From IMG/VR virus record IMGVR_UViG_3300047562_002142, positions 1-54,225 of that record: 54,225 nt of DNA; one strand, 5' to 3'. Numbering within the stretch: the stretch's first letter is position 1; each line of letters starts with the position of its first letter. Both the position numbers and the translations under genes were made by a program. The notes below the pieces were generated by a model. It did not search any database and was not told the origin of the DNA. It worked only from the letters and a program-made list of their open reading frames with translations. Below are positions 1 through 54,225 of this stretch, piece by piece. Source of the stretch: a virus.

Positions 1-146
1 CTATTATAATTTACTGTGAAAACAATAATGTTGATGTAGAATCAGTTCCTAAACTTATTTCTAAACCACTCAAGGAAAAGATTAAGTATGAAGCAATGGA
101 ACTTAATTTCTTAAAGAAAACTTCCCGTGCTAAATTGATTTTTTAA
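1..146 (+). CDS. 33: gp33-like late transcription co-activator, C-terminal end (5' truncated)
   Basis: An open frame runs in from the left edge and stops at TAA 144-146, giving about 47 residues that include LKEKIKYEAMELNF and end in KLIF. In T4 the order is 33-59-32, and the next genes here are gp59 and gp32, so position and the charged C-terminal end fit gp33. In T4, gp33 bridges RNA polymerase and the sliding clamp to activate late promoters. The hydrophobic last residues could be the clamp-binding tail, but this is inference. The start lies outside the window. The assignment depends more on gene order than on sequence. Confidence 0.65.
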   Translation, partial: IIIYCENNNVDVESVPKLISKPLKEKIKYEAMELNFLKKTSRAKLIF

Positions 147-743
147 ATGATGCCTGTTGATGCCTATCGCAAATATATTGCTCTCAAGAATCACTTCACC
201 AAGGACAATTACGATTATCATAAGTACTGTGGTAAAAGTCGTGCAACTGTACAATCTTTCTATAAACGAAAGGATAGATTCTGGTTTGAAAAACTGGCAA
301 GGCAAAAGACAGACCAAGAAGTTGTTGAATTCTTTGTAGCAAATTTTATTAGTTGCACTGATCCAAGTAAATTGTGGATTGGTGAGATGATAAAAGATGG
401 TGAAGAAAGATACGATCAATGGAAAAAAAGAACACAATCACTTTCTTATATCTTTAAAGAAGAAACCCAAAGTCTATTTGAAAATCAAAAAGTCGATGAG
501 GTATTTGATTGTTCCAAAGGTCATCCACCAATTCTTAAGAAGTTTCTAAGTGGTGATATTAGCCCAGAAACAATGGTGATTTTTGATAAGATATTTTTGT
601 TTGGTAAAAATTTTGATAAGAAACTGCAAGATCCTGTATGGGAAACCGTAAGTAAAAAGATTAAAAAGTATTCTTCTTTTATACATATTGATGTGCAAAA
701 GTACAAATCAATTTTAAAAAATATTGTTCTAGGAGATAAATGA
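147..743 (+). CDS. 59: gp59-like helicase loader
   Basis: This 198-aa protein matches the remembered pattern of T4 gp59 along its length: an N-terminal stretch DAYRKYIALKNHF and KYCGKSRATVQSFYKRKDRFWFEKL-type spacing (about residues 5-50), then FVANFIS and WIGEM near residues 62-78, as in T4 FISNLVANQDAWIGDIS. T4 gp59 (217 aa) loads the gp41 helicase onto gp32-coated forked DNA, so having gp32 two genes downstream fits. The start immediately follows the gp33 stop (TAA ATG). ATG 150 is an alternative start and there is no clear Shine-Dalgarno, suggesting translational coupling. The stop overlaps the next start as ATGA. Confidence 0.85.
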   Translation: MMPVDAYRKYIALKNHFTKDNYDYHKYCGKSRATVQSFYKRKDRFWFEKLARQKTDQEVVEFFVANFISCTDPSKLWIGEMIKDGEERYDQWKKRTQSLSYIFKEETQSLFENQKVDEVFDCSKGHPPILKKFLSGDISPETMVIFDKIFLFGKNFDKKLQDPVWETVSKKIKKYSSFIHIDVQKYKSILKNIVLGDK

Positions 744-1084
744 GTTTCTTTAAATCTGAAGTTGTCCGGGCAGAGATGTCTGAAATATCCGAAATGCAAG
801 AGGAAATTTATAAAAATGTTTTTGAGTTTCCTAGTATGTCTAAAGAGCAAAAACTATCTCATGTAGAACTCTTGGATAAACTGCTGAATAAACAAAGGGT
901 TCTTTATACTCGTTTGAGTTTATCCGATGACCCTGAAGCTAAAGAAATGAAAAATCGTATTGCAGAATCGGCAGCAATGATGGGTATTCCTGCAAATGTT
1001 GATATGAATGTTATTTTTAATAATATGAGCAAGATGCTGGAAGCGATGCGTCAAAGGATTGACGAAACGGGTTCAGACCTGTAG
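740..1084 (+). CDS. DUF1825 family protein
   Basis: This 114-aa, charged and probably all-helical protein begins MSFFKSEVVRAEM, resembling the cyanobacterial DUF1825 start (xFFDSEIVQxE). It has the family-like segment LDKLLNKQRVLYTRLSLSDDPEA around residues 45-70, and a methionine-rich C-terminal part. DUF1825 proteins occur in cyanobacteria and in T4-like cyanophages next to gp32; no biochemical role is established. The start overlaps the gp59 stop (ATGA), so it is probably co-translated with the replication genes. Its presence is a good marker of a cyanobacterial host. Function is unknown; a role in replication or host takeover is speculation from position. Confidence 0.8.
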   Translation: MSFFKSEVVRAEMSEISEMQEEIYKNVFEFPSMSKEQKLSHVELLDKLLNKQRVLYTRLSLSDDPEAKEMKNRIAESAAMMGIPANVDMNVIFNNMSKMLEAMRQRIDETGSDL

Positions 1085-1154
1085 AATGATGTTGGCTGGA
1101 CGATCCATTAAGCAAAGTCAAAAAGGCCAAATCCAATTATCAAAAGGTAATCTA

Positions 1155-2093
1155 ATGTCATTTGAAAATCTAAAAAAACAATCCTCCATTGGTTCTCTTA
1201 CCGCAAAACTGGTGAAAGAGGTGGAGAAGATGGGTAATAATTCTGGTGGTGCTGATGAGCGTCTCTGGAAACCAGTTATGGGAAAAGATGGAGTAGGATC
1301 TGCAATTATCCGTTTCCTGCCTGCCCCAGAAGGAGAAGAACTTCCTTGGGCAAAGATGTATTCTCACGCTTTCCAAGGTCCTGGTGGTTGGTATATTGAA
1401 AACTCCCTGACTACCATTGGTCAGAAAGACCCTTTAGGGGAATACAACCGCGAACTGTGGAACAGCGGTAGTGAAGCGGATAAAGAAACAGTCCGCAAAC
1501 AGAAGCGTAAACTGTCTTATTATAGCAATATCTATGTTGTAAAAGACCCTGTAAATCCACAAAATGAGGGTAAAGTTTTTCTCTTCAAATATGGAAAGAA
1601 AATCTTTGATAAGATTATGGAAGCAATGCAACCAGAGTTTGAGGATGAAACGCCCATCAATCCTTTTGACTTCTGGGTGGGTGCAAACTTTAAACTCAAA
1701 ATCGTAAAGAAAGATGGGTACTGGAACTACGACAAGTCAGAATTTGATCGCGTTGCACCACTCCTGGACGATGATGATGCCCTTGAAGCGATTTGGAAGA
1801 AAGAGTATTCATTGACTGCTTTGACTGCTCCAGATCAATTCAAAACCTACGAGCAACTAGAAGCACGACTAAAACTGGTTCTTGGTAAAAAGAGTGCTGC
1901 AAGTTCTATTCGAGAGCAAGAAGAGCATTATGATTCTTATATTCAGACTCCTTCAGAAGAAGAGCGTGTAATTTCAGAACTGGAGCAATCATTTGCCAGT
2001 TCTAAATCACCTTCTCTTCCTGTGGTTAGTAAAGAAATTGATGAAGATGAAGATGACACCCTCTCATATTTCCAAAAACTGGTCGATGATTGA
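1155..2093 (+). CDS. 32: gp32 single-stranded DNA-binding protein
   Basis: The chosen start MSFENLKKQSSIGSL at 1155 gives 312 aa, close to T4 gp32 (301 aa). An in-frame ATG at 1059 would add 32 residues overlapping the previous gene and was rejected. The core shows the T4-like segments GGWYIEN (about residues 75-81), KRKLSYYSNIYVVKDP (about 120-135) and NEGKVFLFKYGKKIFDKI (about 140-157). The C-terminus is acidic (EIDEDEDD near the end), as expected for the protein-interaction tail. gp32 coats ssDNA in replication, recombination and repair. The T4 zinc ligands (His, Cys, Cys, Cys) have no cysteine counterparts between the GGWYIEN and KRKLSYY segments. It is the last gene of its operon and is followed by a terminator. 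Confidence 0.93.
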   Translation: MSFENLKKQSSIGSLTAKLVKEVEKMGNNSGGADERLWKPVMGKDGVGSAIIRFLPAPEGEELPWAKMYSHAFQGPGGWYIENSLTTIGQKDPLGEYNRELWNSGSEADKETVRKQKRKLSYYSNIYVVKDPVNPQNEGKVFLFKYGKKIFDKIMEAMQPEFEDETPINPFDFWVGANFKLKIVKKDGYWNYDKSEFDRVAPLLDDDDALEAIWKKEYSLTALTAPDQFKTYEQLEARLKLVLGKKSAASSIREQEEHYDSYIQTPSEEERVISELEQSFASSKSPSLPVVSKEIDEDEDDTLSYFQKLVDD

Positions 2094-2771
2094 TTAGTTA
2101 AATAATCTGATATTATCTCCTCTCTTCAAGGTTCTACTCAGGTATTGGGTAGAACCTTTTTTATATTTCATAATTTCTTCCATATCATTGAACACAACAT
2201 TTAAGTATTGTGGTTTTAGAACAAAAATATTTCTCTTATCTTCTTCTAGTTTAGATTCATATTCATAGTTTGTAATTGGAGTTGGTGGTACTAATTCTGA
2301 AATTGTAGTTTGTAAACCTCCATCATAATACTCATAAAAATAATTATCAGACTCTTTTAGTGTTATACCTGAAGGAAGAATGAGATTACCAGAACTATCC
2401 CTGATTTCATTTGTTTCGTAATGATGAATTCCATTGTATAGTTCATCATAAGAACCATACTTTTCTAACATTATCTTATCAAATATGACCTGTGGCAACG
2501 GCCATTCTGTTTGGATATTTAAGATATTATTTGAAAGTAACACTACCCAATCAAGGGTTTCGTCATTGTAGATTTTATAAGCAACATTATCTGGTCTTTC
2601 ATCACCAATGATTTTATACTTGGTGAAGTAAGAAAGATTACCAAAAATGTCTTCACGCAGTTTTCCGCGACGAAATAAATTCTTTACGGGTGCATATTCA
2701 GAGATTTGCCTTTGGTTTGAATCTCTGCTGACATAATCAAAATCTGGAACTTGTCTGAAGTATGATGGCAT
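2094..2771 (-). CDS. 53: gp53 baseplate wedge subunit
   Basis: This 225-aa protein has the gp53 pattern: an N-terminal F.YVSRDSNQRQI region, a central NLSYFTKYKIIGDERPDNVAYKIY segment, and then LDWVVLLSNNILNI (about residues 73-87), corresponding to the T4 motif around YWVLLMCND. T4 gp53 (196 aa) joins neighbouring wedges into the hexagonal baseplate. It is the last gene of the minus-strand group, 2 nt after gp48. It converges with gp32, the two stop codons abutting at 2093/2094, and its last codons contain the gp32 terminator hairpin. Confidence 0.88.
   Translation of the reverse strand: MPSYFRQVPDFDYVSRDSNQRQISEYAPVKNLFRRGKLREDIFGNLSYFTKYKIIGDERPDNVAYKIYNDETLDWVVLLSNNILNIQTEWPLPQVIFDKIMLEKYGSYDELYNGIHHYETNEIRDSSGNLILPSGITLKESDNYFYEYYDGGLQTTISELVPPTPITNYEYESKLEEDKRNIFVLKPQYLNVVFNDMEEIMKYKKGSTQYLSRTLKRGDNIRLFN
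2128..2162 (+). terminator. gp32 rho-independent terminator, inside gp53 3' end
   Basis: A perfect 10-bp stem, AAGGTTCTAC (2128-2137) with GTAGAACCTT (2149-2158), has an 11-nt loop and is followed by a T run at 2157-2162. It lies 35 nt after the gp32 stop and reads in the gp32 direction. The same DNA encodes the gp53 C-terminus on the other strand. Confidence 0.85.
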
Positions 2772-2773
2772 TT

Positions 2774-4078
2774 TTAGTAACCTATTGTTGTTACGTCTTT
2801 GAGGGATTTATAATCAGTATCTGTTACTGGTTCTAACTCTTGGAATTGAAGAGTTAAATTATATGATGTCATCGGATATCCACTGTTTGTATCATTAAAT
2901 GTCATGTAAGAACCGTCTGGCGTATAATCAACAGAACAAGATTGAAGAGCACACGTTTTTATCTTATTTAATGATGTATGTTCTTCTTTCGTTGTTCCAT
3001 TGATATATTTTATTTTAAAAACATTTGGAGTTGCTAAGAATAACCCACCAGAAGCAGTTTTTACTGACATTGCTTCTTTAAAAATTCTTATTATACTCTT
3101 AACTTGCTTTGCTTCGTCTATATCTCTAGGGGATAATCTAAACGAAAAACTGAATGGTCTTAATTGGGGACCTTGAAATAGCAACTCAATATTTGGATTT
3201 ACAATCGCTCCACCAAACCTGGATAATAAACCATTAACACCGATTGCTTTTTGTTTTAAGTATAATAAAATTGCTTTTCGTGCATTGGGATCTTCAGTTA
3301 TTGTGGTTCCCAATTTTCCTAATATTTCACCAAAATCATTGCCATTACTTCCTCCAGTCATAGCAGCAGATGACAGACCGTATCCGGCAAGTTCTACTGG
3401 ATTTAATCCTAATCCATTCCAATCAACTGAATTTGTATCTGTGATTGATGGTTGTATTGGCAATACTATAGTTGCTTTTGAAGAACCTAGATTTCTATTT
3501 TTTTCTTGTATGAGTGGATTTTCTCTACTTGGTCTTCTTGTTTTATAATCATATACTTCAAATTTTATATAGTCTTGGTTATTTCCATCTATATTTGTTG
3601 GATACCTATATGTTCCACTCCATGCTGTTTCTTTACTATCTGCTTCTATTTGTTCTGGCAAATCCTCAGTTGTTAGTAATGTTTTATTATCCGGTCCATC
3701 AGTCCTACCACCTGGAGTTCCTGTTTGTAGATTTGTCCCTAAAATTTCATTTATTTTCGTGTTTCCGCCACCTGCCTGTCCTCCTATTCCTCTTCTAACT
3801 ACTGGAACTGCTTGTTCTGTTACGATTTTTCTTCCATTGGCAGAGAAATATTGTATTTCTTCTCTGCTAGCATTGGCAGTATTCTTAAAATTTTCTCCCT
3901 TATTGATTGTTCCTACAACAACTATTTCTTCTTGGTTTAATGCATTTTTTCCTTTTCTGAATATTGTTGTTGTTCCATCTTCTGATACAGTTACATAATA
4001 TCCGATGGCATTTACTGAATTATTCTGAAAGGGTTGGGGAAAATATTGTGGTGGTGTATCTTGGTATATTACTGCCAT
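2774..4078 (-). CDS. 48: gp48 baseplate tail-tube cap protein
   Basis: At 434 aa this is longer than T4 gp48 (364 aa). The N-terminal third is low-complexity and variable. The C-terminal half carries tube-family features: LRPFSFSFRLSPRDIDEAKQ (about residues 308-327), where T4 has FTWDLTPRSTEDL, then a late CALQSCSVDYTPDGSYMTF segment, where T4 has CQIQSIRFDKTPNGNF, and a final YNLTLQFQELEPV strand. gp48 sits on the hub and, with gp54, starts tail-tube polymerisation. It is followed 2 nt later by gp53. A late-promoter-like element lies 60 nt upstream, so it may be transcribed apart from the two genes before it. Confidence 0.88.
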   Translation of the reverse strand: MAVIYQDTPPQYFPQPFQNNSVNAIGYYVTVSEDGTTTIFRKGKNALNQEEIVVVGTINKGENFKNTANASREEIQYFSANGRKIVTEQAVPVVRRGIGGQAGGGNTKINEILGTNLQTGTPGGRTDGPDNKTLLTTEDLPEQIEADSKETAWSGTYRYPTNIDGNNQDYIKFEVYDYKTRRPSRENPLIQEKNRNLGSSKATIVLPIQPSITDTNSVDWNGLGLNPVELAGYGLSSAAMTGGSNGNDFGEILGKLGTTITEDPNARKAILLYLKQKAIGVNGLLSRFGGAIVNPNIELLFQGPQLRPFSFSFRLSPRDIDEAKQVKSIIRIFKEAMSVKTASGGLFLATPNVFKIKYINGTTKEEHTSLNKIKTCALQSCSVDYTPDGSYMTFNDTNSGYPMTSYNLTLQFQELEPVTDTDYKSLKDVTTIGY

Positions 4079-4137
4079 CAGAATCTCTCCCCAACTGCAA
4101 GAGGATTAATCATCTCAATTTTTCGTAGAGTATGAGA

Positions 4138-4145
4138 CATTTATA
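4138..4145 (-). promoter_or_regulatory. late promoter-like element (gp48)
   Basis: TATAAATG on the minus strand is one base from the T4 late consensus TATAAATA. It lies about 60 nt before the gp48 start, in the 87-nt gap after the preceding gene. Confidence 0.5.
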
Positions 4146-4165
4146 GATGTTTTATATTTATTTAG

Positions 4166-4549
4166 TTATGGTTTTTTCAGAAATCTAGCGTAAGGTAAAG
4201 AACGTAAGTAATCAATCTCATCATTTTTTACGATATGTAATGAACCAGAAACTTCTTGCCAAGTATAATTCCTTACAGTTCCCCAATGAAAATTTAATCC
4301 CCTAAATCCCCATCTTTGAACATCAATACAAGCAATTAATGGGTGAATATCAAAAACAATACCGGGAGTTTTTGCAAGATATACAAAAGTATAATATTTT
4401 CCAACATCAGGTATAAATTCTGTCTCTCTAAAGACACTAAGAATTTCTAACATAACAGAGTCTGGGTCAATTAATCCCTTTACTCTTTTTTTGAGTTCTG
4501 ATACTCTTGGTGAATCTTTTTTAATATCTTTACCGAAACCTTCCGCCAT
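4166..4549 (-). CDS. unknown protein between gp4 and gp48
   Basis: This 127-aa protein has a lysine-rich N-terminus (about residues 1-27), then a compact region with FIPDVGKYYTFVYLAKTPG, DIHPLIACIDVQRWGFRGLNFHWG and an aromatic run WQEVSGSLH. I do not recognise a T4 counterpart. It starts on the gp4 stop (TAATG overlap), so it is coupled to gp4. It lies inside a baseplate/head-completion group, so a structural or assembly role is a reasonable guess and no more. The mixture of aromatic and proline residues suggests a folded beta-rich domain rather than a disordered peptide. Confidence 0.75.
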   Translation of the reverse strand: MAEGFGKDIKKDSPRVSELKKRVKGLIDPDSVMLEILSVFRETEFIPDVGKYYTFVYLAKTPGIVFDIHPLIACIDVQRWGFRGLNFHWGTVRNYTWQEVSGSLHIVKNDEIDYLRSLPYARFLKKP

Positions 4550-5001
4550 TACTTAATACCCAATTCTGATTCGGTGACGATTTTGAAACCTATCATATGG
4601 TCGTCACACCATTCTTGAATTGATTTCCATTTTGCTTGATTTACCATATAAGTTTTCATTTCATTTAGATATGTCTGCTTTCTTTTATTTCCTTTCACTG
4701 GCGGAATGGTTTGTTTTTTTGGTTTTATTTCTATAATATATTTTTTTACTTTATTATCGTTTTCCAAAACTTCAATGATAAAATCTGGGAAATATCTACA
4801 AACTTTATTTTTTACTGGGTTGAAGTAAGGAACACAAAATTCTTCAGAACCATACCTCAATACACTTTCTGTTCTATCACACCATCTCATAAATTTTAAT
4901 TCCCAAGAACTTCTGTATACTATATTTCTTGGGTTTCCAATATATTTTTCTGGGTTTTGTGGATGAAAAAATCCTTGATGATATTTTGAATCACGCGGCA
5001 T
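4549..5001 (-). CDS. 4: gp4 head completion protein
   Basis: The 150-aa length equals T4 gp4 (150 aa). It contains the family core YRSSWELKFMRWCD (about residues 29-42), where T4 has YRSSWEKFFFEWLD, then YFPDFIIEV (about 70-78), YIIEIKPKKQT.PPVK (about 88-104), and a final FKIVTESELG. The FPDF...EIKPKK arrangement looks like a PD-(D/E)xK nuclease-type fold. gp4 acts late in head assembly, before tail joining. It is the first gene of the minus-strand group, has a perfect TATAAATA late element about 44 nt upstream, and is divergent from the tail-tube gene. Confidence 0.93.
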   Translation of the reverse strand: MPRDSKYHQGFFHPQNPEKYIGNPRNIVYRSSWELKFMRWCDRTESVLRYGSEEFCVPYFNPVKNKVCRYFPDFIIEVLENDNKVKKYIIEIKPKKQTIPPVKGNKRKQTYLNEMKTYMVNQAKWKSIQEWCDDHMIGFKIVTESELGIK

Positions 5002-5044
5002 TTTTTTCCCCCATATCTCTACTACATAATATATAACGCAAAAA

Positions 5045-5052
5045 TATTTATA
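5045..5052 (-). promoter_or_regulatory. late promoter (gp4 group)
   Basis: A perfect TATAAATA on the minus strand, preceded by C, 44 nt before the gp4 start. It nearly touches the divergent gene beginning at 5054. Confidence 0.75.
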
Positions 5053-5053
5053 G

Positions 5054-5830
5054 ATGACTGCTCCACCAATAAAATCTGTCAGTATGTCTGCTATAAAAAG
5101 TAAGTTATTGCGACCTGCTTTAACTTCTCATTTTATTTGTGAGTTTAAACCGCCAGAGGCTGCTAAGAATTTTTTAAATTTAAGAACTGATGCAGGATTT
5201 GTTGGAGCAACATATAGCACCGAAAACCAAGAGTTGCTACAACTTTCGTGTAGTGAAGCATCCCTTCCAGGGTCTTCTCTTGCAACAAATGAAATCAATA
5301 ATGATTATACTGGTGTAACTGAACGACACGCTTATCGTAGATTATATGATGATAGGTCTGATTTTACTTTTTATGTTGATGGGGAATATAGAATTATAGA
5401 TTTTTTTGAGAATTGGATTTCTTATGTTGTAAATGAAAATGATTTAAACGCACAGAGAACAAGAACATATAATTATAGAGTTAATTTTCCAACAACTTAT
5501 TATGCAGATGCCCTTTACATCACAAAGTTTGAGAAAGACCACACTAGAAATGATAGAGGAAGACCTTTAGTATATAAGTTTATTAATGCATATCCAATAA
5601 GTATTAATTCTATGCCAGTATCTTATGATAGTTCCCAACTATTAAAATGCACTGTGTCATTTACATACAGTCGTTATGTTATTTCAAGGACTGGTACTTT
5701 TTCTACTGAGACTGGAGAACCTCAATTTGCATCTGATACTTCACAATTTGGACAAACTGGTTTTAACTTAAATCAAAATACTTTACGAACTACTGGGATT
5801 TTATCGGAAAATATCAGACCACTACTATAA
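5054..5830 (+). CDS. 54: tail-tube initiator-like protein (gp54/gp19 family)
   Basis: This 258-aa protein has the features of the myovirus tube fold: SCSEASLPGSSLATNEI (about residues 72-88), FTFYVDGEYRIIDFFENWISYV (about 112-133), YRVNFPTTYYADALYITKFEKD (about 147-168), YKFINAYPISINSMPVSYDSS and a CTVSFTYSRYVI strand. This is the order seen in gp19- and gp54-type proteins (a displacement strand, a helix with WxxxV, and a PI.....SY turn). Its position next to gp48 and gp26 favours gp54, which caps the baseplate and primes tube assembly. A specialised tube paralogue remains possible. No clear Shine-Dalgarno precedes the start. Confidence 0.75.
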   Translation: MTAPPIKSVSMSAIKSKLLRPALTSHFICEFKPPEAAKNFLNLRTDAGFVGATYSTENQELLQLSCSEASLPGSSLATNEINNDYTGVTERHAYRRLYDDRSDFTFYVDGEYRIIDFFENWISYVVNENDLNAQRTRTYNYRVNFPTTYYADALYITKFEKDHTRNDRGRPLVYKFINAYPISINSMPVSYDSSQLLKCTVSFTYSRYVISRTGTFSTETGEPQFASDTSQFGQTGFNLNQNTLRTTGILSENIRPLL

Positions 5831-5832
5831 CA

Positions 5833-5840
5833 AATAAATA
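5833..5840 (+). promoter_or_regulatory. late promoter-like element (gp26)
   Basis: AATAAATA lies 28 nt before the gp26 start and matches the cyanophage NATAAATA late motif. The short AT-rich context makes a chance match possible. Confidence 0.4.
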
Positions 5841-5867
5841 ATCACACTGAAACGATTATAGGATATT

Positions 5868-6587
5868 ATGCCTTTACCTAAGATTTCAACGCCATCATAT
5901 TTTCTCACTTTACCATCAACAGGAAAAGAAATTAAATATAGACCATTTCTTGTTAGAGAAGAAAAGTTACTTATATTAGCACTTGAGAGTGAAGATACAA
6001 AACAAATCACAGAAGCAATTAAAGCAGTTATTAAGAACTGTATTGAAACCAGAGGTGTTAAAGTAGAAACACTCCCAACATTTGATATTGAATATCTCTT
6101 CCTTAACATTCGTGGTAAGTCTGTAGGAGAGGAAATCGAAGTTAATGTTATTTGCCCTGATGATGGAGAGACTACTGTTCCTGTAAAAATCAATGTAGAT
6201 GAAATTGAAGTTAAAAAGTTTGATGGGCACGATAAGAAAATCAAAGTTGATGATAATGTAATGATTGAGATGAAGTATCCTTCATTGGAGCAATTCATCA
6301 AAAATAATTTTGACTTTAATGCAACGAATGATATAGACCAGGCATTTGATTTAATTTCATCTTGTATTGATAAGATTTGTACTAAAGATGAAGTATGGTC
6401 TACTGCTGATGTTACTAAGAAGGAACTACAAGACTTCCTAGACCAAATGAATTCTTCTCAATTCAAGCAGATTGAGAAGTTTTTTGAAACAATGCCTAAA
6501 CTTTCTCATACACTTACAGTCAAAAATCCAAATACCAATGTAGAAAGTCCCGTCACTTTAGAAGGGTTATCATCTTTTTTCGTATAG
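5868..6587 (+). CDS. 26: gp26 baseplate hub assembly / tail chaperone
   Basis: This 239-aa protein begins with LPKISTPSYFLTLPSTGKEI and YRPFLVREEKLLI.A.E (about residues 3-40), the hallmark start of T4-type gp26. It continues with VKVETLPTFDIEYLFLNIRGKSVGEE (about 68-93), where the gp26 family has FDLEYLFLQLRAKSVGEE. The C-terminal half is helical. By genomic position (directly before the tape measure) it corresponds to the lambda G-type tail chaperone. The last codons before the stop form a T TTT TTC slippery heptamer, and a downstream -1 frame is open, so part of the product is probably extended (see the next entry). Confidence 0.9.
   Translation: MPLPKISTPSYFLTLPSTGKEIKYRPFLVREEKLLILALESEDTKQITEAIKAVIKNCIETRGVKVETLPTFDIEYLFLNIRGKSVGEEIEVNVICPDDGETTVPVKINVDEIEVKKFDGHDKKIKVDDNVMIEMKYPSLEQFIKNNFDFNATNDIDQAFDLISSCIDKICTKDEVWSTADVTKKELQDFLDQMNSSQFKQIEKFFETMPKLSHTLTVKNPNTNVESPVTLEGLSSFFV
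6575..6581 (+). promoter_or_regulatory. probable -1 ribosomal frameshift site
   Basis: The slippery heptamer T TTT TTC is in the gp26 reading phase (codons TTT 6576-6578 and TTC 6579-6581), two codons before the zero-frame stop. A 6-bp hairpin (6592-6597 with 6607-6612) follows after 10 nt and may stimulate slippage. Confidence 0.75.
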
Positions 6588-6766
6588 CACTTTCTCATAT
6601 TGACCTTGAGAATTATTATCAACTTAACTTTGCTCTAGTTCAGTACCATAAATACTCTTTGACGGAGATAGAAAACTGGATGCCTTGGGAACGAGATGTG
6701 TATGTGACTTTGCTAAAGAATCATTTAGAAGAAGAAAAACTAAAGCAGCAGCAAAATGGAAGTTAA
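6581..6766 (+). CDS. 51: gp51-like extension, reached by -1 frameshift from gp26
   Basis: After slipping back one base on TTTTTTC (6575-6581), translation continues for about 61 codons to TAA 6764-6766. The encoded extension includes HIDLENYYQLNFALVQYHKY and TEIENWMPWERDVYVTLLKN, ending in a charged EEEKLKQQQNGS tail. The pattern SLTEIENWMPWERDVY resembles gp51 and GT-type tail chaperone tails (M-PWER.VY). No ATG lies near the beginning of this frame; its only methionine is in the WMPW motif, so a separate start is unlikely. The fusion would be about 299 aa and overlaps the next gene by 11 nt. Such extensions normally bind the tape measure protein. The frameshift is inferred, not shown. Confidence 0.8.
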   Translation, partial: RIALSHIDLENYYQLNFALVQYHKYSLTEIENWMPWERDVYVTLLKNHLEEEKLKQQQNGS

Positions 6767-9296
6767 TGCCCCATCTAAATTACCAATACGCTGGTTTCCA
6801 GTAAACCAAATTGGTATACAAACTTGGGGTAAGTTAAAAGCAAGACTTACTGGAAAGAAGAATGAGTTTGCTGGAAAGTATTTTTCTTTTGTAAATTTAT
6901 CAGAAAGTGATGCTGATAAGTTAATAGAAAATATTAAAAAGTCTGGGAAACTTGCCGTATTAGAAGATGAGTCTGTTGATAATTTAGAAATATACCAAAA
7001 CTGGTTAGTTGATACTTATTTGGAATCATCGCCAGACATTAGTGTTAGTATGGGTGAGAATAATAATGTTGATGAAAATGAGGAAGTAAAGACTGAAAGT
7101 ATCAAAGAGGATGAAAATAGAGGACGTGCTCTTACCCTCTATGAGGGAACCCGTGGTGATGATTTAGTAAGTGAAGAAGTAGATGAAAGAATATTAAAAC
7201 TTCTTGGTCTTGATGATGTTTTTGATATTGATTATTCAACTTATATGACTCTTCTGCGTGGAAAGATGGCAGAAGGAAGAATGGTTGATAAGAAATTATC
7301 AACTGATGAAGTAATGCTTCTTACAGATGAGTTTAAGAGAGTCAAAGGAAAAGTAGGTAGATTTAAGTTAAAGAAGAAGAAAATAACTGCAGATAATTTG
7401 GGTGTTACTGGACCAGTACAAGTTTCTAAACAACAATATTATCTCACAAGTAAAGCAATAGTGCCTGAGACTTCTGGTGTTGGTGAAGATGGTGGCGATT
7501 TACTTAAGAATGTAATTTCCATCAATGAAACTGTTTCTAAGATTTTAGAAAGTTTAATTTCTCAAAATGAACAGATTAAAAAGATTGAGGAATCTGATAG
7601 AAAGAGAAGAGAACAAGATAGAAGAAGAAAAAGAGAAGCAGGTTTAGAAAAAAATTTAACAAACCTTGCATCTGCTGCATCCAAAATGCTTGCACCAGTT
7701 AAGGGTATTTTGGATAAAATACTTAACTTTATTCTTTATACTTTACTTGGAAGAGCATTTGTTAAGTTTATTGATTGGTTCAATAATCCTAAAAATAAAG
7801 AGAGAGTAGAAGTTCTTAAAAGATTCTTAAAAGATTGGTGGCCTACTTTATTAGGAGCACTGGTTCTTTTTACAACTCCATTTGGTAAGTTTGTTCGCAC
7901 ATTTGTTGGTACTGTTACTAAATTAACTTTAAGACTTACAAAGTTTGGAATTCCAAAACTATTATCTTTTGTAAAAGCACATCCAAAAACTGCTACACTA
8001 CTTGCTGCTGGAACTGCTGTTGGTGCTGGAATTTATATGCAGTCTCAAAGAGAACGAAGAGATAAAGAAATCCAAAGCACTGACCCAAATTACGGTAAAA
8101 AACCTGGACCAATGAAGAGTATTATTGACTTTGGTTCTATGGGTGGAATGCAATTTAAGGGTGGTGGAATGGTTCCTATTCCTGCATTTGATAATAGTGG
8201 TGGAATGGTTCCTATTCCTGCATTTGATAATAGTGGTGGAATGGTTCCTATTCCTGCATTTGATAATGGTGGCTATGTAGATGAAGATACTGGTATTACT
8301 GTAACTGGTGCAGGCGTTGATACTCAAGCAACTGTATTACAACCAGGAGAAGTTGTATTCAGTAAAAAAGCAGTTGATTACTGGGGTGCAGATAGACTCC
8401 TTACAATGAATAAGATGGGAGGTGGAACTAATATTCCAAAGTTTGTGAATAGCGTGCAGATGGCCCAAGGTGGTGGAATGATTGGTAAAGCAGTACATCA
8501 CCTTAAACAAGATGAAGCACTATCATCTCTTACAAAAGGAATGAATGATTTTATCAAACCTGGTGGAAGGAGTGTGGTGAGTAGAATAAACTGGGGAAAT
8601 ATAAAACCAGAAACTCCAATTCATTCTTATAAAGATAGTGTCGGACAACCAACTATTGGGCGGGGTTCTACTTTCTATGATAGTATTTTGCGTGGTAAGA
8701 AACCCGTAAAAATGGGAGATACAATTACAAAAAAACAGGCAGATAATATTTTAAGTACAAATCTTGGAAATCTTGCAAAGACATATTCTCAAAAGATTCC
8801 TCTTTGGAAAAAGATGAGTGATAATCAAAGAGCAGGAGTATTGACTTTAGGATACAATGCTCCATATGGTCCAATAGGAGCATTTCCAAGACTCACTGAT
8901 GCACTTATGAAAGGTGATATGAAAAGTGCTGCAGAAAACATTCAGAGAGGTGGTCCAAGTGCAGCACGACTTTCTATTGAAAAGCAACTACTTTTAAGTG
9001 GTCCAAAAGATTTAACTAAAGCACAACAACCACCAAAGGCACAAGTCAAACCTAAAGAACCATCTTTATTTGATAAAGTGAAGACTAATATAATGAACTT
9101 CTTTAGTCCCAAACCAACAGTTAATATTGGACCACCTGTAAGTTCTATGAACCAAAATATTATGGAACTTCCACCAATAATTCAACAAGCAGGACAACAG
9201 GTTGCAGTTGCTGGAGGAACTAAGGTGCCTCAGTTTATGTCTCCTGATACAACATATGCTACAATTAACGCATCTATTTACGGAATAGTAGGATAA
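6756..9296 (+). CDS. tape-measure-like protein with GH24-type lysozyme domain
   Basis: This 846-aa protein starts inside the end of the gp51-like frame, the usual place for a tape measure gene. Regions: an N-terminal globular part (1-100), an acidic linker, a highly charged coiled-coil stretch (about 255-300, rich in R/K/E), hydrophobic helices with LYTLLGRAFVKF (about 327-338) and further helices to about 430, three GGMVPIPAFDNS repeats (about 470-505), an LQPGEVVFSKKAVDYWG segment typical of tape-measure C-terminal parts, then a lysozyme-like domain (about 610-750) with YKDSVGQPTIGRGS, ITKKQADNIL and NQRAGVLTLGYN. The lysozyme would cut peptidoglycan during injection. If fully helical, 846 residues would span about 127 nm. 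The catalytic Glu position is uncertain. Confidence 0.75.
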   Translation: MEVNAPSKLPIRWFPVNQIGIQTWGKLKARLTGKKNEFAGKYFSFVNLSESDADKLIENIKKSGKLAVLEDESVDNLEIYQNWLVDTYLESSPDISVSMGENNNVDENEEVKTESIKEDENRGRALTLYEGTRGDDLVSEEVDERILKLLGLDDVFDIDYSTYMTLLRGKMAEGRMVDKKLSTDEVMLLTDEFKRVKGKVGRFKLKKKKITADNLGVTGPVQVSKQQYYLTSKAIVPETSGVGEDGGDLLKNVISINETVSKILESLISQNEQIKKIEESDRKRREQDRRRKREAGLEKNLTNLASAASKMLAPVKGILDKILNFILYTLLGRAFVKFIDWFNNPKNKERVEVLKRFLKDWWPTLLGALVLFTTPFGKFVRTFVGTVTKLTLRLTKFGIPKLLSFVKAHPKTATLLAAGTAVGAGIYMQSQRERRDKEIQSTDPNYGKKPGPMKSIIDFGSMGGMQFKGGGMVPIPAFDNSGGMVPIPAFDNSGGMVPIPAFDNGGYVDEDTGITVTGAGVDTQATVLQPGEVVFSKKAVDYWGADRLLTMNKMGGGTNIPKFVNSVQMAQGGGMIGKAVHHLKQDEALSSLTKGMNDFIKPGGRSVVSRINWGNIKPETPIHSYKDSVGQPTIGRGSTFYDSILRGKKPVKMGDTITKKQADNILSTNLGNLAKTYSQKIPLWKKMSDNQRAGVLTLGYNAPYGPIGAFPRLTDALMKGDMKSAAENIQRGGPSAARLSIEKQLLLSGPKDLTKAQQPPKAQVKPKEPSLFDKVKTNIMNFFSPKPTVNIGPPVSSMNQNIMELPPIIQQAGQQVAVAGGTKVPQFMSPDTTYATINASIYGIVG
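8163..8270 (+). repeat. three tandem 36-bp repeats in the tape-measure-like gene
   Basis: Three head-to-tail 36-bp units (8163-8198, 8199-8234, 8235-8270) encode GGMVPIPAFDNS. The first two are identical and the third differs at one base in its last codon, which suggests recent duplication by slippage or recombination. Confidence 0.95.
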
Positions 9297-9297
9297 G

Positions 9298-12267
9298 ATG
9301 GCAGTAATAGACTCTAAAAAACTTCTACCCCCATCAAAGTCATCTGGCAGCGCACTTGCTACACAGAAGTTTCTTGTACCTGTTTCTAACATTAAAGTAA
9401 AGTCATCTGCGATTGTAAAGGCAAGTGACATTACACCAGAAGTAAAAGAAGGTGGAGATAATAAAAAAACTTTATTAGGTGAAGTAATACAGATAAGAAA
9501 AAATGTTATATCTATTCAGAAGATAATCGGTGATAATAATGCAATCTTCAAAAGAGTAGAAGAACAAAAGAGAAAACTTTTAGAAAATGAGAAGTTTGCA
9601 AAGAAAGAAAAGCAATTAGAAACTAAAGACACTAAACAAAAAATAAGTCTTCCTACACCATCTTTACCAAGAACTGGATTTCTAGATGCAATAAAAAGAT
9701 TTTTATTTTTTACTTTACTAGGTGCTGCATTTGTTAAGTTTGGAAAGCACATTCCAAAGATACTTGAGTTTAGTAAAAAGTTAATACCAGCATTTGAATT
9801 TTTAGAAAACTTTGCTGGTAATGTTCTAAATGGTGTTGTTGATTTTGTAGGTGCTGGATATAAGGCATACGATAAAGTCAAAGAAGTTGTTAAGTCTGTT
9901 GGTGGAGACAACGCAGAGAAAAAATTTGATGAGTTTAGTAAGCAGTTTAATACCTTTACAAATCTTGCACTCATTGCTGGAATGTCCACGATGGGTGGAG
10001 AAGATCCATTTAGAGATAGAAGATTTAATAGACGGTCTAGACGAGGATTTGATAGAACCGGAAGAAGAGTATCACAGTCTGCACAAGCAAGATACGCGAG
10101 TAGATATGGCAAGAAAAACTTTCTTCAAAGATTTGGTAATAAAAATATAGATTCTCTTGGAGATGCGGCATTAAGACTTAAACCTCAACAATCAGCAACT
10201 CAGAGATTCGTTCAGAAAGGTGTAACAAGTATTGCAGGAAAAAGAGTTGGTGCAGTTGCAGGAAGACTTCCCATCGTTGGTCCGCTGATTGACTTTGGTA
10301 TTCGTAAGTTTATTTTTAATGAACCTCTTGGGAAGGCAGCTGCTGGTGCTGTAGGTGCTGCTGTTGGTCAGTCAATTGGTACTTGGATTGGTAGTGCTGG
10401 AGCAACTGCACTTGCAGCTAGTTCTTTTGGTTTAGGTGCTCTCGCTGCTCCTGCATTTTTGGGAGGATTACTTGGGGATTTGATTGGAACCTCATTATAT
10501 TCTGCTGTTTCTGGTGGAGAAAAACCAGTAGGAAAATCTAAAGGTGGACAAGTTACTAGAGGTGGTAAAAAAGTAAGTGGTCCTGCTAGAAGATCTATAA
10601 GAGCAGTAAGAACTAGACCACCAAAGATTAAACCACAGAGAACTATTCCAGGTAAGGATATTGGTGGTAAGAAACAAATCGAGAAACTATTCCCAACTAC
10701 AACTGATCCAAGACAAAAGAATCCTCTTGGAGTATTGGAGACAACCTCTAAAAACTTAAAAGAGATTCCACTTCTCGGTGGGATAATGGGTGCTTCTGTT
10801 GACTTAACAATGGGACAGAAACCAGATCGTGGTGTGTTTAGAAGAATTGGAAATGGTTTTGGGATGTTAATACAAAGTGCTATTGATGCCGAGACTTCTA
10901 ACACAATTGGTAATATTCAAAAGGAGATTGTTGGTCTTGCTGGTGGTGGAGCAGTTCCAAGAACTTTATCTACAGGAGAAAGTATTGGGATGAAGATTGG
11001 TGAAAGACTTGCAAGAACTATTGAAGTGATGATGAATGCTAAAGTTGGCGAAACTTTACAAGCAATTCGTCAGCAAATGACTAAAGAAGGGTTTGGATTG
11101 ACTGGTCCTGATGCTGAACCTGGAGGAATTGCTGGTGGAGATTATGGTGGATTTGCTCCTGAAGGAATACAGAAAGAAATATATGAATACTTAATTAATG
11201 AAAAGAAACTGAGTGACGTGCAGGCACTTGGGTTAATGGCAAATATTTCTAGAGAAAGTGGATTTAGACCCGGTATTCTGTCTGGGGATGATGGTGGTGC
11301 TGGTGGATTATTTCAGTGGAAAATTCCTAGGTCTACTGCAATGGCTAAAGCAGTGCCTGATTGGAAAACGAACTGGAAAGGGCAGATTGATTATGCTTTA
11401 AGAGAACCTGGAGAAAAGGGCCCGCAATACCTAGCAACTAGATTTTCTTCCGCACAAGAAGCTGCAGATTGGTGGATGAGAGAATGGGAAAGACCTGCAG
11501 ATAAAGTTGCAGCAAGTAAAAAGCACGCAGAATATCTCAAAACAGTTCCTAAAGCACCTGATGGGTCAGTGAAGTTTAGAGCAGCATCTTTACTAGGTGC
11601 TGGTTCTGGGAATCTTCAAGTAGCACAACAGTTGGCATTAAGTATGGGTCTTCAAATGACCAGTGGACAAAGAGCACCTAGATTTCCTGGAGATAGAAGT
11701 TATCACATTTCTGGGAGAGCAATGGATTTTTCTAATGTTCCTCAAGGCACTAGAGGAAGTAAGGAAATGTATCAGTTTGCTATGGAAATGGTTAATCAAT
11801 ATGGAAATAGTATGAAGCAGTTAATATATACTCCTCTTGGTTTTGGTATTGCTGATGGAAAAAAAGTTCCATTATCATATTGGGGAGAAAAAACAAATAA
11901 TACACATTTCGATCACGTCCATGTTGCTTTTGAGGATGGTGGAAAAGTTGGAGGACTTACAAGAGCAATTCTTGGAGAGAAAGGACCAGAGTTTGTCCTG
12001 GATGCAGATACAACTGCGGCACTGGAGCAAAACTATCCTGGATTTTTAGATTCTCTTAATAAATCAAACTACAAAGGAGCATTACAAGTTCTGCAAAATT
12101 ATGCAGAGTATTACAATCCATCAAGGTCTTCCACTCTTATGATACAAAGAGTGATTGTAGAAAAACCAGTTCCTGTTCCTATGGGTGGAGGTGGTGGATT
12201 TGTTCCCCTAGATAGTAATAGTAATAGTAATACTTCTTCTTCAGCTGCAGCACTAAGTATCGGATAA
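9298..12267 (+). CDS. second tape-measure-like protein with tail lysozyme and M15-type peptidase domains
   Basis: This 989-aa protein shares architecture with the preceding one: a charged coiled-coil N-terminal part (about 60-120), then FLFFTLLGAAFVKFGK (about 136-151), matching LYTLLGRAFVKF upstream. Hydrophobic Gly/Ala-rich helices follow (about 320-410). From about 615 to 755 it resembles the phage tail lysozyme family (GFAPEGIQKEIYEYLI, LMANISRESGFRPG, GAGGLFQWK). From about 775 to 880 it has an M15-like zinc site (SYHISGRAMDFS and HFDHVHV: His, Asp and His-x-x-His). A tape-measure-like end, GLTRAILGEKGPEFVLDADT, follows. It probably localises in the tail lumen or hub and digests the wall on entry. 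Which of the two sets tail length is unknown. Confidence 0.72.
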   Translation: MAVIDSKKLLPPSKSSGSALATQKFLVPVSNIKVKSSAIVKASDITPEVKEGGDNKKTLLGEVIQIRKNVISIQKIIGDNNAIFKRVEEQKRKLLENEKFAKKEKQLETKDTKQKISLPTPSLPRTGFLDAIKRFLFFTLLGAAFVKFGKHIPKILEFSKKLIPAFEFLENFAGNVLNGVVDFVGAGYKAYDKVKEVVKSVGGDNAEKKFDEFSKQFNTFTNLALIAGMSTMGGEDPFRDRRFNRRSRRGFDRTGRRVSQSAQARYASRYGKKNFLQRFGNKNIDSLGDAALRLKPQQSATQRFVQKGVTSIAGKRVGAVAGRLPIVGPLIDFGIRKFIFNEPLGKAAAGAVGAAVGQSIGTWIGSAGATALAASSFGLGALAAPAFLGGLLGDLIGTSLYSAVSGGEKPVGKSKGGQVTRGGKKVSGPARRSIRAVRTRPPKIKPQRTIPGKDIGGKKQIEKLFPTTTDPRQKNPLGVLETTSKNLKEIPLLGGIMGASVDLTMGQKPDRGVFRRIGNGFGMLIQSAIDAETSNTIGNIQKEIVGLAGGGAVPRTLSTGESIGMKIGERLARTIEVMMNAKVGETLQAIRQQMTKEGFGLTGPDAEPGGIAGGDYGGFAPEGIQKEIYEYLINEKKLSDVQALGLMANISRESGFRPGILSGDDGGAGGLFQWKIPRSTAMAKAVPDWKTNWKGQIDYALREPGEKGPQYLATRFSSAQEAADWWMREWERPADKVAASKKHAEYLKTVPKAPDGSVKFRAASLLGAGSGNLQVAQQLALSMGLQMTSGQRAPRFPGDRSYHISGRAMDFSNVPQGTRGSKEMYQFAMEMVNQYGNSMKQLIYTPLGFGIADGKKVPLSYWGEKTNNTHFDHVHVAFEDGGKVGGLTRAILGEKGPEFVLDADTTAALEQNYPGFLDSLNKSNYKGALQVLQNYAEYYNPSRSSTLMIQRVIVEKPVPVPMGGGGGFVPLDSNSNSNTSSSAAALSIG

Positions 12268-13577
12268 TGGGATTAAACAATCAGGCAGTAAACGATTTTA
12301 ATATTAAAAAGTTTAGAATTTATTCTAACAAAAATGATAAGTTTGCAGATATACCACAGAAAGAAGGTATATTTGTAAACTTACATTATTATGAAAGTAT
12401 CTTAGAAAATCAAGTTAAGGCAACGGCAATCATAGCAGATACCGGATATTCAATTGAGAGTGATGGAAAATATGTCGGTTTGATTGAAGGACTTGATATG
12501 TGTGGAGGAGAAAAAGTAGAACTTCACATGGAAGATGGTTATGGAAATCAACTTCGTTTTTCCGATGAGAAGTCTTTATATATTGGAAGAATCAGAAACC
12601 GAATGGAACATACCCAGAATATGGTGTTTGTGATTGATCTTGTGACTAAAGAATTTTTCACAAATGAATTAGTAGAAACGAGAGTTGATGAGAGATTTGA
12701 TGGAAAAATATCAAGGTCTGTAGATACTATCCTTAAAAATTTTTTAAAGACAGAAAAGGATGTTGACATCGAAGCCACAGAAAACGAATACTCTTTTATA
12801 GGACACACAGAAAAACCATTTTATAAATGCACTTGGTTAGGAAAAAGAAGTATCCCAGTAGGAAGCACTGCTGCCTCCGCCGGATTCTTTTTCTTTGAGA
12901 CCCACGATGGATTTAAGTTCAAGTCAATTGAAAATCTACTTGATGAAAATAGAGGATATAAGAAATACATCTATAATAATACTACAGAACTTCCAGTTGG
13001 ATATGATGGAAAAATATTAGAAGCAACACCAGTTATTAATATTGATGTTCAGCAAAAAATGGCGATTGGTGCTTATGGTTCTCAGGTCAAGACTTATAAT
13101 TATTACGACACAAATTATGTTGGAGTTGCTGTTACTTCTTCCCTAGAAGGAAAAAAAGGAATAAATCTAGCCGGAAATAATTTACCAATTCTCCCTAAAG
13201 ATATTGCTGGGAAACCAACTAGGATTATCAGTAAGATGCAACCAATTGGAATTATGCAACCAATTGATAAGGACAAATCAAAGAAACAAGATTATAATGT
13301 CGATGAAATCACGGCACAAGCAGCAAGTCGCTATAATCAACTTTTTACAATTGTTCTGAATATTGTAATCGCAGGTGACTATTCACATCGTGCAGGTGAT
13401 TTGATCTACTGCGATTTCCCAGAATTAAGTAGTGATAGAACCCAGGTGGTCAGTGGTAAAAATAGTGGTATACATATGATAGCAAGTCTTATTCAACAAT
13501 TGGATGCTCGTGGTAGCACATACACCCAATTGACTTTGGTAAGAGATTCTTATGGTAGGAAACCATTTAAAAGATGA
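12267..13577 (+). CDS. 27: gp27-like baseplate hub protein
   Basis: This 436-aa protein has a start overlapping the previous stop. The N-terminal part (about 13-180) has strand-rich sequence KFRIYSNKNDKFADIPQKEG, then KATAIIADTGYSIE and LIEGLDMCGGEKVELHMEDG, and the C-terminal part has FTIVLNIVIAGDYSHRAGDLIYCDFPEL (about 364-391), a pattern seen in hub proteins of the gp27/gpD type. T4 gp27 (391 aa) is a trimer connecting the tube to the gp5 spike. The next gene has a gp5-like OB domain, which strongly supports the hub role. Sequence similarity to T4 gp27 itself is weak by eye, so the call is mainly by position and fold pattern. Confidence 0.7.
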   Translation: MGLNNQAVNDFNIKKFRIYSNKNDKFADIPQKEGIFVNLHYYESILENQVKATAIIADTGYSIESDGKYVGLIEGLDMCGGEKVELHMEDGYGNQLRFSDEKSLYIGRIRNRMEHTQNMVFVIDLVTKEFFTNELVETRVDERFDGKISRSVDTILKNFLKTEKDVDIEATENEYSFIGHTEKPFYKCTWLGKRSIPVGSTAASAGFFFFETHDGFKFKSIENLLDENRGYKKYIYNNTTELPVGYDGKILEATPVINIDVQQKMAIGAYGSQVKTYNYYDTNYVGVAVTSSLEGKKGINLAGNNLPILPKDIAGKPTRIISKMQPIGIMQPIDKDKSKKQDYNVDEITAQAASRYNQLFTIVLNIVIAGDYSHRAGDLIYCDFPELSSDRTQVVSGKNSGIHMIASLIQQLDARGSTYTQLTLVRDSYGRKPFKR

Positions 13578-15934
13578 CGAATAATCTTTTCAATTCAGAA
13601 TCAATTGGAGCAGGGACATATTGGTGGACAGGAATTATTGTATCTGATGTTACTTGGAAAGAAAATCAAAAAGCAGAAAAATGGTCAAGTATTGATGAAC
13701 TACCTGGATGGGGAGCAAGATATAAGGTAAGAATTTTTGGAAAACATACAGATGTAAAAGAAAAACTCAGTGACGATAAACTTGAGTTGTGTGAAGTTTT
13801 ATATCCTGTTACTGCTGGTTCTGGTCACGCTGCTAGCTATCAAACATCAAACCTAAGGTCTGGTTCTGTTGTTTTTGGTATCTATAAAGACGGAATTGAT
13901 GGTAATGAACCATTGATTCTTGGATGTGTTGGAAATAATGAGCAGACAGTTCTAGAGAAGAAGCAGAAAAAAGGATTTGATCCAATAACTGCTTTTCAGA
14001 TTGACCAATTGATTCCTTATTATTCTATTGCCCCTGGTGGTTCCCCTCAGGTTTCTGGTTCTGGGCAGGGGGGAAATTCCACTTGCTATGAGTCCAATAC
14101 TTTATGTACTCCATTAGCAAATAATGTTGCAGACCAAGAAGCAGCAAAAGAAGAAAGTACATCATTAGCAAGTCCTTCTGAGTGCGAGAAAGTTCCATTA
14201 GGAGAAGTACAAATAAAAATCAGAAATCTAATACAGAAAATTGAGGCAGTAAGAAATCAAATTAATAGTTGGAGACAAACTGTAACTGAGGGGATACAAG
14301 ATGTAGAAAATTTTATAAACAATGCAGTAGAAGATGCCGCAAAATTTATTGCAGGTGGAGTCAAATGGGTCATTACTGAGATACAAAAATTTGTAACGAA
14401 TAAAATCAATAATACTGCAAAAGATTTGTATTATATTCTTTTCCCCAATCAAAGAGCAGGGCTCAAAGAAAAAATAGATACAGTGAATGATTTGATTGCA
14501 TGTCTCTTTAGAAAGATTATCAGCAATCTTCTCAAAATGATTGGTAAGTTTTTACTTGCTGCTGTTGATAGATTCATTAATGTTCCACTATGTGCAGTCG
14601 AAAATATGCTTGGTGGACTACTCGGTAAATTGGTTGGATTGATTACATCTGCACTAAGTGCAATTCTAGCACCAATAGAAGCAATACTTGGTGCATTTGA
14701 TTTGGCTGGAGACATCATCAACTTTATTGTAGATTTACTTTCTTTTCTTTCCTGCGAAGAGAAACCAGATTGTCCACAAGTAAAAGAATGGAATATTTGG
14801 GATGGCGCTGGCTCTACTGGATTGGCTTCTTTTGATGTAAATTCATTAGTTGATAAAATTAAATCTTATGCAAGTAGTGTATCCGAAGCAATAAACCCAG
14901 ATAATTTTGATTTTGATTTGGATTTCAGTGATGTATTTTCTAATAATTGTAATGTTGATGCGATCTTATGTGGGCCTCCCACAGTAGAATTCTTTGGTGG
15001 AGGAGGAAATGGTGCTGCTGGAAATGCGATTGTAAGTGCTACAGGACAAATATTAGGAGTTGATCTAACTTCTTTTGGTTCTGGATACACAAATGCACCT
15101 TTTGTTAGATTTTATGATGCTTGTGGTAAAGGAAGAGGTGCAACGGGAAGAGCAGTTCTTGGCGAGGTTCCATTTTCCGATGGAACTGGAACTGGTGGAA
15201 CTGGTGGAACTGGAACTGGTGGAACTGGAATCACAACTGGGGTAGTTGCTGTTATTATAACAGATCCAGGAATTAATTATATTTCAAGCCCAGATGGAGA
15301 CCGTGGTGGTGATGGTAGAATATGGGCACCTGCAGATAATACTACTGTAAAACACGAAGATGGAACTTATGATATACCTTATGTTCCAGGAGATACTATC
15401 AATCTTATTCCTGGAGACATTATAAGATTACCAACTGATACTTTAATTGAGATTGGTAATGAAATTATAAATGGAGGTATTGATTATACCATTAATGATT
15501 ATGTTACAATAACAGCACCAACACAAATTCTAAGTGCTTTTGTTCGTGGAGATTATCCATCGCTTAATACTGGACAATATCCTGTTATTTTATATCTTTG
15601 TGGACTTGAGATTGAAACCGCAGGATTTGGTTATAATGAAAATGATAAGATAGTTATTTCGCCAGATAATGGAGCAATTGCAGTTCCAAAGTTTGGTGCA
15701 TTTGGTGCCTTAGAGAGTATTAAAATTACTTCTTTTGGTGAAGGATTTAAAGATGTTCCTAGAATCTACATTGAAAGTGAGACGGGAAATAATGCCAAAT
15801 TAATTCCAAGATTCTGTATAGATAGAGTATCAGAAGATCAATACGCCGATCCAGGAATACAGGATCAAATTATTTCTGTGGTTGATTGTGTTGGTAAAGT
15901 TCCACAAACAACATTCTTTAGAGTACCACAATAA
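13574..15934 (+). CDS. gp5-like hub protein with OB-fold domain, no lysozyme domain
   Basis: This 786-aa protein starts with YWWTGIIVSDVTWK and the OB-fold pattern GARYKVRIFGKH (about residues 47-58), LCEVLYPVTAGSGHAAS (about 73-89) and LRSGSVVFGIYKDG...PLILG (about 94-118), which lines up with the N-terminal OB domain of T4 gp5. Then come a long helical region (about 205-395), a Gly/Thr-rich linker (about 533-552) and beta repeats of the FGSGYTNAPFVRF type. The T4 lysozyme domain and the long C-terminal beta-helix are absent; the needle seems to be the next gene. It overlaps gp27 by 4 nt. It probably forms the trimeric hub core with the gp27-like protein. Confidence 0.75.
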   Translation: MTNNLFNSESIGAGTYWWTGIIVSDVTWKENQKAEKWSSIDELPGWGARYKVRIFGKHTDVKEKLSDDKLELCEVLYPVTAGSGHAASYQTSNLRSGSVVFGIYKDGIDGNEPLILGCVGNNEQTVLEKKQKKGFDPITAFQIDQLIPYYSIAPGGSPQVSGSGQGGNSTCYESNTLCTPLANNVADQEAAKEESTSLASPSECEKVPLGEVQIKIRNLIQKIEAVRNQINSWRQTVTEGIQDVENFINNAVEDAAKFIAGGVKWVITEIQKFVTNKINNTAKDLYYILFPNQRAGLKEKIDTVNDLIACLFRKIISNLLKMIGKFLLAAVDRFINVPLCAVENMLGGLLGKLVGLITSALSAILAPIEAILGAFDLAGDIINFIVDLLSFLSCEEKPDCPQVKEWNIWDGAGSTGLASFDVNSLVDKIKSYASSVSEAINPDNFDFDLDFSDVFSNNCNVDAILCGPPTVEFFGGGGNGAAGNAIVSATGQILGVDLTSFGSGYTNAPFVRFYDACGKGRGATGRAVLGEVPFSDGTGTGGTGGTGTGGTGITTGVVAVIITDPGINYISSPDGDRGGDGRIWAPADNTTVKHEDGTYDIPYVPGDTINLIPGDIIRLPTDTLIEIGNEIINGGIDYTINDYVTITAPTQILSAFVRGDYPSLNTGQYPVILYLCGLEIETAGFGYNENDKIVISPDNGAIAVPKFGAFGALESIKITSFGEGFKDVPRIYIESETGNNAKLIPRFCIDRVSEDQYADPGIQDQIISVVDCVGKVPQTTFFRVPQ

Positions 15935-16512
15935 TGGCGAGAGAAAATTACCATACCATAAGATACGGAAACAAAGATGGAGAAATAAAGTTCGGTCATA
16001 TTGATGATCGGAATAATTTATTTTCTTTTTTGGTAAGAAGTGGTGCCCACTCAAAGCATTATATTGCAATGAGTTCTACTGGAGATACTCATTTAAAATA
16101 TGGAACTGTTTGTAGATCTCCAGGAGCATTTCAGGTCAAGGCAGGAGATAATGTCCCTAGTGGAATTCCTGGAATTTATTTTGAGGCAGTCAGTGGAGAT
16201 ATTGTTATTAAGGCAAGTGGAAGAGTGAGGATTGAGGGAGAAAATATCAACCTGAAGGCAACTGGTGGTGATGGAAAAAATGGAGTCATAGATCTAAGTG
16301 CAAATGAAAAAATTATTATGGACGCACAGAGTATTAGCATTAGTTCGAAAGTGTCCACAAAACTTTTTTCAGAAAATACTGTTAATTTGATAGGCAAAGG
16401 AATATTAAATATTTACGGAGGATTGATTGATGCTGCAGATGGAGCAACAAGTCTTAATGGTTCAAAGTCTGCTAGTGGAATCCCATATAAAAACGAAACA
16501 CAAAATAGATGA
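15934..16512 (+). CDS. beta-helical spike/needle protein (separate gp5 C-terminal equivalent)
   Basis: This 192-aa protein has a start overlapping the gp5-like stop. From about residue 85 it shows short alternating strands: GDIVIKASGRVRIEGENINLKA, then NGVIDLSANEKIIMDAQSISISS and STKLFSENTVNLIGKGILNIYGG. This is the pattern of the triple-stranded beta-helix needle of T4 gp5 and VgrG proteins. The N-terminal part (GEIKFGHIDDRNN, FSFLVRSG) may attach to the OB-fold hub. It would pierce the outer membrane. The PAAR-type tip (T4 gp5.4) was not recognised in the window. Confidence 0.75.
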   Translation: MARENYHTIRYGNKDGEIKFGHIDDRNNLFSFLVRSGAHSKHYIAMSSTGDTHLKYGTVCRSPGAFQVKAGDNVPSGIPGIYFEAVSGDIVIKASGRVRIEGENINLKATGGDGKNGVIDLSANEKIIMDAQSISISSKVSTKLFSENTVNLIGKGILNIYGGLIDAADGATSLNGSKSASGIPYKNETQNR

Positions 16513-17426
16513 AAGTACCTGATTTATTCGTAGGAAAAAGATTATTTGTTGGTCTTGGAAATCCAGTTGGACTTGGAGTAGGCCCAACAGAAATTAGAGG
16601 ATCAGCATATATTGAAGGGCCAATGATTGTTGGCGATCCTATAACATATCCATCAACAGAAGCAAACTTAATGGTTGCAAGGTGCTCTAATACTGATGCA
16701 ACTACAATACCTCCTTCTATTTTTAAGGTTTCTTCTAAGGGATTTTCTCCAACTCAAATTGATGTTGTACTTGGAGACATCGCAGGTAAAGTAGGAATTT
16801 CTGTAAATTCTATTGTAGTCAATATTATCAATGATACATTTATTAATATTAGAACAGAATCACTAACTGGCACTGGGAGATATACCTGGAATGGCGATAA
16901 AGTTCTTACTGGAGTAGTTGCAGAAAGTGGAGCAGAAGCAAGAAATGGTAAAGAATCTGTTTCTGGCGCGACAGTTGATAATGGAAATAAAGTCATCAAC
17001 GGCAATCTCATTGTCGATGGTAGTTTAGTTTGTAATAATGTTTCCTTACGAGGAACAATTAATGTCCAGGCTTGGAAAGAATTTGATATTCCACATCCAA
17101 CAAAAAAGAATCATAGACTAGTTCACGCTTGTATAGAAGGCCCAGAGATTGGTGTATATTATAGAGGAAAATTAAAAGATAGTAATGTAATTCTCTTGCC
17201 TGAATATTGGAGAGGATTAGTAGATGCGGAATCAATTACTGTTAATTTGACCCCACACGAATTTTACCAAGAGTTATTTGTGAAATCAATTGAGTGGGGA
17301 ACTAAAATAAATATACAAAATAATTCTGGTGGAGCAATAAATTGTAGTTATGTTGTTTATGGCAAAAGAAAAGATGTCTCAGACCTTGAGATTGAATATG
17401 AAGGAAATGAAATGAGGACAAAATAA
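16509..17426 (+). CDS. fibre-like virion protein with EGPEIGVYYRGK domain
   Basis: This 305-aa protein overlaps the needle gene by 4 nt. The N-terminal two thirds is beta-rich, with a repeated NG(D/N)K-type turn region (WNGDKVLTG, GKESVSGATVDNGNKVINGNLIVDG). The C-terminal part (about 190-305) has FDIPHPTKKNHRLVHACIEG and PEIGVYYRGKL, a motif I know from several cyanophage fibre and structural proteins, followed by a beta-sandwich (SITVNLTPHEFYQELFVKSI, INCSYVVYGKRKD). The same sandwich appears alone in the 84-aa gene at 18839. It is probably a virion protein attached to the baseplate; the exact role is unknown. Confidence 0.6.
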   Translation: MKVPDLFVGKRLFVGLGNPVGLGVGPTEIRGSAYIEGPMIVGDPITYPSTEANLMVARCSNTDATTIPPSIFKVSSKGFSPTQIDVVLGDIAGKVGISVNSIVVNIINDTFINIRTESLTGTGRYTWNGDKVLTGVVAESGAEARNGKESVSGATVDNGNKVINGNLIVDGSLVCNNVSLRGTINVQAWKEFDIPHPTKKNHRLVHACIEGPEIGVYYRGKLKDSNVILLPEYWRGLVDAESITVNLTPHEFYQELFVKSIEWGTKINIQNNSGGAINCSYVVYGKRKDVSDLEIEYEGNEMRTK

Positions 17427-18842
17427 ATGGCTTTATCTGACGATTTGATACGAGATTCTAGAAACAAGGCATCACAAAAAATTAGTAATATTGAACATTT
17501 TAAAACTCAGGTATTACTTGTAGATGCAGAAAAAGAACTGTATGATGAAGGAATTTTAGCAATTGATTCTGACCTAGTTGGGGACATCAATTTAGTAACT
17601 GACTCTATGGTTGCAGTGAGAAGTGCATATCAATCAAGAATTGATGGTGGTTGCAGAACTGATTTGTTTTGGAAGATTACTAGCGTAACCACTTTTGATG
17701 GTGGCGGAGGAGAAGTTAATTATGAAGTTTCACTTGAAGTTGACCAACTAGGGGATGTTGGTTTTGCTGACAGTATAACTCACCTAGATTCTTCTGGTGG
17801 AATCACAACTTATGCTGCTGGTACTGTAGTGATTGGGGCGGGCAATACTTCAGAAAATCTCTATGGAGTTAAATTTTATGATCAACCATATCTAAAGGAT
17901 ATTGGAGACACCACAATCGGAGAATTTATTGGTTTTGTTGGAACTGGGTCAACAGAACTTGCAATCATTTCTCAGGTCTCTGATGAACTCATAACAGAAT
18001 ACGAACCAACCAATCTTGTTATTTCCGGCAAAGATGGGGTGTTTTCCGGTGATTACAACACTATTGTTGGTTTTGGATCTACTGTTGTCTATTCAAACCA
18101 GATTGAAACTATAACTGGAATTGCAACAACTGCACTTGAAGTTTCTACAATTATTCTTCAAAATAATACAGTTGGTTTTGCTTCACTCCCAGAAAGTGAT
18201 GGGTCTTATGTAACATTTACTATTGTTGTAGACCCTGATGATCCGCAAGCGCAATTAGCACGATTTAAGTATTCCGTAAAATTTACTAAAAATCCATTTT
18301 CACCGGAAGCAATTGGTATTATGGATTCTTCTACTTTGGGAAGAGGATATAAAATTGAGATTGATAATAGTGGAAGTCCTCCACAAACACAAGAATGGAA
18401 ACCAGAATTAGAAGGAACAGAAAAGAAAGGAAAAGAAATTAAGGAACCTCTTGTGGGGGCAGGACAAATTCATTATAAAATTGGATTTACAGATCTACCA
18501 GTTGATCATCAAGGCGATCCTGCATCAAAGGGATATACAAGAAGTATAGTAAGTCCAGAATACAATCCAGTAACAATTGCTGCCGAAGTGTATGAATCAA
18601 TAAGTCAAGAAGGTTGCACAACATTCAATAATAATATAACAACAGCAGAAAGCGTTAGAGATGCGACAGTAGCATTATTAACAACACAAGATAAAGTTAA
18701 TGCTGCAAATGCATTAAGAGAAGAGAGAAATAAATATGCACTACAAATATGGGGACTTAGACAATCAATAGGAGGAGAGAATGAAGAAGTAGATAGATAT
18801 AATAGTTTAATTGGTTATATTAATACGCAAGACGCGATATGA
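17427..18842 (+). CDS. unknown virion protein in baseplate operon
   Basis: This 471-aa protein begins directly after the previous stop. The N-terminal region is helical (LIRDSRNKASQKISNIEHFKTQVLLVD). The middle is beta-rich with short GVGFGST-like turns, and the C-terminal 90 residues are again helical (NNNITTAESVRDATVALLTTQ and NAANALREERNKYALQIWGLR). I do not recognise a family. Its place between the needle/fibre genes and the small fibre cassette, in one tightly overlapped operon, suggests a baseplate or fibre-attachment role. The helical ends flanking a beta core would suit an elongated trimer, but this is inference. Confidence 0.6.
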   Translation: MALSDDLIRDSRNKASQKISNIEHFKTQVLLVDAEKELYDEGILAIDSDLVGDINLVTDSMVAVRSAYQSRIDGGCRTDLFWKITSVTTFDGGGGEVNYEVSLEVDQLGDVGFADSITHLDSSGGITTYAAGTVVIGAGNTSENLYGVKFYDQPYLKDIGDTTIGEFIGFVGTGSTELAIISQVSDELITEYEPTNLVISGKDGVFSGDYNTIVGFGSTVVYSNQIETITGIATTALEVSTIILQNNTVGFASLPESDGSYVTFTIVVDPDDPQAQLARFKYSVKFTKNPFSPEAIGIMDSSTLGRGYKIEIDNSGSPPQTQEWKPELEGTEKKGKEIKEPLVGAGQIHYKIGFTDLPVDHQGDPASKGYTRSIVSPEYNPVTIAAEVYESISQEGCTTFNNNITTAESVRDATVALLTTQDKVNAANALREERNKYALQIWGLRQSIGGENEEVDRYNSLIGYINTQDAI

Positions 18843-19093
18843 AAAACACACTTTATACAAACACTGATAATTTAGTTATTGCACGAGGAAAAGTGTTTAA
18901 TAATACTTCAATCCAACTTCCAAAGGAATGGGAAGATACTGTTAATCCAAAAACAATTACAGTATCATTAACTCCTTGTGGTGCTCCACAAGATATTATT
19001 GTAAAGACCGTAGATGTTAAAGAAGTTCGTTTGCAGTCTTATGGTAATTTTCCGATAGAATGTTATTATCTTATTCTTGCAGAGACTAAATAA
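18839..19093 (+). CDS. small beta-sandwich protein, duplicate of the 16509-17426 C-terminal domain
   Basis: This 84-aa protein overlaps the previous stop by 4 nt. It lines up with the last 85 residues of the protein encoded at 16509-17426: VIARGKVFNNTSIQLPKEW against VYYRGKLKDSNVILLPEYW, then KTITVSLTPCG against ESITVNLTPHE, and IECYYLILAETK against INCSYVVYGKRK. It therefore looks like a stand-alone copy of that module, probably a virion or fibre accessory protein. Identity is low, so the duplication is not recent. Confidence 0.65.
   Translation: MKNTLYTNTDNLVIARGKVFNNTSIQLPKEWEDTVNPKTITVSLTPCGAPQDIIVKTVDVKEVRLQSYGNFPIECYYLILAETK
19085..19092 (+). promoter_or_regulatory. late promoter-like element
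   Basis: ACTAAATA lies 19 nt before the start at 19111. It is a weaker version of the NATAAATA motif, with C replacing A at the second base. Confidence 0.3.
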
Positions 19094-19110
19094 TTAAAAA
19101 GTATTAAAAG

Positions 19111-19665
19111 ATGGCTTATCAAGGTATAGGAACTGGAACTACACCAAATGATAATAGTGGTGATAGTTTATTGACTGGTGCAATAAAAATCAACAATAAT
19201 TTCCAGGAAATTTATACTGCACTTGGTGATGGTTCCACAATTGACTTGAATACAGACAAAGTATCCGAAGGAACAAATCTTTACTATACCGATGAGAGAG
19301 TACAAGATGCTATTGGTGCTGCTATTAATGCAGGTATTCAAACAGGTTTGACTGTTACTTATGATGATGCTAATAATGCAATAGACTTTGCTAATTATAC
19401 TATTACAACAACATCAGGAGATAAATTATTATCAAAATTTGAGTATTGCACTGTTACATCAGGTGGAGTAACTTTGACTCTACCCGAAGACCCTTCTGTT
19501 GGGGATAAAGTTATAATTGGTATTGGTGATAATTATGAAGATACAGTTGTTGAAAGAAATGGTAGTAAGATTATGGGGTCTACCGATAATCTTACTATTG
19601 ATATTGGTTATGTTACTTTAACATTTATATATATTAATAATACCTTAGGTTGGAGAGTAAGTTAA
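19111..19665 (+). CDS. small tail-fibre protein, copy 1
   Basis: This 184-aa protein begins MAYQGIGTGTTPNDNSGDSL and has AIKINNNFQEIYTALGDG (about residues 23-40), a fibre-attachment signature frequent in T4-like cyanophages. A middle segment, TNLYYTDERVQDAI, is also typical of phage fibre shafts. The C-terminal 90 residues (YTITTTSGDKLLSKFEYCTV to NTLGWRVS) form a beta-rich domain nearly identical to that in the gene at 20306. The next gene starts immediately after the stop, so the pair may encode a two-part fibre. Function is inferred from sequence style and location. Confidence 0.65.
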   Translation: MAYQGIGTGTTPNDNSGDSLLTGAIKINNNFQEIYTALGDGSTIDLNTDKVSEGTNLYYTDERVQDAIGAAINAGIQTGLTVTYDDANNAIDFANYTITTTSGDKLLSKFEYCTVTSGGVTLTLPEDPSVGDKVIIGIGDNYEDTVVERNGSKIMGSTDNLTIDIGYVTLTFIYINNTLGWRVS

Positions 19666-20025
19666 ATGAATAATTTAAGTCAATTTTTGGGTGGAGGAAG
19701 AATTAAAAGTATTCAGAGAGGGACAATTGCTCTACCAACCCCAGAATTTTCTTCTTCTTATACTCCATATATAGTACAAATAAATGAAGTCAATACATCT
19801 AAATCAATTTTATACCATTTGGGGACAAAAAATGGTGCGTCTACTTTTAGGATTGTAAATTCATTTGGTCAGGGTTCAGCATATTCTTTTTCAGTTTTAG
19901 CAATGATTGAATTAACAAGTAGTACTACAATTAGTGCAACTATTGGATTTCATCTTGGGAATAATACTTTTAATTCTTCCACTATCCCACCAGAAATATC
20001 TTGGCAACTTGTAGAATATTATTGA
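19666..20025 (+). CDS. small fibre-tip-like protein paired with copy 1
   Basis: This 119-aa protein starts MNNLSQFLGGGRIKSIQRG, which resembles MSNLGQFFGGDSNIRNI of the protein at 20723. The rest is beta-rich (YIVQINEVNTSKSILYHL, TISATIGFHLGNNTF) and different from that protein. It sits directly after fibre copy 1, so the two cassettes have the same body-plus-tip order with exchanged tips. It is probably a distal fibre or receptor-contact protein; direct evidence is lacking. Confidence 0.55.
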   Translation: MNNLSQFLGGGRIKSIQRGTIALPTPEFSSSYTPYIVQINEVNTSKSILYHLGTKNGASTFRIVNSFGQGSAYSFSVLAMIELTSSTTISATIGFHLGNNTFNSSTIPPEISWQLVEYY

Positions 20026-20035
20026 GGTAAAAACA

Positions 20036-20236
20036 ATGTCTTTTTATTACGCACAAATTAACGAAGAAAATATTTGTATGGCTGTGTCGGAACTTTCTGG
20101 AGATATGAGTGAATATCCAAATCTCATAAGAATTGAAAGTTATGATACATCACTACTTGGTAAAAAATGGAATGGTTTTGATTGGGAAGAAATTGAGAAA
20201 AAACAATTTCCACTAGAAATTCCAATCAACTCTTGA
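20036..20236 (+). CDS. small fibre-associated protein
   Basis: This 66-aa protein has a good ribosome-binding region (GAGGTAAAAACAATG). It reads MSFYYAQINEENICMAVSEL, then a spacer and YDTSLLGKKWNGFDWEE. The pattern YxAxIxExNIxxxV followed by DTSLLGKxWxGxxW is common in short phage proteins encoded beside tail fibres, some annotated as fibre assembly proteins. Its role is unproven. Confidence 0.6.
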   Translation: MSFYYAQINEENICMAVSELSGDMSEYPNLIRIESYDTSLLGKKWNGFDWEEIEKKQFPLEIPINS

Positions 20237-20280
20237 TTCCATCAAAACAAAAAAAAACAATACTCAGATAAATCCTTGAA

Positions 20281-20288
20281 CATAAATA
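20281..20288 (+). promoter_or_regulatory. late promoter (second fibre cassette)
   Basis: CATAAATA lies 18 nt before the start at 20306 and matches the cyanophage NATAAATA late motif. The 69-nt gap around it holds nothing else recognisable. Confidence 0.6.
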
Positions 20289-20305
20289 ACTAAAAAGCAC
20301 TTAAG

Positions 20306-20722
20306 ATGGCGTATCAAGGTATATCAACTGGAACTGGCCCAAATCAAGGTGATGGAGATACTTTAGTTGATGGTGCAGTAAAAATCAATAGTAATTTCCA
20401 GGAAATTTATACTTCTCTTGGTGATGGAAATAATTTGAATTTTAAAGATTATACCATCACAACAACATCAGTAGATAAGATCCTATCAAACTTTGAATAT
20501 TGTACTGTTACATCAGGTGGAGTAACTTTGACTCTACCATCTTCTCCTTCTATTGGAGATAGAGTTGTGATCGGTATTGGTGGTAATTATGAAGATACAG
20601 TTGTTAAAAGATATGGTAGTAATAATATTATGGGACTTTCTGAAGATATTACTATCAATGCCGGATATGTTACTTTAACATTCATATATATTAATAATAC
20701 CTTAGGTTGGAGAATAAGTTAA
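20306..20722 (+). CDS. small tail-fibre protein, copy 2
   Basis: This 138-aa protein is a shortened paralogue of the protein at 19111. MAYQGISTGTGPNQGDGDTL and AVKINSNFQEIYTSLGDG match its start, and the C-terminal domain (NYEDTVVKRYGS, LTFIYINNTLGWRIS) is almost the same. The middle segment containing YYTDERVQDAI is missing, a deletion of about 45 residues. DNA similarity is high in the shared parts, so duplication was recent. It is followed without a gap by the glycine-rich tip gene. Confidence 0.65.
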   Translation: MAYQGISTGTGPNQGDGDTLVDGAVKINSNFQEIYTSLGDGNNLNFKDYTITTTSVDKILSNFEYCTVTSGGVTLTLPSSPSIGDRVVIGIGGNYEDTVVKRYGSNNIMGLSEDITINAGYVTLTFIYINNTLGWRIS

Positions 20723-21562
20723 ATGAGTAATTTGGGTCAGTTTTTTGGTGGCGATAGTAATATTAGAAACATATATCCACTTGATGGGCCATTTGGTACT
20801 GGAAAACTAAAATTCTTCTATAGAAGTGGAACTTTTAGAGTTCCTAATGGAATCTCAACAGTTAGAGTAAGAATGTGGGGTGCTGGTGGTTATGTTAATG
20901 ATTATTCTATTGATGGAATTTATACTGCAGGAGAATCATCTTGTTCTATTGACGGACAAAAAGTTTTTAGAGCCACTGGTTCAACTAGACCACTGCAATC
21001 GAGTTCTTTTATTCCAGGAGAAGGGGATGGTGGAGATGTTAATACTACTGGGGGTTCTCAGATTTATGGTGGTGGAGGAGGCGCTGCTAATTTATTTGGT
21101 AATGGTGGCGTTACTAGTGGAAATGGTGGGCACCTTATTAATGTTGTAGAAAGTGGAGGAAATGGAATAGCAGGAAATGGTGGACTTATTGTATACAGTA
21201 ATACGACTCTGTATGAGATTATTCCGGCTACTGGACATGTACTTGGTATTAATTCTATTGATTTGATTGGTTGTGGTGGTGGTGGGTACTATTCTGCGAA
21301 TTTTGTTTCCGGTGGAGATGGTGTAAATGGTGGCGGTGGAGGTTGTGGATCCGTTTCGTCGGTTGGTATTCAACAATTTAGACCTGGGCGCGGTGGATTT
21401 CCTGGAGGAGGGGATGGTGGTTTCAGCAATACCCGAGGTACGGCTGGCGGTGGATTTTCGATGAAAACCATTACTGGACTAACATCTGGTGCTGAAATCG
21501 CTGTTACTGTCGGAACCTCTAGTGCGGGTCATAATAATGGTCTCGTCATCATTGAATACTAA
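20723..21562 (+). CDS. glycine-rich fibre-tip adhesin-like protein
   Basis: This 279-aa protein has the N-terminus MSNLGQFFGGDSNIRNIYPL. A core begins FFYRSGTFRVPNGISTVRVRMWGAGG (about residues 31-56), a pattern widespread in phage adhesins, followed by many glycine-rich loops (IYGGGGGAANLFGNGG, GCGGGGYY, GVNGGGGGCGSV, GFPGGGDGGFSN) and the ending EIAVTVGTSSAGHNNGLVIIEY. Polyglycine layers with variable loops are known from T2/T6-type gp38 adhesins; whether this protein has that fold is inference. It is the last gene before the early-type island and is probably a host-range determinant. Confidence 0.65.
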   Translation: MSNLGQFFGGDSNIRNIYPLDGPFGTGKLKFFYRSGTFRVPNGISTVRVRMWGAGGYVNDYSIDGIYTAGESSCSIDGQKVFRATGSTRPLQSSSFIPGEGDGGDVNTTGGSQIYGGGGGAANLFGNGGVTSGNGGHLINVVESGGNGIAGNGGLIVYSNTTLYEIIPATGHVLGINSIDLIGCGGGGYYSANFVSGGDGVNGGGGGCGSVSSVGIQQFRPGRGGFPGGGDGGFSNTRGTAGGGFSMKTITGLTSGAEIAVTVGTSSAGHNNGLVIIEY

Positions 21563-21580
21563 AGACCACAATTCAATCAC

Positions 21581-21609
21581 TTGACTTTTCTCCAGACTTG
21601 TGCTATGAT
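21581..21609 (+). promoter_or_regulatory. sigma70-type early promoter
   Basis: TTGACT (21581-21586), a 17-nt spacer and TATGAT (21604-21609), with TGC directly before the -10 (extended -10). It lies 26 nt before the start at 21635 and is the best sigma70 match noticed in the window. Confidence 0.85.
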
Positions 21610-21634
21610 ACTTGGGTAATAAAGTACTGATTGA

Positions 21635-21817
21635 ATGCAAGAAGAATATCTATCAAAATGTGTAGTGGATCCAATCAAAAGAACTGTATATCTTTATTCC
21701 AATGAGGGGACAGAAAAACAAGTGACTTGCGATACGGTGGAAGAGTTTATGAATGTGTTAGAATTTGTCCGTGCTACAGTGGATGAAGAGACACTTTCTT
21801 ACGCTAATCCACTCTAA
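21635..21817 (+). CDS. small unknown protein, first gene of the early-type island
   Basis: This 60-aa protein, MQEEYLSKCVVDPIKRTVYL..., has a beta-strand-like YLYSNEG turn followed by a helix EEFMNVLEFVRATVDEET. I recognise no family. It lies just downstream of a strong sigma70-like promoter, so early expression is likely. Codon use is like its neighbours. Confidence 0.65.
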   Translation: MQEEYLSKCVVDPIKRTVYLYSNEGTEKQVTCDTVEEFMNVLEFVRATVDEETLSYANPL

Positions 21818-21894
21818 AACCAAAATTGACTTTTAATTCCATTTAGGTCTCAAAAATTTTCCCAGAAAAATTCTCACACGATACTTTTTTCATT

Positions 21895-22101
21895 ATGAAT
21901 CCCTATCGCATTAACTATAAAGCACTGAAAGAAGAACCAGTGAAAACAACTCCAGAGAATGTAAAGGAAGCAAATGAGAACTTGTTTCGTGCAAAATGGA
22001 ATCTTCCCAAAGCAGCAAAACATTGTGGGATGAGTGAAAAAGAAATGCGCTTGACATTCTTTGAGTTTCTGAAGTATAATCCAATTACTTACCAAGTGTA
22101 A
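21895..22101 (+). CDS. small unknown protein with helix-turn-helix-like segment
   Basis: This 68-aa protein, MNPYRINYKALKEEPVKTTP..., has helices NVKEANENLFRAKWNL and PKAAKHCGMSEKEMRLTFFEFLKY. The AAKHCGMSEKEMRLTF stretch resembles a helix-turn-helix (A..CG.S...), so DNA binding is possible but unproven. It lies 77 nt after the previous gene and 17 nt before a tRNA gene. The gap upstream has another TTGACT (21826-21831) but no well-placed -10. Confidence 0.6.
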   Translation: MNPYRINYKALKEEPVKTTPENVKEANENLFRAKWNLPKAAKHCGMSEKEMRLTFFEFLKYNPITYQV

Positions 22102-22118
22102 GTTTTTGGTTTTTTTCT

Positions 22119-22198
22119 CCTCGTTTGGCGTAATCGGTATCCGCGGCGGTCTCAAACCGCTTCCGAAAGGAGTTCCAGTTCAAGTCTGGAAACGAGGA
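22119..22198 (+). tRNA. class II tRNA, probably Leu (CAA), with a short anticodon arm
   Basis: Acceptor CCTCGTT (22119-22125) pairs with AACGAGG (22191-22197), and 22198 is A73. The D-arm has GCG/CGC and a GG-containing loop. The T-arm is TCCAG-TTCAAGT-CTGGA (22174-22190). A variable arm stem TCC-GAAA-GGA makes it class II. The anticodon arm reads GCGGTCTCAAACCGC (22146-22160), which gives a 5-bp stem with a 5-nt loop, or a 4-bp stem with a 7-nt loop. CAA (Leu) is expected for class II, but a strict 7-nt loop would read TCA with C at position 33. CCA is not encoded. The identity needs a tRNA-model check. Confidence 0.75.
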
Positions 22199-22201
22199 CT
22201 T

Positions 22202-22233
22202 GACAATCATAAGGTTTATGTCTTATGATTGTC
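22202..22233 (+). terminator. 12-bp perfect hairpin between the two tRNA genes
   Basis: GACAATCATAAG (22202-22213) pairs exactly with CTTATGATTGTC (22222-22233), with an 8-nt loop. It lies 4 nt after one tRNA and 6 nt before the next. The T run after it is weak, so it may be a processing signal rather than a terminator. Confidence 0.55.
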
Positions 22234-22238
22234 TTATT

Positions 22239-22529
22239 GCTCGCATAGCCCAGCGGAAGAGGCAAACGACTTTAACAATTTGAGCACCATAGTAGGAAAC
22301 TCTATGTGTGAATCCACTTAAATTCGGGGAAACCTAAGTTCTTATGAATAAGGCAATCCCGAGCGAAGCAAGAGAAATCTTGAACGTGTAGAGGCTTAAC
22401 AGGTGGTTCCTAAGTCCTAATGGATATGGAAAAGAGAAAGTCCAGACCACAAACAATCTTATGATTGGTAGGGAAATCTATAGTGGTAAGAAAATCGTTC
22501 AAGGGTCGGTTCGAATCCGACTGCGAGTA
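22239..22529 (+). tRNA. tRNA with UAA anticodon split by a group I intron; class I body
   Basis: Exon 1 is 22239-22272 (34 nt) and exon 2 is 22491-22529 (39 nt), giving a 73-nt tRNA. The acceptor GCTCGCA pairs with TGCGAGT (one G-T). The D-arm is GCC/GGC, the anticodon stem AACGA/TCGTT, the variable loop CAAGG (5 nt) and the T-arm GTCGG-TTCGAAT-CCGAC, with A73. The spliced loop is CTTAAAA, so the anticodon is UAA (Leu codon UUA). The intron interrupts it after U34, exactly where cyanobacterial tRNA-Leu(UAA) is interrupted. A five-nt variable loop is not normal for bacterial Leu tRNA, which is class II, so charging is uncertain. CCA is not encoded. Confidence 0.85.
22273..22490 (+). ncRNA. group I intron (subgroup IC3-like), 218 nt, trnL type
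   Basis: The intron begins after a U that can form the U-G pair of P1 (CTT of exon 1 with GAG at 22282-22284) and ends with G 22490. Core elements resemble those remembered from the Anabaena/chloroplast trnL intron: a P2 hairpin CATAG...CTATG, CGGGGAAACCTAA and AAGGCAATCCCGAGC (P4-P5), a CAAGA-GAAA-TCTTG hairpin with a GNRA loop (P6), TAGAGGCTTAACAGG, and AAGAGAAAGTCCAGACC with its 5' partner for P7. No ORF is inside. It is probably self-splicing in vitro, although this is untested. Confidence 0.88.
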
Positions 22530-22590
22530 TAATTTAGCAAACTTATTGTATGATTAGATGTTCTTAGTCACACAAGTCAAAAGTATATCC

Positions 22591-22598
22591 TCTAAATA
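22591..22598 (+). promoter_or_regulatory. late promoter-like element
   Basis: TCTAAATA lies 27 nt before the start at 22625. The same TCTAAATA variant lies upstream of the starts at 39118, 45100 and 51069. Confidence 0.35.
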
Positions 22599-22624
22599 AA
22601 CAAAAGTACTGGGGAACCAATCCT

Positions 22625-22894
22625 ATGAAGTACAGAATTGATGCCCGATATGTATGGTACAATAAAGGAACAATGATTGTTCTGATGTACTTTTTGAATC
22701 AGGTTCCATTCACTTTTGATGATTTACCAGACGAATCTTTATTTGATTTGGAACTAATTGAATTGGCAGATAAAGAAAGACGCTTTGAGCCTGAGGATTT
22801 ATACCAATCCTCTTATTATTTAATTTTAGAAGAATGCCACCCACTTTTATATGAAGTTGAGTTGGAAAACCCAGAAATGTTGCCTGTAGATTAA
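22625..22894 (+). CDS. small acidic protein of unknown function
   Basis: This 89-aa protein, MKYRIDARYVWYNKGTMIVL..., has the C-terminal 60 residues very acidic (DDLPDESLFDLELIELADKE, LEECHPLLYEVELENPEM). I recognise no family. It could act as a nucleic-acid mimic or a small regulator, but nothing shows this. It is the first of four short ORFs between the intron-bearing tRNA and the endonuclease. Confidence 0.6.
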   Translation: MKYRIDARYVWYNKGTMIVLMYFLNQVPFTFDDLPDESLFDLELIELADKERRFEPEDLYQSSYYLILEECHPLLYEVELENPEMLPVD

Positions 22895-22899
22895 ATCTT

Positions 22900-23070
22900 A
22901 TGTCACTAATTTCACAAAAAGACCGTAAAAACGCAATTGAAGCGATTGACCACTACTTGTCCAATAAAGGTTGTGATTTTACAGAAGAAAAGCGTTCAGA
23001 ATTTAATGCACTTCTGAATTGGATTAAATTGGAACATACAAAGAATGAAACTAACAATCTGGTTCTGTGA
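22900..23070 (+). CDS. small helical protein of unknown function
   Basis: This 56-aa ORF, MSLISQKDRKNAIEAIDHYL..., ends NWIKLEHTKNETNNLVL. It starts 6 nt after the previous stop and overlaps the next gene by 26 nt. It looks like two amphipathic helices. The family is unknown. Confidence 0.5.
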   Translation: MSLISQKDRKNAIEAIDHYLSNKGCDFTEEKRSEFNALLNWIKLEHTKNETNNLVL

Positions 23071-23215
23071 GTCCATGGGACAATGGCGTTGGACTGTTTG
23101 TGATTCATCTAGACCTATTATTAGGCAAGAATCGGGACAGAATCTAACTATGGATGATGCTATTATTGCTGCAAAGAACACTGTGGAATATATAAAAAGT
23201 AGAGACAAATTATAA
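23045..23215 (+). CDS. small unknown protein
   Basis: This 56-aa ORF, MKLTIWFCESMGQWRWTVCD..., then IIRQESGQNLTMDDAIIAAKN and ending YIKSRDKL. It overlaps the previous ORF by 26 nt in another phase. The strand-strand-helix layout suggests a compact domain. The family is unknown, and one of the two overlapping frames could be spurious. Confidence 0.5.
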   Translation: MKLTIWFCESMGQWRWTVCDSSRPIIRQESGQNLTMDDAIIAAKNTVEYIKSRDKL

Positions 23216-23221
23216 GTTCTT

Positions 23222-23296
23222 ATGGATAATTTAGAACTTTCTGGGATTTTATTTTTGCTTTTTGTTCTTTTTTCTTGTTTTAGGTCTTATAAATAA
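23222..23296 (+). CDS. possible 24-aa membrane peptide
   Basis: ATG 23222 to TAA 23294-23296 encodes MDNLELSGILFLLFVLFSCF followed by RSYK. The hydrophobic core is about 14 residues with a positive tail. The length is short and the ribosome-binding site weak, so this is tentative. Confidence 0.3.
   Translation: MDNLELSGILFLLFVLFSCFRSYK
23288..23295 (+). promoter_or_regulatory. perfect TATAAATA late element upstream of the hairpin
   Basis: TATAAATA overlaps the end of the 24-aa ORF and precedes the inverted repeat at 23302. Transcripts from here would still contain the whole endonuclease leader hairpin. Confidence 0.5.
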
Positions 23297-23331
23297 TAGT
23301 GCCTTAGTTGACCGCAATCTGTAAGGTGGAG

Positions 23332-23356
23332 GGGAGCAGCAATGCTCCCTTTCTTG
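23332..23356 (+). terminator. GNRA-loop terminator-like hairpin
   Basis: GGGAGCA (23332-23338), loop GCAA, TGCTCCC (23343-23349), then TTTCTT. It sits between the arms of the larger inverted repeat and may end transcription of the small-ORF block. Confidence 0.7.
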
Positions 23357-23364
23357 TATAAATA
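23357..23364 (+). promoter_or_regulatory. perfect late promoter of the homing endonuclease
   Basis: TATAAATA lies 29 nt before the ATG at 23393 and inside the loop of the leader hairpin. Late transcripts would begin a few nucleotides downstream, after the 5' arm. Confidence 0.75.
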
Positions 23365-23392
23365 TTAGTGCGGTTAACTAAAGGATAGTTTT

Positions 23393-24370
23393 ATGAATCA
23401 TTTAAAAATTTATTGTAACCTTATAAGAAAAGCAGAAAAAAGAGGTTATACTAAAAAGAAAGCAAAAGAATTAAATTTATATGTGGAAGCGCATCATGTG
23501 TTTCCTGTTAGCATCTTTGGGAAAAATAAAAGAATAGTACATCTAACAGCAAGAGAACATTACATTGCCCATGTTTTATTAGAAAGAATTTGCATTAATA
23601 GGTATGGAAGAAATCATAGAAATACCAAAAAGATGACAAATGCTCATGTCATAATGGGAGGAAGGGGAAAGTATCGAAATTCTCATCTATACGAAAATAC
23701 TAAAAAACGATATAGCGAAGATAGAACTGGAGTTCCGATGAAAGAATGTTCAAAGCAAAAATTAAGAGAAAAGAATTTAGGGAGAAAACATCCCCCAGAG
23801 TTGGTAGAACAAATAGCACAAAAAATTAGAGGACAAAAAAGAACACCAGAACAAAGATCTAGAATGTCAAGGGCACAAAAAGGCATATCTAAAAGCACAT
23901 TAAAAGTAAAAAATGAAGATTTTAGAAATAAATTTATAGAAATAGTGAATAGTTCATTAACAAAAACAGAAATTATTAAAAAATTAGGGATGAAACCAAC
24001 AAGTAAGAGTAGTTTTGTTCTAATAGACAAGTGGGCAAAATATTTAAATCTTGATATGAGTCATCTAATAGGGAACGCAGTAAATATAGGAAGAAAGCGC
24101 AGTGAAGAATCAAAACGAAAACAGGGGATGAAAATACGAGGAAGAAAACATACACAAGAACATAACAAAAAAATAAAATTATCCAATTGCAAATATGTAT
24201 ATACTTTTATTTCTCCAGAAGGAATTGTCACAGAAACTGTGTTTTGTGAAGATTTTTGTGCTAGAAATAATTTAAATTCCTGCAAAATTAGAGAGGTCTC
24301 TAGGGGAGTTAGATTACACCATAAAGGATGGAAAGTGACTAGAAGACCAAGAATAGATGAAGATAAATAA
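23393..24370 (+). CDS. free-standing HNH homing endonuclease with NUMOD modules
   Basis: This 325-aa protein has an HNH site around residues 33-60: EAHHVFPVSIFGKNKRIVHL, then TAREHYIAHVLL (H34-H35, N45 and H56/H60 are candidates). Two lysine-rich NUMOD3-like DNA-binding stretches follow (GRKHPPELVEQI to about 165, and RKRSEESKRKQGMK to about 262), and a C-terminal segment ending RLHHKGWKVTRR is like the repeats of intron-encoded nucleases. Such enzymes cut specific DNA to spread their own gene or a neighbouring intron. It lies 863 nt after an intron-bearing tRNA and just before a giant fibre gene. The length and motifs look intact. Its cleavage site is unknown. Confidence 0.88.
   Translation: MNHLKIYCNLIRKAEKRGYTKKKAKELNLYVEAHHVFPVSIFGKNKRIVHLTAREHYIAHVLLERICINRYGRNHRNTKKMTNAHVIMGGRGKYRNSHLYENTKKRYSEDRTGVPMKECSKQKLREKNLGRKHPPELVEQIAQKIRGQKRTPEQRSRMSRAQKGISKSTLKVKNEDFRNKFIEIVNSSLTKTEIIKKLGMKPTSKSSFVLIDKWAKYLNLDMSHLIGNAVNIGRKRSEESKRKQGMKIRGRKHTQEHNKKIKLSNCKYVYTFISPEGIVTETVFCEDFCARNNLNSCKIREVSRGVRLHHKGWKVTRRPRIDEDK
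24362..24369 (+). promoter_or_regulatory. late promoter (giant fibre gene)
   Basis: GATAAATA lies 29 nt before the start at 24399 and overlaps the endonuclease stop codon. Confidence 0.5.
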
Positions 24371-24398
24371 GTAATAAAGAACTTATTGCGATAATAAG

Positions 24399-27300
24399 AT
24401 GGGTTTGTCACGATTAGAAAATTTTCTTCGTTCAATCAGAGGAAATGTAATTCATGTTGACGGAAATGCATTAGATGCTACTGATTCCATTGAGAATGAC
24501 GGCACTAGTCCGGCACGTCCATTCAAAACAATCCAGCGTGCTTTGGTAGAGGCTTCCAGATTTTCCTATAGAACTGGATTCAATAACGACACATTCGCAA
24601 ACACCACAATTCTCTTGTATCCAGGAGAACATATAGTCGATAATCGTCCTGGATGGATTCCTCTGTCCGGGTCATCATTCCTCAAAAGAGATGGGGAAAC
24701 CTCAAATGACTTTTATCAGTTTGATTTACAGACGAACTTTGATATTACATCGGACAATAATGCTCTTTATAAATTCAACTCAGTTCACGGTGGAGTTTTT
24801 CTCCCAAGGGGAGTTTCTCTGGTTGGACAAGATTTGCGTAAAGTCAAAATAAGACCCAAATATGTTCCAGACCCAAAAAACGATAATATAGAAAGGTCTG
24901 CTATTTTCAGAGTTACTGGTGCATGTTACTTGTGGCAAATGTCTATCTTTGATGCAAACCCAAATGGAGTTTGCTATAAAGACTACAACAATAACACATT
25001 TGTTCCTAATTTCTCACATAATAAACTAACAGCATTTGAATATGCTGATGGTGTTAATCCAGTAGTAATCAATGATATATACAATAATTATTCTACTGAT
25101 AGAACCGACCTAGAGATCTACTACCAGAAGATTGGTCTTGCTTATGGGCCTTCGGCAGGAGAAAAAGAAATACCAAATGACTATCCAAATGTCGTAGACA
25201 TAGAACCAAAAATTGACGAATACCGAATTGTTGGTTCTCGGGGACAAGAAGTAGGAATTACAAGTATTCGTGCTGGCGATGGTCTTGGTGGTGGTGATAG
25301 AACAGAGATTACAGTAACATTAGCAGAAAGTGTTACTGGATTGGATGTAGATACTCCAATTCGCATCAATGGAGTTGGAATCAGTACTTTCGCAGGACAA
25401 TATGTAGTCAAAGAAGTTGTTAGTGATACAGAAATTAAATATGCAACTTCTTTTGCCCCTCCAGTTGGTAATGATTCTATCGTCGGACAAGGAACTCTTA
25501 ACATTGTTGTAGATACTGTTACATCAGCATCTCCTTATATTTTCAACTGTTCTCTAAGATCTGTTTATGGTCTTTGTGGTCTTCATGCAGATGGAAGTGT
25601 TGTAAATGGATTTAAGAGCATGGTAGTTGCTCAATTTACCGGCATTTCTCTACAGAAAGATAATAATGCATTTGTGAAATATGATCCAACTTCTAATAGT
25701 TATATTGATACTAATGATGTAATAAACATTTATTCTGATTCTCTTGCGAGATATAGACCTTCTTATGAGTCTTACCATATTAAGGCAAGTAATAATGCAT
25801 TTATTCAATGTGTATCAATTTTTGCAATTGGATATGCACAGCACTTTGAGGCAGTCAGTGGTGGCGATATGTCCATCACCAACTCCAACTCAAACTTTGG
25901 CGCAAAGTCATTGGTTTCTAGAGGATTCAGAGACGAAAAGTTTATCAGAGACGACCTGGGATATATCAGTCATATTATACCACCAAAAGAAATAACAGCA
26001 CCAGAAATCACAATTGAATTTGATGCTATTGATGTCTCAAAAACATTTAATGTTGGAGTTGATACAAAACTTTATCTTTATAATCAAACTAATGAAAATT
26101 CAAAACCATTCAATGTTATTGATGGTTATAGAATCGGTGCAAAGCGGAACGATCAACTGAATGTTGTTTTGTCCAATTCTGGTATTTCAACAACATATTC
26201 CGCAACTATTGTAATGGATGGTTCTGATGGAACCACATACCAAAAAGAATATAATGTTGCAAAAAGTGATGGGAGCAATGCTATCGCATCAAATACAATT
26301 ACTTTAACAGAAGACCACGAATTTATCAATGGAGAAACTGTAAGAATCATCAGTGAAACAGGAGAACTACCTGATGGACTAGATCACAATACAGTTTATT
26401 ATGTGATTACTAATTCAACAGCAACTACTATTGGTGATAATCAAATACGCCTTGCTAGTTCATTGAATGATGCACGAAATGGAATTTCTGCTTCTTCTGC
26501 TGTAGATATATTTACTCAAAAAACAGCAAATTTAAAAGTAGTCAGTAGAGTTTCTGATAAATCATCTGGCGATATTGGACATCCTATTCAATATGATTCT
26601 AGTAATAGTCAGTGGTATTTGACTGTTAATTCTGGTAATGCAATATATAATGCAATTTCTTCTTCTGGTATTTCAGTAAGTCCAAGAACTTATTTTACAA
26701 GAGTCCCAGATACAAGAAATCTAGAAGATACGCTCTATAAGTTTAGATATGTTATTCCAAGTGATTCTCCAATAAAAGCAAGACCTCCACTTGATGGATA
26801 TATTATTCAAGATTCCACCTCCTTGATTTCCAGTACTGATGAGATAGAACTTCAGTATAGTCCAGATAATACAACCAAATTATTATCCAATTCATCTCAA
26901 CTCAGAAGCACCAGGTTTATTTCTAATGCTTCTTGGGTTGGTTCAGTTGCAACTATTGAAACTGAACTTCCTCATAATCTTTCTGTAGGATCTCAGGTAG
27001 AAGTATTAAATGTATTAAGTTCAAATAATACCAGTGGACTATCTACTTCTGGTTATAATGGAACTTATACTATAACTTCAATTCCAAGTAGAAGGAAATT
27101 TTCTTATGCTTTGATTGGTGATCCTGGAACTTTCTTGGATAATAATTCAATAAGAAATACTTCACTTCCATATTATAATCGCAAAAAACTTCCTGGAACT
27201 TATATTGTTTATAGAACAGAACAAGTCCAAGAATATATTCAAAATCAACAAGATGGAATTTATCATCTATCCGTTATTAATTCTTCAAATAAACCCAATG

Positions 27301-29840
27301 TTGCACCATTTGAAGATGTTAGATTATCCCAACCAGTACAATATTTCTATCCACAACTTGATAGGGATAATGTAATTTCCGATCCATTACCATCAAAAAG
27401 TTTTGCTCTCCCAGACCCAATCGGTCAAGTTGTAGTCAATGACCCACAGAAGAGTATAACCAGAGAGAGTTTAGATCAACTCTTAGTTGAAAATAGAGTT
27501 GGTTTTGGTATTACTTTTATTATCAGTAATCCAACCGGCACAGCACATACTTTCTATACTAATATAGATCATGGATTAAATCCAATTACTGGAGTAACAA
27601 CTACTGGTGATGGTTTTGCATATGGAACTACTGGTACAGTTGAGACGTTATATAATGCCGAACTATCGGGTGGATCTGGTGAAGGTGCTTCTGCAGTTAT
27701 TAAAATCAACCCATCTGGGCAAATTACTGATATTGAAATTAGTAATGGTGGTAGTGGATATGAAGTTGGAGATACACTGACTGTTGTAGGTGTTGCTACA
27801 ACCAATGGCCATATTCCAGAAACTGTTACAGTATCCTCAATTTATGATCACACGAATGAAGTTATTTCTCTATTTGGAATTTCTAATGAGAATTATACCC
27901 AATACAATGATCTGTACAGAATAAGTTCTGTACCATCAAGCAGAGAAATTGTAGTATCTTCCGCAGGTTCTATTACTTCTCCTTCAATAACAGGAATTGG
28001 AGTTAGTATAACTTCGAATTCAAATTCTTATTTGACTGGAAAATCTCTAATAGCAAGTCCTTTTAGTTATAATAATATAACAGGAATTGCTACTGCAGGT
28101 TTTTCCACTGCACACGGACTTTCTGTTTCTGATAAAGTAAAAATATCTGGTGCGGATTCTTCACTGTATAATGGAGATTTCTTGGTCTCCAAAGTAAATT
28201 CTTTAACTTCTATTAACCTAGATATTGGGTTTAGCGATTCCTCTCCAGCAACAACAGGAACTATCATTATTCATCCTTATGGTTATAGTTCTAAAGGTGG
28301 AAACAATACTGGAAGAGAAGAAGAGCGAATCGTAGAACAATATGCCGGAATTACTACAATTACATCAGCAGCAATTAGTGCAACGGCGACATCAATTTCA
28401 ATCACATCTATTGATTCTACTGGATTAAAAATTGGAGATTATATCCAAGTTGATGATGAGATTATGAGAATTAGTCAAACTGTTAATGGAAATCCAGTTT
28501 CTATATTCAGAGGATTATTAGGAACTCGTAATTCTGCTCACGCTTCCGGTTCTGTTGTTAGAAAAATACATCCATATCCAATAGAATTCCGCAGACATTC
28601 TATTCTTCGTGCTTCTGGTCATACTTTTGAGTATGTCGGATTCGGCCCTGGTAATTATTCTAATGCATTCCCAGATCGCCAAGATCGTCAAATTACAGAA
28701 CAGGAAGAGTTATTATCGCAATCATTCAAAGTTGATGGTGGTATTAATGTTTATACTGGAATGAATAATGATGGCGATTTTTATATTGGAAACAAGAGAG
28801 TAAGTTCTGCTACAGGACAAGAAGATGTATTTGATGCTCCAGTTCCTTCTGTTCGTGGAGAAGAAATCTTTGTAGAAACTGGAACTGCTGCTGCTATTAA
28901 CATAGTTAATACAGAAAATATCAATGTAACTCGTTCTATTAGAGTAGAAGGAGGTAAAGGTGGAAATAATGTTTCTGAATTTAATGGCCCAGTTGTCTTT
29001 AATGATAAAATAACTTCTAATTCTTCACGCGGAATTGAAGCTAATTCTTTATATCTACAAGGAGACGCCACAATATCCAGGAAATATACTGTTGGTATTT
29101 CAACTCCAATTATTTCTGGTAATGCCGGAGATGCTGAATATTATTCAAGACCAGATGATGGCGGACATTTAGGATGGGTTTATACTACCAATAATGAGTG
29201 GAGAAAATTTGGCCCAATTCAGAACAGTAGTGGTCAATATGATGGCGTTTGGACTGGAACTTTCTCCGGTGATGGGTCTGGATTATCTGGATTAGAATCA
29301 ACCTGGATCGTCCAACCTGGAGTTGGAATTTATACTGGTTCTAATGTAGGAATTGGAACTACAGCAAAATCAAATGCAAAATTATCAGTAACTGGTAGAA
29401 CTTTCATTGATGGTCTACTTAATGTAACAGAAATTATTGAAAAGGCAACGATTGTTACAATTGATTGGCCAGACTTCGATAACTTTGAGAATTCAATTGA
29501 TATTCCAATTTACTTGGGGGATAATAATGTCTATTATTATACTAAAAATGTTTCTACTAATTGGACTTTAAATTTCACCGGATATTCTGATGGAACAACT
29601 TTAAATCAATTGCTAGATGTTGGTGATTCTATCACGGTTGCTTTCTTAGCAACAATTGGCAATTCATCACACTATAACATTGGTGTTAAAATTGATGGAA
29701 ATACTGTTACGCCAAAATGGTTTGGTGGAATTGCTCCAACTTTCGGCAACGCAAATAGTATAGATAGTTATACTTATGTTATTATAAAAACAGCAGATAA
29801 TACATTTACTGTTTTAGCATCACAATCACAATACGTATAA
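24399..29840 (+). CDS. giant virion protein (1813 aa) with pectate-lyase-like N-terminal region
   Basis: The N-terminal part reads LRSIRGNVIHVDGNALDATD and SPARPFKTIQRALVEASRFS (about residues 11-62), the start pattern of a right-handed beta-helix of the DUF1565/pectate-lyase type, with helix-like segments to about 520. The middle is beta-rich with SGYEVGDTLTV-like repeats. NVGIGTTAKSNAKLSVTGR begins the shaft near 1645, and the last 110 residues (IDWPDFDNFENSIDIPIYLG, GDSITVAFLATIG, KWFGGIAPTFGNANSIDSYT) form a domain I have seen at many cyanophage fibre ends. It is probably a major fibre or baseplate appendage and has no obvious T4 counterpart. Enzyme activity is not implied. Confidence 0.65.
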   Translation: MGLSRLENFLRSIRGNVIHVDGNALDATDSIENDGTSPARPFKTIQRALVEASRFSYRTGFNNDTFANTTILLYPGEHIVDNRPGWIPLSGSSFLKRDGETSNDFYQFDLQTNFDITSDNNALYKFNSVHGGVFLPRGVSLVGQDLRKVKIRPKYVPDPKNDNIERSAIFRVTGACYLWQMSIFDANPNGVCYKDYNNNTFVPNFSHNKLTAFEYADGVNPVVINDIYNNYSTDRTDLEIYYQKIGLAYGPSAGEKEIPNDYPNVVDIEPKIDEYRIVGSRGQEVGITSIRAGDGLGGGDRTEITVTLAESVTGLDVDTPIRINGVGISTFAGQYVVKEVVSDTEIKYATSFAPPVGNDSIVGQGTLNIVVDTVTSASPYIFNCSLRSVYGLCGLHADGSVVNGFKSMVVAQFTGISLQKDNNAFVKYDPTSNSYIDTNDVINIYSDSLARYRPSYESYHIKASNNAFIQCVSIFAIGYAQHFEAVSGGDMSITNSNSNFGAKSLVSRGFRDEKFIRDDLGYISHIIPPKEITAPEITIEFDAIDVSKTFNVGVDTKLYLYNQTNENSKPFNVIDGYRIGAKRNDQLNVVLSNSGISTTYSATIVMDGSDGTTYQKEYNVAKSDGSNAIASNTITLTEDHEFINGETVRIISETGELPDGLDHNTVYYVITNSTATTIGDNQIRLASSLNDARNGISASSAVDIFTQKTANLKVVSRVSDKSSGDIGHPIQYDSSNSQWYLTVNSGNAIYNAISSSGISVSPRTYFTRVPDTRNLEDTLYKFRYVIPSDSPIKARPPLDGYIIQDSTSLISSTDEIELQYSPDNTTKLLSNSSQLRSTRFISNASWVGSVATIETELPHNLSVGSQVEVLNVLSSNNTSGLSTSGYNGTYTITSIPSRRKFSYALIGDPGTFLDNNSIRNTSLPYYNRKKLPGTYIVYRTEQVQEYIQNQQDGIYHLSVINSSNKPNVAPFEDVRLSQPVQYFYPQLDRDNVISDPLPSKSFALPDPIGQVVVNDPQKSITRESLDQLLVENRVGFGITFIISNPTGTAHTFYTNIDHGLNPITGVTTTGDGFAYGTTGTVETLYNAELSGGSGEGASAVIKINPSGQITDIEISNGGSGYEVGDTLTVVGVATTNGHIPETVTVSSIYDHTNEVISLFGISNENYTQYNDLYRISSVPSSREIVVSSAGSITSPSITGIGVSITSNSNSYLTGKSLIASPFSYNNITGIATAGFSTAHGLSVSDKVKISGADSSLYNGDFLVSKVNSLTSINLDIGFSDSSPATTGTIIIHPYGYSSKGGNNTGREEERIVEQYAGITTITSAAISATATSISITSIDSTGLKIGDYIQVDDEIMRISQTVNGNPVSIFRGLLGTRNSAHASGSVVRKIHPYPIEFRRHSILRASGHTFEYVGFGPGNYSNAFPDRQDRQITEQEELLSQSFKVDGGINVYTGMNNDGDFYIGNKRVSSATGQEDVFDAPVPSVRGEEIFVETGTAAAINIVNTENINVTRSIRVEGGKGGNNVSEFNGPVVFNDKITSNSSRGIEANSLYLQGDATISRKYTVGISTPIISGNAGDAEYYSRPDDGGHLGWVYTTNNEWRKFGPIQNSSGQYDGVWTGTFSGDGSGLSGLESTWIVQPGVGIYTGSNVGIGTTAKSNAKLSVTGRTFIDGLLNVTEIIEKATIVTIDWPDFDNFENSIDIPIYLGDNNVYYYTKNVSTNWTLNFTGYSDGTTLNQLLDVGDSITVAFLATIGNSSHYNIGVKIDGNTVTPKWFGGIAPTFGNANSIDSYTYVIIKTADNTFTVLASQSQYV

Positions 29841-29846
29841 TCAAAG

Positions 29847-31034
29847 ATGCCGATACTAGGAGCGATTGGTAATGCATCAGAATATGCTTATAGACCCAAC
29901 ATAAGCGAAATCCCTGATTTTTTTGATTGGGTAGATGTATTTGACGCAACACCTGGAGACACATATTACTCTGGGTATGCTAAAATTACTGGAATTAAGA
30001 GTATTCTGAGAATTTCAATTACTGATGGATATTCTTATTCTACCACCGGCAATGTATTTGATAATGGACAAACAGTTACTTTTGATAATGATAGAGCATA
30101 TGAGGCAACATTTGATGAATACTCAGATCCAAATAATCGTTTCACTACTTCTCCAGGGACAATCACAAATAATCAATCAGTCAATATAAAATTAACTACA
30201 AATTTGACTCCAGAATTACCAAAAACTTCTTTTGATGCGAATCGTTTTGTATTTAACGATTTTAATCCAAGATTTGGTTCTGTATATGAACCTGTAGATC
30301 CTTTTGTTGGTGATTATAATACTGTCTACGAACCAATAGTATCCGTTGGAAAAACGACACAAAATTGGATTGTAAGGACAGCAACTCTTGACGAAACACC
30401 AAATTCTTTTGAGTTTACAAATCTATTAAATCAGACTACATCAACAATTAGTACTAGCAATTATGTAACCATCTCTGGATTAAATCCTTATTATAAATTT
30501 GGTGCAAATATTACCGAAGGTTCTTTTAGTGGAATTATAGTTGATGAAAAAGTTGCATTAACATCAACTCAGGTTCATAATGGAAGTATAGTAAAATTGC
30601 AAACAATATCGTCAGATAATTTTAATACACCAAAAGATGTTGGTGTTAGAGTAGGAACATTTACGACAACTTGGAATGTTAAGACAGAAGTAGAAAATCT
30701 TAATGTTACATTTACACCATCAGATTTTGAGAATCAGAATTTTCGTAAATTAAATGAAATTTGCATTAGTAATCAAATTACTGTTTCTGAATTAAGTTTA
30801 AATTCATCATTACCAGTTACAATTATATCAAGTGGAGCACAATATCAAATAGAAAGAGAAGGTATAATAGTTAAATCTTTTGATGATGAACCAATAGAGG
30901 TAATTAATGAAGATAAAATAAGTCTTAGAATAACTGCATCATCTTCTTATGATACTACAGTGTCTGCAATATTAAAAATTGGAAATTCGTTCACTGAAAC
31001 TTGGGAAGTAAAAACAAGAGTGGAACCAGATTGA
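29847..31034 (+). CDS. virion protein with Ig-like repeats
   Basis: This 395-aa protein starts 6 nt after the previous stop. Repeated strands end in a W-x-V-K/R-T pattern: TTQNWIVRTA (about residue 170), TTTWNVKTE (about 270) and TETWEVKTR (about 385). Between them are roughly 100-residue units with SNYVTISGLNPYYKF, then EKVALTSTQVHNG-like segments, consistent with Ig-like beta-sandwich repeats. These are common decorations of phage tails and heads. The N-terminus, MPILGAIGNASEYAYRPNIS, may anchor it to the preceding fibre. Function is inferred. Confidence 0.6.
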   Translation: MPILGAIGNASEYAYRPNISEIPDFFDWVDVFDATPGDTYYSGYAKITGIKSILRISITDGYSYSTTGNVFDNGQTVTFDNDRAYEATFDEYSDPNNRFTTSPGTITNNQSVNIKLTTNLTPELPKTSFDANRFVFNDFNPRFGSVYEPVDPFVGDYNTVYEPIVSVGKTTQNWIVRTATLDETPNSFEFTNLLNQTTSTISTSNYVTISGLNPYYKFGANITEGSFSGIIVDEKVALTSTQVHNGSIVKLQTISSDNFNTPKDVGVRVGTFTTTWNVKTEVENLNVTFTPSDFENQNFRKLNEICISNQITVSELSLNSSLPVTIISSGAQYQIEREGIIVKSFDDEPIEVINEDKISLRITASSSYDTTVSAILKIGNSFTETWEVKTRVEPD

Positions 31035-31045
31035 CCTTTTAAAGT

Positions 31046-31053
31046 TATAAATA
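31046..31053 (+). promoter_or_regulatory. late promoter (fibre gene)
   Basis: A perfect TATAAATA, 40 nt before the start at 31093, in a 58-nt gap. A GGGAG ribosome-binding site is also present before the ATG. Confidence 0.7.
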
Positions 31054-31092
31054 ATAAGAAAAAGAGGGGATAGTGAACCTCTAGGGAGACAA

Positions 31093-34000
31093 ATGGCAAT
31101 TCAAAAGAATTTTGTTGTTCGTCATGGTATTGAAGTTGCAGAAAATTTAATATATACTGAAGGGCAATCTGTTGGTATTGGGACGACATCCCCAGATTAC
31201 CTCTTATCAGTTGGTGGTAATTTATCTCTGTCTGGTGGTTTTTATGTTCCAACAGAAAATGCTCTTGTTAAGATTGCTGCAGGTATTGTATCCAACACTT
31301 CACTTGATGTAATATCTGGTATTGATACAAGTAGTCTTCTGGTTGGAGATTATTTGGTTGACTTGGGCGGAACATATATTCAAAGCGATACTAGAGTAAC
31401 TGGAATTGGGAGCAGTTCACTAACAATACTTCCAAATCACACCAATTCTTCTGGTTTAGCAACAACCGTATTTATTTTTTCTAGGTACAAAGAATCTGGT
31501 AAACTAGGTGATGTATTAATATCACAAGGAAATGGATTACCTCCAATTTGGGATATTCCAATTGCATCTGCAGCAACAACATCTACGAATGTAATTGGTG
31601 GTATTGCATCAGTAACTCAATTAAATGTATCTGGAGTAAGTACATTAGGATTTGTAACAGCAACAGATATTAATGTTTCTGGCGCTGTTACTGCTATAAA
31701 CTTTTATGGAAATCTAACTGGTACAGCAACAACATCTACTGATGTAATTGGTGGGATTGTATCAGTAACTACTGGTATATTTTCTGGTTCAACTTCAAGT
31801 GAACTAGTAAGAATTACTCAAACAGGTTCTGGTAATGCGCTAAAAGTTGAAGATAGTGCAAACCCAGATTCCACTTCATTTATTATTGATAATAGTGGTA
31901 AAGTTGGCATTAAAACCAGCCAACCAAATTATGACCTTGATATTAGAGGAACAACTTTATTTGGTGGGTCAGTATATCTTGCAGGTGGACAATTAACAAC
32001 CAGAGTTGGTATTCTTTCAGGTGATAATAGAAGTATTATCAGTGGAATTGATACAACCGGAATTGAGATTTCTGACTTTGTTGATGATGAAGGAACATTA
32101 ATTTCAGAAGGAACGGTAGTTACTTCTGTTGGTATTAATTCCATTGGAATATCAAGGAACCACGGTCAAATTGATGGTCTCCAAGAAGTTGAAATTTTTA
32201 TCACAAGAGAATTTTATGCTGGACTTGAGGGAGAAGTATTAGTTTCAAGAGGTTCTGGTTTACCTCCTAATTGGTCTTCAGCATCAAATGCAGCGATACG
32301 AAACATAAGTACAACAACTACTTATTATCCAACATTCGTAGAAAATTCTGGGTTCCAACCTATTAGTATTGCAAAAAGTGAATTACTTTTTGTCCCAGAC
32401 CCAGGAAATCTTGGTATTGGTTCTACATCTCCAACAGAAAGATTGGATGTTGGTGGAAACATCAAAGTTTCCGGTAGTATCAGTGTTGGAACTACTGCAA
32501 CAATTGGATTTGTAACAGCAACAAATGCTAATGTATCTGGCACTGCAACTGTTGGTGTACTTTCCGCAACAAATGCAAATATTGGTATACTTACAGCAAC
32601 AACAGTTGATGCAATATCATATCTTGGAAATGCAGCAGCAGTTACTGGAATCGTCACGCAACTTACAGCAGGCACTGGTATTAGGTTGTCTTCCACTCAA
32701 TCAGAAGGGAAAGGTTCTGTTAGAATTGATTCTTATTTCCCAATTGGAAAGACAATTTTTGTAACTCAAAATGGTAGTGATTCTAATGGTGGTCTCACAG
32801 AAAGCGATTCTAAGAGAACAATTAAAGCAGCAGCAGCAATTGCTTTCCCTGGAGATACAATCAAGGTTTATCCTGGAGTTTATGTCGAAGAAAACCCAAT
32901 CTATCTTTCTAAACGAGTTGCAGTTGAAGGAACAGAACTTCGTAACTGTGTTGTAACTCCAAAATACCTTGATAGAGATTTATTCTATGTTAATAACAGT
33001 TGTCACATTACAGATTTGAGTTTTATTGGTAATACAATGACTGATGGTGCTGCGATTGTAGCACTACAACCACTTGCAGGTGTATCAACTGATAGATATT
33101 TTGATGCTGCAAGAATGATTCGTTATAACTTAGATTATATCGCAAAAGAGTCTGTTGGTTTCTTAACTAGTACTCAATATATTGGTGCAGGTAGAACTCA
33201 AGTAAGCGACCCAGTTTTTCAGGTAGTTGATGGTGAAGGAAGTCCAGTAGATCCTTCAAACTGTAGCGACGACATCAAAGACATACTGAAGTGTGTAATA
33301 CACGACATCACAAGAGGAGGAAACCTCAAATGTGTTGGTGCTGGTTTATCTTATTATAGTGATGGTGCTTTAGTTCATATTGGTGGTACTGATGTAAATG
33401 GATATAGTGTAAAGGATGCGACTATTGATACAATAAAATATGCGGCAGGTATTGCAAGAGCGGTTATTAATAACTCAACTTGGGGAAGTCAACCAGTTGG
33501 TCTAGGAACTACAGTCACAGATGCAACTTATGATAATACCACTGGAGTTACAACAATCACCGCATCAAATCACGGTCTTGCAGAAAATGATGCTGTTAAG
33601 ATTGTTGGATTAGGATTTACTTGTCCTTCTGGTCCCGGTATTGTTACTTATCCAAGTGGAAATCTGGGATATATCTTCAATGTAAAATCAGTACCAAATC
33701 CAAATACTTTCGAGGTTGTTGTTGGACAATCAACTCTTCCACATACTTATGTTTCTGGTGGAACAGTACAGAAATATGGTAATTTCCAAAATGAATTTAC
33801 CCAAGTAAAAGACCTTTCTATCCAAGTAGACCCACTGACTGGATTTAACAATGCAATTGATGGATGTGCTAATGTTGTTTCCGCAATCTACTCTTGTGTT
33901 GGAGTTGTAACTACAATACTAGATCAAGGACTTTCTGTTCTTGGTGCTGGAATCAATACAACATTCCCAGGAAACTCCGGTATTGGATTTACCACTATTA

Positions 34001-35688
34001 TTGGAGTCACAAGTGCGGTTTATGATAATACTTCTGGAGAAACAACAATCCTTGCACCAACACTATCGGTCAAACCAGGAGATATTGTAGAGGTTAGAGA
34101 CCTACTCTTTGATTGTACTTCTGGTGGTTCTATTGGAACTCAAAAATATCCATCAGGTGCTTATGGTTATGAATTTGATGTTGAATCAGTCAATAATGAT
34201 GGTTCATTCGTCATTAATACTGGTGTTTCTACAATCGCACACAATTATGTTGGTGGTGGATTTGTGGTTAATCGTGCGATTGGTGTTACTACTGCTTCTT
34301 ACGATAATACAACTGGAATTACAACAATTACTGCTCCAGGTGTTGTTGTTAAGGTTGGTCAGTTTGTAAGACTCCACGACCTAGAGTTCTCTTGCACTAG
34401 TGGAGCAGGAACAACTACATTATATCCAACAGGAAATCTTGGTTATGATTTTAAAGTTACAGAAGTCATAGGAACTGGAACCACATTTGTTGTGAATACT
34501 GGGGTTTCTACAATTCCACATACTTATGAAGGTGGTGGTGTTGTATTCCCACCATACTCTCCTGGAGTTGGCCCAATCACTCAAGGCCCATATGTAAGAA
34601 ACTGCACTAACTTTGTTCCAGGAAGTATTGGAATGAAAATTGATGGATTTGAGGCAGAACCTGGAGATAAAGATGATATTGGTGTAACAGGTACAATGAG
34701 TGTTGATTCTTACACTCAATACAATCAAGGTGGTATTGGAGTTTCAATTACCAATGGTGCTTATGCCCAGTTGGTTTCTATTTTTACAATTTGTGATGAT
34801 ATTGCAATCTTCACTGGTTCTGGTGGACAATGTGATATTACAAACTCCAACTCTTCATTTGGTAGATTAGGTCTTGTTGCTGATGGTGTTGGCGATGCTA
34901 CATCAAAATCAATATATCGTTCTACTGGAATTGCAGTTACTGATGCAATCAAAGGAAACAATGTTGTGGAGATTTCTGGTCTGGGTAATTACAGACCTTA
35001 TGATGGACAAGTTTGCTACTTTGGAGAACTTTACAATTTTGTTGATACTATTGAGATTACAAATAGTGGTTCAGGTTATGTTTCTGCTCCAAGAGTAACT
35101 ATTAGTCCTCCAGAAGATGATAATAATGGAATCACAGCACAGGCATCATCAACAATTGATGCTTTTGGTAGAGTAACTGCAATTAATATTGTAAACTCTG
35201 GTACTCAATATCTCAATCCACCTACTGTTACAATTGACCCACCACCAATTGGATTTACTACTGCTACGGCAGAAGTAACAAAGATGCAACCAATTTATTA
35301 TAAAGTTGATAGTGCAACTTTACCTTCTGCAGGAATTTCTACAGTATCTTTCCTACAGAATCTAAATAATACAGTTAGTGTAGGTACAACAGTATACTTT
35401 AATCGTGTGAGTCTACAAATTACATCTTCTCACTCTTTTGAATGGGTTGGTTCTGGTAATGATATTAACACCGCAAAACCTGCTCTTGGTGGTGTTGTAA
35501 TCTCAGAAAATGAAGTAGTACAGGATAATGGTGGTATTGTGGTCTACACAAGCACCGACCAGGCAGGAAACTTCAAAATTGGTGATGGAGTAGTGATCAA
35601 TCAGGCAACAGGTCAAATATCTGGTAGAGATTTTACAAAAGCATTGTTTACAACAATGACCCCATTCATCCTAGCACTTTCAGAATAA
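31093..35688 (+). CDS. large tail-fibre protein (1531 aa) with beta-helix core
   Basis: It starts MAIQKNFVVRHGIEVAENLI with an upstream GGGAG. Repeated shaft units SVGIGTTSPDYLLSVGG and LGIGSTSPTERLDVGGNI occur in the N-terminal third. Around residues 550-720 is a DUF1565/pectate-lyase-like helix (FVTQNGSDSNGGL, IAFPGDTIKVYPGVYVEENP, VAVEGTELRNCVVTP). SGYVSAPRVTISPP-type repeats follow near 1330-1400. The end, GNFKIGDGVVINQATGQISG, is also frequent in cyanophage fibres. It is probably a trimeric fibre shaft protein. Its strongest relatives should be other marine T4-like phages. Confidence 0.7.
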   Translation: MAIQKNFVVRHGIEVAENLIYTEGQSVGIGTTSPDYLLSVGGNLSLSGGFYVPTENALVKIAAGIVSNTSLDVISGIDTSSLLVGDYLVDLGGTYIQSDTRVTGIGSSSLTILPNHTNSSGLATTVFIFSRYKESGKLGDVLISQGNGLPPIWDIPIASAATTSTNVIGGIASVTQLNVSGVSTLGFVTATDINVSGAVTAINFYGNLTGTATTSTDVIGGIVSVTTGIFSGSTSSELVRITQTGSGNALKVEDSANPDSTSFIIDNSGKVGIKTSQPNYDLDIRGTTLFGGSVYLAGGQLTTRVGILSGDNRSIISGIDTTGIEISDFVDDEGTLISEGTVVTSVGINSIGISRNHGQIDGLQEVEIFITREFYAGLEGEVLVSRGSGLPPNWSSASNAAIRNISTTTTYYPTFVENSGFQPISIAKSELLFVPDPGNLGIGSTSPTERLDVGGNIKVSGSISVGTTATIGFVTATNANVSGTATVGVLSATNANIGILTATTVDAISYLGNAAAVTGIVTQLTAGTGIRLSSTQSEGKGSVRIDSYFPIGKTIFVTQNGSDSNGGLTESDSKRTIKAAAAIAFPGDTIKVYPGVYVEENPIYLSKRVAVEGTELRNCVVTPKYLDRDLFYVNNSCHITDLSFIGNTMTDGAAIVALQPLAGVSTDRYFDAARMIRYNLDYIAKESVGFLTSTQYIGAGRTQVSDPVFQVVDGEGSPVDPSNCSDDIKDILKCVIHDITRGGNLKCVGAGLSYYSDGALVHIGGTDVNGYSVKDATIDTIKYAAGIARAVINNSTWGSQPVGLGTTVTDATYDNTTGVTTITASNHGLAENDAVKIVGLGFTCPSGPGIVTYPSGNLGYIFNVKSVPNPNTFEVVVGQSTLPHTYVSGGTVQKYGNFQNEFTQVKDLSIQVDPLTGFNNAIDGCANVVSAIYSCVGVVTTILDQGLSVLGAGINTTFPGNSGIGFTTIIGVTSAVYDNTSGETTILAPTLSVKPGDIVEVRDLLFDCTSGGSIGTQKYPSGAYGYEFDVESVNNDGSFVINTGVSTIAHNYVGGGFVVNRAIGVTTASYDNTTGITTITAPGVVVKVGQFVRLHDLEFSCTSGAGTTTLYPTGNLGYDFKVTEVIGTGTTFVVNTGVSTIPHTYEGGGVVFPPYSPGVGPITQGPYVRNCTNFVPGSIGMKIDGFEAEPGDKDDIGVTGTMSVDSYTQYNQGGIGVSITNGAYAQLVSIFTICDDIAIFTGSGGQCDITNSNSSFGRLGLVADGVGDATSKSIYRSTGIAVTDAIKGNNVVEISGLGNYRPYDGQVCYFGELYNFVDTIEITNSGSGYVSAPRVTISPPEDDNNGITAQASSTIDAFGRVTAINIVNSGTQYLNPPTVTIDPPPIGFTTATAEVTKMQPIYYKVDSATLPSAGISTVSFLQNLNNTVSVGTTVYFNRVSLQITSSHSFEWVGSGNDINTAKPALGGVVISENEVVQDNGGIVVYTSTDQAGNFKIGDGVVINQATGQISGRDFTKALFTTMTPFILALSE

Positions 35689-35703
35689 GGAGGAAAACTA
35701 AAA

Positions 35704-36060
35704 ATGGCTATTGCAGCAGCAGCCGTAAATACATTCAGAACCATACCAAAAGTTGTTGGACTAACTACGGAATCAATTTATGATGCTCCTGTTGGATTTG
35801 TCGGAGTATTTCTACTCGCACAATGCACTAATACAGGTTCTAGTACTCAATCAATTAGTTTTTATCACAATAGGAATCTTTCTGGCGTCGGCACAGTTAC
35901 TACTGAAATTGTAAAAGACTTTAATATACCTGCAAACGATACGGCAAATCTTCTACCAGGAAAATTAGTATTAGAATCTGGCGAATTCATTTCAATTAGT
36001 GGTAGTTCTTCTACTGATTTAAAATTCTTAGCAAGCATCCTTGAAACTTCCAATCAATAA
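35704..36060 (+). CDS. small virion protein in fibre operon
   Basis: This 118-aa protein has a strong AAGGAGG ribosome-binding site. It is an all-beta-looking sequence with VGLTTESIYDAPVGFVGVFL, then SISFYHNRNLSGVG and GKLVLESGEFISISGSSSTD near the end. The layout (strands separated by short turns, LESGEFISI) resembles small head or tail decoration domains. No family was recognised. It lies between two large fibre genes. Confidence 0.6.
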   Translation: MAIAAAAVNTFRTIPKVVGLTTESIYDAPVGFVGVFLLAQCTNTGSSTQSISFYHNRNLSGVGTVTTEIVKDFNIPANDTANLLPGKLVLESGEFISISGSSSTDLKFLASILETSNQ

Positions 36061-36069
36061 TTAAAAAAA

Positions 36070-39033
36070 ATGTCTAACGGTTTCCTTTCAAAAAGAGTAA
36101 AGAAAAGAGCGCAAAGTGGAATCACAAGTGACCGTTATGAGTTTCTTGGATTAGACCAAGCGGAACCAGATTTAGGTGATCCTATAATTGGCCCATCTTC
36201 GACTGGAGCAAATCCAATTCCTCCAACTGGATTTAACAATACTTATATTCTTGTAAATGTTGCAGGAAATCCAGGAAAAAGATATTGGCTAAACTCCACT
36301 TCTCTTCCAGTTGGTGGATTATCTCCAGGTTCATTTACTGTTTTTAATAATGATGTTCAAGTAGGTATTGCAAACAGTTTTAATGTCTTTAACTTTGTTG
36401 GTGCTGGTGTTACTGTTGATTATGTAAGCCCAGATGAGGACAAACAAACTGGAATTGCAACCATAAGAATTCAAGTCACTGACTTGGTTGCGCCAGGAAA
36501 CCCATATGAGATTCCATATTATGACCCTGGAACTGGATTTTTGGAAGGAGCAACAGGAGTTGTATTTAGAAGTAATAATGTAGGTATAGGTTCTACTCTT
36601 CCTACAGAAAAACTTGATGTACTAGGAAATGTAAATATATCAGGTCAAATTGAATCTAATACTGCAGATGTTGGATTTATTACTGCAACTACATCATATT
36701 CAGGTATTAGCACAGTAAATGATAGTTACATCAGAAATAATTTAAATGTAGGTACATCATCTACTGTTGTAAAAACATTAAATGGTAATGTTGGTATTGG
36801 TTCTACTATACCACAATATAAACTAGATGTCTTTGGATCATCAAGGTTTTATGGTGCAATTTATGATTACCTCGGAAATCCTGGAGAATCTGGGCAAGTT
36901 CTTACTTCCAAAGGAAATAATAATGTAGAATGGGATTCTGTTGGACTAGATACTCCGGTTAAAATATCAGAGTCAGTTGTAACCAAAGAAGCAACAAACG
37001 ACCAATTTTATTACATTGGTTTATCATCAACAACTAATGATATAACAAATCTTTATGTTGATTCTAATGGACTTTATTATAATCCATCTTCAGTAAGTCT
37101 TGGTATTGGTACTCAACCAAGTTATGCATTAGATGTTAGTGGAACAATTCGTGCAGACCAAATCTTGGTAGAAAGTCTCATTGAAGCACCAGGAATTGTA
37201 ACAACCACATCCACAAATGAGGTTGTGATTGATACATTTAACACTTCTCAATATCGTAGCGCGAGATATAATATACAAGTCACCACAAACAACCAACTGA
37301 GATTGGGGACTGCATCCGTTTCAGGGTTGAGTTCTGGGCAAAATTATTCACTAGGAACTTATGAAGATGTCTCTTTGGTTTCTTCTGGTATTGGTACAGG
37401 AGCAAAAGCAACAATTACGGTAAGTACTCCTCCATCTGAAATCACTCAATCATTTAGTGGAATATTTACTACATCAAGTAGTATTGTAGGAATTCCAACA
37501 GGAACTACTGTAATCCTTGATACTACCTTAACTCCAAACGATTACGAACAATCAAAATTAACTTCCATTCAAATCACAAATTCTGGTAGTGGATTTACAA
37601 CAGTCCCAAATATTACCATTGATTCTCCAATTATTGTAGGAAATCCTGTCCCAGGAGTTGGTATTGGAAGCACTGCGATTGTGACTAATGTTTCTATGAA
37701 AGTCACAAATGCAACTTTAAATACTGTTGGAGTAGTAACCAATGTTGTTCCAACAACTACTTTCGTTTCTCCAGTCGGAACTGGAGAAACTGCAACTGGT
37801 TATGTAGGATTTGGTATTTCCACATTTACTGTAACTGGTTTTGGTTCGGCATATACATCATCACCAACAGTTACTTACAATCAAACACCAACTTCCACAC
37901 CAGTCACTAGAGTTGGTCTTGGTATTAGTGATGCTGGTATTCAAATCACTCCAGGAACTGGATACGATACAGGAATCACAACCATCACAATTACTCCTGT
38001 TGGTGGAATTGGAACTGGGGCACAAATGTCTCTTAAATCTATAGATACTGATTCTGGTGCTATTACTGCTATTCGTATTGTAAATGTTGGTTCTGGTTAT
38101 ACTGTCCCACCAACAGTTACAATTGCAAATAGTGATTCTGGTGCTGGTGCTGCAATTACAATTACTCAAATGATTGTAACTAATATTGATGTAGATGACC
38201 CAGGTTCTGGATTTGGTGCATCAAAGCCAATCATTGGATTTAGTGGAGGTGGTGGTTCTGGTGCAACAGCAACAGTTGACGATATTATTTTAACCAATAT
38301 TGAAATTACAAATTCTGGTTATGGATATACTTCTGCCGATATGCCTGTTACTGCAACAATTTCAACTCCTGGCGTAGGAAATACTGTTGGTCTTGGAGTT
38401 TATCAGGTATTATCAACTACTGGTCTTGGTTATACAACTAATCCATCATTTACAATTGATTCCCCAACACTCAGTCCTTTTGTTGGTACTTCATTAACAA
38501 GTATTCTTGGATACAATAGCACCTTCAATTTATTTTCTGGCCCTGGTTATGGTGGAGAAACTGTTTATTATATTGATCCAATAGATTCAAATTCATTCAG
38601 ACTTACTAAAGATTCTGAAGGAACTGATTATATCACTCTTGGATATGATGTTTCTTCTAATCCAGATGCATATATTGGAGGCACCGTATCTTCTGTTTCA
38701 ATTACAAACAGTGGTTCTGGGTATGAAATTGGTGATGTTATTACTACTGGTAATTCGGATTTAGAATCATACGGCACTGCAGTTGGAACCGGATTCAGTT
38801 TTACTGTTGCTGGCCCACTAATTGAAAGTTTCCAGGTCAGTGATGTAATGCTTCTACAATCTGTTGGTTCTGCTTCTACTGAAGCCTCTGTCGTTGAATA
38901 TGCAGGAATTGCAAACTTTGATAATCTTGGTGAGTACAGTGCAGATATTAGTGGTGGAAATGCAAGACTTAAATTTACACCTACTTATGCACACAATACA
39001 ATTAAATTGACTAGAAAGGGAACAGAACTCTAA
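36070..39033 (+). CDS. large fibre protein (987 aa) with GSGY repeats
   Basis: The N-terminal part MSNGFLSKRVKKRAQSGITS may be an attachment segment. NVGIGSTLPTEKLDVLGNVN and NVGIGSTIPQYKLDVFGSS mark two shaft units (about residues 176-260). From about 495 to 900 there are at least six variations of xxGSGYxxxPxVTI (NSGSGFTTVPNITIDSP, NVGSGYTVPPTVTIANS, NSGSGYEIGDVITTG). The end contains AVGTGFSFTVAGPLIESFQV and GNARLKFTPTYAHNTIKLTR, which resembles the end of the protein at 45100. It is probably a fibre or fibre-hub protein. Confidence 0.65.
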   Translation: MSNGFLSKRVKKRAQSGITSDRYEFLGLDQAEPDLGDPIIGPSSTGANPIPPTGFNNTYILVNVAGNPGKRYWLNSTSLPVGGLSPGSFTVFNNDVQVGIANSFNVFNFVGAGVTVDYVSPDEDKQTGIATIRIQVTDLVAPGNPYEIPYYDPGTGFLEGATGVVFRSNNVGIGSTLPTEKLDVLGNVNISGQIESNTADVGFITATTSYSGISTVNDSYIRNNLNVGTSSTVVKTLNGNVGIGSTIPQYKLDVFGSSRFYGAIYDYLGNPGESGQVLTSKGNNNVEWDSVGLDTPVKISESVVTKEATNDQFYYIGLSSTTNDITNLYVDSNGLYYNPSSVSLGIGTQPSYALDVSGTIRADQILVESLIEAPGIVTTTSTNEVVIDTFNTSQYRSARYNIQVTTNNQLRLGTASVSGLSSGQNYSLGTYEDVSLVSSGIGTGAKATITVSTPPSEITQSFSGIFTTSSSIVGIPTGTTVILDTTLTPNDYEQSKLTSIQITNSGSGFTTVPNITIDSPIIVGNPVPGVGIGSTAIVTNVSMKVTNATLNTVGVVTNVVPTTTFVSPVGTGETATGYVGFGISTFTVTGFGSAYTSSPTVTYNQTPTSTPVTRVGLGISDAGIQITPGTGYDTGITTITITPVGGIGTGAQMSLKSIDTDSGAITAIRIVNVGSGYTVPPTVTIANSDSGAGAAITITQMIVTNIDVDDPGSGFGASKPIIGFSGGGGSGATATVDDIILTNIEITNSGYGYTSADMPVTATISTPGVGNTVGLGVYQVLSTTGLGYTTNPSFTIDSPTLSPFVGTSLTSILGYNSTFNLFSGPGYGGETVYYIDPIDSNSFRLTKDSEGTDYITLGYDVSSNPDAYIGGTVSSVSITNSGSGYEIGDVITTGNSDLESYGTAVGTGFSFTVAGPLIESFQVSDVMLLQSVGSASTEASVVEYAGIANFDNLGEYSADISGGNARLKFTPTYAHNTIKLTRKGTEL

Positions 39034-39040
39034 ATGAACT

Positions 39041-39064
39041 ACTACAAATCCGTAGGTTTGTAGT
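39041..39064 (+). terminator. hairpin after the 987-aa fibre gene
   Basis: ACTACAAA (39041-39048) pairs with TTTGTAGT (39057-39064), with an 8-nt loop, 8 nt after the stop. Only a short T run follows, so termination strength is uncertain. Confidence 0.45.
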
Positions 39065-39089
39065 TTCAGAATATATTAAATTAATGAAC

Positions 39090-39097
39090 TCTAAATA
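39090..39097 (+). promoter_or_regulatory. late promoter-like element
   Basis: TCTAAATA lies 20 nt before the start at 39118, in an 84-nt gap after a hairpin. Confidence 0.4.
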
Positions 39098-39117
39098 GTT
39101 AAAACAGACAAAGCACA

Positions 39118-39456
39118 ATGGCGGTTACTGCTATTAACATTGTAATTGAACAGGGTGAGGATTTTTCTGCTACTTATAATATCAAAAACCCAGATGAAAG
39201 TACCGCAATTCTGGCGAATTATACTGTAATAGGAACACTGAAGAAGCATCCTGGTGCTGCAACTGGAGTTGAGTTTATAACTTCATTAACTACAAGCACT
39301 GCTGTTTTGGAAATCAGTTTATCAAGGACAGTTACTGCAGCATTATCTCCTGGGAGATATTATTATGACCTATTTTTGGTTACTCCTGGAGGAAGAAGAA
39401 CAAAGATAATTGAAGGTAATGCTCTTGTGAATGGTTCTGCAACATTACCCACTTAA
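39118..39456 (+). CDS. small virion protein with BppU-like N-terminal pattern
   Basis: This 112-aa protein reads MAVTAINIVIEQGEDFSATY near the start, then AILANYTVIGTLKKHPGAA, and ends GRYYYDLFLVTPGGRRTKI plus IIEGNALVNGSATLPT. The order (Q-G-D/E-F...Y, a strand with A-I-G-T-x-x-x-x, Y-Y-Y-D-x-x) is that of a small beta-sandwich domain like the N-terminal part of some baseplate upper or fibre proteins. It probably attaches or stabilises a fibre. The family assignment is only suggestive. Confidence 0.6.
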   Translation: MAVTAINIVIEQGEDFSATYNIKNPDESTAILANYTVIGTLKKHPGAATGVEFITSLTTSTAVLEISLSRTVTAALSPGRYYYDLFLVTPGGRRTKIIEGNALVNGSATLPT

Positions 39457-39461
39457 GGACA

Positions 39462-39788
39462 ATGAAAGCATATCTTTCGGGGAATCAAAATTATGTTGTA
39501 AAGTTGGGAACAACACCATCTTATAAGGCAACTCAGGGGGAAGCAGTTTTGGCGCAAAACTTTACCGATTTAAGTGATGTAAGTATAGACAGTCTATCTG
39601 CATCAAATGATAATTACCCAGTTGTATATAATGCATCTTTAGGGAAGTTTGTAATCGTAAACCCAGATGCTGTCCTTTCTGCAGCATCAACCACAACTGG
39701 AGAACAACCTGGATTACCAGATGATTTTGTTAATACTTTAGACATTGACCTTGATAATCGTATTGACCTTGATGCAGGCACTTTTTAG
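39462..39788 (+). CDS. small virion protein of unknown family
   Basis: This 108-aa protein, MKAYLSGNQNYVVKLGTTPS..., has a middle SDVSIDSLSASNDNYPVVYN segment and an acidic end (DIDLDNRIDLDAGTF). It lies 5 nt after the previous gene and shares phage-fibre composition (S, T, N and D rich). No family was recognised. It is probably produced with its neighbour at 39118. Confidence 0.55.
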   Translation: MKAYLSGNQNYVVKLGTTPSYKATQGEAVLAQNFTDLSDVSIDSLSASNDNYPVVYNASLGKFVIVNPDAVLSAASTTTGEQPGLPDDFVNTLDIDLDNRIDLDAGTF

Positions 39789-39796
39789 AATAAATA
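39789..39796 (+). promoter_or_regulatory. late promoter-like element
   Basis: AATAAATA begins a run of three overlapping TAAATA units at 39789-39804, directly after the previous stop and 27 nt before the start at 39823. Confidence 0.45.
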
Positions 39797-39822
39797 AATA
39801 AATAAAAAGGTTAGAAAAAAAA

Positions 39823-41301
39823 ATGACTGCACCTACAATTCAATTTAAGCGTGGTGCATATTCTGGTATTACATCTTTTAGAGCAGGAGAACCTGCATTT
39901 ACAACTGATACTTTTGACTTCTTTATTGGACTTGACAACACGCTTGCAAACAATAAGTTCTTCGGTTCACATCGTTATTGGACTAGAGAGACTGGTTCTG
40001 CAGCACTTAGTCTGAATCTTGTTGATAAGGATGGAACAAACAAGATTAGTCTAAAGTCACCAGATACTCTTGCTGGTGTTACAACATATACTCTTCCTGC
40101 AACTCCAACTGATAATTATTTTCTTAAAACTAATGCTTCTGGTGACCTTTCTTGGGCAGAAGTTGTAAGCACATTAAGTATTGCTGCTGATAGTGGAACT
40201 GCAGATAATGTAAGTACAGGACAAACCATTACTTTCAGTGGTGGCGAAGGTATTGATACTGCAGTAACTGATAATACTATTACAATTTCTGCAGAGGATG
40301 CTACATCTTTAAATAAAGGTATTGCTTCTTTTGATGCAACAGATTTTACTGTAACATCCGGTGCAGTTACAGTAAATGTCGAAAGAGTACAAGATATTGT
40401 TGGTGCAATGGTCTCCAGCAATACAGAAACTTTAATTACTGTTACTTACCAAGATGCTGATGGTACAATTGATTTTGTAGTTGATAATGACCTCGCAAAT
40501 TATAGCAATGCTACATCTGCATTTATCACTGCATCATCATCTGATACTTTAACCAATAAAACATTTGATGCAAATGGAACTGGTAATTCACTATCCAATG
40601 TAGAAGTTGCAGATTTTGCTGCAAGTGCAATCACAACTTCTACAGATACTATCGCAACCAATGATAGTGATAGTCAGGTTCCAACATCTGCTGCTGTGAT
40701 TGATTATGTTGGAGCACAAATTGGAGCAATTGATTTAACTATTGATACTGCAGCAGGAACCAATGGAACTGGTACTGGTTCGGTATCAACTGCACAGACA
40801 CTTACATTCAATGGAACAACCAATGAAATTGATGTAACAGTATCTAGTCAATCAGTAACTTATGGTCTTCCAAGTGATGTAACTATTGGAAATAACCTGA
40901 CTGTTACTGGAAATCTTTATGTAAATGGTTCTACAACTCAGGTTAATACAACCTCAATGACTGTTGAGGATAGAACTATTGAACTTGGTTTGGTTAATGG
41001 TTCCGCACCATCTTCTGCAACAACCTGGGATTTAGGTGTTCTCTTTAATTATCACGCAACTTCAGCAAAGAAATCTGCAGTTGTCTGGGAACAAGGAGAC
41101 GCAAGATTTAAATTCGCATCTGAAGTTTCTGATGGTGGTGGAACTGATAATGATAGTCCACAAATTACCTTCACTGCCTATGCACCAATTGAAATCAGTG
41201 CCTTATGGGTCACTGATTGTGCTGGAACTTCTCAGGTCATTTCTTGTACTGGAAGTGAGAGATTCCTAGAAAATATTACCCTTGATGGAGGTTCATTCTA
41301 G
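39823..41301 (+). CDS. tail-fibre-like virion protein (492 aa)
   Basis: It starts MTAPTIQFKRGAYSGITSFR, then GEPAFTTDTFDFFIGLDN, a head motif of many phage fibre proteins (repeated in spirit by the protein at 41608). The shaft has NYSNATSAFITASSSDTLTN and KTFDANGTGNSLSNVEVADF, typical of cyanophage fibres. It then has LTVTGNLYVNGSTTQVNTTS and EDRTIELGLVNGS near residues 355-390, before a 100-residue C-terminal domain (DNDSPQITFTAYAPIEISAL). It is probably a trimeric fibre component. Assignment is by motif style only. Confidence 0.65.
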   Translation: MTAPTIQFKRGAYSGITSFRAGEPAFTTDTFDFFIGLDNTLANNKFFGSHRYWTRETGSAALSLNLVDKDGTNKISLKSPDTLAGVTTYTLPATPTDNYFLKTNASGDLSWAEVVSTLSIAADSGTADNVSTGQTITFSGGEGIDTAVTDNTITISAEDATSLNKGIASFDATDFTVTSGAVTVNVERVQDIVGAMVSSNTETLITVTYQDADGTIDFVVDNDLANYSNATSAFITASSSDTLTNKTFDANGTGNSLSNVEVADFAASAITTSTDTIATNDSDSQVPTSAAVIDYVGAQIGAIDLTIDTAAGTNGTGTGSVSTAQTLTFNGTTNEIDVTVSSQSVTYGLPSDVTIGNNLTVTGNLYVNGSTTQVNTTSMTVEDRTIELGLVNGSAPSSATTWDLGVLFNYHATSAKKSAVVWEQGDARFKFASEVSDGGGTDNDSPQITFTAYAPIEISALWVTDCAGTSQVISCTGSERFLENITLDGGSF

Positions 41302-41306
41302 AGTAA

Positions 41307-41501
41307 ATGAGTGAAGAAGATTATAAGGCAATTATAGCAACATATCAACAAAAGTCTTTTGAGTTATTCAATCAAAATATTGTATTAGAAACACAGTTAA
41401 ATTCTTTCAAGCAAAAAGTAGAAATACTGACAAAAGAAGTTGAAAGATTGAATAACTCAAAGACCAGAAAAACAAAACAGGAAGAAGCAAACTTTCAATG
41501 A
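41307..41501 (+). CDS. small coiled-coil protein
   Basis: This 64-aa protein, MSEEDYKAIIATYQQKSFEL..., then NIVLETQLNSFKQKVEILTK and a lysine-rich tail. Heptad-like spacing of L/I/V residues suggests a coiled coil. It starts 5 nt after the fibre gene and is followed by a terminator. It may assist fibre trimerisation or assembly; this is inference. Confidence 0.65.
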   Translation: MSEEDYKAIIATYQQKSFELFNQNIVLETQLNSFKQKVEILTKEVERLNNSKTRKTKQEEANFQ

Positions 41502-41543
41502 ACTACCGCGAAACTAAAGATTTCGCGGTTTTACGGAACTTTG
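41498..41543 (+). repeat. 46-bp direct repeat, copy 1 (contains terminator)
   Basis: This 46-bp segment, starting ATGAACTACCGCG, is identical to 44964-45009. With one mismatch the match extends 6 nt further. The copies are 3466 bp apart and flank the cassette 41608-44949. Confidence 0.95.
41505..41532 (+). terminator. rho-independent terminator in repeat copy 1
   Basis: ACCGCGAAA (41505-41513) and TTTCGCGGT (41521-41529) form a perfect 9-bp stem with a 7-nt loop, followed by TTTT. Confidence 0.85.
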
Positions 41544-41550
41544 ATAAATA
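41543..41550 (+). promoter_or_regulatory. late promoter (propeller-fibre gene)
   Basis: GATAAATA follows the terminator and lies 57 nt before the start at 41608. The repeat's second copy has G in place of A at 45010, weakening the element there. Confidence 0.5.
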
Positions 41551-41558
41551 ATAAAAAC

Positions 41559-41598
41559 AATCCAGTATATACTGGATTTTATTTTACGGTATATACCG
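41559..41598 (+). promoter_or_regulatory. two perfect palindromes before the propeller-fibre gene
   Basis: AATCCAGTATATACTGGATT (41559-41578) and CGGTATATACCG (41587-41598) both contain GTATATAC and are perfect inverted repeats. They may form leader hairpins or bind a dimeric protein. The second is 9 nt from the start codon. Confidence 0.55.
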
Positions 41599-41607
41599 AC
41601 TTAATCT

Positions 41608-44568
41608 ATGGCGAATCCTAATATTAGAATTAAACGGTCTTCCGTAGAAGGAAAAAGACCATCATTATCTCAAGTTGATTTGGGTGAATTAGCTGTCAAT
41701 ACTAATGATGGTAGATTATTCACACGAAAAGAAAATGTAGGTATTGGTTCTACTGTTACACTACTAAATCCCTGGACTGAAAATATTGGGGGTGGTGTAT
41801 ATTATACTGAAGGTAATGTTGGTATTGGAACCACAAATCCACTAGTAGCACTTGATGTTGCTGGTGTTATTAGAGAGGAACTTCATAGTCCTACAATGCC
41901 CGTAGGTCTTAATGATGATATTGGGGTCAACTGGACCCAGATTGAAATGGGTGCTGGACTTGAATATATTGCTTCATTAGTCTATTGTGGTAATGGTATT
42001 GTCTTAGCAGGTGGTGGTTTTAATACTGGTGATGGTGATGTTTATAGGTCTACCGACTTTGGACTCACCTGGACCCAGATTGAAATGGGTGCTGGACTTG
42101 AATATATTGCTTCATTAGTCTATTGTGGTAATGGTATTGTCTTAGCAGGTGGTGGTGATGGTAGTGGTGATGGTGATGTTTATAGGTCTACCGACTTTGG
42201 ACTCAACTGGACCCAGATTGAAATGGGTGCTGGACTTGAATATATTGCTTCATTAGTCTATTGTGGTAATGGTATTGTCTTAGCAGGTGGTGGTTTTAAT
42301 ACTGGTGATGGTGATGTTTATAGGTCTACCGACTTTGGACTCACCTGGACCCAGATTGAAATGGGTGCTGGACTAGAAATAATCTATTCACTAGTCTATT
42401 GTGGTAATGGTATTGTCTTAGCAGGTGGCGGTAATGGTATTGGTGATGGTGACATTTATAGGTCTACCGACTTTGGACTCAACTGGACCCAGATTGAAAT
42501 GGGTGCTGGACTTCAACTTATTCTTTCATTAGTTTACTGCGGTAATGGTATTGTCTTAGCAGGTGGTGGTTTTGGTATTGGTGATGGTGATGTTTATAGG
42601 TCTACCGACTTTGGACTCACCTGGACCCAGATTGAAATGGGTGCTGGACTAGAAGTAATCAATTCACTAGTCTATTGTGGTAATGGTATTGTCTTAGCAG
42701 GTGGCGGTTTTAATACTGGTTATGGTGACATTTATAGGTCTACCGACTTTGGACTCACCTGGACCCAGATTGAAATGGGTGCTGGACTAGAAATAATCTA
42801 TTCACTAGTCTATTGTGGTAATGGTATTGTCTTAGCAGGTGGTGGTAGTGGTACTGGTGATGGTGACATTTATAGGTCTGATGTTGGATTCTCACAGGCA
42901 TCTACTATTCAGGGAATTTATCACGAACACCTGACTGGTAACATTGGCATCGGGTCCATACAACCAACAGCAAAACTTGATGTTAATGGTGGTGTAATCG
43001 TTTCTGGTGTTTCTACATTCCAAGATGATGTTAATATTGGTGTTGGAGGAACAACAGCAGTCTTTGATATAAGTACTGGATATGTCGGTATCAATACGAC
43101 AAATCCACAAGAGAAACTTGATGTTAATGGTAAAGTTATTATTCAGGGTGCTCTCGGTGTTGGTGGCACAAACTACGGTTCTGCTGGTCAAGTCCTTATT
43201 AGCAATGGTTCTAGCTCTGCGCCTTCCTGGGAGGATTTGACTCTACCTGCCACCTTTGGTTGGGATCACGACGACGACACCTACGGTCTCTACCTACTAG
43301 GAACCAGCATTAAAACCAGCGATATAACTGGTACTATTGATATTGATGTTCAATCTCGGATGCGTCGGTGCGTTATCAACGACTCTGGTGTTGTTCAGTA
43401 TTACCTTGATGCTGATGATAGCGATTTAAAATCAGGTGATTGGTTGCGTATTGTAGAAACAGAAACAATTGGTATCGCTTATACTGGAACGATCAGCGAA
43501 AGCACCAATAGTTTGCTGCGTGTTGGAGTACCGGCATGGGCCGCAGGCACCTTTACTCGCGGACAGCGTGTTACTAACGGTGGATACCTGTGGGAATGTA
43601 TTGCTGCAAGTACTACAGCAACACCGGCTGTGGGTACAGTCGCAAGTGATTTAACTGGAACTGACGGTCAGGTGATGGTTGAAGTGCCCGCGTTCTCTGT
43701 TCGGTACGGTTTCCTAAACGGTGTTCATACTCGTGAAGTGCGTCTTGGATGTAGCGATTCGTTGATCGCACAAGGGTTTCAACCACATCCTGCCTTTATT
43801 AAAACTGACGGCACCTATAAAGATGCGTTCTATATCGGCGCATATCACACTTACGATAATGCAGGCACTGGATCTAGCGTTAGCGGTCAAACGAATACTA
43901 GATCACAAACACGCGCCACCTTCCGCACTGAAGCTGCTGCTCGCGGCACTGGATGGCATGTATTGTCGTATCTTGAATATGCAGCGATCCAAACGCTTTT
44001 AGTTTGTGAATTTAGAGATTACAACTCACAAAAAGTAGTTGGTAATGGATCTGATGTTGGCACTACATATGGTGTAACAACTGGACAAAGTGATTCGGAT
44101 GGTAATCATTCTGTAAATAGCACTGATAATGTTAGCGATGCTGATGATTACATGTCTTATCGCGGTATTGAAAATCTTTACGGTAGGGCTTGGCAGTGGG
44201 TTGATGGAGTCAATATTTATGAACGTGTCGTTTATTTAACAAATGATCAGACTGCTTTTGCTGATGACACTAGCGTAGGGTATACCTTCTATGCACAACT
44301 ACCTAACTTGTTACCAGGAGATTTTAACTATTATCAAAAGGATCTGTATCCATTGGCCGATGTTTTCTTGCCTTCTGTAAATACTGGGGGCAGCAATATT
44401 ACATATCTTGGTGATTCTATAGTTGTAAACACTGGTTGGCGCGTGGGTGCTGTAGGGGGTAATTCCAATCTTAATGAACAATGCGGAGTGTTTTGCACAA
44501 CTTTCGGTGCTGGATCGGGCATTGCTGCGGCTGTTGCTGGTGCTCGCCTAGCTTACGCGGTGAACTAA
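41608..44568 (+). CDS. adhesin-like fibre protein (986 aa) with seven Asp-box repeats and C-type-lectin-like end
   Basis: The N-terminus IRIKRSSVEGKRPSLSQVDL and GELAVNTNDGRLFTRKENVG resembles phage fibre heads. Two VGIGTT..P..LDV shaft units follow. Residues about 110-432 are seven 46-residue repeats of the form WTQIEMGAGLE...YCGNGIVLAGGG...YRSTDFGL, with the Asp-box S-T-D-x-G-x-x-W. Seven copies suit a seven-bladed propeller. Two more shaft units follow (about 450-530). The last 400 residues include YRGIENLYGRAWQWVDGVNI and end with GWRVGAVGGN, then LAYAVN, the pattern of a C-type-lectin/FGE-like fold. It is probably a host-range adhesin. The last part is more GC-rich than its neighbours. 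Confidence 0.75.
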   Translation: MANPNIRIKRSSVEGKRPSLSQVDLGELAVNTNDGRLFTRKENVGIGSTVTLLNPWTENIGGGVYYTEGNVGIGTTNPLVALDVAGVIREELHSPTMPVGLNDDIGVNWTQIEMGAGLEYIASLVYCGNGIVLAGGGFNTGDGDVYRSTDFGLTWTQIEMGAGLEYIASLVYCGNGIVLAGGGDGSGDGDVYRSTDFGLNWTQIEMGAGLEYIASLVYCGNGIVLAGGGFNTGDGDVYRSTDFGLTWTQIEMGAGLEIIYSLVYCGNGIVLAGGGNGIGDGDIYRSTDFGLNWTQIEMGAGLQLILSLVYCGNGIVLAGGGFGIGDGDVYRSTDFGLTWTQIEMGAGLEVINSLVYCGNGIVLAGGGFNTGYGDIYRSTDFGLTWTQIEMGAGLEIIYSLVYCGNGIVLAGGGSGTGDGDIYRSDVGFSQASTIQGIYHEHLTGNIGIGSIQPTAKLDVNGGVIVSGVSTFQDDVNIGVGGTTAVFDISTGYVGINTTNPQEKLDVNGKVIIQGALGVGGTNYGSAGQVLISNGSSSAPSWEDLTLPATFGWDHDDDTYGLYLLGTSIKTSDITGTIDIDVQSRMRRCVINDSGVVQYYLDADDSDLKSGDWLRIVETETIGIAYTGTISESTNSLLRVGVPAWAAGTFTRGQRVTNGGYLWECIAASTTATPAVGTVASDLTGTDGQVMVEVPAFSVRYGFLNGVHTREVRLGCSDSLIAQGFQPHPAFIKTDGTYKDAFYIGAYHTYDNAGTGSSVSGQTNTRSQTRATFRTEAAARGTGWHVLSYLEYAAIQTLLVCEFRDYNSQKVVGNGSDVGTTYGVTTGQSDSDGNHSVNSTDNVSDADDYMSYRGIENLYGRAWQWVDGVNIYERVVYLTNDQTAFADDTSVGYTFYAQLPNLLPGDFNYYQKDLYPLADVFLPSVNTGGSNITYLGDSIVVNTGWRVGAVGGNSNLNEQCGVFCTTFGAGSGIAAAVAGARLAYAVN
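41935..42900 (+). repeat. seven tandem 138-bp repeats
   Basis: Units begin at 41935, 42073, 42211, 42349, 42487, 42625 and 42763, exactly 138 bp apart, in frame (46 codons). Differences concentrate in two short windows per unit. The final unit lacks the last Asp-box tryptophan. Confidence 0.95.
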
Positions 44569-44598
44569 TCCATTATATTAACCACAAAGGAGTTTCTC

Positions 44599-44949
44599 AT
44601 GGCTAACTACGGTTCTAATTATCCCAATCCCACACGAGTCCGTGGCAAGTGGCACGTCCCATATAACATCCAGTCCAAAGTGAATAGTGACGGCATCACC
44701 ACATATTCTGCAGAAGTTGCGGAGTGCATGACGCTGTTTGAACATGACATTCGCCAAGTCATCCCAACTGGTTACGACGCCGATGTCTTGGAAGCCATTA
44801 AGCACGGAATTCGCCTTCGGCGCGCACAAGAGTATCCGCCGGTAACTGACTACCTTGATGGCGTAGCAAAAGACGACGCTGATCAAATTACAGCATATAA
44901 GAATGCGTGCTTGGCGGTAAAGGAAAAGTATCCTTTCCCAAATGAATGA
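44599..44949 (+). CDS. small protein downstream of the adhesin, probable fibre chaperone/accessory
   Basis: This 116-aa protein has a strong AAAGGAG ribosome-binding site. It reads MANYGSNYPNPTRVRGKWHV, then AIKHGIRLRRAQEYPPVTDY with LDGVAKDDADQITAYKNACL near the end. The YPPVTDYLDGVxKxD...Y...C..VK.KYP pattern is common in small proteins encoded next to phage tail fibres. Its GC-rich codon use matches the adhesin C-terminal part, so both probably arrived together. The exact job is unknown. Confidence 0.65.
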   Translation: MANYGSNYPNPTRVRGKWHVPYNIQSKVNSDGITTYSAEVAECMTLFEHDIRQVIPTGYDADVLEAIKHGIRLRRAQEYPPVTDYLDGVAKDDADQITAYKNACLAVKEKYPFPNE

Positions 44950-44963
44950 GACGCAATAGTCGG

Positions 44964-45009
44964 ATGAACTACCGCGAAACTAAAGATTTCGCGGTTTTAC
45001 GGAACTTTG
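44964..45009 (+). repeat. 46-bp direct repeat, copy 2 (contains terminator)
   Basis: Identical to 41498-41543. It closes the cassette with the adhesin and its small partner. Confidence 0.95.
44971..44998 (+). terminator. rho-independent terminator in repeat copy 2
   Basis: The same 9-bp stem ACCGCGAAA/TTTCGCGGT and TTTT tail as at 41505, here 21 nt after the small accessory gene. Confidence 0.85.
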
Positions 45010-45067
45010 GTAAATATGGGTAGTGCAATTTCAGCAAATGTCAAAGTTTCATCACAAAGAATCATCG

Positions 45068-45075
45068 TCTAAATA
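45068..45075 (+). promoter_or_regulatory. late promoter-like element
   Basis: TCTAAATA lies 24 nt before the start at 45100, after a terminator. AAGGAGAG provides a good ribosome-binding site. The 150-nt gap 44950-45099 otherwise holds the repeat and nothing else recognisable. Confidence 0.45.
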
Positions 45076-45099
45076 GTACCATAAGGAGAGTATTAAAAG

Positions 45100-46404
45100 A
45101 TGGCGAAAAATCGCATTACATTCACAGATGATTTCGTCTTAAAAAACGAAAAAGTCGGTATTGGAACGACAGATCCAACCGCAACATTAACTGTTATTGG
45201 TGATACTAACATCTCCGGTGTTGTAACTGCGTCTTCATTTTCTGGAACTATTGTTGGTAATGTTTCAGTTAACAATATTGGACTGATTGGTGCGGGAGAA
45301 ACAACACTCACAACAAAAATTGCAAATCAGGCTATTGATTCTTATCCATCAGCATCGTTCTTAAGTTCCCGTTACAATGTTTCAATTGCTTGCACTGGAC
45401 AATTAACAGGAAGTTATGAGACTCCAAGCACAGCATCAGTAACAAGTCTTGTTGGTGGACAGTTTTATATTCCAGGAACCTATTACAATATTCCACTAAC
45501 ATCAACAACTGGTGTGGGAACAGATGGTCGTATCAATGCAACTGTTGATGGAACAACCGCAACTGTTGGTATTACATCTGCATATAATGTGCTAGTCACA
45601 ACATCAGAACACGGAATTGGAACAGGTCAACCAGTATCATTTGCTTCCAGTATTCTAAGAGCAGAATATGTTACATTAGTTGAAAACGATATATTATACA
45701 CACCAGTTGCTCACGGTATTGGAACAAGTGAAGCAGTTTCATTTGGATCCAGTATTTTTGATAGTTCTTATACTGGTATTGCAGTAACAGCAGGAGCAGG
45801 AACTACATATTATGCAACAGGTACTGGTTCAACAAGTTTTACTATAGAATCTTCAATTGGTGGTGGACAAATCACAGGAATTGGAACCACAACATTTGCT
45901 GATCCGGGAAATAGAGTAAGTTTTTCTGGTTATTCAGTAGATGCCGGAACAATTTATTATGCAACAGGAACTGGAACCACAACATTTACATTGACATCAG
46001 AAAGCACTGGTATTGGAACTGTTGTTGGTATTGCAATATCAACTGGACTTTCAATTGGTGCAACGATTTCTGGTGGTGTAAGTTCTGTCCAAGTTGTATT
46101 CCCAGGTTCTAGTTATGCAATCAATGATATTGTAGGAATAAGTACAGGAACATTATTGAATAGTGTAGTTGGAACAGGATTTAGTTTTACAATTAATCAG
46201 GTATCAACGAATCGTCAAAGTAATGATTTTTCTGTGATTGCAGCAAATAGTGGTGTTGATTATATCGAATCAATGTCTTTTGCAACAAATACTTATCTTG
46301 GTGCTGTTGGAGTAAGAACTTCTGGTAGTAATACAGAATTAACATTTAATCCATATTTCAAAAATCTTAACATTAAATATACTCGTAACTCCATAGAAAG
46401 ATGA
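45100..46404 (+). CDS. tail-fibre-like protein (434 aa)
   Basis: It starts MAKNRITFTDDFVLKNEKVG and has KVGIGTTDPTATLTVIGDTN and ISGVVTASSFSG shaft units in the first 70 residues. The rest is Gly/Thr/Ser-rich beta sequence with pairs such as GTTYYATGTGSTSFTIESS and GTIYYATGTGTTTFTLTSE (about residues 245-310), an internal duplication. The end, SGSNTELTFNPYFKNLNIKY plus TRNSIER, resembles the end of the protein at 36070. It is probably a fibre shaft or hub protein. Its stop overlaps the next start (ATGATG). Confidence 0.65.
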   Translation: MAKNRITFTDDFVLKNEKVGIGTTDPTATLTVIGDTNISGVVTASSFSGTIVGNVSVNNIGLIGAGETTLTTKIANQAIDSYPSASFLSSRYNVSIACTGQLTGSYETPSTASVTSLVGGQFYIPGTYYNIPLTSTTGVGTDGRINATVDGTTATVGITSAYNVLVTTSEHGIGTGQPVSFASSILRAEYVTLVENDILYTPVAHGIGTSEAVSFGSSIFDSSYTGIAVTAGAGTTYYATGTGSTSFTIESSIGGGQITGIGTTTFADPGNRVSFSGYSVDAGTIYYATGTGTTTFTLTSESTGIGTVVGIAISTGLSIGATISGGVSSVQVVFPGSSYAINDIVGISTGTLLNSVVGTGFSFTINQVSTNRQSNDFSVIAANSGVDYIESMSFATNTYLGAVGVRTSGSNTELTFNPYFKNLNIKYTRNSIER

Positions 46405-48359
46405 TGTCTAATATTTTCTCAAGTTCTGGTGGTTTAGGTTATCCACAGCATTTCCCAGAGACTAGTATTGACTTTTTAAATAATCGTTCTATTCCACTAG
46501 AATATAACTTCACAAGAAATAGTAGTGGTGCTTATGTTGGTGCTGATGGTTATATAAAGACTGCGGCTACTAATGAACCTAGATTTGATTATGACCCTAT
46601 TACTGGTGAGTTTAAGGGTTTATTGGTTGAGGAGAGTAGGACTAATACAATACAAACTTCTTCAAATTTCAACATACCAGATACAAGTCCAAATTCTATT
46701 AATTACAATTCTATTGGATCCTATTTTAATGCAACTTATACAAAAATTTTAAATAGTGGGCCTGCTCCAGATAATACCAACACAGCACTTCTTACAATAA
46801 CTACCGACATAAACACAGAAAATAACAAAATTGAATTTGGATCGGTAGGTATGTCTCCGGGAACATATTCACATTCATTTTTTTATAAAAATTCCAATGT
46901 TTTAGATAGGTCAATAACTGGATTTTTATATGGAAACAGCACTACTTCTGACGAAGGGATTGCAGTTTCTTTTAGTGTAGATTCTTCGGGAATACCAAGC
47001 AATTCTTCTCTAAGAACAATTCTATATCCAAATGGATGGACAAGACTTATATACATACAAACATCAAATGTTACAAGAACTCAGGGTAGATTATTTGAAA
47101 TTCAACTCAAAACTAATAAAATTGGTTCACAAATGTTATTTTGGGGGTTTCAAAATGAGTCAGGATTATTCCCCACCTCCTATATTCCCACATCAGGTTC
47201 AGCAGTAACAAGACAACCAGACCAACTAATCCTTAATAAACCATTTAATTCTTTAGGAACTTTCTTTGTTGAATCAAATCAAACAAGAGGAACCACATTA
47301 TCAGCAGACAATGGAACTTCAAATATTCTTATGAGTTCTACAGGAAAAGAAGCACTATACTACAACACCAATAGAACTCTAAGAATGCCCAGTGATTCTA
47401 CACCATCATTAATAAACACAACAACACCACAAGACCTCAATAGAGTTTCATTGGGATTCAATAGACTCACTAATTCAAGTTACATCAATGGATACCTAAA
47501 GAAATTTATGTATTATGGTTCTCCAATAACAGAAGACAACTTAAGGTCTTTAACTGGTAATACATTAGATACTTATAGATATAATAATGATGGTATAGTA
47601 ACTAATGGTCTTGTATTGAATCTTGATGCTGCATATTATGATGGAGGAACCACTTGGACTGATTTGAGTGGGTTGAGCAATAATGGAACTCTTGTGAATG
47701 GTGTTGGGTATGATAGTGCTAATGGTGGGTCTTTGAGTTTTGATGGGGTTGATGATTATATAAACTTTGGGGACATTTTTAATGATGTATTTGCTGGTGT
47801 AGATAAAAAATTCGCAATTAGTTCTTGGGTAAACTATAATACATTAAAACCAACTGGTAATGTAATTTTATCAAAGTCGGGAGATATTACCTTCGATGAA
47901 AATGAAAGGCAAATATACCTTTCAGTAAGAAATCCATCAAATGATTATGGGTCATTTGAACTTGAATTTTTAACATATTTTAATCCGGCGGGAGCGCCCT
48001 TCCAGCCTGGCAGCAATTATGCGGGATATAGAACAGTAAACGCCAATATACAAACAAATCAATACTATAACTTTGTAGTTTCTTATGACGGTAGTATTGA
48101 TGATAGTGGTAGGTATTCTTTATTTGTAAATGGAATTCAATATAATGTTACTCCCACTATTACTGCTGGAGGATTGGAAAATATACAACCAGGAAATGCA
48201 AGAATGTCTATAGGTGCTGTAATAGGAGTAAAAGATGAAAATTCTCCATATGGATTACTAGATGGCAAAATACCACAAGTCTCAGTCTACAATAGAGTAC
48301 TTACAGCATCAGAAGTCCAACAAAACTTCAATACCCTTCGAGGACGCTTTGGGATATAA
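46401..48359 (+). CDS. LamG-type adhesin-like protein, paralogue 1
   Basis: This 652-aa protein has an N-terminal module: FTRNSSGAYVGADGYIKTAA and NEPRFDYDPITGEFKGLLVE (about residues 38-78), a known prophage/fibre motif. A variable carbohydrate-binding-like domain (about 85-280) is followed by a conserved segment VTRQPDQLILNKPFNSLGTF to LTGNTLDTYRYNN (about 270-395). From about 400 there is a LamG/concanavalin-like domain (LVLNLDAAYYDGGTTWTDLS, GGSLSFDGVDDYINFGD, SVYNRVLTASEVQQNFNTLR). It is probably a receptor-binding protein. ATG 46404 is an equally possible start. Confidence 0.75.
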   Translation: MMSNIFSSSGGLGYPQHFPETSIDFLNNRSIPLEYNFTRNSSGAYVGADGYIKTAATNEPRFDYDPITGEFKGLLVEESRTNTIQTSSNFNIPDTSPNSINYNSIGSYFNATYTKILNSGPAPDNTNTALLTITTDINTENNKIEFGSVGMSPGTYSHSFFYKNSNVLDRSITGFLYGNSTTSDEGIAVSFSVDSSGIPSNSSLRTILYPNGWTRLIYIQTSNVTRTQGRLFEIQLKTNKIGSQMLFWGFQNESGLFPTSYIPTSGSAVTRQPDQLILNKPFNSLGTFFVESNQTRGTTLSADNGTSNILMSSTGKEALYYNTNRTLRMPSDSTPSLINTTTPQDLNRVSLGFNRLTNSSYINGYLKKFMYYGSPITEDNLRSLTGNTLDTYRYNNDGIVTNGLVLNLDAAYYDGGTTWTDLSGLSNNGTLVNGVGYDSANGGSLSFDGVDDYINFGDIFNDVFAGVDKKFAISSWVNYNTLKPTGNVILSKSGDITFDENERQIYLSVRNPSNDYGSFELEFLTYFNPAGAPFQPGSNYAGYRTVNANIQTNQYYNFVVSYDGSIDDSGRYSLFVNGIQYNVTPTITAGGLENIQPGNARMSIGAVIGVKDENSPYGLLDGKIPQVSVYNRVLTASEVQQNFNTLRGRFGI

Positions 48360-48365
48360 TAAATA
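48358..48365 (+). promoter_or_regulatory. late promoter-like element
   Basis: AATAAATA overlaps the stop of the first LamG gene and lies 21 nt before the start at 48387. Confidence 0.4.
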
Positions 48366-48386
48366 CTTGCAATAACCATAAGAACA

Positions 48387-48839
48387 ATGTATAAAGATTA
48401 TTATTTAAGATTTCCTGATAAACAAACTGCACTTGATGAGTTTTCAGTCATTGGACTCACAGTAGAACTTTCCTCACCTGAAGTGATTTACTCTAGTCCA
48501 GTTGCAATTGGTTCTACATCATTCTTCAATGAAGAAACACAAGAAGAAGAAATTGTTCCTGTTTTTGATGAACCAGTCGCAATTGCAACTTACACAAAAG
48601 CAATCATCACACAAACACCAAATGCAGCAGTTGATGAAGTTGGTGTGATTTATACTGAAGGTGTTTATGAGACAAATGAAGAAACAGGTGAAATCATAGA
48701 AATCACTCCAGCAGAACCACTTGAAGGATATCATTACAACTATCGTATTGTCTGGGGACAAGCAGAAGAAATTCCACTTGCAGACAATCTAGTTTCTTAT
48801 CTTGTAACACCACAACAACCAGTTAGACGATTCTTCTAA
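48387..48839 (+). CDS. small accessory protein between the LamG genes
   Basis: This 150-aa protein starts MYKDYYLRFPDKQTALDEFS and has an acidic, threonine-rich middle (ETQEEEIVPVFDEP, YETNEETGEIIEITPAEPLE). The end, GYHYNYRIVWGQAEEIPLAD, matches a pattern (G.HVN.R...E..P..L) often seen in small proteins encoded beside phage fibres. It is probably an assembly or attachment factor for the adjacent adhesins. No catalytic motif is visible. Confidence 0.6.
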   Translation: MYKDYYLRFPDKQTALDEFSVIGLTVELSSPEVIYSSPVAIGSTSFFNEETQEEEIVPVFDEPVAIATYTKAIITQTPNAAVDEVGVIYTEGVYETNEETGEIIEITPAEPLEGYHYNYRIVWGQAEEIPLADNLVSYLVTPQQPVRRFF

Positions 48840-48841
48840 AA

Positions 48842-49198
48842 ATGGCAGACATCATCGGTTACGAACCAAATCAAATACCAGTCAATGGATTTCTTGGAGA
48901 ACTTGCATACCAAAGTAGTGGTGGTGCAACAATTGATAAAATCCAATCTAAGGTTGGTATCACTACAAATATAGAATTACAACCCAATGGTGGTGGTGTT
49001 GTTGTTGGGGTTTCAACAGTTCAATTAGGAACAACAGCAACCACTGGATTCTTTTATCTACCAACCTGTAATGGTGCTCCAACGGGAATAGCACAGACAT
49101 TAGGAACTGGTGTAGTTCCAATGGTTGTTGATACTGCAAATAGTCGTTTATATATTCGTATTGGGTCTACCTGGAAATACGCAAGTCTAACATCATAA
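48842..49198 (+). CDS. small fibre-domain protein
   Basis: This 118-aa protein reads MADIIGYEPNQIPVNGFLGE, then a short VGITTNIELQPNGGG shaft-like unit, ATTGFFYLPTCNGAPTGIAQ and a C-terminal strand region NSRLYIRIGSTWKYASL. The GFFYLPTCNGAPTG...G..P.V.DTAN..LY...G..W pattern is widespread at phage fibre ends. It starts 2 nt after the previous stop, and AAGGAG before the next gene links it to the second LamG protein. Confidence 0.6.
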   Translation: MADIIGYEPNQIPVNGFLGELAYQSSGGATIDKIQSKVGITTNIELQPNGGGVVVGVSTVQLGTTATTGFFYLPTCNGAPTGIAQTLGTGVVPMVVDTANSRLYIRIGSTWKYASLTS

Positions 49199-49211
49199 GG
49201 AGTTATAAAAA

Positions 49212-51053
49212 ATGAATTTTGGTAGTTCTTCTCCTCTTGGTAATGCATTGTCTTATCCAAAAGCAAGACCACAATATGACTTGAATTTAATAAGAAATAA
49301 ATTCATTCCACCAGAATACACTTTTACAAGAAACAGTCCTGGAACTTATGTTGGTGCTGATGGTTATATAAAAACTGCTGCTGCTAATGAACCTAGGTTT
49401 GATTATGACCCTATTACTGGTGAGTTTAAGGGTTTATTGGTTGAAGAACAACTTACTAATATATTCAGAAATCATTCTACTTTTAGTGGTCAATCTTGTG
49501 CAGCATCGACATCTAATTTAAATTGGACTCAAAATAGTATTAGCGTATCTACCAATCAAACTATAGCACCAGATGGTACTTTATCTGCAGCAAGACTTAC
49601 ACCTAATGCAAATAATGGATATTTAGCATCAAACGCAGCGGGATATCCAACTGCTTTTGGGGTTGATGTAGGGACACAAAGATGTTTATCTATTTTTGCG
49701 AAAGCAGGATCTGTAAGCGGAGCTTACTTTCAACAAGGTGGGGGAAGTGATTACGGATATACTTTTAACATAGGAACAAATGATCCAGAGCAGATATTTC
49801 AATTTGGATATTCTATAAAATACCCAAATGGTTGGTTTAGATTAGTATTATCACGCTACGCATTTAACGGTGGTGCACTATTAATTAGACCATCACCTTC
49901 AACCGCAGGAAGTAGTATTTTTATATGGGGACCTCAAGGAGAAATAGCAGAAAGAGCAAGTTCTTATATCTCTGCACCAGGAAATAGTAATGTAACAAGA
50001 CAACCAGACCAACTAATCCTTAATAAACCATTTAATTCTTTAGGAACTTTCTTCGTAGAAGCAACACCAACAACAGGAACAGTACTATCAGCAGACAATG
50101 GAACCTCAGGTCTAGTAATGAGTTCCACAGGAAAAGAAGCATTATACTACAACACCAATAGAACCCTAAGAATGCCCAGTGATTCTATACCAGCATTATT
50201 TAATTCATCAGCACCACAAGACCTCAATAGAGTTTCATTAGGACATAATGCACTTTATAACTCAAGTTACATTAATGGATACCTAAAGAAGTTTATGTAT
50301 TATGGTTCTCCAGTAACAGAAGACAACTTAAGGTCTTTAACTGGTAATATATTAGATACTTATAGACATAATAATGATGGTATAGTAACTAATGGTTTAG
50401 TATTACACCTTGATGCAGGAAATCCAGAATCTTATCTTGGTTCTGGAACCACTTGGACTGATTTAAGTGGTAATGGGAATAATGGCACTTTAAATGGACC
50501 AACTTATAGTAGTGCTAATGGTGGGTCTTTGAGTTTTGATGGGAGTAATGATTTGATGAATTTAAATTCTTCTTTAAATTTATCAACTAACTCCGGATTT
50601 ACTATGTGCTTGTTTTTGCAACAAAATATTACACAATCAAATAGCACTTGGAATTATTTTCATTCAAAAAATAGTCCGCAAATAGAAATAGGAGCATATG
50701 GGACTTCGGCAACATCATTTATTTTTAAGGATAATTCCACAAATTCTTCAGTTTCTTCTAATAATATTGTTTCATCTTGGTCTTATATTGTCTTTGGTAC
50801 AAATCCAACCACAAGAACTCCATTTATACAAACTTTTAATTCTTCTGGTAACTTTTTATCTACAAGTCCAACAGCATTTTCCAATACTACAATAGGATTT
50901 GAAAGGTTATTCAGTACTGGTACTGGTGGGGGTCCTGCAGGAACTCAATATTATGGGGCAAAATGTGCGATCATTCAAGCATACAACAGAGTACTAACCC
51001 CACAAGAAATCCAACAAAACTTCAATGCACTTCGTGGTCGTTTTGGAATCTAA
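49212..51053 (+). CDS. LamG-type adhesin-like protein, paralogue 2
   Basis: This 613-aa protein has the same plan as the protein at 46401: FTRNSPGTYVGADGYIKTAA and EPRFDYDPITGEFKGLLVEE near the N-terminus, the nearly identical middle segment VTRQPDQLILNKPFNSLGTF to LTGNILDTYRHNN, and a final LamG domain (LVLHLDAGNPESYLGSGTTW, GGSLSFDGSNDLMNLNSSLN, IQAYNRVLTPQEIQQNFNAL). The domain between about 80 and 260 and the inner part of LamG have diverged strongly, so specificities may differ. It has AAGGAG before the start. Confidence 0.75.
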   Translation: MNFGSSSPLGNALSYPKARPQYDLNLIRNKFIPPEYTFTRNSPGTYVGADGYIKTAAANEPRFDYDPITGEFKGLLVEEQLTNIFRNHSTFSGQSCAASTSNLNWTQNSISVSTNQTIAPDGTLSAARLTPNANNGYLASNAAGYPTAFGVDVGTQRCLSIFAKAGSVSGAYFQQGGGSDYGYTFNIGTNDPEQIFQFGYSIKYPNGWFRLVLSRYAFNGGALLIRPSPSTAGSSIFIWGPQGEIAERASSYISAPGNSNVTRQPDQLILNKPFNSLGTFFVEATPTTGTVLSADNGTSGLVMSSTGKEALYYNTNRTLRMPSDSIPALFNSSAPQDLNRVSLGHNALYNSSYINGYLKKFMYYGSPVTEDNLRSLTGNILDTYRHNNDGIVTNGLVLHLDAGNPESYLGSGTTWTDLSGNGNNGTLNGPTYSSANGGSLSFDGSNDLMNLNSSLNLSTNSGFTMCLFLQQNITQSNSTWNYFHSKNSPQIEIGAYGTSATSFIFKDNSTNSSVSSNNIVSSWSYIVFGTNPTTRTPFIQTFNSSGNFLSTSPTAFSNTTIGFERLFSTGTGGGPAGTQYYGAKCAIIQAYNRVLTPQEIQQNFNALRGRFGI

Positions 51054-51056
51054 ATA
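51049..51056 (+). promoter_or_regulatory. late promoter-like element
   Basis: TCTAAATA overlaps the stop codon of the second LamG gene, 12 nt before the start at 51069. The leader would be very short, so this is a weak call. Confidence 0.25.
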
Positions 51057-51068
51057 CAAGAAACTAAT

Positions 51069-51248
51069 ATGACAACTCTTCCTGCAACTCTACTTCTTAT
51101 TGAGACTGGGAACTATAAGGACTTTGAGAATACTTGGACTGCAATTGAAACTGCAACCACAGTTCCTTCTGCCCTGATTACTGAAATGACCGCACTTGCA
51201 GAGTCTTGTAATCTTCCTCAAGAGTTTGTAAGCGTTTTTGCTACATAA
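51069..51248 (+). CDS. small helical protein after the adhesins
   Basis: A 59-aa ORF, MTTLPATLLLIETGNYKDFE..., containing TWTAIETATTVPSALITEMT. It lies 15 nt after the second adhesin and before a terminator, so it is the last gene of the fibre block. No family was recognised. Confidence 0.5.
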   Translation: MTTLPATLLLIETGNYKDFENTWTAIETATTVPSALITEMTALAESCNLPQEFVSVFAT

Positions 51249-51275
51249 TCACCCAGAGTCATAAGACCACACATA

Positions 51276-51306
51276 AGAACCACCAAAACCAGATGGTTCT
51301 TTTTTT
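51276..51306 (+). terminator. rho-independent terminator at the end of the fibre block
   Basis: AGAACCA (51276-51282) and TGGTTCT (51294-51300) form a 7-bp stem with an 11-nt loop, followed by TTTTTT. It separates late fibre genes from the small-gene block. Confidence 0.8.
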
Positions 51307-51393
51307 GTACCACAAAGAAAACTGTCCACCGATTCATCAGACTTCACCGAGACACCACTATCATAAAACCACACAAGACCAAACCACATCAAA

Positions 51394-51579
51394 ATGGAGT
51401 TCAGCAGACTAGATAGAATTATATTCATTGGATCATTTCTTTGGTTCATGCACTGGAGTCTTATCAGCTTGTATCTCCTTATGATGCTGATCATTCAGCG
51501 GTATGATACCATTGAAAATCTGAGAGCACGCTTCGTTGAACTCTGGCAAGACCGTTGGGCACAAAATGAAATTTTCTGA
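51394..51579 (+). CDS. small membrane protein
   Basis: A 61-aa protein with one long hydrophobic stretch (about residues 9-35: RIIFIGSFLWFMHWSLISLY followed by LLMMLII) and a charged cytoplasmic-like tail. Upstream (51307-51393) only a TATCAT (51359) suggests a promoter. It overlaps the next gene by 14 nt. Function is unknown. Confidence 0.6.
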   Translation: MEFSRLDRIIFIGSFLWFMHWSLISLYLLMMLIIQRYDTIENLRARFVELWQDRWAQNEIF

Positions 51580-51832
51580 TCTTGAGTTTGAGCCACATCC
51601 TGATTGGGATGGTGTTCAGGCAGTTAACTTTTTTGAAAACGGCTATGGTACAAGTGTCATTATGAGTCCATATTCTTATGGTGGCTCTGATGGTCTTTAT
51701 GAAATTGCTGTTCTCGTAGGAACAGAAGAAGAATGGGAAATTTGCTATGACACTCCTATTACTGATGATGTTCTTGGGTATCTCACCAGAGAAGATGTAG
51801 AATCTATTTTGAATCAAGTTGAGGCACTTTAA
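51566..51832 (+). CDS. small acidic cyanophage-type protein
   Basis: The start MKFSDLEFEPHPDWDGVQAV at 51566 gives 88 aa. An earlier in-frame ATG at 51536 would lie deeper in the previous gene and was rejected. It continues with NFFENGYGTSVIMSPYSYGG and EEWEICYDTPITDDVLGYLT. A compact alpha/beta domain is likely. No function was recognised. It is followed 2 nt later by the next gene. Confidence 0.6.
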   Translation: MKFSDLEFEPHPDWDGVQAVNFFENGYGTSVIMSPYSYGGSDGLYEIAVLVGTEEEWEICYDTPITDDVLGYLTREDVESILNQVEAL

Positions 51833-51834
51833 TC

Positions 51835-52272
51835 ATGAAAAAAGTAATTTATAACGCCTGCTACGGAGGCTTCAGTCTCTCTAAAGAAGCCTGTCAACGC
51901 TATTGGGAAATCAAAGGACAGAAAGTTTGGATTGAGGATGACGAAAAATACCCTTCATTTGGTATTTGGACTGTTTGGTTGGTTCCTCCTGAAGAACGAA
52001 TGAAACAAAAATCCACTGAAGAGTTCAACTCTATGAGTATGAAAGAACGAATTGCCTACAACGAAGCATACTCGGCACAATCTTGGTATGACTGTGATGT
52101 TGACCGCCACGATCCTGTTCTTGTTCAAGTTGTAGAGGAACTGGGCGATAAGGCAGGTGGACAATTTGCCAAACTTCGTATTGCTGAAGTTTCTGGTGCT
52201 TACAGAATTACGGAATACGACGGATATGAAAGCGTAGAAACTCCTGATAGTTGTGATTGGATTACTCCCTGA
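51835..52272 (+). CDS. conserved-type phage protein (NACYGGFSLS)
   Basis: This 145-aa protein starts MKKVIYNACYGGFSLSKEAC, a beginning I recall from a hypothetical family in phages and cyanobacteria. The middle is charged, with YDCDVDRHDPVLVQVVEELG (about residues 85-104), and it ends with GAYRITEYDGYESVETPDSC. The RHDPxLVxVVEELG segment is part of the same family pattern. No activity is known to me. It is the last gene before a stem-loop and TATAAT module. Confidence 0.65.
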   Translation: MKKVIYNACYGGFSLSKEACQRYWEIKGQKVWIEDDEKYPSFGIWTVWLVPPEERMKQKSTEEFNSMSMKERIAYNEAYSAQSWYDCDVDRHDPVLVQVVEELGDKAGGQFAKLRIAEVSGAYRITEYDGYESVETPDSCDWITP

Positions 52273-52283
52273 CACTCTCTAAA

Positions 52284-52326
52284 CTGGCACAGGGGTCTCT
52301 CACGACCCCACCAGATACCCTATAAT
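52284..52326 (+). promoter_or_regulatory. stem-loop plus TATAAT module (PeSL-like)
   Basis: CTGGCACA (52284-52291), a GGGGTC/GACCCC hairpin (52292-52309) and TATAAT (52321-52326) precede the gene at 52348. The -35 region is poor. The second module at 53791-53834 has the same order. Confidence 0.6.
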
Positions 52327-52347
52327 AACTTCAGTTCAAACAAACCA

Positions 52348-52647
52348 ATGGCACCAAAAATTTCAATCGGTAGAGAACAAGCAATTCAGTTTTACGATAC
52401 TGAATGGTGGAAAGGAAGGTCATATCGTGAGATTGCTTTCTACCAACTTTTTACTGTGGAACTGATGTGTCCTTTTGATGTATTTCATGAAGCAGTTGAA
52501 AAATCTCTTGGTCGTCCAGTTTTCACTCATGAATTTGGATTGAATTATGATGGTCTTTGTCAAGAATTTCTTGGAGAAAAAAGTTCCCCTTTGCTTCGAG
52601 AAGTTCTGAATCTTATCCCCGAAAACAAACGAATTATCTTAAAATGA
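52348..52647 (+). CDS. small unknown protein
   Basis: This 99-aa protein, MAPKISIGREQAIQFYDTEW..., continues IAFYQLFTVELMCPFDVFHE and a helix LGRPVFTHEFGLNYDGLCQE. It is probably alpha-helical, with no motif that identifies a family. It follows the stem-loop/TATAAT module and overlaps the next gene as ATGA, so the three genes to 52942 look co-translated. Confidence 0.6.
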   Translation: MAPKISIGREQAIQFYDTEWWKGRSYREIAFYQLFTVELMCPFDVFHEAVEKSLGRPVFTHEFGLNYDGLCQEFLGEKSSPLLREVLNLIPENKRIILK

Positions 52648-52784
52648 CACCACAAGAAATTGCCGACAAACAACTGAATATTTGTGCTGAGTGGATTGCT
52701 TTCAATCTACAACCAACACAACAGCGTCCAACAGACCAACAAATCCAACGGATGAAGAAAGAGTGTAAACTTGATTTGAAATGA
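52644..52784 (+). CDS. small helical protein
   Basis: The start at 52644 (MTPQEIADKQLNICAEWIAF) overlaps the previous stop as ATGA and gives 46 aa. A longer in-frame start at 52557 would overlap the previous gene by 91 nt and was rejected. It is mostly one or two helices. Function is unknown. Confidence 0.5.
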   Translation: MTPQEIADKQLNICAEWIAFNLQPTQQRPTDQQIQRMKKECKLDLK

Positions 52785-52942
52785 TCGCACGAATTTTAGG
52801 TGTTTGTGGAGGAATCTTTCTGATTCTTCTAATTCTTATGGCGAGGGGAATTCCAGTTCTCTTCTTTATGAAGATGCTGCCCCTTATTCTTCTTTTTTTG
52901 ATTGCTGTTGCCCTTATCTGGGCAGGTATTACTACTGACTGA
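52781..52942 (+). CDS. 53-aa membrane protein
   Basis: A 53-aa protein overlapping the previous stop (ATGA). Two hydrophobic segments (LGVCGGIFLILLILM and MLPLILLFLIAVALIWAGI) are separated by ARGIPVLFFMK, suggesting two membrane helices. It sits just before the SPFH gene, so the two could act together at the membrane; this is inference. Confidence 0.6.
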   Translation: MIARILGVCGGIFLILLILMARGIPVLFFMKMLPLILLFLIAVALIWAGITTD

Positions 52943-52963
52943 TCTTTACTTTTTTATTAAATT

Positions 52964-53779
52964 ATGTCTACTGGAAAAATCATCGTTGGTGCTGGTGCTG
53001 CTGTTCTTGCACTACTAATCACTGCTGGTCAATTCACTACCATTAATACTGGAGAAAATGGTCTATACATTAGTTGGGATGGTAAAGTAAAAAATGAAAT
53101 TTTAAATCCTGGGATTAAATATGATGGCCTGGGAAGCATCAAAGTGTTTAACACTCGTAAGATCACGGTACAATCTAATGATCTAACACCCAAGACACAA
53201 GACAACACCATCATGAAAGATATGGATGTTGTTGTTACTTATAGTCTATCTCCAACTTCTCTATTCGATTTTTACACCGGATATGATATTTCGAATCATG
53301 GTGTAGCTGACAGCGGACAAATTGAATTAATGTCAAGTTTTATCAAGCGTCTCATTACCTCTGCAGTAAATCAATCTGTTGATGAATATCCTGCACTGGA
53401 AGTAAACTCTAGTCTCGATAAGATCCAGGATACCATCAAACAAAATCTCAACCTGGCACTAGAAAAAAATAATCTTGCTGGTAAGATCCAGATTGAGTCT
53501 GTAGTAGTTGTAAAAGCAGATCTACCTGAAGATCTAGTTGCTGCAGTGAATCGTGTTGTGACTGCTCAATCACAAGAAAAAGAACAAATTGTGAAGAACC
53601 GTACTGCCGAACTAAAGGCAAATGAGAATAAGTCTCTGTCCTCGACTCTTACTCCATCATACCTTGAATATCAGCGTAACCTTATTCTCCAGGAAGCTAT
53701 GAAGAATGGTAGCATCCAGAAGATCCTGATCAACGGTGCTCCTGTCCTGTCCATCGGTGACGCGGTGATCGGCAAGTGA
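52964..53779 (+). CDS. SPFH/prohibitin-like membrane protein
   Basis: This 271-aa protein has an N-terminal hydrophobic segment (about residues 6-22, IIVGAGAAVLALLITAG), then an SPFH-type domain: TGENGLYISWDGKV, LNPGIKYDGLGSIKVFNTRK, QSNDLTPKTQDNTIMKDMDV and VVTYSLSPTSLFDFYTGYDI, with later IESVVVVKADLPEDLVAAVN and a charged helix (about 190-245). Prohibitin-like proteins are known accessory genes of cyanophages. In hosts, SPFH proteins form membrane rings that can guard proteases. Here it may modulate host membranes or photosystem turnover, which is inference. It is preceded by a two-helix membrane protein. Confidence 0.8.
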   Translation: MSTGKIIVGAGAAVLALLITAGQFTTINTGENGLYISWDGKVKNEILNPGIKYDGLGSIKVFNTRKITVQSNDLTPKTQDNTIMKDMDVVVTYSLSPTSLFDFYTGYDISNHGVADSGQIELMSSFIKRLITSAVNQSVDEYPALEVNSSLDKIQDTIKQNLNLALEKNNLAGKIQIESVVVVKADLPEDLVAAVNRVVTAQSQEKEQIVKNRTAELKANENKSLSSTLTPSYLEYQRNLILQEAMKNGSIQKILINGAPVLSIGDAVIGK

Positions 53780-53790
53780 CGCCCTAACAA

Positions 53791-53834
53791 CTGGCACATG
53801 AGGACACCAACAGGTGTCCTTTTTCTTGTATAAT
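53791..53834 (+). promoter_or_regulatory. stem-loop plus TATAAT module (PeSL-like), second copy
   Basis: CTGGCACA (53791-53798), a perfect hairpin (53801-53820) and TATAAT (53829-53834) precede the gene at 53857. The element order and the CTGGCACA-to-TATAAT distance (38 against 37 nt) match 52284-52326. Confidence 0.65.
53801..53824 (+). terminator. rho-independent terminator after SPFH gene
   Basis: AGGACACC (53801-53808), loop AACA, GGTGTCCT (53813-53820), then TTTT. It is part of the module at 53791-53834. Confidence 0.85.
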
Positions 53835-53856
53835 ACCAACAGTTGAACCAAACTCT

Positions 53857-54063
53857 ATGGCAACGAAAGTGAAAAAACATCTTATTAATGTTGCACCAAA
53901 AAGCAGCAAAGCTAAGAATCGGTTTAAAAATATCATGGATTCTTTTCATGCAATGGAAGTAGAACAAGAAACTGATACACAATTCTTTGTGGTTTCTATT
54001 AATCGCAAATATTGTTTTTGGATGCTCCGTGAAAATGACCCCCACTGGGAAATAATTAAATAA
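53857..54063 (+). CDS. small basic protein of unknown function
   Basis: This 68-aa protein has a very lysine-rich N-terminus (MATKVKKHLINVAPKSSKAK), then helix FKNIMDSFHAMEVEQETD and strands TQFFVVSINRKYCFWML. The basic start could bind nucleic acid. It follows the second stem-loop/TATAAT module. No family was recognised. Confidence 0.55.
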   Translation: MATKVKKHLINVAPKSSKAKNRFKNIMDSFHAMEVEQETDTQFFVVSINRKYCFWMLRENDPHWEIIK

Positions 54064-54070
54064 ATAATAT
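54063..54070 (+). promoter_or_regulatory. late promoter-like element
   Basis: AATAAATA follows the stop of the preceding gene. The next 80 nt contain a small GCAAC/GTTGC hairpin (54107-54117) but no long ORF. Confidence 0.3.
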
Positions 54071-54153
54071 CGCCTGCTGAATGTATATCAGTTATTTCGA
54101 TTCTTTGCAACTGTTGCGCGTGCAGGTGCAAAAATAATGGATATAAGTATGGA

Positions 54154-54225
54154 ATGTTCATAATAAAAAATCTAAAAATCACAGAGGTATTGTCTCTGTT
54201 GAAAAAATATGATATTATGAATTTT
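54154..54225 (+). CDS. possible start of a gene running off the window
   Basis: ATG 54154 opens a frame with no stop to the right edge: MFIIKNLKITEVLSLLKKYD and IMNF. The preceding GTATGGA is a weak ribosome-binding site. With only 24 residues no function can be suggested. Confidence 0.4.
   Translation, partial: MFIIKNLKITEVLSLLKKYDIMNF

Follow-up and report, generated by a model that had tools for sequence, protein, structure and literature searches.

Group I introns of T-even phages and of cyanophage psbA genes are self-splicing and have homing endonucleases inside them or nearby (PMC3984707, PMC6083498), and a 2014 review placed all phage introns then known within protein genes, despite the many tRNA genes that phages carry (PMC3984707). 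A 2019 paper, in the portion cited here, presented introns in the tRNAs of Lak phages as new (PMC6784885). The cyanobacterial and plastid trnL intron (Paquin 1997, as relayed in passages of PMC5733544 and PMC3984707) is a small tRNA group I ribozyme that interrupts the UAA anticodon between U34 and A35. Cyanobacterial tRNA-fMet introns (Bonocora and Shub 2001, as cited in a passage of PMC3984707) also lie in the anticodon loop, and they have the AGTCCAGACCACAAAC core motif and the GGTAAG 3' end in common with the phage introns described below. Our search of the open-licence PMC literature gave no account of a group I intron in the tRNA-Leu of a phage.

The window, a stretch of 54,225 nt that makes up IMG/VR record IMGVR_UViG_3300047562_002142, encodes a gp32 protein 72% identical to that of Synechococcus phage S-SM2, along with gp53, tail-tube cap, baseplate, and tail fibre proteins, a gene content that marks the contig as a fragment of a T4-like cyanophage. 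We confirm, on the basis of covariance-model and covariation evidence, that positions 22239 to 22529 represent a tRNA(UAA) gene interrupted by a group I intron that is predicted to splice. Taken as a whole, we consider it highly probable that this is a self-splicing, IC3-like intron belonging to a lineage carried by phages, in which occupancy of the U34/A35 site of tRNA-Leu(UAA) is gained and lost. UUA is the commonest leucine codon of the phage (34.6% of Leu codons), so a functional tRNA with this anticodon would benefit it. Stop-codon recoding was ruled out, as stop use is normal (TAA 22, TGA 8, TAG 3).

Structure of the split tRNA gene and its ribozyme

The main features of the locus are as follows.

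22200 to 22229, plus strand: promoter-like TTGACA-18-TATGAT immediately 5' of the split tRNA (11 of 12 consensus matches, by pattern only)
22239 to 22272, plus strand: 5' exon of tRNA(UAA), with acceptor strand, D arm, 5' anticodon strand, and C32-U33-U34 (ARAGORN, intron mode)
22273 to 22490, plus strand: group I intron of 218 nt, apparently IC3-like, ORF-free (RF00028, 53.5 bits; covariation in 47 relatives)
22491 to 22529, plus strand: 3' exon of tRNA(UAA), with A35-A38, anticodon 3' strand, 5-nt variable loop, T arm, acceptor strand, and discriminator A
23393 to 24370, plus strand: free-standing homing-endonuclease-like ORF of 325 aa (phrog_655 homing endonuclease, E=5.7e-24; NUMOD3)

The two tRNA halves and the insertion between them had been placed at these coordinates in the first-pass annotation, and they are right to the base; when run in intron mode, ARAGORN places a tRNA-Leu(taa) with a 218-nt intron at 22238-22530. 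The exon join CTT|AAAA is unambiguous, with no room for sliding (22272 is T vs G at 22490, and 22273 is T vs A at 22491), and puts the insertion between U34 and A35 of a UAA tRNA, the site used in cyanobacterial and plastid trnL, as the annotation had stated. The predicted spliced tRNA is 73 nt long, with a 7-bp acceptor stem containing one G-U pair, a 5-bp anticodon stem (AACGA/TCGTT), a 7-nt anticodon loop bearing UAA, and discriminator A; CCA is not encoded. Its 5' exon can be aligned to the intronless tRNA-Leu(taa) of isolate S-SRM01 (L001 1520-1592). The class II body with a long variable arm is the norm for bacterial tRNA-Leu, whereas this tRNA, with its 5-nt variable loop, is class I. 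Charging of such a class I-bodied tRNA(UAA) by LeuRS is uncertain.

The Intron_gpI comparison proposed earlier as a check gave a match of 22263-22464 to the full Rfam model RF00028 (1-253) at 53.5 bits, above the gathering cut-off of 50 (E=1.1e-12 for the 801 bases searched, roughly 1e-10 when scaled to the whole window). A full-window Rfam scan at the gathering threshold and a genome-level search did not pick up the intron, most likely because of speed filters, and ARAGORN without introns did not call the split tRNA gene in the window. Default scans thus overlook genes of this kind, which helps explain why their annotation is missing. The fold of the 291-nt precursor has a z of -2.8 relative to shuffles.

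Just upstream, the promoter-like site overlaps a 14-bp terminator-like hairpin between two tRNAs (22200-22233). ARAGORN called the first of these, at 22119-22199, as tRNA-SeC(tca), which we rejected, as the homologue in phage contig L185 is a tRNA-Leu(CAA) with two extra loop bases; the anticodon loop reads CTCAAAAAC vs CTCAAAC in L185, reflecting either a real change or a homopolymer error.

We drew a P1-P10 model of the intron by hand, with these elements.

22270 to 22284, plus strand: P1, exon CUU 22270-22272 with guide GAG 22282-22284; pairs identical in 47 of 47 introns
22279 to 22493, plus strand: P10, UUU 22279-22281 with 3' exon AAA 22491-22493; 91.5% of cells paired
22285 to 22310, plus strand: P2, with L2 GAAA tetraloop at 22296-22299; double changes in 9 of 10 pairs, 93.6% paired
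22314 to 22406, plus strand: P3, 22314-22319 with 22401-22406; 6 of 6 pairs covary, 100% paired
22324 to 22387, plus strand: P4, P5, P6, and P6a, with P4 at 22324-22328/22358-22362
22333 to 22353, plus strand: P5, with 11-nt-receptor-like CCUAAG..UAAGG, one base off
22363 to 22365 and 22385 to 22387, plus strand: P6, GCG with CGU
22393 to 22442, plus strand: P7, GGCUU 22393-22397 with AAGUC 22438-22442
22407 to 22431, plus strand: P8, with perfect 11-nt GAAA-tetraloop receptor CCUAAG..UAUGG; 3 of 4 pairs covary
22446 to 22487, plus strand: P9, P9.1, and P9.2, with P9 ACCAC 22446-22450 pairing GUGGU 22483-22487 and a P9.2 GAAA loop at 22473-22476

When counted on 47 related phage introns, leaving aside P5b, P8b, and P9.1, which are misaligned between sequences, 97.6% of cells are standard pairs and 36 of 59 pairs contain double changes. 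There are 492 double-change cells vs 135 in shuffles, a control that leaves shared ancestry in place, and the covariation score is 0.480, as compared with 0.145 after shuffling and no more than 0.089 after sliding; the slide control is biased towards the drawn structure, for which the sequence of the window served in part as template. The helices P1, P2, P4-P6, and P7, first recognized as sequence blocks, are all part of the model, which contains a conserved P3-P9 group I core with a P7 pseudoknot. The pair at the 5' splice site, U22272.G22282, occurs in all 47 introns, as does G-C at the predicted guanosine-binding pair G22393-C22442, and the omega-G at the intron 3' end (G22490) is invariant. 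P7 is 100% paired and its remaining pairs covary, as in the close relative L055 (GAGCA:UGCUC). At the third P6 pair, where most relatives have C-G, a compensated G-C is present in 8 sequences, the window being one of them, and P9 (ACYAC:GURGU) has a double change in 9 of 47, with every P9 and P9.2 cell paired. P10 has zero double changes and so draws no support from covariation. As read from the sequence and helices, the L2 GAAA loop faces the perfect receptor in P8 and the L9 GAAA loop faces the near-perfect one in P5; with its simple P5 and small size in a tRNA gene, the intron would be classed as IC3-like.

These data bear on whether the insertion is instead a group I intron that has decayed and no longer splices, within a tRNA pseudogene. 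The Rfam score is barely above the cut-off, there is a G-U within P7, the P5 receptor is one base off, and the neighbouring tRNA at 22119-22199 has a shrunken anticodon loop. Every drawn helix nevertheless pairs in the window, with compensating changes as in P6 (GCG:CGU); the exon stems are intact, the core shows the conservation expected of a catalytic one, and close relatives have the same structure, so that decay appears quite unlikely. An assembly chimera or chance resemblance can be given practically no weight, as the same arrangement occurs on the separate contigs L055, L185, and L322 and E is about 1e-12.

For a functional self-splicing intron, the precursor would probably be transcribed from the promoter-like site at 22200-22229 and adopt the P1-P10 fold of the ribozyme. 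The first attack, after U22272, would come from guanosine bound to the G22393-C22442 pair, the freed U34 would attack after the omega-G at 22490, and the exons would be ligated into a 73-nt tRNA with anticodon UAA.

Patchy presence of the intron at the cyanophage locus

The adjacent ORF at 22625-22894 (phrog_4134) retrieved 80 IMG/VR loci, to which S-SRM01 and the window were added. The tRNA-Leu(UAA) gene is intronless in 65 syntenic loci and contains the intron at the identical site in 14, including the window, and so has the precise intronless alleles in close relatives that are expected of a mobile intron. On the phrog_4134 tree, the intron switches between present and absent about 8 times. 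The isolate S-SRM01 has the same short tRNA with an exact empty site, and its published gene list includes tRNA Leu TAA (PMC8557907). In most relatives a tRNA-Thr(UGU) follows the phrog_4134 ORF (L006-L085, about 3272); it is absent from the window from 22895 onward.

Endonuclease genes occur at several positions relative to this intron. ORFs of 144-285 aa, HNH-like where read, occur within 18 phage introns of greater length (about 650-950 nt), and the one tested against Pfam, from L115, matches HNH_3. Free-standing HNH genes follow tRNA-Leu, ahead of the next ORF, at 8 cyanophage loci that lack the intron and at 4 that have it; 1 of the 8 and 2 of the 4 are of another, smaller HNH type, and the rest belong to the intron-encoded family. 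Examples of the latter family directly 3' of tRNA-Leu(UAA) are given here.

L043 249 to 710: free-standing HNH gene
L048 2500 to 2961: free-standing HNH gene
L029 2525 to 2974: free-standing HNH gene
L066 2502 to 2978: free-standing HNH gene
L084 2497 to 2973: free-standing HNH gene

This series, with a free HNH gene beside an empty tRNA, then beside a split tRNA, and finally borne by the intron, agrees with the prediction of endonuclease-first models of intron mobility. Because intronless, endonuclease-adjacent, and split alleles are found at one cyanophage locus, with split alleles containing an endonuclease in other phages, a route from free endonuclease to intron capture becomes testable. 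HNH endonucleases, in longer relatives or beside the tRNA, probably drive or once drove the spread of the intron by cutting intronless alleles.

The 218-nt intron of the window contains no ORF of endonuclease size, and the homing-endonuclease-like gene at 23393-24370, about 0.9 kb downstream of the split tRNA, is distant from the tRNA-associated HNHs, both of which count against the reading preferred here. The encoded protein has just one 55-aa domain in common with the HNH beside the L029 tRNA-Leu (34.5%, E=3.5e-6), so that any role for it in the life of the intron is a guess. Homing at the level of the anticodon, raised in the first-pass annotation, therefore remains plausible for the lineage, given patchy presence, precise empty sites, and HNH genes in related loci, but finds no endonuclease within the window intron.

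The intron may also have spread mainly without homing, as a passenger on entire tRNA cassettes swapped from phage to phage. The closest introns, in L185 and L322, sit with a neighbouring Leu(CAA) tRNA at another locus, near RNR genes in L185. Short class I bodies are found in 29 intronless and 2 split tRNAs (UAA) among the 78 at the locus, and these alternate with class II bodies over near-identical flanks, with 20 changes on the tree. Exchange of whole cassettes takes place as well, and part of the spread would have taken this path. As the main path it is a minority possibility in our assessment: the intron occupies one exact site in long- and short-bodied tRNAs alike, and HNH genes lie inside or beside many of the related loci. 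Short-bodied Leu(CAA) and Leu(UAG) tRNAs are also present (L186, L163).

Kinship with cyanobacterial trnL introns

The kinship of the intron was examined in two maximum likelihood trees of 103 and 105 introns, with plastid introns in neither and with weak deep branching. In both trees, the typical trnL introns of cyanobacteria group as a single clade (100/100) at the end of a branch about 1 change per site long, and the window lies outside it. The window intron clusters with those of phages L185 and L055 and with trnL introns from MAGs of gut Bacilli, at 99/84 in the second, final tree. It is 89% identical to that of L185, vs 67% for the best match among cyanobacterial trnL introns. P9 is ACYAC:GTRGT in phage introns vs ATTCTC:GAGAAT in cyanobacterial trnL introns. 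The phage-like form of P9 also occurs in a rarer cyanobacterial trnL type and in cyanobacterial fMet introns, whose kinship is judged from motif comparison only, as they are not in the second tree. A single phage-only clade was considered and set aside, as the tree does not unite the phage introns (AU p=0.06).

Exchange with the host trnL had been suggested earlier, and recent capture of the intron from a cyanobacterial tRNA-Leu(UAA) gene would account for the shared site and anticodon in a phage that infects cyanobacteria. Two cyanobacteria, Phormidium L231 and G191 L307, have a related second type of trnL intron, and placement of the window and typical cyanobacterial introns on one side of a branch is not rejected by an AU test (p=0.30). 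The position of the window outside the 100/100 clade and the distinct P9 make host capture unlikely for this copy, as do the higher identity to a phage intron and exons that form a class I body unlike the host trnL; we consider it a very improbable origin.

Occurrence in other genomes and relation to described introns

A search pattern consisting of P7-P9 and the tRNA-Leu 3' exon found at least 120 phage contigs in IMG/VR with the same intron/exon junction in tRNA-Leu(UAA), and 27 contigs, mostly Bacilli MAGs, in 84,980 prokaryote genomes. The view that intron-bearing tRNA genes are rare in phages is thus wrong for IMG/VR, although no tRNA-Leu(UAA) intron was found in the cultured cyanophage records searched. 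Deposited phages with tRNA-Leu introns include Agrobacterium phage Atu_ph07 and the huge phages LR756501 and LR756511, and Microcoleus phage My-WqHQDG has an intron in tRNA-Arg. The tRNA-Leu cases are listed here.

L005 738 to 1099, L002 944 to 1234, and L317 794 to 1580: unannotated split tRNA-Leu(UAA) genes in Atu_ph07 and the two huge phages

In Atu_ph07 a hypothetical protein has been called across the split gene. Phage-type trnL introns also occur in Bacilli, Pelagibacter, Chloroflexota, and other MAG contigs (L206-L232), several with HNH ORFs. Matches in Pelagibacter phage HTVC120P and in crAss-like phages were rejected as tRNA introns, being group I-like cores near protein genes (capsid, DnaB); in HTVC120P, a related core lies immediately upstream of the capsid CDS (L004 1001-1165).

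Group I introns in phage tRNA-Leu(UAA) are thus common in metagenomic data and are missed by annotation at default settings, and this large phage family of split genes seems to be unreported. Phages become a candidate vehicle for the horizontal transfer of tRNA introns that is known to occur between bacteria. Our judgment is evenly balanced on the broader proposal that phages hold their own large and actively mobile tRNA-Leu(UAA) intron lineage, spread by HNH endonucleases at every stage, which may carry tRNA introns between bacteria and which in cyanophages is found even in a short-armed tRNA-Leu.

Among ribozymes outside phages, the window intron appears to share the architecture of the Azoarcus tRNA-Ile(CAU) IC3 ribozyme, with L2-P8 and L9-P5 contacts between GAAA loops and 11-nt receptors. 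That ribozyme, about 205 nt long with a similar P7 of type GACUA:UAGUC, differs in its tRNA and site, its location on a bacterial chromosome, and its simpler P9. Cyanobacterial tRNA-fMet introns are inserted one base earlier, at CT|CAT, and cyanobacterial trnL introns, despite their identical site, form a separate clade, have another P9, interrupt class II exons, and reside in a cellular host. Lak megaphages likewise have intron-bearing tRNA genes; in the portion of the report cited here, the isotypes named are Tyr and Thr, and the introns are called enigmatic with no group I class given (PMC6784885). The introns of T-even phages and of cyanophage psbA differ in that the genes they interrupt are protein-coding (PMC3984707, PMC6083498).
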